This document shows, piece after piece, positions 1 to 20,698 of a DNA stretch of 20,698 nucleotides; within the stretch, counting starts at the first letter, position 1; the number at the start of each line of letters is the position of its first letter. Origin of the DNA: a virus; the IMG/VR virus record IMGVR_UViG_3300008117_001005, positions 1-20,698 of that record. One strand, given 5' to 3'. A program made the translations under genes and the position numbers. The notes under the pieces were generated by a model, which worked only from the letters and a program-made list of their open reading frames with translations, was not told where the DNA came from and ran no database searches.

Positions 1-448
1 CTAGTAGATCCTGTATTGTCTGTTGCTTGTTAACCGTATCTGTAATGTATCGGTTTTTGAAGTAAAAAGTAAGGGTCATTGTTGCTTTGGATAGAGGGAA
101 TACGAGTCCTTTTTCTCCTAGTCTTGATGCCCATTCTGCCATTTGATTTTGTAAAACTGGTTTGTGTTTTTTCACAAAGTCTATGTACTTTACGTTGCCT
201 CTCATCTTAGAACTTGTCATAGAAATTGCTTTCTGGACGTCATTCCATGTAGGATTTTTGCCTAATTTTTGTTGATTATTAGCCCAAGAACGCGCGTGTT
301 TTCTAATCGTAACCGCTTGTTGATTGTTCTTTTTACTGGGTACGTTTCCTCGAATTACAAATCGAATTGTAGTTGAATTTGCTCCGTATTTTTCTTCTTT
401 GAATGGTGGAATTGGTACGTTAAAGTACGTCATTAATCGTTTTGCCAT
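1..448 (-). CDS. RusA-like Holliday junction resolvase, C-terminal end missing
   Basis: The minus-strand frame is open from the ATG at 448 to the window edge (149 codons, no stop). RusA enzymes are small dimeric endonucleases that cut four-way DNA junctions during phage replication and recombination. The reading frame shows an early strand ending in RGNVPSKKNN (about residues 34-43), like the G-x-P-x-x-K-x-R/N start of RusA-type proteins, and near the edge the segment RYITDTVNKQQTIQDLL, which aligns with the RusA catalytic signature D-x-D-N-x-x-K-x-x-x-D. The first Asp, the Asn and the last Asp are present; the middle Asp is Val and the Lys is Gln, so activity cannot be assumed. An in-frame ATG six codons later (433) is an alternative start. 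It is the last visible gene of a leftward block that also holds an exonuclease. Family call is by eye; the fold could also be a degenerate relative. Confidence 0.6.
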   Translation of the reverse strand, partial: MAKRLMTYFNVPIPPFKEEKYGANSTTIRFVIRGNVPSKKNNQQAVTIRKHARSWANNQQKLGKNPTWNDVQKAISMTSSKMRGNVKYIDFVKKHKPVLQNQMAEWASRLGEKGLVFPLSKATMTLTFYFKNRYITDTVNKQQTIQDLL

Positions 449-458
449 GTGTTTTTGA

Positions 459-479
459 CAAAATTAGGGTAAAATACCC
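459..479 (-). promoter_or_regulatory. Candidate -7 box with adjoining palindrome before the RusA-like gene
   Basis: On the minus strand the box TAATTTTG (466-459) matches the Bacteroidota TAnnTTTG consensus exactly and lies 10 nt before the ATG at 448. Directly upstream of it sits a 13-bp inverted repeat, GGGTA-AAA-TACCC (467-479). No TTTG-like -33 box is found at the expected distance, so this may be a weak or activator-dependent promoter, or chance in A+T-rich DNA. Confidence 0.3.
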
Positions 480-492
480 ATATACCATACCT

Positions 493-786
493 TTATTTCT
501 TCTTGTGTCTGTTTGCAAATGCCCTTGCGGCTGCGACAGAACCAAATCCCCATGCTTTTAGGGCTAATGCTTTTCTTGTTGGTTCGCCATTTGGCTTTTT
601 CATATCACCTTTCATGCCTGCGAATCGAGCTGCAAAAGATACACGTCTTGGATTAACTCCTGACTTAACTGGTGCTTTTAATTTACCACCCGTTTCTCGG
701 TTGTATGAAGCCCTTCCTTTGGCGTTTAATCCGCCTTCTGGGTTCTTTCCCTCACTACGAGTCCAAGCTGGTGTTTTGTGCCTCAT
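493..786 (-). CDS. Small basic conserved phage protein, DUF6321-like
   Basis: This 97-residue, Lys/Arg/Gly-rich protein contains EGKNPEGGLNAKGRASYNR near the N-terminus, then LKAPVKSGVNPRRVSFAARF and GMKGDMKKPNGEPTRKALAL, ending in a basic tail. I recognise this combination from small conserved phage proteins labelled DUF6321; no function is established to my knowledge. The high positive charge suggests nucleic-acid binding, but that is inference. The start ATG overlaps the TGA of the duplicated remnant just upstream (ATGA overlap), implying that this gene was originally translationally coupled to the 45-aa gene now at 1010-1147. The opposite-strand reading frame over the same bases looks like a shadow. 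Confidence 0.7.
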   Translation of the reverse strand: MRHKTPAWTRSEGKNPEGGLNAKGRASYNRETGGKLKAPVKSGVNPRRVSFAARFAGMKGDMKKPNGEPTRKALALKAWGFGSVAAARAFANRHKKK

Positions 787-870
787 TTCTTCTTTTCTTG
801 TGCTTTGATTTTTCTTTCTTGCTCTAGCATTTCTGGTGTAGGCTTTTTACCTGATCCAGCTTTAGCGCGG
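783..870 (-). pseudogene. Duplicated 3' remnant of the 45-aa gene
   Basis: The minus strand here reads GSGKKPTPEMLEQERK and then IKAQEKKK before a TGA that overlaps the ATG at 786. This is the C-terminal half of the 45-aa protein at 1010-1147, lacking its start and first half. The last residues differ slightly (AQEKKK here, AKEKK in the intact copy). The first intact codons coincide with the edge of the 69-bp repeat. It is most simply the broken end of an ancestral gene whose complete version was displaced by the intervening 47-aa frame. Confidence 0.6.
802..870. repeat. 69-bp direct repeat, copy 1
   Basis: Bases 802-870 match 1026-1094 at 68 of 69 positions (G at 807 versus A at 1031), in the same orientation and 224 bp apart. 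The repeat covers the C-terminal coding part of the 45-aa gene. Copy 1 carries the dead remnant and also supplies the last codons and the stop of the 47-aa frame, out of frame with the ancestral reading. Confidence 0.95.
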
Positions 871-1005
871 CTTTGAATCAAACATTCTTTTTACAAAATT
901 CTTAGCCATGTTTGCTTTCAACGTGCTATCTATATCTAATTTTGGGTTTTGTTTTAACAAAAAATTAGACATTGGATCTAATGGAGTGTTCATTATACCT
1001 ACCAT
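862..1005 (-). CDS. 47-aa hypothetical protein between the two repeat copies
   Basis: ATG at 1005, four bases after the TAA of the 45-aa gene, opens a 47-codon frame that starts MVGIMNTPLDPMSNFLLKQN and continues with a basic, helical-looking stretch ending FVKRMFDSKPR. I do not recognise it. Its last codons (Pro-Arg-stop) lie inside the 69-bp repeat and are read out of frame with the gene that repeat comes from, so the natural C-terminus may have been lost or replaced on insertion. The tight spacing to its neighbour and the absence of other coding in this stretch support expression, but the short length leaves doubt. Confidence 0.45.
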   Translation of the reverse strand: MVGIMNTPLDPMSNFLLKQNPKLDIDSTLKANMAKNFVKRMFDSKPR

Positions 1006-1009
1006 AAGA

Positions 1010-1147
1010 TTATTTTTTTTCTTTTGCTTTAATTTTTCTTTCTTGCTCTAGCATTTCTGGTGTAGGCTTTTTACCTGATCCAGCTTTAGCGCGGATGTTG
1101 TTCCAAAGACTATTGGCAACTCCTAGTTTGTTTAGTTTACCTTTCAT
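1010..1147 (-). CDS. 45-aa conserved small phage protein
   Basis: ATG at 1147 to TAA at 1012-1010. The protein begins MKGKLNKLGVANSLWNNIRA, followed by KAGSGKKPTPEMLEQERK and a Lys-rich tail. The pattern of a short LW-x-N-I-x-A-K helix, a GSG-K-K-P turn and a basic tail recurs in small proteins next to virion or replication genes of many phages; its role is unknown. The gene lies 9 nt after the 1157-1507 gene. Its 3' half is duplicated at 802-870. Confidence 0.65.
   Translation of the reverse strand: MKGKLNKLGVANSLWNNIRAKAGSGKKPTPEMLEQERKIKAKEKK
1026..1094. repeat. 69-bp direct repeat, copy 2
   Basis: Partner of 802-870 (68/69 identical). In this copy the sequence is in frame inside the intact 45-aa gene, so this copy is the functional one. 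The repeat edges flank the 47-aa frame, as expected if a cassette entered, or a segment was duplicated, by recombination. Confidence 0.95.
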
Positions 1148-1156
1148 AACACTAAA

Positions 1157-1507
1157 TTAAGAATTTTTTGGAATATCAGAAATTTTTATTTCTACTCCAG
1201 ACAGCATCGCGTCAATGGTTACCTCTATCATTTCCCTTTGTTGTGGGTTTAATAGGGCTACCTTTTCTCCAATGGCCGGTATGGCAAACACATCGCTTTC
1301 TATTTCAGCCTTAAAGCCATCTCTAATTGCTTGGGTTAAATGTGGATAGGCAAGCAAATCTTTGAATATCCAATCTATTCTGTCTATGTAACTTTTAAAT
1401 AGTCTTGATCCCATAGCCTGTGGGAATTCTCGTCTAAAATCCTCAAAGTGTTCTTTAGCCATTTTCAAATGGTGAACTGCGCTTACTATGTTAGATCCCT
1501 TTACCAT
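1157..1507 (-). CDS. Conserved hypothetical phage protein, 116 aa
   Basis: A mostly helical, soluble-looking protein beginning MVKGSNIVSAVHHLKMAKEH, with no signal peptide, membrane segment or metal-binding motif. I do not recognise a domain. Its start overlaps the end of the exonuclease gene by 17 nt (1491-1507), so it is very likely translationally coupled to it, and it is followed after 9 nt by the 45-aa gene. The position suggests an accessory role in recombination or DNA metabolism, which is inference only. Confidence 0.7.
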   Translation of the reverse strand: MVKGSNIVSAVHHLKMAKEHFEDFRREFPQAMGSRLFKSYIDRIDWIFKDLLAYPHLTQAIRDGFKAEIESDVFAIPAIGEKVALLNPQQREMIEVTIDAMLSGVEIKISDIPKNS

Positions 1508-2240
1508 TGTTAAAGTTTAAATGTGTTTCTTCTATGCTTTCTAAAAATACTCTTGCTTTCAATACCTTGTCTTTGATTAACTCTATGTCCTCGTCATTTC
1601 TCTGTACCGGAAATAGTAGCAATCTTTCTTTTTGATCTATGTCATCAAACATCATATTAAGCTCCAATTTAGCCGCTTCTATGAGGTATTTGGGGCTTTC
1701 GTTTGTTACAGCATCTGCCATTCTATAAAGCAATGAGTTCTTTTCTTGTTCTATGATACCAAATGGAGTATTTAACAGGCAATAAGCAATGCAAGATTCT
1801 GTTGCTCCTGTTAGCCACATATAGGATTGCAATTGCCAATAGTATTGCGAATTCAATTTGTCTGGTATGTTTCCTAAAAACGTAAACAGATCATAACTAG
1901 ATTTTACATCCCACACTTTTAATCCGGCTTCTGTTAAGTCTAATACGTCTGGATGCCCTGTGATAAAGTCATTGGTAAATCTTTCGGTGTTTTTGCCTAG
2001 TTTTCTACCTAGAAACTCCCCTAGTAGGTCTATTGCTTCTTCTTCAACTTCTACGCCCTTGCGCATTTGCTTAGTTTGTACGTCTTTTGTACGTCCATAC
2101 TTTTCTCTGATATAGATTTCAATCAAATGTGATTTTGCAGTTTTGGATAATATCCCTGCTTCTTTATCAGCCTTAGTTACAGGCTCGGTCATTAGATACC
2201 CCACAGAGCTGGATCTAATTAAAGTTTTGTTAAAATTCAT
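1491..2240 (-). CDS. PD-(D/E)XK exonuclease (RecB/YqaJ-like)
   Basis: A 249-aa nuclease of the PD-(D/E)XK superfamily, to which lambda exonuclease and RecB nuclease domains belong. Visible motifs: an early acidic helix KGVEVEEEAID (about 61-71) supplying the first Glu; GHPDVLD (95-101) with the metal-binding Asp98; WDVKSS (110-115) with Asp111-x-Lys113; and QYYWQLQSYMWL with the Q-x-x-x-Y motif (Gln136, Tyr140) diagnostic of RecB-type exonucleases. All core residues are present, so it should be active, degrading duplex ends to expose single strands for recombination or recycling host DNA. It overlaps the gene before it by 4 nt (ATGA) and the gene after by 17 nt. No recognisable single-strand annealing protein accompanies it. 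Confidence 0.85.
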   Translation of the reverse strand: MNFNKTLIRSSSVGYLMTEPVTKADKEAGILSKTAKSHLIEIYIREKYGRTKDVQTKQMRKGVEVEEEAIDLLGEFLGRKLGKNTERFTNDFITGHPDVLDLTEAGLKVWDVKSSYDLFTFLGNIPDKLNSQYYWQLQSYMWLTGATESCIAYCLLNTPFGIIEQEKNSLLYRMADAVTNESPKYLIEAAKLELNMMFDDIDQKERLLLFPVQRNDEDIELIKDKVLKARVFLESIEETHLNFNNGKGI

Positions 2241-2593
2241 TTGAATGATTTTAGTTTTTTGTCGTAGTACATTTTTAATTCAGGTTTGTTTTTAGCCATA
2301 AATTCAAAGGCCTTTAGTTCGCCTTCGTTTTTACAAGCGTCAATAAAGCCCATTGTTCTCTCAATCAGCGTTTGGGGAGATTGTGTCTTAATCACTTCTA
2401 CTGGTTCTTCTTCTTGTTGCAAAGCCTGAACCTTTTGATTGTTAAGATGGCACTCCTCTACGAATTGTTTTGCGAGATCAATGGCCTTATTTGCGCTTTC
2501 ACCTTGCTCCAATACAACCTCAACACCAATCCTTTCAGATTGATAATTGCCAAGATTGAATGTTTTTTGATAGTTGATTGTTCTGATTTCCAT
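2237..2593 (-). CDS. Hypothetical protein coupled to the exonuclease, 118 aa
   Basis: The N-terminal 45 residues read as a beta-rich segment (KTFNLGNYQSERIGVEVVLE) followed by a helix, a pattern seen in small proteins of unknown function in phages and mobile elements; the middle is a Gln/Glu-rich linker (about 58-70) and the C-terminus a Lys-rich helical region. It overlaps the exonuclease start by 4 nt (2237-2240), so the two are co-translated. A role as partner of the nuclease is attractive but inferred from position alone. The bases just before and into its ATG (GGGCTTCAACTAAAAT, 2607-2592 on the minus strand) recur exactly at 3792-3807 on the plus strand. Confidence 0.7.
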   Translation of the reverse strand: MEIRTINYQKTFNLGNYQSERIGVEVVLEQGESANKAIDLAKQFVEECHLNNQKVQALQQEEEPVEVIKTQSPQTLIERTMGFIDACKNEGELKAFEFMAKNKPELKMYYDKKLKSFK

Positions 2594-2613
2594 TTTAGTT
2601 GAAGCCCTTTTAG

Positions 2614-2811
2614 TTATTTAACTCTAGTTACAAAAGTAGTTGCATTGTAATGTCTAATCTTAAAGATCTTGTTCTGGTGTTCTTGTGTTTTTTTTAGATG
2701 AGATATCATTACGGCCACCGATGTAACCGGATTTTTAAATTCAATTGTTTTTTCCACTTCTAGTGCGCCACACTTGCTAGGCACCGAATCTGGATTTGGT
2801 AGTCTTGCCAT
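2614..2811 (-). CDS. Hypothetical protein, 65 aa
   Basis: A short soluble protein beginning MARLPNPDSVPSKCGALEVE, with one Cys, a beta-like hydrophobic stretch (TSVAVMISHL) and a basic C-terminus. No recognised family. Support comes from its place at the head of the leftward block, 20 nt before the next gene, an A-rich leader and a perfect -7 box 16 nt upstream of the ATG. No competing reading frame is better. Confidence 0.55.
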   Translation of the reverse strand: MARLPNPDSVPSKCGALEVEKTIEFKNPVTSVAVMISHLKKTQEHQNKIFKIRHYNATTFVTRVK

Positions 2812-2827
2812 TTTGGTTAATTTATAA

Positions 2828-2835
2828 CAAAGTTA
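2828..2835 (-). promoter_or_regulatory. Candidate -7 box before the 65-aa gene
   Basis: Minus strand TAACTTTG (2835-2828) is an exact TAnnTTTG match 16 nt upstream of the ATG at 2811, implying a leader of about 10 nt. No TTG-like -33 element is seen in the A/T-only stretch upstream, so strength is uncertain. Confidence 0.35.
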
Positions 2836-2882
2836 AATTTAATTATTTAATTAAAAAAATAAATTAATTGAATTTTTTTATT

Positions 2883-2956
2883 TATTTTTGTATTGCAGTT
2901 CGTACATAAGGTTTTTTTAGGTTTAACCCTCGCTATTTCCATAGTGGGGGTTTTTT
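2883..2956 (+). ncRNA. Possible short antisense RNA ending at an orphan terminator
   Basis: A rightward terminator at 2925-2956 has no plus-strand gene upstream. An exact -7 box TATTTTTG (2883-2890) precedes it, which would give a transcript of about 60 nt, antisense to the leader of the leftward block. There is no convincing -33 box. This is an inference from two signals; the terminator could equally stop stray rightward transcription. Confidence 0.25.
2925..2956 (+). terminator. Rho-independent terminator, rightward
   Basis: CCCTCGCTAT (2927-2936), loop TTCC, ATAGTGGGGG (2941-2950): ten pairs including two G-U wobbles, followed by six T (2951-2956). On the opposite strand the same two wobbles become C-A mismatches and there is no T tract, so it works only rightward. 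Confidence 0.7.
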
Positions 2957-3023
2957 GACTTATATGGGATAAATATGTACCAAAAAGTGCGTTTTTTGAC
3001 ACATTATCGTACGAAAAAATGTA

Positions 3024-3054
3024 CAAAAGTAGTAGTATTACTACCATTTATCAA
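3024..3054 (-). promoter_or_regulatory. Leftward promoter with palindromic operator in the spacer
   Basis: Minus strand: TTG (3054-3052), 20-nt spacer, then TACTTTTG (3031-3024), an exact -7 box. The spacer contains the perfect odd palindrome GTAGTA-T-TACTAC (3032-3044) directly abutting the -7 box, a typical place for a repressor to block RNA polymerase. Transcription would start near 3017 and give a leader of about 200 nt before the 65-aa gene. Confidence 0.5.
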
Positions 3055-3079
3055 TCAATTGTGATCCGTTTATCAATCA
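3047..3079. repeat. 11-bp direct repeats two helical turns apart
   Basis: TTTATCAATCA occurs at 3047-3057 and 3069-3079, a 22-bp period, so both copies face the same side of the helix. The first copy covers the -33 region of the leftward promoter. It suggests binding of a dimeric regulator. Confidence 0.55.
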
Positions 3080-3423
3080 TCAGGGTTTTCTATTAGTAAA
3101 CTTTTTTACCACGCAATCCTCTGAAACCAGCACCACATATACAATATCGCGTAAGCGAAAAATTTAAAAACTCACCCACTTAGGGGGACGGGGGGTAACT
3201 ACGTCAGATGGGGAGTGGTGAACGAGCAGGGGAATCGGGCAAATATGGGGTATGGGGGTTCCGTTTTTGGTTTTGGGTTTTGGTTATGGGTTACGGGCAA
3301 TTGCTTGATGTGGTTGGGTTGTAGGGTGGTTTAGTGGTTGCAATGTGGTAGTAGTGGCAGTGGTAGTAGTCAGGCAGGTGGATGCGGTATGTTGTTTGTA
3401 TTGAGAAAGAAATGAGAGGGATT
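3080..3423. other. Non-coding G-rich stretch with quadruplex potential
   Basis: No convincing gene is present. From about 3183 to 3395 the plus strand is strikingly rich in G and poor in C, unlike the rest of the window. A canonical quadruplex motif lies at 3229-3258: four runs of at least three G (3229-3232, 3237-3239, 3247-3250, 3254-3258) with loops of 4, 7 and 3. A second array, 3269-3296, has five runs of 2-3 G every 5-7 nt, telomere-like in look. Further on, GTGGTAGTAGT is repeated at 3345-3355 and 3360-3370. The stretch may be an origin or control element, or a packaging-related site; the sequence alone does not decide. Confidence 0.5.
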
Positions 3424-3438
3424 ATGTAGCTACATTTG
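3424..3438 (+). promoter_or_regulatory. -7 box overlapped by a 12-bp perfect palindrome
   Basis: ATGTAGCTACAT (3424-3435) is a perfect palindrome, and TACATTTG (3431-3438) is an exact -7 box sharing its right half. This arrangement fits a repressor operator. No -33 box is found at normal spacing. The predicted start, near 3445, falls just before the iterons and the zinc-ribbon gene. Confidence 0.45.
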
Positions 3439-3446
3439 GATTTTAT

Positions 3447-3482
3447 CGTAACAAATCGTAACTTAGCGTAACAAATCGTAAC
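3447..3482. repeat. Four CGTAAC iterons at 10-bp period
   Basis: CGTAAC occurs at 3447-3452, 3457-3462, 3467-3472 and 3477-3482, exactly 10 bp apart, ending 2 bp before the ATG at 3485. The 4-nt gaps differ (AAAT, TTAG, AAAT), so the hexamer is the conserved unit. Spacing of one helical turn suggests cooperative protein binding, as in iteron origins or operators; because they fall in the 5' leader they might instead act on the mRNA. Confidence 0.75.
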
Positions 3483-3484
3483 AC

Positions 3485-3766
3485 ATGATAAAGAAAAAAG
3501 AAAATTGCGAATATTGCGGTGAAAAAATGGAAAGCAAAACAGCCAAAAAAAGGTTTTGTTCTGACAAGTGTAGAGTTTATTTTAGCAGAGAATCAAAAAA
3601 CGCGCCCATTATCGCAGAAACGGCTAAAATTTCGATTAAAATAGAAAAGCCGATAAATACTATTAAAACACTAGAAACGCAAAAAAACGAGCTTGTAATT
3701 GAAAAAATAGAAAAGAAAAGCTCATATGATCCATTTAGTAACCCAAGATTTAAAAATAAATTATAA
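3485..3766 (+). CDS. Small zinc-ribbon protein
   Basis: A 93-aa protein with an N-terminal zinc ribbon: Cys8-x2-Cys11 (CEYCG) and Cys25-x3-Cys29 (FCSDKC) followed by Arg, the pattern of FCS-like or CxxC-type zinc fingers that bind nucleic acid. Residues 40-93 are Lys/Ile-rich and probably disordered or helical. It is the only plus-strand gene between the leftward units, sits directly behind four CGTAAC iterons, and its stop lies against a terminator that serves the opposite strand. Autoregulation through the iterons is plausible but unproven. No more specific function is recognised. Confidence 0.75.
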   Translation: MIKKKENCEYCGEKMESKTAKKRFCSDKCRVYFSRESKNAPIIAETAKISIKIEKPINTIKTLETQKNELVIEKIEKKSSYDPFSNPRFKNKL

Positions 3767-3794
3767 AAAACCCCCGTTATAAAAATAACAGGGG
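3765..3794 (-). terminator. Leftward terminator for the ninG unit
   Basis: Read leftward, CCCCTGTTAT (3794-3785), loop TTTT, ATAACGGGGG (3780-3771) pairs over ten positions with one T-G wobble, followed by six T (3770-3765). On the plus strand the wobble is a C-A mismatch and no T tract follows, so it stops the leftward unit and overlaps the end of the zinc-ribbon gene. Confidence 0.75.
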
Positions 3795-3853
3795 CTTCAA
3801 CTAAAATTTAAACAAAAAACACGGAACAATGTAAAATTAATTGTTTTTTTTAA

Positions 3854-4393
3854 TTATTTTATAAATTTCTTTTTTACCAAATCTAATTTTGACCTATATT
3901 CAATAATTAGGCTTTTAAGCTCATCTTTTGTAGGTTTTGCCACCTGTCTTGCTAATTCTTGAAGGTATTCTACCGTACCCGGTCTTTCCTCGTCTAGTTT
4001 TTTGGCGTAAACGTCCAAATTACCAGATAAAAACACATTATCGTGTTCCGATTGTGGCTTACAATTTGCCTCAAGCCACCTTGTTCCTAAATTAGCTCTT
4101 GGAATAAAGTGTCCATTTTGAATTTTCGTCCATTCAATCTTTTTACCAGATGTAAAACATTCAACTATGCCTTCTTTGTTTGCATATTTGCATCTTATGT
4201 ATTGGCTAAATACATGGTCAAGATCTTGTACTAAATTTTGAAAACTTTCTCCATCTTCTTCATATTCTTCCATTCTCTTTTGCGTAGAATGTATAGTAGC
4301 GCATTGTTTGCACATTTTTTTAGAGAAATGATAATCAAATCTACCACAATTGATACAACGTTTCTTTTTAACTATTATTGTTGAGTTCCTCAT
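3854..4393 (-). CDS. ninG: NinG/Rap-like recombination protein
   Basis: This 179-aa protein matches the lambda NinG (Rap) family, structure-specific endonucleases that act on branched recombination intermediates. Seen: an N-terminal zinc knuckle Cys13-x2-Cys16 and Cys28-x2-Cys31; the segment LDHVFSQYIRCKY leading to the nuclease half; then ECFTSGKK (Cys79), NGHFIPR (His95), LEANCKPQSEHDNVFLSGN (Asn110, Cys111, His117, Asn125) and DVYAKKL, the order expected for the HNH-like core. One usual second Cys is Ser here (C-F-T-S) and a later zinc ligand appears replaced by His, so metal binding may differ. ATG at 4393 immediately follows the stop of the 42-aa gene. It ends 59 nt before a leftward terminator. 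Confidence 0.85.
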   Translation of the reverse strand: MRNSTIIVKKKRCINCGRFDYHFSKKMCKQCATIHSTQKRMEEYEEDGESFQNLVQDLDHVFSQYIRCKYANKEGIVECFTSGKKIEWTKIQNGHFIPRANLGTRWLEANCKPQSEHDNVFLSGNLDVYAKKLDEERPGTVEYLQELARQVAKPTKDELKSLIIEYRSKLDLVKKKFIK

Positions 4394-4522
4394 TTATAAA
4401 TATTTTAACCATAATCTTTTAATTTCAAAATATAAATGTGCAGTTAAGTAAATGCAAATTCCCAAAGGAACGCTAATTAGAAAAAACTTTAGCAATTCGT
4501 AAATAAATTTTAATTGTTTCAT
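4394..4522 (-). CDS. 42-aa single-pass membrane protein upstream of ninG
   Basis: ATG at 4522 to TAA at 4396-4394, directly abutting the ninG ATG. The protein starts MKQLKFIYELLKFF, continues with a hydrophobic stretch LISVPLGICIYLTAHLYF long enough to span a membrane, and ends with basic residues (EIKRLWLKYL). It lies just downstream of a well-formed leftward promoter, so it would be the first gene of the ninG transcript and be coupled to it by stop-start contact. I do not recognise it. It may act at the host membrane, or be a leader peptide for ninG. Confidence 0.6.
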   Translation of the reverse strand: MKQLKFIYELLKFFLISVPLGICIYLTAHLYFEIKRLWLKYL

Positions 4523-4535
4523 AGGTTAATTTTAA

Positions 4536-4565
4536 CAAAAGTAATTAATTTAATTTATTAACAAA
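4536..4565 (-). promoter_or_regulatory. Leftward promoter for the 42-aa gene and ninG
   Basis: Minus strand TTTG (4565-4562), 18-nt spacer, TACTTTTG (4543-4536): both Bacteroidota elements match. The start would be near 4529, leaving a very short leader to the ATG at 4522. An imperfect dyad, GTTAA-TT-TTAAC (4525-4536), lies at the expected start site. Confidence 0.65.
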
Positions 4566-4572
4566 AAAAAGT

Positions 4573-4603
4573 TTTGGAATTTGAAATAAATACTTTTACT
4601 TTG
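4573..4603 (+). promoter_or_regulatory. Rightward promoter for the replication operon
   Basis: TTTG (4573-4576), 19-nt spacer, TTACTTTG (4596-4603), seven of eight matches to TAnnTTTG. TTTAC (4595-4599) and GTAAA (4608-4612) form a dyad around the -7 box, a possible operator. The start falls near 4610, which places the upstream TTG at 4574 before the transcript and favours the ATG at 4625 as the first start. Confidence 0.6.
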
Positions 4604-4624
4604 TCTTGTAAACAACTAAAATTT

Positions 4625-4831
4625 ATGGAAAAACAAACTACTTATGACGCAAGAGATGCGATCTTACTGCATTTGGATGAAATTGAAAGAAATCTTTCTT
4701 GGTTGTCTGAAAAGACTGAAATACCCTACCCGACATTATACTCGGTATTTAAACAAAAGCACTTTGCTTTATCTGAAAAGAATTTAACAAAGATTAATTC
4801 TGTTTTAAACAAAGATTTTCAAATTAATTAA
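4625..4831 (+). CDS. Cro-like helix-turn-helix regulator
   Basis: Starting at ATG 4625 the product is 68 aa. Residues about 24-62 (LSWLSEKTEIPYPTLYSVFK, then a helix ending INSVLN) form a compact Xre/Cro-type helix-turn-helix: a helix with L-x-x-L-S, a turn at T-E-I-P, and a recognition helix around YPTLYSVFKQ. A start at TTG 4574 would add 17 residues but would begin upstream of the predicted transcription start, so ATG 4625 is preferred. Its position, first in the rightward replication operon beside divergent promoters, fits a Cro-like repressor of early transcription. No CI-like partner or integrase is present in the window. Confidence 0.7.
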   Translation: MEKQTTYDARDAILLHLDEIERNLSWLSEKTEIPYPTLYSVFKQKHFALSEKNLTKINSVLNKDFQIN

Positions 4832-4841
4832 TAAGACTAAA

Positions 4842-5603
4842 ATGGCTAAAAGATTCACTGACACAGAGAAGTGGAAAAAACCTTTCATAAGGGGCTTACA
4901 AGGGCCTTACAAGCTCCTTTGGCTATACATTTGTGATGATTGTGATCATGCAGGTGTGTGGCAAGTAGATTTAGAGGTAGCTTCAATAAGAATAGGCGAA
5001 CCTTTATGTTTACCAAAAGCAATTGAATCTTTTGGAGATAAGATTGTAATTTTTGATAATGGACACAAATGGTTTATACCTTCTTTTTTAGAATTTCAGT
5101 ACCCTAGTGGACTTAATCCAGACAATAGAGCGCATAGTAGTATCATCTTTTTGCTTGAAAAATACAATTTAAGAAAAATACAAAATAAGCCCCTTACAAG
5201 CCCCTTACAAGGACGTAAGGATATGGATATGGTTAAGGATATGGATAAGGATAAGGATAAAGAAGGAAAAATTGAAAAAATTAAAATGATTTTTACAGGA
5301 ATTGAAATTGAGGAAGCGTGGGATTCTTGGAAAGAGTTTAAGCAAGCACAATACAAGTTCAAGTATAAAACTTTAAAAAGCGAACAAGCTGCATTTGATG
5401 AACTTGTCCAATTGTCCGGAAGTAATGTGCAAACAGCTATTCAAATCATAAATCAATCTATGGCTAAAGGGTGGAAAGGATTGTTTGCATTGAAAAGCGA
5501 GCCGACAAGTGGGGTAGTTAGACAAAAAAGTTGGTACGAACAAGATTTAGAAAACAAAAGGAAGGCATTTAAACCCATAGAACAACATGATAACAATATT
5601 TAA
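4842..5603 (+). CDS. Replication initiator / helicase loader
   Basis: A 253-aa protein of the type that opens replication modules in Bacteroidota phages. The N-terminal part, residues 1-110, starts MAKRFTDTEKWKKPFIRGL and is probably a winged-helix DNA-binding domain. Residues 111-147 form a charged linker of Lys-Asp repeats (KDMDMVKDMDKDKDK). The C-terminal part, about 155-216, ends in NQSMAKGWKGLF, resembling the Ala-x-x-x-x-x-x-G-W-x-G-(L/I)-F motif that ends DnaD/DnaT-like helicase-loading domains. The domain plan mirrors lambda O. The gene itself contains two pairs of CTTACAAG repeats (4895-4913, 5193-5211), a possible origin. It overlaps the primase-helicase by 17 nt, implying coupled translation. 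Confidence 0.7.
   Translation: MAKRFTDTEKWKKPFIRGLQGPYKLLWLYICDDCDHAGVWQVDLEVASIRIGEPLCLPKAIESFGDKIVIFDNGHKWFIPSFLEFQYPSGLNPDNRAHSSIIFLLEKYNLRKIQNKPLTSPLQGRKDMDMVKDMDKDKDKEGKIEKIKMIFTGIEIEEAWDSWKEFKQAQYKFKYKTLKSEQAAFDELVQLSGSNVQTAIQIINQSMAKGWKGLFALKSEPTSGVVRQKSWYEQDLENKRKAFKPIEQHDNNI
4895..4913. repeat. Initiator-gene iterons, first pair
   Basis: CTTACAAG at 4895-4902 and 4906-4913, an 11-bp period, inside the initiator gene. The two copies are read in different codon phases, so protein sequence does not explain the repeat. Confidence 0.7.
5193..5220. repeat. Initiator-gene iterons, second pair, with inverted arm
   Basis: CTTACAAG at 5193-5200 and 5204-5211, again 11 bp apart, followed by an inverted arm: CCTTAC (5203-5208) and GTAAGG (5215-5220). 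The pair lies at the junction between the DNA-binding part and the charged linker, followed by purine-rich repeats (about 5216-5275). This resembles the lambda origin, which lies inside gene O. Confidence 0.65.
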
Positions 5604-7443
5604 AAATATTTATTCTAAAGAACCCAACTATGTAACTTTAGAATACGCTTTAAATCGCATTAGGGAGGGCAAGAGTCGATTATCTGTGTCCGAGATAAGG
5701 AATACCATCGATAAAGAAAAATCTGCCAATTTAAAGAAGAATTTGCCCTCTGTGTGCTTTTCTGGAAAATTTGGTGCTGAAAGAAAGGATTCTGACCTAA
5801 TTGAGCATAGCGGGTACATAGTCTTGGATTTTGATAATATTTTTGAGTTGAGGGATCGTCAAACCGATATAATCAGCAATAAATTTGTTTACGCTTGTTG
5901 GGTTAGCCCATCAGGTAATGGATTGAAGGCTTTGATTAAAATTGCAGATGGCACTAAGCATAGAGAGCATTTTCAAGCATTGCAGGATATATTTCCTGAT
6001 ATTGACAAGAGTGGCATCAATCCAAGTAGAGTTTGTTATGAAAGCTATGATCCGGATATTTATATCAACGAAAAAGCTCAAGTTTTTAAAACCATAAAAA
6101 AGACTGAAAAGATTGTTGTCTATGAAAAAACCGATGATGATGATAAGATTTTTAAGAAACTTTTAACTTGGCTATCTAACAAAAACGAAGCATTTGTAAC
6201 CGGAGAAAGAAACAATTTTATCTTCAAATTAGCATCTGCTTGTTGTCGATATGGAATTGATGAGATTACCGCTAATTCTATGATTAATAATGAATTTTTA
6301 AGTAATTCAGAGTTTACAAAAAGGGAATCAGATAATGCTATTTCATCAGCTTACAGAACAAATAGAGGTAGATTTGGAAGTGCTTCATTTGATAAGGAAG
6401 TTTTAATTGATAAAACGTCTAGGCTAGAAGTTAAAGTAGAAAATGGGATTATTGATGAAGATGGAAGATTGAACGATGTGATTTATGGAATTGATGTAAA
6501 AGAACAAGCACTTGAATTGTATGAGCAAGGTTATGCAGCAGTAAACGGCATCAATGTAAAAGAAATGGACTTTGCATTTAAGCCAAAGAAAGGTGAAATA
6601 ACCGTATTAACAGGTATAGGAAACTATGGTAAATCTTCTTGGAAAAAGTGGTATCAAGCTATGCGTATTTTACTTTACGGAGAGAAGTTTGCTACATTTT
6701 CTCCTGAAGATAATCCACCAGAAGAATATTATCACGATTTTGTAGAGATTTTACTTGGTTGTGATTGCACTCCTGCAAATCCAAACAGACCTTCAAGACA
6801 AATTTATGAATACACATACGATTTCGTTTGCAAGCACATTTTCTATGTTTATCCAAAAAATGTAACACCTACACCGCAGTATATTATGGAAGTTTTCTTG
6901 CAATTAATTGTTAAAGAAAATGTTGATGGTGTTGATATTGATCCATTCAATCAGCTAGCAAATAATTATCAAAATTTTGGTGGAAGGGATAAATATCTTG
7001 AATGGGTTTTGTCTTTATTTTCTAGATTTTCACAAACAAATAATGTTTACTTTTGGATAATTGCGCATCCTGTTAAAATGCAAAAAGCAACAGATGGAAA
7101 CTATCCTTGTCCCGATGTTTTTGACATTGCTGATGGAGCATTATGGAATAATAAACTAGATAATATTTTAGTTTATCATAGACCATTTGGACAAACCGAT
7201 CCACAAAATCCAACTTGCGAATTTCATAGTAAAAAAATTCGTAGACAAAAAGTTGTCGGTAAAAAAGGTTTTTTTGTATTTGAAATGCTATTTAAAACTA
7301 GAAGATTCTTTTTTAATGGTTCAGACCCTATGCAAAAGGTTATGAATGAAAAAAATATAACTTTTAAAACCGAATCTACAAGAGAATTACAGCAAGGTTG
7401 GGTGCCTTATAATGATGAAAACGGAGAAGAAATAATTTTTTAA
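5587..7443 (+). CDS. Primase-helicase fusion (BT4734-like primase + DnaB-like helicase)
   Basis: A 618-aa bifunctional replication protein. The N-terminal 160 residues match the BT4734/VirE-N-type domain, related to archaeo-eukaryotic primases: KNLPSVCFSGKF (51-62), LDFDN with acidic residues Asp81 and Asp83, and SPSGNGLKALIKI (107-119). Residues 185-262 include GERNNFIFKLASACCRYGI, a PriCT-like helical segment. The C-terminal part is a RecA-fold helicase: Walker A GIGNYGKS (343-350), Walker B-like VDGVDIDPFN (446-455) and IIAHPVKM (491-498), as in Twinkle/DnaB helicases. It should unwind and prime the phage fork. It follows the initiator with a 17-nt overlap and is followed by SSB, making a compact replisome operon. 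Length and motifs look intact. Confidence 0.85.
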   Translation: MITIFKNIYSKEPNYVTLEYALNRIREGKSRLSVSEIRNTIDKEKSANLKKNLPSVCFSGKFGAERKDSDLIEHSGYIVLDFDNIFELRDRQTDIISNKFVYACWVSPSGNGLKALIKIADGTKHREHFQALQDIFPDIDKSGINPSRVCYESYDPDIYINEKAQVFKTIKKTEKIVVYEKTDDDDKIFKKLLTWLSNKNEAFVTGERNNFIFKLASACCRYGIDEITANSMINNEFLSNSEFTKRESDNAISSAYRTNRGRFGSASFDKEVLIDKTSRLEVKVENGIIDEDGRLNDVIYGIDVKEQALELYEQGYAAVNGINVKEMDFAFKPKKGEITVLTGIGNYGKSSWKKWYQAMRILLYGEKFATFSPEDNPPEEYYHDFVEILLGCDCTPANPNRPSRQIYEYTYDFVCKHIFYVYPKNVTPTPQYIMEVFLQLIVKENVDGVDIDPFNQLANNYQNFGGRDKYLEWVLSLFSRFSQTNNVYFWIIAHPVKMQKATDGNYPCPDVFDIADGALWNNKLDNILVYHRPFGQTDPQNPTCEFHSKKIRRQKVVGKKGFFVFEMLFKTRRFFFNGSDPMQKVMNEKNITFKTESTRELQQGWVPYNDENGEEIIF

Positions 7444-7459
7444 CAATAAACAATAAACA

Positions 7460-7849
7460 ATGATTAAAATGCAAGTAATCGGCTATTTAGGTCAAGACGC
7501 AATAGTCAATACCGTAAATGGCAAAACAGTTATTAATTTTTCAGTAGCACATTCTGAAAAGTATAAAAACAAAGACGGAATTGAAGTAGATAAATCAGTA
7601 TGGGTTAGTGCTGCGTATTGGACAGACAGAGTAAATGTGGCTATGTATTTAAAAAAGGGAACACAGGTTTATTTAGAAGGTTCTCCTGAAGCAAAAACTT
7701 ATACAAATAAAAATAATGAGGTAATACCACAATTACAAATAAGAGTTGCTTCATTAAACTTATTGTCAAGTTTAAAAACACAAGGAACAGGACAAGATTT
7801 TTTAACGCAGCCTAATGGATTTGAAACAAACGATATACCTTCATTCTAA
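7460..7849 (+). CDS. ssb: Single-stranded DNA-binding protein
   Basis: A 129-aa SSB with one OB fold: MQVIGYLGQDAIVN, INFSVAHSEKY, WVSAAYWTDR and the GTQVYLEGSPEAK strand, all in normal order. The C-terminus is NDIPSF, a shortened version of the acidic-hydrophobic tail (DDIPF) through which SSBs recruit partners. It coats single-stranded DNA at the fork and in recombination. Two starts are possible, ATG 7460 and ATG 7469; the second gives the more usual N-terminus. The leader has a 7-nt motif (AACAATA) repeated nearly three times. It overlaps the next gene by one base (TAATG). Confidence 0.93.
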   Translation: MIKMQVIGYLGQDAIVNTVNGKTVINFSVAHSEKYKNKDGIEVDKSVWVSAAYWTDRVNVAMYLKKGTQVYLEGSPEAKTYTNKNNEVIPQLQIRVASLNLLSSLKTQGTGQDFLTQPNGFETNDIPSF

Positions 7850-8070
7850 TGCATATTCACGAATTAAATAACGTAATATATGTCGAAACTCCACTCGGAT
7901 ATGGCAAAGCAATCGCATGGATTGACTACGGATCAGAACTCAACACTGTTTGGAAAGTTGTATTACACGACAGCGGCATCGTCAGGAACTTTTATGACAC
8001 CGACATCATCGTATTGCCAAACAAAATGGATGGCGGATCATACGATAAGAATTATTTTAAAAACAAATAA
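7849..8070 (+). CDS. Hypothetical protein coupled to SSB, 73 aa
   Basis: Starts on the last base of the SSB stop codon, so translation is coupled. The protein is beta-rich with aromatic residues (TPLGYGKAIAWIDYG, then NTVWKVVLHDSGIVRNFYDT), suggesting a small SH3- or barrel-like fold. It resembles short unnamed proteins of Bacteroidota phage replication operons. The second frame over the same bases (7880-8074) lacks these features and is rejected. Function unknown. Confidence 0.75.
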   Translation: MHIHELNNVIYVETPLGYGKAIAWIDYGSELNTVWKVVLHDSGIVRNFYDTDIIVLPNKMDGGSYDKNYFKNK

Positions 8071-8080
8071 ATAAAAACAA

Positions 8081-8311
8081 ATGACACATTTAATGGAAGT
8101 GGCTCCAGATTATTTTAAACAAGTTGAAAATGTTGTTAAAAACTACATTTTAGTAAAAAACGTAAGACCATATGATCATGGCGATACTCTTGTTTTGCAA
8201 GATGCCACTAATACAAAAAGCGAATTATTATTAACAATTACGTCTGTTGATAAGAATGTAAATGGCTTAAAATCAGATTATTGTATTCTATCATTTAAAT
8301 TAATATCTTAA
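8081..8311 (+). CDS. DUF3850/ASCH-like small RNA-binding-fold protein
   Basis: The 76-aa product follows the DUF3850 (ASCH/PUA-like) plan: HLMEVAPDYFKQVE near the start, a basic strand, VRPYDHGDTLVLQD in the middle (family pattern R-x-Y-x-x-G-D-x-L-x-L) and GLKSDYCILSFKL at the end (family G-L-K-x-x-Y-x-x-L). The usual Lys/Arg pair before the R-x-Y motif is only partly kept. ASCH and PUA folds commonly bind RNA or modified nucleotides; the partner here is unknown. It lies 10 nt after the previous gene and 1 nt before the next. Confidence 0.65.
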   Translation: MTHLMEVAPDYFKQVENVVKNYILVKNVRPYDHGDTLVLQDATNTKSELLLTITSVDKNVNGLKSDYCILSFKLIS

Positions 8312-8312
8312 T

Positions 8313-8588
8313 ATGAATAAAAAAACTGCATTAATTAAATCCTTATTAAAAGGAGATGTTATAAATGTGTTAAATTCTATAAAATTAACCGGATATAGCA
8401 ACCCTGCAAGGGAAATGACAAGAGAAATAGAGAAACCTTTTTGTTGTACAGTTACACGAATAAAAAGAGAAAGTGTAGACCAATTTGGCAACTATGTTAT
8501 GTGGTATGACTACAAACTTGATAAAAACAAGCCAGAAAATAGAGAAGGAATTAAAAAAATGTTAGATTACATCAAAAATAAAAATTAA
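8313..8588 (+). CDS. Winged-helix-like small protein
   Basis: A 91-aa protein. Residues 3-40 (KTALIKSLLKGDVINVLNSI, then SNPAREMTREIEKP) read as a helix, a short loop and a second helix with an arginine-rich recognition-like segment. The region CTVTRIKRESVDQFGNYVMWYDYKL looks like the beta wing of a small helix-turn-helix protein. Similar proteins appear near replication genes in phages. A DNA-binding role is plausible but not proven. It begins 1 nt after the previous stop. Confidence 0.6.
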   Translation: MNKKTALIKSLLKGDVINVLNSIKLTGYSNPAREMTREIEKPFCCTVTRIKRESVDQFGNYVMWYDYKLDKNKPENREGIKKMLDYIKNKN

Positions 8589-8593
8589 ATTAA

Positions 8594-8854
8594 ATGAAAT
8601 TCAAGCCTTTAAACAAAAGAGTACTAGTAAAATTAGACGAAAGTAAAAAACAAACCGAAGCGGGCATCATCTTGCCGGATTCTATCCAAAACGATTTTGC
8701 AACAGGAGTTGTAGCTGGAATTGGCAATGAGGTTTTGTTGGTTTCAGTAGATGACAGGATTATGTTCGCCCATACGGTAGGGGTAGATATTGAGGTCGAT
8801 GGAGTAAATTACCGATTGATTCCCGATGAAACTTATATAGACGCAATAGTCTAA
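8594..8854 (+). CDS. GroES-like co-chaperonin
   Basis: An 86-aa homologue of GroES, which caps GroEL so that proteins can fold inside. Seen: MKFKPLNKRVLVKLDES (GroES N-terminus), the mobile-loop segment KQTEAGIILPDS with the GroEL-contacting I-I-L triplet (25-27), TGVVAGIGN, VDDRIMFAH, EVDGVNYRLIPDETYIDAIV at the C-terminus. It is shorter than bacterial GroES (about 95 aa). Phages such as T4 (gp31) carry a co-chaperonin to help fold their capsid protein; this is the likely reason here. It ends the replication operon, with a terminator a few bases after its stop, directly before the virion genes. Confidence 0.88.
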   Translation: MKFKPLNKRVLVKLDESKKQTEAGIILPDSIQNDFATGVVAGIGNEVLLVSVDDRIMFAHTVGVDIEVDGVNYRLIPDETYIDAIV

Positions 8855-8859
8855 TTTTT

Positions 8860-8888
8860 AAATGCCTTCAAAAAATGAGGGCATTTTT
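8860..8888 (+). terminator. Rho-independent terminator after the groES-like gene
   Basis: AAATGCCTTC (8860-8869), loop of seven, GAGGGCATTT (8877-8886) pairs over ten positions with one wobble, then T and A/T-rich bases. It separates the early/replication operon from the late genes. Confidence 0.8.
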
Positions 8889-8918
8889 AATTTTAATACT
8901 TAAAAAAAACTTAATTTT

Positions 8919-9785
8919 ATGCCAATAATGAAAGCAAAGCCAATTAATCATATATTTCTAAGTCTAGATAAGCCAATTCAAGATACAATCAAATTGGGTG
9001 ATTTAGAATTATATTTAGACGGATCTTATCGTCCAGAATGGAACGCCACTGTTGTAGGTGAGGTATACACTTTGCCAAAAAATCCAAAAGGAAATGAAGC
9101 AAAAGTGGTTTCTAAACTTAAAGAAGGCGATAAGGTGTTGTTTGATTATTCTGTTGTTGCTGAAAGAAAATTTGAATCTGATGGTGAGTACTTTACGGAA
9201 ATAACAAAAGATAGTCCCTATTATCAAAAGTTTCAAAATGGAAAAGGAGAATCTTTATTAGTGGTGGCTATGCCGGGAAAGATAACACACATATGGGTTG
9301 GAACGTATCATGATAAAAGAGGTAACTTTATTGACGGGTGTCAAGGTTCTGAACATGATATAAGTAGATGGAAATCTCAATTTAATTTTGGTAGCACGCA
9401 GTCATTCTTTTTTAAAAACTTATTAGACACTGGTAAAAAAGATGTTTGGAAAGCAGATTATAGAGATATCTTTGCTAAAATTGAAAATGATGAATTAACA
9501 ACTGTTGGAAATAGAATAATACTTGAACCAATTGATGTAGAGATTCCAAAAGATGTAATTCAACAAATGGGTGTTGTTGATACAATTGAAGCAAAGGTGA
9601 GGTTGGGAGATAGGGCAAAAGTTTTATCTGTTCCAGATGGTGTTGATTTGAAAAAGGGCGATGTAGTTGGTTTTGAGCCTCAATTTCTTGAAAAGTATGA
9701 ATATCAAAATAAACAATATTATTTAATAAAATCCTATCGAGCTTTAGGAATTTGGGAGGAAACAAACAATGGCGTACAACATTAA
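8919..9785 (+). CDS. Large protein with two GroES-fold-like halves
   Basis: A 288-aa protein. Residues 8-80 (INHIFLSLDKPI, RPEWNATVVGEVYTLP, KLKEGDKVLFDYSVVAE) follow the GroES sequence of a start strand, a mobile-loop-like gap, a G-x-V strand and a K-x-G-D-x-V-x-F strand. Residues 196-280 (VGNRIILEP, RAKVLSVPDG, LKKGDVVGFEP, KQYYLIKSYRALGI) repeat the same plan. The centre, 85-190, is an unknown insertion rich in aromatics. It sits directly after a true GroES homologue and overlaps the first neck/tail-size gene by 17 nt. It may be a chaperone-like or virion protein with a duplicated GroES fold; sequence alone does not settle this. Confidence 0.6.
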   Translation: MPIMKAKPINHIFLSLDKPIQDTIKLGDLELYLDGSYRPEWNATVVGEVYTLPKNPKGNEAKVVSKLKEGDKVLFDYSVVAERKFESDGEYFTEITKDSPYYQKFQNGKGESLLVVAMPGKITHIWVGTYHDKRGNFIDGCQGSEHDISRWKSQFNFGSTQSFFFKNLLDTGKKDVWKADYRDIFAKIENDELTTVGNRIILEPIDVEIPKDVIQQMGVVDTIEAKVRLGDRAKVLSVPDGVDLKKGDVVGFEPQFLEKYEYQNKQYYLIKSYRALGIWEETNNGVQH

Positions 9786-10410
9786 TGATGTATATAATTT
9801 CTTAGTCTTTATCGTAAGGAAAGAAAGAGGAGTATTTATTACTATTCCTGAAGCGATGCAGACTATTGATAACGCACAGCTTGAAGCAACCGAAGATTGG
9901 TTTGCGGGCTACGGTGCTACTCAAATATTGCATGATGCGATAAGAAAATTAAGATCACAAGTTCAATTTACTTCTGCATCAGATGGACAAATAACATTTG
10001 CATCTGACTATTTGCATATGATCGGTAACCCGTATACAGTTACAGGAAGCACAATTAATGCTGTTAGATTTGTAAATGAAGATGAGTTGCCTTTTGCGTT
10101 AACAAGTCAATTAAGACCAGTATCAACATCTAAGCCAATTGCAAAAGACACTTCTGTTGGATTTCAGTTATATCCTCAGTCAACTCAAACAGGTTTTTAT
10201 AATTATCTACGTAGACCAAATGCACCTGTTTTGGGATATACTCAAACAGGTAGAACTATAACTTATGATCCAAACACTAGCACGCAATTAGAATTTACAG
10301 ATGTTTATATAAACAACATCATAGCGCGCGCATTGAAATTTTGGGGTATTAATATGGCTGAACAAGACATTCAGCAGTTTGCTCAATTACAAACACAAGA
10401 AACTAAATAA
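9769..10410 (+). CDS. Putative virion neck/ring protein, 213 aa
   Basis: Starts inside the end of the previous gene (17-nt overlap) and is followed 2 nt later by another virion-size gene. The N-terminus MAYNINDVYNFLVFIVRKER, followed by a helix with E-A-M-Q-T-I-D-N-A-Q, is typical of helical adaptor-type proteins that sit between portal and tail in podoviruses, including crAss-like phages; the rest is beta-rich with many Gln/Thr residues. Family call is by resemblance and position only. No catalytic motif is seen. Confidence 0.55.
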   Translation: MAYNINDVYNFLVFIVRKERGVFITIPEAMQTIDNAQLEATEDWFAGYGATQILHDAIRKLRSQVQFTSASDGQITFASDYLHMIGNPYTVTGSTINAVRFVNEDELPFALTSQLRPVSTSKPIAKDTSVGFQLYPQSTQTGFYNYLRRPNAPVLGYTQTGRTITYDPNTSTQLEFTDVYINNIIARALKFWGINMAEQDIQQFAQLQTQETK

Positions 10411-10412
10411 AA

Positions 10413-11009
10413 ATGGCTAATAGTACTAAATTTTTAATGGCCGAGCAGGTTTTGCTAAGATTAGCAGGAGGTTACAGAGATGTAGCTCAATTTATTAATA
10501 CCATGTTTCAAACACAATATTATAGTGCAACTTTACCAACAGGTGAAACTGTTCCGGATAATTTAATGATTGCTTTTTACGAAGATGTAGCTGTTGATTC
10601 TTATGGAGATAAGGCTAAAGCAGATTTGCCAATAGTTCCTATTTCTTTACCTAGAAATATGGGGATTTACAGAGTAGTAAATTCCGAAGATATTGATTTT
10701 ATACCAGTTCCATTGGGTCAAGGAGCTTTATTAAAAGCCGATAAATTATTAAACGATTTGTTGGGAAGCGTATATTACGAGGTTAGAAAAAATCAAATAA
10801 TCTTTTCTAAAGATATTACGCTTTTAGATGTTAATACAGTAAATATGTATTTAGTAGTTATGGATATTTCATTATATTCAAATACTGATCCATTGCCGAT
10901 ACCTGCAAATATGGAGGAGGAAATTATAGAGAAAGTTTTTGCTAAATTTGCTCCAATTGTTCCTGAAAGCGGAATTGTAAATAGTTACAGCGAAAATAAA
11001 AATATGTAA
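10413..11009 (+). CDS. Putative virion/tail protein, 198 aa
   Basis: A mixed alpha/beta protein starting MANSTKFLMAEQVLLRLAGG, without signal peptide or membrane segment. Its centre (LPRNMGIYRVVNSEDIDFIP, LGQGALLKADKLLNDLLGS) and its 2-nt spacing to both neighbours suggest a component of the same head-tail connector. Proteins of this size and place occur in Bacteroidota podovirus genomes. Exact role unknown. Confidence 0.55.
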   Translation: MANSTKFLMAEQVLLRLAGGYRDVAQFINTMFQTQYYSATLPTGETVPDNLMIAFYEDVAVDSYGDKAKADLPIVPISLPRNMGIYRVVNSEDIDFIPVPLGQGALLKADKLLNDLLGSVYYEVRKNQIIFSKDITLLDVNTVNMYLVVMDISLYSNTDPLPIPANMEEEIIEKVFAKFAPIVPESGIVNSYSENKNM

Positions 11010-11011
11010 AA

Positions 11012-11800
11012 ATGACAACAGCAAGTTTAGATTATATAGTAAAGAATTATTTATTAAAAAAAGGATATCCTTTACATTGGTATATGCAATTTATGGTTTA
11101 CGCTGCTGATTGCTTGCGTGAATTAACATTTGATGACCTTCGTATTATCAATACAAAAATTTTACCTGTTGATCAGACTATAAATGCAGCTTCATTACCA
11201 GAAGATTATCAAGATTATGTAACTGTTGGCGTTATGATAGGTCAAAGAATTAGACCACTTGTGCCAACTAATACTTTAAACCCTTTGACGAGTTTAGATG
11301 TAAATCAAAACTTTGCAGAACAAGATTGGAGTGATAGCGTTGTTCCTCCTGATTCAAATCAATCACAATTGTACTATGGCGCATTGCCGTATGCTCAGTG
11401 GTTTACTGTTCACTATAATGATTATGGTGAAAACATTGGTAGATTTTTTGGTTTAGGTGCAGGGTATCAAGAAGATACATTTCAAGTATTTAAAGAAAGA
11501 AATCAAATACAATTAGACCAAAAATTTTATGTTGATAATATAGTTTTACAATATGTTTCTGATGGACAATCAGCAGATGCGGCATCTCAAATAGATCCTT
11601 ATGCAATAAGAACTATTCAGGCTTATATTGATTATCAAATGAAACTGCATAATAGAACTTACAACATGGGAGAAAAGCAATTAGCTGAAAATGGTTACAT
11701 TAAAGAAAGAAAAATACTAAGAGCTAGAAAATCAGATTGGAGTGTTGAAAGAATTAAGAGAATTGTACAAAAGAACACAATGGGCGCACCAAAAAGCTAA
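11012..11800 (+). CDS. Putative neck/adaptor virion protein, 262 aa
   Basis: The N-terminus (TASLDYIVKNYLLKKGYPLH) and the middle (INAASLPEDYQDYVTVGVMI) have the pattern of a helical bundle joined to a beta region with the phrase SLPEDYQDYVTVG, which I associate with ring or adaptor proteins of crAss-like and related podoviruses. The C-terminal 80 residues are highly basic and helical (KERKILRARKSDWSVERIKR), possibly contacting DNA or the portal. It lies 2 nt after and 5 nt before its neighbours, in one late operon. Confidence 0.55.
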   Translation: MTTASLDYIVKNYLLKKGYPLHWYMQFMVYAADCLRELTFDDLRIINTKILPVDQTINAASLPEDYQDYVTVGVMIGQRIRPLVPTNTLNPLTSLDVNQNFAEQDWSDSVVPPDSNQSQLYYGALPYAQWFTVHYNDYGENIGRFFGLGAGYQEDTFQVFKERNQIQLDQKFYVDNIVLQYVSDGQSADAASQIDPYAIRTIQAYIDYQMKLHNRTYNMGEKQLAENGYIKERKILRARKSDWSVERIKRIVQKNTMGAPKS

Positions 11801-11805
11801 TTAAA

Positions 11806-14800
11806 ATGATTAGAAACAAGAAAATTTTTATTGGAGGTGCGAATCAAGACGATTCATTGCACTTAATTGAAGATGCTCAGTATTTGAGAGTAATGAACGG
11901 AAGGGTTGGGGTAACTCAATACGGGAGAAATAATAGAGTCGAAGGAGTGCCGGGTACTACTTCAATACCACAAGCTGTTTATCCTCCATATGGAGTGAAC
12001 ATGGCTATTGGTAGTTGTATAGACATTGAAAATCAAAGATTATTATGGTTTGTTTATAATACTATGGGTGATCATGGTATTTATTGTTTTGATATGGTAG
12101 CCAACCTTACTTATGCTGTTATTTATGATAGCCAAATAGAAGGTGGATTAAATTTTAATAAGGATTACAGGATAGATCGCAATTGTAAGGTAATAAATGG
12201 GGTGTTGTATTGGTCAGACAATTACAATGAACCCAAGAAAATCAACATTGATAAAGGGATTAAGACCAACCAAGCGGGATATTCTACAAACGAAACAGCG
12301 TATGAAATTCCATCTGGCGGCATCCCATATACTACTTTTACAATAATTAGACGTCCTCCTTATTATGCATTAAATGTAAATAAAGCCGTAGATGCGGGTT
12401 TTGATAATAATTTTATTGAAAATTCTGCATTTCAAATGTGTTACTTTTATGATTTTGTAGATAATGAAAGATCTAGATTATCTGCTTTTAGTAATTTAAT
12501 GAATTTTAATACACCGGGCGAAACAAACAATTACATAGCGTGCAGCGTGCCTTTTTCGGAATATATAGAAAGTGAAATTGAAAAAATTAATATATGCGCT
12601 AAGGATGTTGTTACTAATGTTATTTATATTGTAAAAACATTTGATAGAAACAATCCGGTTGATGCCTTAGATATATTTGAACACAATGAAGGAACAAATC
12701 AACTTGAATTTAATTTTTATAATGATATAGTTGGTATTCCTTTAAGTTCAAGTGAATCTTCTATTCCATATGATTTAGTACCATTAAAAAGTACAACATT
12801 AGAAACAGCAACAGCTAGGTTATTTTTAGCAAACAATTTAGCAGGTTATAATACTCCATTAACCACAAGTTTAGCCATTTCATCTACTTCATCAACTACT
12901 CCATCAAGTAATAGTTTTATATCAGTTGTAAAAACATATAGTATTGCTATTAGAAATAAATACGATACAGGAGATATAAGATCTGAGGTTGTAGGGTATC
13001 TCTATGCTGCTGGAGAGGTAAACACTGTTTACTTTTATAATGCATATAAAAATAGTTATTATAATAGCTTTCCCGCAACATTAGATTTATCCGATGCGGA
13101 TGGAGAATTTGCCTATGAAGGTAATTTCTTAACATGGTATGCGGCTAATTACAGCCCTGCAAATACAAACTATGATTGGTATTATCCTTATTTTGGTAAT
13201 CCTACGTTTACATTTACTTCTGGATCAACTCCATCTTATTATGTTACTATTGAAAATAATGTAACCGCATTTAGTGCGCAAACAGTATTTAAAAGCAGTG
13301 CTACATATAATATATCAATTGTATTTTATGATAGATTTAGAAGAAGATCTGGTGTAGTTGATAAGGTAATTAATTACACTTTGCCCAATTTGACAGACGA
13401 TCAAACATCTTTTATTCAATATTTAAATTGGACATTAAGTAATGCAAATGCTCAAAATGAAATACCAGATTGGGCGTATTACTACCAAATAGTTCAAACC
13501 AAAAATTTAATACAATCTGATTTTGTACAAATAGCTACAAATGGAATTCAATATGCAACAAAACAAGATGTTGCTTCTGGAGGAGGATATACTTATGGTA
13601 ATACATATTCAATAGGTATTTTTGCTATTGGTTTAAATATTTCAAGTTTAACATCTATTGGATTAGGATACAATTACAAAGAAGGCGATATGTGCAGGAT
13701 AACAGACACAAGCGCAAGTTATAATGTACAAGTAATAGGTCAAGATGGGGAATATGTATTAGTAGAAGCGTTTGATCTTGGAACTGTTTCTACTACGGAT
13801 TATAAAGTAATAGAACTATATACCCCTAAAAAAAGCTCTACACAAGAGCCTTATTATGAGGTAAGTCAAGTTTATGAAATAAATAATCCTACTGCATCAA
13901 ATAGACAATACAGTACTATAAATGGTCAATTAATTGGTGATGTTTATATTTTACAAAGAATTGACGGTGCTAGCACAAATTATTTTACTGAGAATATGTC
14001 GCCATTTGATAAAGTATGGCAATATTGGAATACAAATTCTGGATGGCCTAATTTTATAACTAATTTAGGTCAAGCTAGGAATGAATATGAAATAAGATAT
14101 TCTAATGTATTTACTACTGGAACATCTAATAATGGGTTAAGCACATTTGAGGTTTTAAATTTTAAAACTGTACCACTTGGTATGGGTAGCATACAAAAAT
14201 TACAACTTGCATCTAAAACAACAGAGCAAGGGGTTGTTATGTTGGCTATTGGTTCTTTTCAAACAGCATCTTGCTATCTTGGTGAGGTTCAAGTGGTTGG
14301 AGCATCACAAAATGCTTTCTTAGCTCAAGACGTAGCTGTTATAGGTACTATTAATGTGTTAAAAGGTATGTTAGGCACAACGCAACCAGAAACGGTAGTT
14401 GAGTATCTTGGTGTAATCTTTTGGTACGACCTTAATAATGGACAAGTAGCTCAATATAGCTCAAATGGGGTATTCCCAATTAGTTCTTTCAAAATGGAAA
14501 GGCTATTTAAAAACTATGCAAAAGGTTATTTAGCAGCAAATTCTAATAACCTAGATAATATAAATGGATTCCATCATATCCCGACTTACATTGATCCATT
14601 CCATAAAGAATTTGGGATATCATTGCCGGGATTGATTTATCAGAACTATGCAGATACATTACCAAGTTATGCAACTGTTCCATCATACGCAAGTTCTATC
14701 ATAAATAGATTTGATATGTCGGATAGTTTAGCTAAGACAGTAGTATTTCATTTGCAGGATAATCAATGGAAAAGCGATTATCAGTTTATAGCTGAACAAT

Positions 14801-15279
14801 ACGAATATTTTGAAAACAGAATGTTCGGGTTTAAAAACGGGGCTTTATACGAGTTCAACACCAATACTTCCACGTGGAACACTTGGTTTGGCACTCAATA
14901 TCCTGTAAGAATATGTTGGGTAGTTAATAAGCCTTTAAGCGGATTGAAGGATATGGCAGAATTGGTGGTTGAGGGCAATCAAGCTCCAGACTATACAGTT
15001 TTGTACACTACACTTCCAAATACGCAAATTACAGACTTGACAGAATCGGATTTCGTTAGCCAAGAGGGCATCTTCTATGGAAGGTTTTTAAGAGATAGAC
15101 TATCTCCAAACGCCACAGGTACGCCAGATCAGAAGATGTTAAATGGGGATGTAATTCTTTCTCAGATTCCTCAAATAATGGCTGAATGGCAGTCTTATGA
15201 TTCAATTATTTACGTTAATTTTGTAGATGTAGGATTTAACCTTTCAAGAGGCCAAAATTTTATTTTAGGTAATCAATAA
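11806..15279 (+). CDS. Large tail (muzzle/stabilisation-like) protein, 1157 aa
   Basis: The biggest complete gene of the window. The start, MIRNKKIFIGGANQDDSLHL, followed by ALA-poor, Tyr/Asn-rich beta sequence (RLLWFVYNTMGDHGIYCFD; VINGVLYWSDNYNEPKKINI), resembles the tail stabilisation/muzzle proteins of crAss-like and related podoviruses, which form a beta-propeller-like hub at the tail tip. Ser/Thr-rich stretches (about residues 356-372) are likely loops. There is no signal peptide or enzymatic motif. It directly follows three neck-size genes with 5 nt spacing. A shadow frame on the other strand (12950-13135) is discarded. Homology call rests on pattern memory; a search would decide. Confidence 0.65.
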   Translation: MIRNKKIFIGGANQDDSLHLIEDAQYLRVMNGRVGVTQYGRNNRVEGVPGTTSIPQAVYPPYGVNMAIGSCIDIENQRLLWFVYNTMGDHGIYCFDMVANLTYAVIYDSQIEGGLNFNKDYRIDRNCKVINGVLYWSDNYNEPKKINIDKGIKTNQAGYSTNETAYEIPSGGIPYTTFTIIRRPPYYALNVNKAVDAGFDNNFIENSAFQMCYFYDFVDNERSRLSAFSNLMNFNTPGETNNYIACSVPFSEYIESEIEKINICAKDVVTNVIYIVKTFDRNNPVDALDIFEHNEGTNQLEFNFYNDIVGIPLSSSESSIPYDLVPLKSTTLETATARLFLANNLAGYNTPLTTSLAISSTSSTTPSSNSFISVVKTYSIAIRNKYDTGDIRSEVVGYLYAAGEVNTVYFYNAYKNSYYNSFPATLDLSDADGEFAYEGNFLTWYAANYSPANTNYDWYYPYFGNPTFTFTSGSTPSYYVTIENNVTAFSAQTVFKSSATYNISIVFYDRFRRRSGVVDKVINYTLPNLTDDQTSFIQYLNWTLSNANAQNEIPDWAYYYQIVQTKNLIQSDFVQIATNGIQYATKQDVASGGGYTYGNTYSIGIFAIGLNISSLTSIGLGYNYKEGDMCRITDTSASYNVQVIGQDGEYVLVEAFDLGTVSTTDYKVIELYTPKKSSTQEPYYEVSQVYEINNPTASNRQYSTINGQLIGDVYILQRIDGASTNYFTENMSPFDKVWQYWNTNSGWPNFITNLGQARNEYEIRYSNVFTTGTSNNGLSTFEVLNFKTVPLGMGSIQKLQLASKTTEQGVVMLAIGSFQTASCYLGEVQVVGASQNAFLAQDVAVIGTINVLKGMLGTTQPETVVEYLGVIFWYDLNNGQVAQYSSNGVFPISSFKMERLFKNYAKGYLAANSNNLDNINGFHHIPTYIDPFHKEFGISLPGLIYQNYADTLPSYATVPSYASSIINRFDMSDSLAKTVVFHLQDNQWKSDYQFIAEQYEYFENRMFGFKNGALYEFNTNTSTWNTWFGTQYPVRICWVVNKPLSGLKDMAELVVEGNQAPDYTVLYTTLPNTQITDLTESDFVSQEGIFYGRFLRDRLSPNATGTPDQKMLNGDVILSQIPQIMAEWQSYDSIIYVNFVDVGFNLSRGQNFILGNQ

Positions 15280-15307
15280 AAGTATTAATTTTAAATAAAT
15301 TATCAGC

Positions 15308-15766
15308 ATGATAGATCCAATGACAGCCGGAGCCATATTAAGCGGAGTTAGCGCGCTAGGCAAAGGTATATTTGGTATGAGCCAAATGAACAAGGCTAAC
15401 CAATTAAATCCTCAATTTGCAGAATACAAAGAGAATCCTTTAGCTAGACAAAATCTAGGCGCAGCTCAACAATTGTTTTATGGCAGAACGCCGGGCATGA
15501 GTCAAGCTCAAGCTAATATTCAAGCAGCTCAAGCAAATCAATTAGCAGCAGGTCAAAGAGGTGCAACTGATTCTGCAACATTGTTAGCACTAGGTGCTGG
15601 ATCTCAAGGTGCAACTAATGCAGCGTTATCAAATCTTGCAGCACAAGAAGGTCAGCAAAAAATGGGTATGTTTGATAATTTAAGTAGAGCATACGCCATG
15701 TCTATTGGAGAAGGCGATACGCCATGTCTATTGGAGAAGGCGATAAGGTGCAACAAAATAAAATGA
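15308..15766 (+). CDS. Putative ejection/internal virion protein, N-terminal part (frameshifted)
   Basis: A 152-codon frame whose first about 137 residues are a coherent Ala/Gln/Gly-rich protein (MIDPMTAGAILSGVSALGKG; QANIQAAQANQLAAGQRG) with a hydrophobic N-terminus suited to membrane insertion. The last residues (TPCLLEKAIRCNKIK) are out of character: they come from a shift caused by a 26-bp tandem duplication (15691-15745). Removing one unit joins the reading to 15724-15966 and gives 210 aa. Place (after the tail protein, first of three) and size recall the smallest ejected internal virion protein of podoviruses, such as T7 gp14; this is inference. Confidence 0.6.
   Translation: MIDPMTAGAILSGVSALGKGIFGMSQMNKANQLNPQFAEYKENPLARQNLGAAQQLFYGRTPGMSQAQANIQAAQANQLAAGQRGATDSATLLALGAGSQGATNAALSNLAAQEGQQKMGMFDNLSRAYAMSIGEGDTPCLLEKAIRCNKIK
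15691..15745. repeat. 26-bp tandem duplication causing a frameshift
   Basis: Bases 15691-15716 are repeated exactly at 15717-15742, with three further matching bases. Because 26 is not a multiple of three, the second unit shifts the reading frame. Deleting one unit gives one continuous 210-aa protein. Confidence 0.95.
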
Positions 15767-15966
15767 TGAAATTCCAATTTGATGCAAATGCACAAAATGC
15801 ATTACGCCAATCTGGTATTAGTAATATATTTGGTGGAGCAAGCGACATTGCGGGAGGAGTAATGCAATATGGTAGTTATCAAAATGCGCAAGAAGCAAAT
15901 GCAAACCAAAGTGCATATAATGAAATGTTGAGAAAGGCTTTTTTGCAAAAACAATTTGGAGTATAA
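15724..15966 (+). CDS. C-terminal part of the frameshifted ejection-type protein
   Basis: The frame from the ATG at 15724 (80 aa) starts within the second copy of the duplication: MSIGEGDKVQQNKMMKFQFD. It ends with a Gln/Asn/Ala-rich tail (NAQEANANQSAYNEMLRKAF). It continues the composition of the 15308 frame and was almost certainly its C-terminus before the 26-bp duplication. Independent translation from this ATG is possible but unproven. The next gene starts 12 nt later. Confidence 0.55.
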   Translation: MSIGEGDKVQQNKMMKFQFDANAQNALRQSGISNIFGGASDIAGGVMQYGSYQNAQEANANQSAYNEMLRKAFLQKQFGV

Positions 15967-15978
15967 AAAATATAAAAA

Positions 15979-17481
15979 ATGGCAAACGGAAATTTAGGTA
16001 GTTATGCGGTAACGCTTCCAAATATCTTTCAAGCTCCCGGACAAGCACTTGAGTCTGCCACGCAGCAAATAGAAAGACAGACAGAAAAAATGGCTGATAG
16101 AGCATTGCGAGAGCAAGAGATGGCTGAGAGAAAAGCAGAAAGAGATGAAGCTCAAATGTATAGAAAAATGCAAACTATACAAGAAATGTCTGACTTGTCT
16201 AAATATCAAACAGCTAATGATGTTGCTAATGCTATTGGTAATAGAACAGCAAATGAAATTAAAACTAAATATATTAATTTAGCTAAAGAAGGAAAAGCTG
16301 GACTAGCTGATATAATGGAGGGAGTTAATAAGGAAATATCATCTACAACAGAAGGAATGAATGCATTGAAAATGGAAGGTGAAATTTTTGAAAATGGATT
16401 AAAGAGATTAAAAACAGAATTTCCGGAATTAGATGCAACTGCATTACTTACTGATTATAGAAAAGATGTAACAAATAGAAGATTAAAAGACGGAACAACT
16501 TTTGTTAATCCAATAGAAGTTCAACAATCTGATTTAGTAACAAATCTTTCAAATCCAGACTATCTAAGTAAATATATCAGAGGTGGTAAAAATTTAACAG
16601 AAGCTATCACAGCTCCTAAAGGAATGGAGAAATCATCTGTGTTTGTAGGAACGCCAACAGAAAATGTTAAATTTGAAGCTACAATTCCTTTTTGGAAAAA
16701 ACCTACTTTTACACCAGAGCAAGCTCCGGGCGGATTTTTGCAAAAGGGTTTGCAGCCTTCATTAGAAATAAAAGCATCTACCGTTCCAGCAATTGCAATA
16801 CCTTCATCTTCAAGAGATCCATTTAAAATAATTGATACAGAGGTGTATGATAGATTCTCACAAGAACCAAAAACAAATCTTGAATTAATACAAGCAACAA
16901 GAGATAAGTTTCCGGATTATGATACGTTTAATTTTAAAGAAAAGGAATACGCCAAAAGAAATGTATTATATGATAAGTTGAGTGCATTGGATCAAAGTCA
17001 ATTTTACGCAACAGGAAGCACTCGTGCGCCAATTACAAATGTAAATGTAAACACAGAGCAAAAGGTAATGCCAGTAGACAGATGGTCTAGTATTGAAAAT
17101 ATAGTAGCAAATACCAAAGAAGGTTTTGCATCTCCGGTAAATAAATTACCTTCAGAAACACAAAAAATAATCATCGACATTGCTAGAGATGTTACCGGAG
17201 TAAAAGAATATAGTCAAGGCACTTTAGCACTTAAAAAGAACAAAGAAGGAGATATATCCATAGTTGATGTAATGTCTGGCAATTTTATTGCTCCTTTAAA
17301 TAAAAAAGATGTTAATTTAGCCGGGCAGCCTACGGCAGAGGCAAAAAAAGAAGTTTTAAAAGATGATGGGAAAGTAAGTACCGAAACTAAATATAAAATA
17401 AAAGGGATGTCTTATTCTTATAAAGAATTAAAAAATGCTGGGTGGTCTGATGCCGATATAAAAAGGCTAAATAATCAATAA
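15979..17481 (+). CDS. Putative internal virion protein, 500 aa
   Basis: A long, mainly helical protein. Residues 20-80 form a strongly charged coiled coil (QQIERQTEKMADRALREQEM, ERKAERDEAQMYRKMQTIQE). The middle is mixed, and the C-terminus has the short conserved-looking module YKIKGMSYSYKELKNAGWSD, which resembles C-terminal tails of virion-associated proteins in Bacteroidota phages. It sits between the 210-aa and the more-than-1000-aa genes, the same order and approximate size gradient as podovirus ejection proteins. No enzymatic motif is visible. Function is inferred from context. Confidence 0.55.
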   Translation: MANGNLGSYAVTLPNIFQAPGQALESATQQIERQTEKMADRALREQEMAERKAERDEAQMYRKMQTIQEMSDLSKYQTANDVANAIGNRTANEIKTKYINLAKEGKAGLADIMEGVNKEISSTTEGMNALKMEGEIFENGLKRLKTEFPELDATALLTDYRKDVTNRRLKDGTTFVNPIEVQQSDLVTNLSNPDYLSKYIRGGKNLTEAITAPKGMEKSSVFVGTPTENVKFEATIPFWKKPTFTPEQAPGGFLQKGLQPSLEIKASTVPAIAIPSSSRDPFKIIDTEVYDRFSQEPKTNLELIQATRDKFPDYDTFNFKEKEYAKRNVLYDKLSALDQSQFYATGSTRAPITNVNVNTEQKVMPVDRWSSIENIVANTKEGFASPVNKLPSETQKIIIDIARDVTGVKEYSQGTLALKKNKEGDISIVDVMSGNFIAPLNKKDVNLAGQPTAEAKKEVLKDDGKVSTETKYKIKGMSYSYKELKNAGWSDADIKRLNNQ

Positions 17482-17486
17482 TATCG

Positions 17487-17494
17487 TATATTTG
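17487..17494 (+). promoter_or_regulatory. Isolated -7 box before the giant late gene
   Basis: TATATTTG (17487-17494) matches TAnnTTTG 16 nt before the ATG at 17511. No -33 partner is seen, so it may be chance in this A+T-rich intergenic gap of 29 nt. Confidence 0.25.
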
Positions 17495-17510
17495 ATAAAC
17501 AATTATTAAC

Positions 17511-19211
17511 ATGGCTTTAGAGCAATTTGATGAAAATCAACCAAGAAAAATTCCTACTCCTAACGAAGTTTTTGGATCTAAAAAAGTGCCAACTCCTAGC
17601 GAAGTTTTTGGTGATGATTTAAAAAAAAAAGAATCTACACGTTTAGGATTTTCGGTTACACCATTACCATCTCAAGATAAGTTTCAGGAAGGATTAGCTA
17701 TGGCTCAAAGCCCAATAGCTTCTGCTGTTAAAAAAGATACACAAAAAGACGAAAACTTAGCCGCAGGAATATACAACACCTTAGTTGGTAGTGTAAAAAG
17801 ATTAGCCGGGGGGGCTGCGTATGCGGGTGAAGTTTTTTTGGGTGGGCGACCTGAAGCTACTATTACAAGACTAGCATCAGCTGAAAATACAAGACAAAAA
17901 ACAGAACAATTTGTTGAAAAAGCGAGATCCGAAAAAGCATCTAAGCAATATGAGGAATCTATGGGTAAATATGATTTTACTCCAAAGCCCGGCGGTGGTT
18001 TGCTTAGTGGCGTAGATGCAGATGATTTTAAAGCATTAGCTTTTACAGCTCCTTCTCAAGCATTAGATATGGTTTTGGGATCTTTAACCTATGGATCATC
18101 TTTTGTTGCTCAATCTATAAGCGATGCTGCAAATGAAATAAATCAATCGGATTCTGGTAAAAAACTTAATGAAGCGCAAAAAGCTACATATATCTTTACT
18201 CAGGCAGCAGTACAAGCTGCATTGGAAAAAGTTTCATTAGATTTGATACTAAAAAATACAGGTTTAGGAAAGGCTGCAAAGCAAAAAATTGCAAATGAGA
18301 TTACAGATGAATTTGTAAAGAAAGGTATTAAGGCAACAGCAAAAGATATTGAGGAAGCTGCATTTAAAAAAGCAAGCACATTTGCTAATCAAGCAAAAAG
18401 AGTGGGCATTAAAGCAGTCGCAGGTGTTGCAACAGAAGGTACAACAGAAGGTACTCAAACGGCAGCTCAAGAAGGAATTAAATTATTGACTAATAAAATA
18501 GTTGATAAAGATGTTTTCAATGAAGAAGATATAATTGCAAATCTTGGTAAAAATATAATAAACTCAACTATTGGCGGTGCTGCCTTTGGTAGTGTTGCTG
18601 GGGGTGGGGTTGGTGTATTCCAAAATACTAATAAAGCAATAAGAGATGAGGTAGCTAAGGCTGGTAAAAAATATTTTGTTAATGACACAGAAGTTTCTGA
18701 AGCAGAATTTAATGCTGCAACTGGAAACAAAAAGGTTGTTTCAGATATTACTAAAATACAAGACGAAATTAGCAAGCAGGTAGAGGAAGGTAACATTACT
18801 CCTCAAGAAGCACAAGCTGCAAATATTACAGCACAGCAATACGCAGAAATAGCTGGTAAAATACCAGCAACAGTAAGCCCTCAAGACAAATATAGAATTA
18901 TAGGTGGTATTGAGCAAAGAGAAGCGTTAAATGCAAGAAAGCAACAAGCATACGATGAATTAACCACTTTAGATCCTGTATTCAGAAAAGAAAAGCAAGA
19001 TCAAATTGATTTAATTCAAGCTAAGATAGACGAAACAAATGATTATCTAGAAGGCATTGTAAGCGGCAAAAAACCTGAATATAAAGAGAAAAGAGGAATG
19101 TACTTTAAAGTAGATTCTGAAGGCAACGAAACGCCTATAAATAAGGAAACATACGATTTAGCAAAGTCTATTAGAGAAGAAGATGATAGAAAGGCAAAGA
19201 AGCCAATGTAG
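17511..19211 (+). CDS. Giant ejected/polyvalent-type protein, N-terminal part (frameshifted)
   Basis: A 566-codon frame. It starts with two near-identical motifs (KIPTPNEVFG and KVPTPSEVFG, residues 13-33), followed by Ala/Gly/Lys-rich helical sequence with a hydrophobic, glycine-rich region (NIINSTIGGAAFGSVAGGGV) that could contact a membrane, and coiled-coil-like helices to the end (about 400-520). The stop TAG at 19209-19211 is premature: the next frame continues immediately (see 19190-20698). A single added base near 19200 joins KAKK to ANVAPEVAETVVTEE. The combined protein exceeds 1060 aa and is open at the right edge, a gp16-like size for a protein injected into the host. Function is inferred from position and resemblance. 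Confidence 0.55.
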   Translation: MALEQFDENQPRKIPTPNEVFGSKKVPTPSEVFGDDLKKKESTRLGFSVTPLPSQDKFQEGLAMAQSPIASAVKKDTQKDENLAAGIYNTLVGSVKRLAGGAAYAGEVFLGGRPEATITRLASAENTRQKTEQFVEKARSEKASKQYEESMGKYDFTPKPGGGLLSGVDADDFKALAFTAPSQALDMVLGSLTYGSSFVAQSISDAANEINQSDSGKKLNEAQKATYIFTQAAVQAALEKVSLDLILKNTGLGKAAKQKIANEITDEFVKKGIKATAKDIEEAAFKKASTFANQAKRVGIKAVAGVATEGTTEGTQTAAQEGIKLLTNKIVDKDVFNEEDIIANLGKNIINSTIGGAAFGSVAGGGVGVFQNTNKAIRDEVAKAGKKYFVNDTEVSEAEFNAATGNKKVVSDITKIQDEISKQVEEGNITPQEAQAANITAQQYAEIAGKIPATVSPQDKYRIIGGIEQREALNARKQQAYDELTTLDPVFRKEKQDQIDLIQAKIDETNDYLEGIVSGKKPEYKEKRGMYFKVDSEGNETPINKETYDLAKSIREEDDRKAKKPM

Positions 19212-20698
19212 CTCCTGAAGTTGCAGAAACAGTAGTAACCGAAGAATTTGCACCAACTGAAGTAAAACCAGAGGTGAAGTCTAAGCTAGAATCATTTAAA
19301 ACTAAGTTTGCGCCACAACCTAAAGAGGTTTCAGTAAGTGGTGTAACCGCAGCTCAAAAAAGAGTTAACAGACAGGAAGCTGCTAAAATTGCACCAACAG
19401 ATGCAAGAGGGTTTGCTTTGTCATGGATGAACCAAAGTCCGGATGCATTAGATTGGAATTCAATTAAAGATTTGTTTGGAGGCAGACGAGCAAGGTTAAA
19501 TGTGAAGGAAGTTACTCCTGAAGAAATAGCAAAAAGAGATTATGTTGCTGAAAAAGAGGGTGATGAAAAGGTAGGTAAAAATGGCTTAGTAAAAGGTATT
19601 GATGAAGTAGTAGGTGATATTTGGAATAATTTACCAGAAGGTTTAGAAGATAGAATAACTACAAGAGATATTAAGGATGAATTGGAAGCGTTGATTTCAG
19701 AATACCCTACAAGAGCTGATGCTGCAAGAGCATTGATTCAACATGAAGGCGGATTGAAAGGGAAGTCAATGGAAGAACAGCAATTAGCATTTGAAGAAAG
19801 AAAAGGTATTGAAGAAGGCGAGGAAATGGCTCCAGTTCAACTTGAAGGCGGATTTGTTCCATTTGAAGAAGATATGGATATTGAAGGAATGGAAGAACCT
19901 CCATTTGCAGTACAAGAAGCTACAACAGAAGAAGTAGCAGCAATGCAAGATATAGTAAAAGATTATATTGATGATGGTACCACGTCTTTATCTGAAATCA
20001 AAAAAGCAATAGCAAAAGAACTTGGTTACAATACAAAGAAACTAAGACAAACTATTGAAGATGCTTATAACGAATATACAACTACCGCAGAAGCGGCTGT
20101 AACAGAAGTTAAATCAGGATTATTGGGCAGAGTAGGTAATGCATTTGGCAAAATGTTTGGCAAGGAAGCTCAAAAGCCATTTATTGCAAAAGATGGTAAA
20201 GCATTAGATGCAAAGGCTAAAAATGTAGCTGAAACAGGTGGCAGAGTATCATTCCAAGCAACTTTGCCAAATGGCCAAAACGTAACAGCTAAGCCAGTTG
20301 ATGCAAGCATTGTAAATGGATTTTATAGCCCATTAGAATTGCAAATCAACCAAATGAAACAGGATAAAATGCCTGCTAAACAATGGTTAGATAAATTAAG
20401 AGGGGAAGAAGCTAGGTGGACAGGTCTTTCTGATTGGTTAAGTCAACAAGAGGGTAGCTTAACTAAAGAAGAAATTAAAAATTGGCTACAAGATAACCAA
20501 ATAGAAATAAATGAGATAGTAAAGGGTAAATCAGAAGGGCTAACAAAGGAGCAAAATGAAAGATTAAAAATTCTTGAAAAATTAGATGCTGAATATCCAA
20601 CTGGAGCAATGGAGGATATTGAATCAGGTTCTTATGACGAGTATTTAACTTTATTAAATATTAGAGATAAAAGTACATCAAAAGATTTAATTGATTTA
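19190..20698 (+). CDS. Continuation of the giant protein in the -1 frame, open at right edge
   Basis: From 19190 the frame stays open for 503 codons to the last base, with coding-like composition throughout: an acidic region (about 19800-19960), a basic/helical part, and a segment of about 20372-20515 reading PAKQWLDKLRGEEARWTGLS, then DWLSQQEGSLTKEEIKNWLQ and DNQIEINEIVKG. The W-T/S-G-L-x-D-W-L pattern with the following T-K-x-E-I/V helix recurs in large polyvalent phage proteins. If translated on its own the first in-frame ATG is at 19427, but continuity with the previous frame strongly suggests one gene. The shift could be mutation, sequencing error, or programmed slippage in the A/G-rich stretch near 19190-19202. 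Confidence 0.65.

Follow-up and report, generated by a model that had tools for sequence, protein, structure and literature searches.

The window, by which we mean the whole stretch of 20,698 bases that was analysed (IMG/VR virus record IMGVR_UViG_3300008117_001005), carries phage genes that family searches assign to an exonuclease, NinG, an O-like replication protein, a primase/helicase, an SSB and structural proteins, and its primase is nearest in likeness to the primases of Flavobacterium and other Bacteroidota phages. At 15691-15745 there is a perfect 26-bp tandem duplication, the meeting place of the overlapping frames 15308-15766 and 15724-15966, which looks like a frame-breaking duplication or an assembly error. 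The locus studied here comprises a small zinc-ribbon gene and the DNA before it, with these features:

3180-3423, + strand: non-coding tract rich in G and T that precedes the promoter, diverges rapidly and travels with the unit
3424-3435, no strand assigned: 12-bp palindrome ATGTAGCTACAT, perfect, with no further extension; an optional element
3435-3438, + strand: TTTG, predicted -33 element, the tail of TACATTTG
3447-3452, + strand: hexamer 1, inside the -33/-7 spacer, a place occupied in 31/31 promoters
3457-3462, + strand: hexamer 2, overlapping the predicted -7 box
3459-3466, + strand: TAACTTAG, predicted -7 box, TAnnTTTG with one mismatch
3467-3472, + strand: hexamer 3, over the predicted transcription start, where 31/31 promoters have a hexamer
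3477-3482, + strand: hexamer 4, within the short leader and ending 2 nt upstream of the ATG
3485-3766, + strand: gene for the 93-aa zinc-ribbon protein, ATG at 3485
3506-3589, + strand: N-terminal zinc ribbon CxxC...FCSxxC, residues 8-35 of the translation

The earlier note had described four CGTAAC hexamers exactly 10 bp apart that run up to the start codon, and these are indeed present, at 3447, 3457, 3467 and 3477, with AAAT, TTAG and AAAT between them. When all hexamers were considered at periods 7-30, this was the only site in the window with four copies of one hexamer at a fixed period. Among 300 dinucleotide shuffles a four-copy 10-bp array never arose and a three-copy array arose in five; the CGTAAC array is not due to chance. 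Single CGTAAC words are unremarkable (7 in the window vs. 3.1 expected), and the search for RNA families returned none at gathering score.

The 93-aa protein has only sub-threshold Pfam matches (zf-RRPl_C4 and DUF2116, the latter a 'probable treble clef'), and family searches including Pfam matched it to no curated DNA-binding family; this type of zinc finger is also known from proteins that do not bind DNA. AlphaFold2 predicted a helix at residues 27-39, with block means of 76-90 over residues 1-40, and Foldseek gave no match with E <= 0.001. Named phage records yielded a single weak match to the window protein and none to the proteins of two relatives discussed below (L335 and L020). PHROGs matches of the ribbon proteins are mostly of unknown function. 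What the relatives' proteins share is the N-terminal ribbon, while their C-terminal tails vary.

Relatives were gathered by protein searches and by DNA patterns, and 48 zinc-ribbon loci were read from the start codon, of which 34 were non-redundant in ribbon and operator. Loci dropped before this count were L366, L379/L021 and L380, where GIY-YIG comes first and the ribbon second (a TATATTTG-like box is followed by a single exact CGTAAC, and there is an inverted site as well); L373 and L381, which are distant and have degenerate arrays; L382, which is cut inside the gene; and L022-L028, L383, L385 and L388, which are unrelated or array-less. The degenerate array of L373, whose ribbon reads FCSARC, lies over the promoter region and has eight near-matches to CGTAACA within 150 nt before its start codon (233), against a shuffle mean of 0.64 (0/500). 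One contig (IMGVR_UViG_3300032323_002596) contains two copies of the unit in inverted orientation a few kilobases apart (L375 and L384), which is either an inverted duplication or an assembly artefact.

The earlier note had made its reading depend on conservation of the repeats in relatives that keep the gene. None of the 34 non-redundant loci lacks hexamers before the gene; the last hexamer is always 1-3 nt from the ATG, and the array is kept across proteins down to about 34% identity.

Beneath the array lies a core promoter consisting in the window of TTTG (3435-3438), N20 and TAACTTAG (3459-3466). TAnnTTTG and a -33 TTTG have been described as Bacteroidota promoter signals, the -33 TTTG not having been recovered genome-wide in F. 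johnsoniae (PMC7366714, PMC9723704). For the count we took only upstreams of at least 60 nt, which left out two of the 34 loci as too short (L352 and L371), and accepted as box TAnnTTTG or a one-mismatch form ending in TTAG or TTTA. The Bacteroidota-type pattern NTTG-N19-21-TAnnTT(TG/AG/TA) was found in 31/32 upstreams vs. 0.9% of dinucleotide shuffles, a count that measures presence and not evolutionary replication, because the relatives are not independent. At the locus L010 there is an array without a recognisable -33 box, on a contig that gives only 44 nt upstream of the array. Three relatives (L016, L018 and L020) have exact boxes, respectively TATATTTG, TATGTTTG and TACATTTG, in register with the window's TAACTTAG. 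If the -7 box is taken as spanning -12 to -5, as in PMC9723704, transcription would start near 3471.

The hexamers occupy this promoter in a consistent manner. In all 31 promoters one hexamer lies inside the -33/-7 spacer and one lies between the -7 box and the start, or over the start; at least one falls in the predicted leader (31/31), where copy number varies, and 15 of the 31 have a hexamer upstream of the -33 element as well. The spacing of one helical turn, from which the earlier note had argued for cooperative binding, does not hold as a rule: exact 10-bp phasing occurs in only 9/31, the remaining spacings being 11, 12, 13 and 18-23 bp, and of these 12, 13, 18 and 23 bp fit poorly with a simple same-face assembly. 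Phase is thus less conserved than the hexamer itself and its promoter position, which weakens the argument for cooperative same-face binding. Where 10-bp phasing is present, any additional 10-bp units lie exclusively downstream of the -7 box, with the -33/-7 spacing kept at 19-20; the relative L002 has a 3-nt insertion directly after the -7 box.

A perfect palindrome at 3424-3435 overlapping an exact TAnnTTTG match (TACATTTG, 3431-3438) had been read in the earlier note as an operator over a -7 box. Both elements exist, and neither role is supported. The whole palindrome occurs in only 2/34 non-redundant loci and its core TGTAGCTACA in 7/34, and on this count we reject it as the operator. In other loci an extra hexamer occupies its place upstream of the -33 element, so the palindrome may be an alternative accessory site; loci without an upstream hexamer have the palindrome core in some cases and neither in others. 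As a main -7 box, TACATTTG is broken by a 1-nt insertion in five relatives (L002 and L011-L014), which keep its TTTG tail despite the inserted base, and the conserved -7 box sits 28 bp farther downstream. Upstream of TACATTTG the first TTTG comes only at a distance of 32 nt, so that TACATTTG as a -7 box would have no -33 partner. It is possible that the window has two promoters.

Upstream of the promoter the G/T-rich tract stands out in composition (GC 0.50 and GC skew +0.68 at 3201-3400, vs. a GC of about 0.3-0.4 around it), and upstream DNA was G/T-rich in 26/26 loci examined. In most close pairs the tract diverges faster than gene and operator; the pair L011/L012, for instance, has identities of 0.964 in the gene, 0.958 in the operator and 0.644 in the tract. 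The unit is found at more than one genomic position: in the window and L002 it lies between a 65-aa gene and NinG, and in L010, L012 and L020 these two genes adjoin and the unit is elsewhere. By our own table count 33 of 52 distinct contigs (excluding the unrelated L383 and L385) end within 350 nt of the start codon. We considered and rejected the tract as a genome end: the far ends of four such contigs gave no sign of a circle closing at the tract, and the distance at which the contig ends differs even between phages that are nearly identical. In our view these contig ends are best explained by assembly breaking off in the variable tract.

The sites are nearly confined to the arrays. Of the 35 matches to CGTAACAAA in 11 virus records totalling 432 kb, 33 were inside arrays; the reversed pattern gave 15 matches, and no second CGTAACAAA cluster was found. 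Hexamer pairs at 10 bp were seen in arrays only, in seven of eight records searched, the eighth having its array at other spacings. Such confinement to the promoter to be regulated is what an autoregulated operator would have, and the sites also overlap the core promoter of their own gene, as operators do (31/32 upstreams with the promoter; 31/31 of these with hexamers). A CGTAAC triple taken alone is not specific, because in other phages at least 120 stretches contained one and a reversed control hexamer still gave 51 stretches; matches to the triple in genome contigs came from mixed taxa and were not counted as support. Among the matches listed were unrelated phages (L037, L041, L055, L118 and others) with CGTAAC arrays before a gene that, from reading translations, we label terminase-small-subunit-like; at a guess, these arrays might be packaging or control sites.

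The protein and its putative sites appear to change together, as the earlier note had suggested looking for. Two loci found via protein alignment, not through their DNA, have CGTATC at the array: L335 in four of four copies, and L350 in four copies with one further CATATC. Both have the usual promoter layout, and the base that differs falls within the unconstrained nn of the -7 box. The ribbon changes F24Y, D/E27A/N and V/I31L occur only in these CGTATC loci: F24, D/E27 and V/I31 are found in 32/32 CGTAAC loci, and Y24, A/N27 and L31 in 2/2 CGTATC loci. Among the 34 ribbon columns (residues 4-37), four separate the two classes without overlap (24, 27, 31 and 37), residue 37 being variable anyway. 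Searches for more CGTATC loci gave none beyond L335 and L350. The L335 genome is close to the window (93% identity in the tract, 87% upstream and 88% downstream), and yet its operator and ribbon show no closer likeness to the window's than to those of other phages. L350 belongs to another genome group. Over 170 nt the segments of L335 and L350 share 79% identity, so the hexamer switch may be one ancestral event. The hexamer-ribbon pair either travelled as one or had two origins, and a careful count is one event; the three linked substitutions may be hitchhikers. Given the helix that AlphaFold2 places at 27-39, residues 27 and 31 would be one turn apart, and residues 24, 27 and 31 may take part in DNA recognition.

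What the sequence shows is a set of sites, their placement in the promoter, their near-confinement to one gene and a joint change of hexamer and protein. The reading we consider probable, though by no means assured, is that the array is an autoregulatory operator bound by the protein's own zinc ribbon. The core promoter would drive the zinc-ribbon gene, with hexamers filling its spacer, -7 box, start site and short leader. The N-terminal ribbon would most likely read one hexamer per subunit, its reading element being the helix (residues 27-39) that follows the second pair of cysteines, and accumulated protein would cover the promoter and turn off its own transcription. We infer both that the protein binds the array and that it represses rather than activates. 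The central proposal of the earlier note, a protein-binding control site of the zinc-ribbon gene whose leading candidate ligand is the gene's own product, is supported by the 34/34 linkage, the cover of the promoter and the covariation; its palindromic operator and strict phasing are not supported.

Many operators are read by a regulator that is not encoded next to them, and the ligand might instead be another phage or host regulator, with the ribbon protein only the regulated product. A candidate is at hand in a small gene nearby (4574-4831, 85 aa) that we read as HTH-like, without a family match, and small proteins of this kind (clusters C13 and C26) precede the O-like gene in many relatives. 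Such a regulator is nonetheless unlikely: the hexamer switch tracks the zinc ribbon, arrays precede the zinc-ribbon gene in 34/34 loci in more than one genome arrangement, and the 11 records hold no second CGTAACAAA cluster. The joint change of hexamer and ribbon would likewise be left unexplained if the ribbon acted mainly on a host target and the array tuned its level via some other factor, which we regard as very improbable. The ribbon pattern does recall the gyrase inhibitor YacG, and the C-terminal tails vary between relatives, as might suit such a role; the Foldseek matches to YacG are weak (E 5.4) and YacG is absent from Pfam matches up to E 0.1, which does not amount to a match of the 93-aa protein to that family. 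It is also improbable, if less so, that the ribbon binds CGUAAC repeats in the mRNA leader and blocks its own translation. The leader sites that would allow this, at least one per promoter, variable in number and the last one 1-3 nt from the ATG, are accompanied in 31/31 promoters by a hexamer in the untranscribed -33/-7 spacer and in 15/31 by one upstream of the -33 element, and the change in L335 affects all four copies, transcribed or not; it is the universal sites in untranscribed spacer that make control at the RNA level less likely.

A role in replication, as an iteron-type origin or auxiliary origin element, is suggested by direct repeats at one turn beside a G/T-rich, strongly skewed tract, with replication genes downstream, and the earlier note had accordingly raised autonomous replication by this fragment. 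In place of long iterons by an initiator gene there are 6-bp words within a promoter, the adjacent product is a zinc ribbon, and the position of the array varies relative to replication and recombination genes. An origin role is unlikely because the O-like gene has internal repeats of its own in 9/9 copies examined (mostly 11-bp units and purine tracts in mid-gene), and autonomous replication by the array finds no support in this arrangement. We rejected the origin as the main reading and give it very little credence. In the window the O-like gene (4842-5603) has mid-gene tandem repeats at 5157-5260, some of them purine-rich; lambda also has repeats within its O gene, and those at 5157-5260 are a candidate lambda-type replication origin.

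Taking the operator bound by its own ribbon as the preferred reading, we further propose, tentatively and with less confidence than we place in the operator itself, an undescribed family of phage regulators in which a minimal ribbon, some 35 residues long, recognises a word of 6 bp, and in which residues near the second pair of cysteines (24, 27 and 31) switch the specificity. Operator and ribbon would form a mobile cassette of Bacteroidota phages together with a fast-changing G/T-rich tract, and would be combined with GIY-YIG nuclease domains and exchangeable tails. Autoregulation as such is classical, while the ribbon as reader and the hexamer code appear to be undescribed; a search spanning part of the literature found no description of this module. 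Should the proposal be true, a very small zinc ribbon would regulate in a sequence-specific way, with two natural specificities (CGTAAC and CGTATC), and the proposal would point to a function for the ribbon proteins, most of whose PHROGs matches have none assigned.

Known systems resemble the unit in part. In iteron-controlled replicons, direct repeats about one turn apart are bound by a protein encoded next door, and the array shares with them its repeats at about one turn and a candidate ligand gene next door; it differs in having 6-bp units in a promoter, no initiator and a separate origin candidate in the O-like gene. Cro and CI are HTH dimers that bind inverted repeats, with several sites over the regulator's own promoter; multiple sites over the own promoter are the likeness here, whereas the window has a zinc ribbon and direct hexamer repeats. 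Chromosomal proteins of Bacteroidota with 115-122 aa (L390, L392, L397, L399, L402 and L406), which a profile built from the phage family retrieved, have the same N-terminal ribbon pattern CxxC...DKKFCSDxCR; unlike in the phage family their C-terminus is longer and conserved, and the upstream DNA of those read had no CGTAAC array. Three of seven homologues (L410, L411 and L412) have, before a chromosomal zinc-ribbon gene, GTAGA triplets at a 9-bp phase opposite TCTAC triplets. These arrays look like an inverted pair lying partly inside an upstream reading frame, and we did not count them as support.

Some relatives carry a nuclease domain. In L020, with which L018, L019, L352 and L371 align, GIY-YIG follows the ribbon (Pfam E 3.3e-10), and in L021 it precedes the ribbon (E 3.3e-6). 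The middle part of L020 may be a ribbon-helix-helix; AlphaFold2 on L020 was unusable (mean pLDDT 37.1). These fusions recall I-TevI of T4, a GIY-YIG and zinc-finger protein that binds an operator over its own promoter and represses it (PMC2988022). The unit has in common with I-TevI a phage zinc-finger protein, in some relatives fused to GIY-YIG, an operator (here a proposed one) overlapping its own promoter, and a self-contained gene at more than one place in related genomes, and the promoter and hexamer architecture of the window would fit autorepression of this kind. The window protein itself has no GIY-YIG domain, and because the nuclease domain is absent we do not class it as a homing endonuclease. 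Its promoter is of Bacteroidota type; several copies of one hexamer take the place of one long homing-site-like operator; and the presumed reader is the ribbon itself. If our reading is right, the theme of I-TevI, a mobile and self-limiting phage gene, would extend to Bacteroidota phages with a different DNA-reading element.

Follow-up and report, generated by a model that had tools for sequence, protein, structure and literature searches.

A 9 bp iteron doublet inside homologous phage initiator genes from several bacterial phyla, and its inferred role as a replication origin

We infer that the coding sequence of a phage initiator gene (4842–5603, + strand) itself contains an iteron replication origin. 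The gene lies in a record of 20,698 bp, a linear virus fragment analysed here over its whole length and referred to as the window. We regard the inference as very probably correct, although it is supported by no binding, footprint or replication-profile data. What has been established is that the iteron sites are present, that they are conserved more than protein coding requires, and that they are concentrated in this initiator superfamily; binding by the N-terminal domain, DNA melting and the start of replication are inferred. Because the record is a linear fragment, other origins could exist outside it.

The initiator gene and its surroundings

The gene encodes a protein of 253 amino acids, with an N-terminal domain (approximately residues 1–108), a disordered linker (approximately residues 112–150) and a C-terminal domain of the 'replication initiation O-like' type. 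The C-terminal part (O-like match over residues 157–226) matched PHROG profiles phrog_678 (E = 1e-4) and phrog_18589 (E = 9e-7). The N-terminal domain had no O-family match, since PHROG matches were limited to residues 157–232, and no Pfam match. Searches of Pfam and NCBIfam detected neither a DnaD/DnaB_2 domain nor a Rep family match in the protein. The structural model is of low confidence (mean pLDDT 59.5, falling below 50 in the linker at residues 119–144) and found no match in the PDB; comparison of the window family with solved structures by sequence gave no meaningful match.

The initiator gene adjoins replication genes. Its end is overlapped by a primase/helicase gene (5587–7443, +; BT4734-like_N, 3.6e-15; PriCT_1; phrog_18375 primase/helicase, 2.6e-57), which is followed by the gene for a single-strand DNA-binding protein of the same replication module (7460–7849, +; Pfam SSB, 5.1e-14). 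GC skew becomes positive beyond ∼5 kb, but gene orientation switches at the same place. Genes of NinG/Rap type and for a YqaJ/RecE-like exonuclease (3854–4393 and 1491–2240, both −) precede the initiator gene on the other strand and suggest a lambda-like recombination module.

The iteron unit and its sites in the window

The initial annotation had proposed CTTACAAG as the iteron, occurring twice at each of two places with an 11 bp period and in three codon phases. The occurrence and the phases held. There are exactly four copies in the 20,698 bp record (4895, 4906, 5193 and 5204, all +) against 0.92 expected, both pairs have the 11 bp period, and the codon phases are 2, 1, 0 and 2. The copies are not scattered, all four lying inside the initiator gene, and the further claim that coding does not account for them is backed by the synonymous shuffles described below. 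The register did not hold. Comparison with 80 relatives found by protein showed that 9 bp are kept fixed while a dinucleotide varies; the true unit is therefore AAGCCCCTT followed by a variable dinucleotide, 11 bp in all, and CTTACAAG, which is rejected as the repeat unit, is the junction between units. In this register, the two pairs point in opposite directions.

The second pair had been placed between the DNA-binding and loader halves of the protein; the doublet (5187–5206), a perfect one in + orientation, lies 346 nt into the gene in linker-coding DNA. Its first iteron (5187–5195, +) encodes Lys-Pro-Leu, and the second (5198–5206, +) is read in a different codon phase. A third, partial unit, AAGGACGTAAG, follows at 5209–5219 (+); in relatives it is AAGGGG and gives the palindrome CCCCTTGCAAGGGG. 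The window's linker sequence is AAGCCCCTT-ac-AAGCCCCTT-ac-AAGG; most relatives have AAGCCCCTTnnAAGCCCCTTgcAAGGGG or a near match. An inverted arm, CCTTAC..GTAAGG, had been noted here (∼5203–5220). The sequence is present, but it folds no better than shuffled DNA (z = −0.25, DNA parameters), so that a stable hairpin is unsupported; in many relatives this region is instead the palindrome CCCCTTGCAAGGGG, a third half-unit.

The other site, 298 bp upstream of the linker doublet, is AAGGGGCTT-AC-AAGGGCCTT (4889–4908, −), a reverse-orientation doublet at codons 16–23 in the N-domain coding region, with units at 4889–4897 (AAGGGGCTT) and 4900–4908 (AAGGGCCTT) and a single mismatch to the consensus (17/18). 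A degenerate third unit, AAGCTCCTT, continues the 11 bp period at 4911–4919 (+), and in the RSLK clade this third position forms a doublet of + orientation, AAGCCCCTTnnAAGCTCCTT. The 5′ doublet exceeds the synonymous null in RGLQG-, RSLK- and RTLK-type relatives but not in the RNLK/RNLS-type clades.

Directly 3′ of the linker iterons is a tract of purine-rich hexamer repeats (GATAAG/GATATG; 5220–5271, +) coding for DMDMVKDMDKDKDK. These repeats had also been noted initially; they are real, and a purine-rich window in the same position recurs in homologues of other phyla. An AT-rich stretch (5266–5297, +; 88% AT) is no more than a candidate unwinding element. A second such stretch (90%) lies at 5158–5187. 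Unlike these flanking stretches of the window, the most AT-rich segment in relatives is ∼130 nt downstream.

Conservation of the sites beyond protein coding

Two distant 11 bp pairs of a single non-purine 8-mer are not expected from the encoded protein (P = 0.0004 in 5,000 synonymous-codon shuffles of the gene). Likewise, the window initiator gene reaches a doublet score of 18/18, whereas its synonymous shuffles average 13.5 (p = 0.003); five other window genes showed no doublet signal under such shuffles. Codon choice in relatives points the same way. Of the relatives with proline at linker iteron 1, 63 of 64 encode it as CCC, as do 61 of 63 at linker iteron 2, compared with 4% elsewhere in the same genes, and the first glycine at the sites is encoded by GGG in 44/44, against a background of 23%. 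Because the relatives are not independent, these counts indicate direction rather than exact probability. We conclude that the DNA of the iteron sites is conserved over and above what protein coding demands.

The doublet in relatives and across phyla

We then considered how widely the doublet occurs. Among window-type relatives found by protein, and hence blind to the motif, a doublet of at least 15/18 was present in all 64, with 62 of them at 17 or more; in a proteobacterial family compared in the same motif-blind way, all 70 genes had a doublet of at least 16/18. A DNA scan of viral contigs for AAGCCCCTTNNAAGCCCCTT returned at least 120 stretches, compared with seven for the reversed pattern and 26 for a 12 bp spacing. 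The doublet lay inside a homologous initiator ORF in 113 of 120 of these viral stretches and in 74 of 116 stretches from species-representative genomes, the ORFs being scored with N-domain profiles built from such ORFs. Because these profiles were seeded from motif-bearing ORFs, the identity of the scanned ORFs as initiators rests on independent annotation, namely PHROG matches of the DnaD-like, O-like or replication-initiation kind, together with named phages. Several named homologues are annotated as replication initiators and have DnaC-like or DnaB-like genes as neighbours.

The genome loci came from Pseudomonadota, Bacillota and Bacteroidota, with cultured strains that include Clostridium, Salinicoccus and Dysgonomonas; several further phyla are represented by draft or metagenome-assembled genomes, the assignment of which could be incorrect. 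Acinetobacter phage R3177 and Escherichia phage Fraca are examples of cultured relatives of the AAG class. The doublet was seen in all six classes of orientation and codon phase, and is read as peptides as different as KPLTSPLQG, EAPSKPL, EGASKGL and RGLQGAYK. In 13 host genomes there were between one and six doublets each (at most one mismatch), and none for the reversed control. Phages of no fewer than three bacterial phyla have the iteron doublet in homologous initiator genes, where it would serve as a shared address of the origin.

In Listeria phage LP-030-3, the initiator ORF (L440:1501–1978) carries no annotation and continues past the end of the linear sequence as deposited; the record was apparently opened inside the initiator gene.

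A broad Bacteroidota-type N-domain profile, which included the window protein and excluded the linker, matched Firmicutes N-domains (E = 4e-10, Z = 100000), and hhalign of the same two groups gave 97.7% (E = 1.4e-12). The narrow window-clade profile alone reached only E = 0.018 against Firmicutes. Profile comparison detected no direct homology of the window clade to proteobacterial N-domains; the homology between these two runs via the Firmicutes family.

Other iteron classes and a possible recognition code

The unit AAGCCCCTT is not universal in the superfamily: it is absent from Geobacillus E2, Psychrobacillus PVJ1, D6E, Clostridioides CD1801 and others, in which different repeats are found. 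Firmicutes homologues without it mostly carry, in the same linker, another 9 bp pseudo-palindrome at 11–12 bp spacing (ATACNNTAT or ACGANNCGT). The ATACNNTAT class includes Geobacillus E2, Psychrobacillus PVJ1 and many prophages. A ACGATACGT repeat is found in Geobacillus PK3.5, D6E, Bacillus 268TH008 and Clostridioides CD1801, and the related ACGAATCGT and ACGATTCGT occur in Oenococcus and Streptococcus, spaced by 11 or 12 bp. With three classes defined from the DNA alone, 157 of 166 unique N-domains fell into one of them and nine into none. The units have a common form, nine bases with reverse-complementary outer triplets, and are usually followed by a purine-rich tract that different phages spell as DK, EQ or EK repeats. 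Possible extra classes were also noted: AAACCCTTT at 11 bp (L462), AGACCTTAT at 11 bp in a Bacteroidota-type homologue (L355), and ATCCCCCAT/ATGGGGG in Pseudanabaena phage Pan5 (L453). The N-domain of the Pan5 protein shares 59% identity with the window protein.

The initial annotation had suggested looking for covariation of iteron and protein in relatives; in Firmicutes-type proteins, one residue tracks the iteron. A single alignment column fully separates the AAG from the ATA classes in 52 Firmicutes-type N-domains (21 Asn versus 30 Lys and one Thr). When motif-found members were added, Asn accompanied AAGCCCCTT in 29/30 and Lys accompanied ATACNNTAT in 29/30. In the model of a Firmicutes homologue (mean pLDDT 77.1), the residue is at the start of the helix formed by residues 97–107, after the wing; in the Geobacillus E2 type it is Lys98. 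The model resembled DnaD and MarR/GntR folds only weakly, with E = 0.025 at best. A DnaD/DnaB_2 domain is present in the Firmicutes homologue L109 (PF07261, 1.6e-19).

The iteron classes require ∼4 changes on the tree, and there is one independent pair on well-supported branches and three on the best tree. With only ∼3 independent switches, statistical proof of covariation was not reached, and because the tree supports so few, we treat the link between residue and iteron as a strong lead and not as a statistical result. A strict Asn signature across all families was rejected: in proteobacterial members, where the alignment is uncertain, the nearby residue is Asn, Lys or Leu. It remains possible that the tracking in Firmicutes-type proteins reflects a protein–DNA recognition code.

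A proposed mechanism of initiation

We propose that the N-terminal domain would bind the 9 bp pseudo-palindromic AAGCCCCTT iterons spaced by 11 bp, approximately one helical turn, so that protomers would line up along the same face of the helix. As the main site we take the doublet plus half-unit in linker-coding DNA (5187–5219), and the second the reverse-orientation doublet in the N-domain coding region. Loading would then open adjacent DNA, for which the purine-rich tract or the AT-rich stretches (within 5158–5297) are candidates, and the C-terminal domain may recruit the helicase machinery, probably the primase/helicase encoded by the next gene. The sequence of the disordered linker would simply follow from that of the origin DNA, accounting for the many peptides that are tolerated there.

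Alternative explanations

The most serious alternative is that the sites are operators through which the initiator represses its own transcription, the origin being elsewhere. Initiators of iteron plasmids often autoregulate, and in the window clade the second doublet is near the 5′ end of the gene. However, it is the linker doublet that is conserved, and this lies 346 nt into the gene, not at a promoter; RNLK/RNLS-type relatives keep it without the 5′ site. Moreover, the purine-rich tract adjoins the linker site, and site orientation differs among phages. We therefore consider the operator explanation unlikely.

Less likely still is that the repeat is a recombination seam for swapping initiator halves, or an mRNA element regulating translation. 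The repeat is indeed positioned between two domains, and the 5′ and linker sites of the window are near reverse complements, making mRNA pairing conceivable. In other phages, however, the two sites have the same orientation or only one site is present, so the RNA pairing is not conserved and is rejected. The linker segment also folds no better than shuffles (DNA parameters), and the place can be taken by different iterons, which track a residue of the protein.

That the repeat merely follows from codon bias and a conserved peptide (KPLxSPLQG, EGASKGL) can be virtually ruled out: although some peptide readings are kept within a family, both synonymous nulls (p = 0.003 and P = 0.0004) oppose it, CCC for Pro and GGG for Gly are far above background at the sites, and across families the same DNA is translated, in all phases, into peptides that are unrelated.

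Comparison with known systems

Our preferred reading, an origin inside the initiator gene, is an arrangement already known. The lambda origin maps inside gene O, where iterons arranged as inverted repeats bind O dimers (PMC5043065). The initial annotation had likened the iterons to this origin and considered them the strongest candidate in the window; motif-blind conservation, the synonymous sites and the homologues of other phyla support that view, with replication initiation itself inferred. As in lambda, the iterons are within the coding sequence of their own initiator, and the C-terminal part of the window protein matches the O-like PHROG 678. Unlike those of lambda, they are 9 bp units at 11 bp, direct repeats and of different sequence; the N-domain belongs to another family, and the next gene encodes a primase/helicase and not a P-type loader.

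Direct repeats within the initiator's own gene are reportedly bound by SPP1 gp38 (at oriL) and by the lactococcal TP901-1 ORF13 and Tuc2009 Rep (Rep2009) (PMC6316719, PMC8965321), which are replisome organizers. Among the Firmicutes homologues, several are annotated as replisome organizers or as DnaD-like, and the window-type N-domain is homologous to Firmicutes members of the DnaD-like group, but no DnaD domain was detectable in the window protein. Iteron plasmids carry direct-repeat iterons in helix phase beside an AT-rich element (PMC5043065). The window resembles P1, F, R6K and pSC101 in having direct-repeat iterons in phase with the DNA helix, and differs from them in that its protein has no Rep family match and its iterons are inside the initiator gene. 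Plasmid iterons are ∼20 bp, compared with 9 bp here.

In the open-access literature we found no report of this iteron, of its occurrence across phyla, of interchangeable classes or of a possible code, though parts may have been described earlier; a motif search of that literature for AAGCCCCTT, AAGGGGCTT and ACGATACGT gave nothing relevant among the top results. Phage replication modules have been reviewed (Weigel and Seitz, 2006; cited in PMC9144972). Most uncultured phage genomes have no known origin, and a motif that marks origins in any reading frame and across phyla would make origins predictable from sequence. Close homologues that differ in iteron class and a few residues (for example AAGCCCCTT versus ATACGGTAT) would allow a direct specificity-swap experiment.

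Tandem arrays in Shewanella

Chromosomal tandem arrays of AAGCCCCTT with identical spacers were present in four Shewanella genomes (L587:9945–10030, L588:9979–10086, L589:9934–9997 and L590:9680–9808); the three that were counted have 6, 10 and 10 identical units. They were found by the motif itself, and three of them lie in islands that look related. The arrays may belong to satellites or defence islands that use, capture or titrate a phage origin, though chance tandem repeats are not excluded. If islands do carry the same iterons, phage replication would be tied to hijacking by satellites or to a defence that titrates the origin.

A bolder reading joins these arrays to the iteron classes. 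Its first half is an initiator–iteron superfamily of many phyla, with 9 bp pseudo-palindromes at 11–12 bp in the linker, in interchangeable specificity classes (AAGCCCCTT, ATACNNTAT and ACGANNCGT) determined by a handful of residues where a late N-domain helix begins. Its second half is the acquisition, by genomic islands with anti-phage genes, of AAGCCCCTT arrays that capture or titrate the phage initiator. Taken whole, this reading seems to us less likely than not, and we hold it only tentatively.

Three of the arrays are in islands beside an smpB-like and an integrase-like gene, both identified by eye; of the YagK/YfjJ-type genes at the array side, two were confirmed by Pfam. Viperin (pVip) and a DRT component are among the array neighbours, as is a type I restriction enzyme in the case of the fourth genome.
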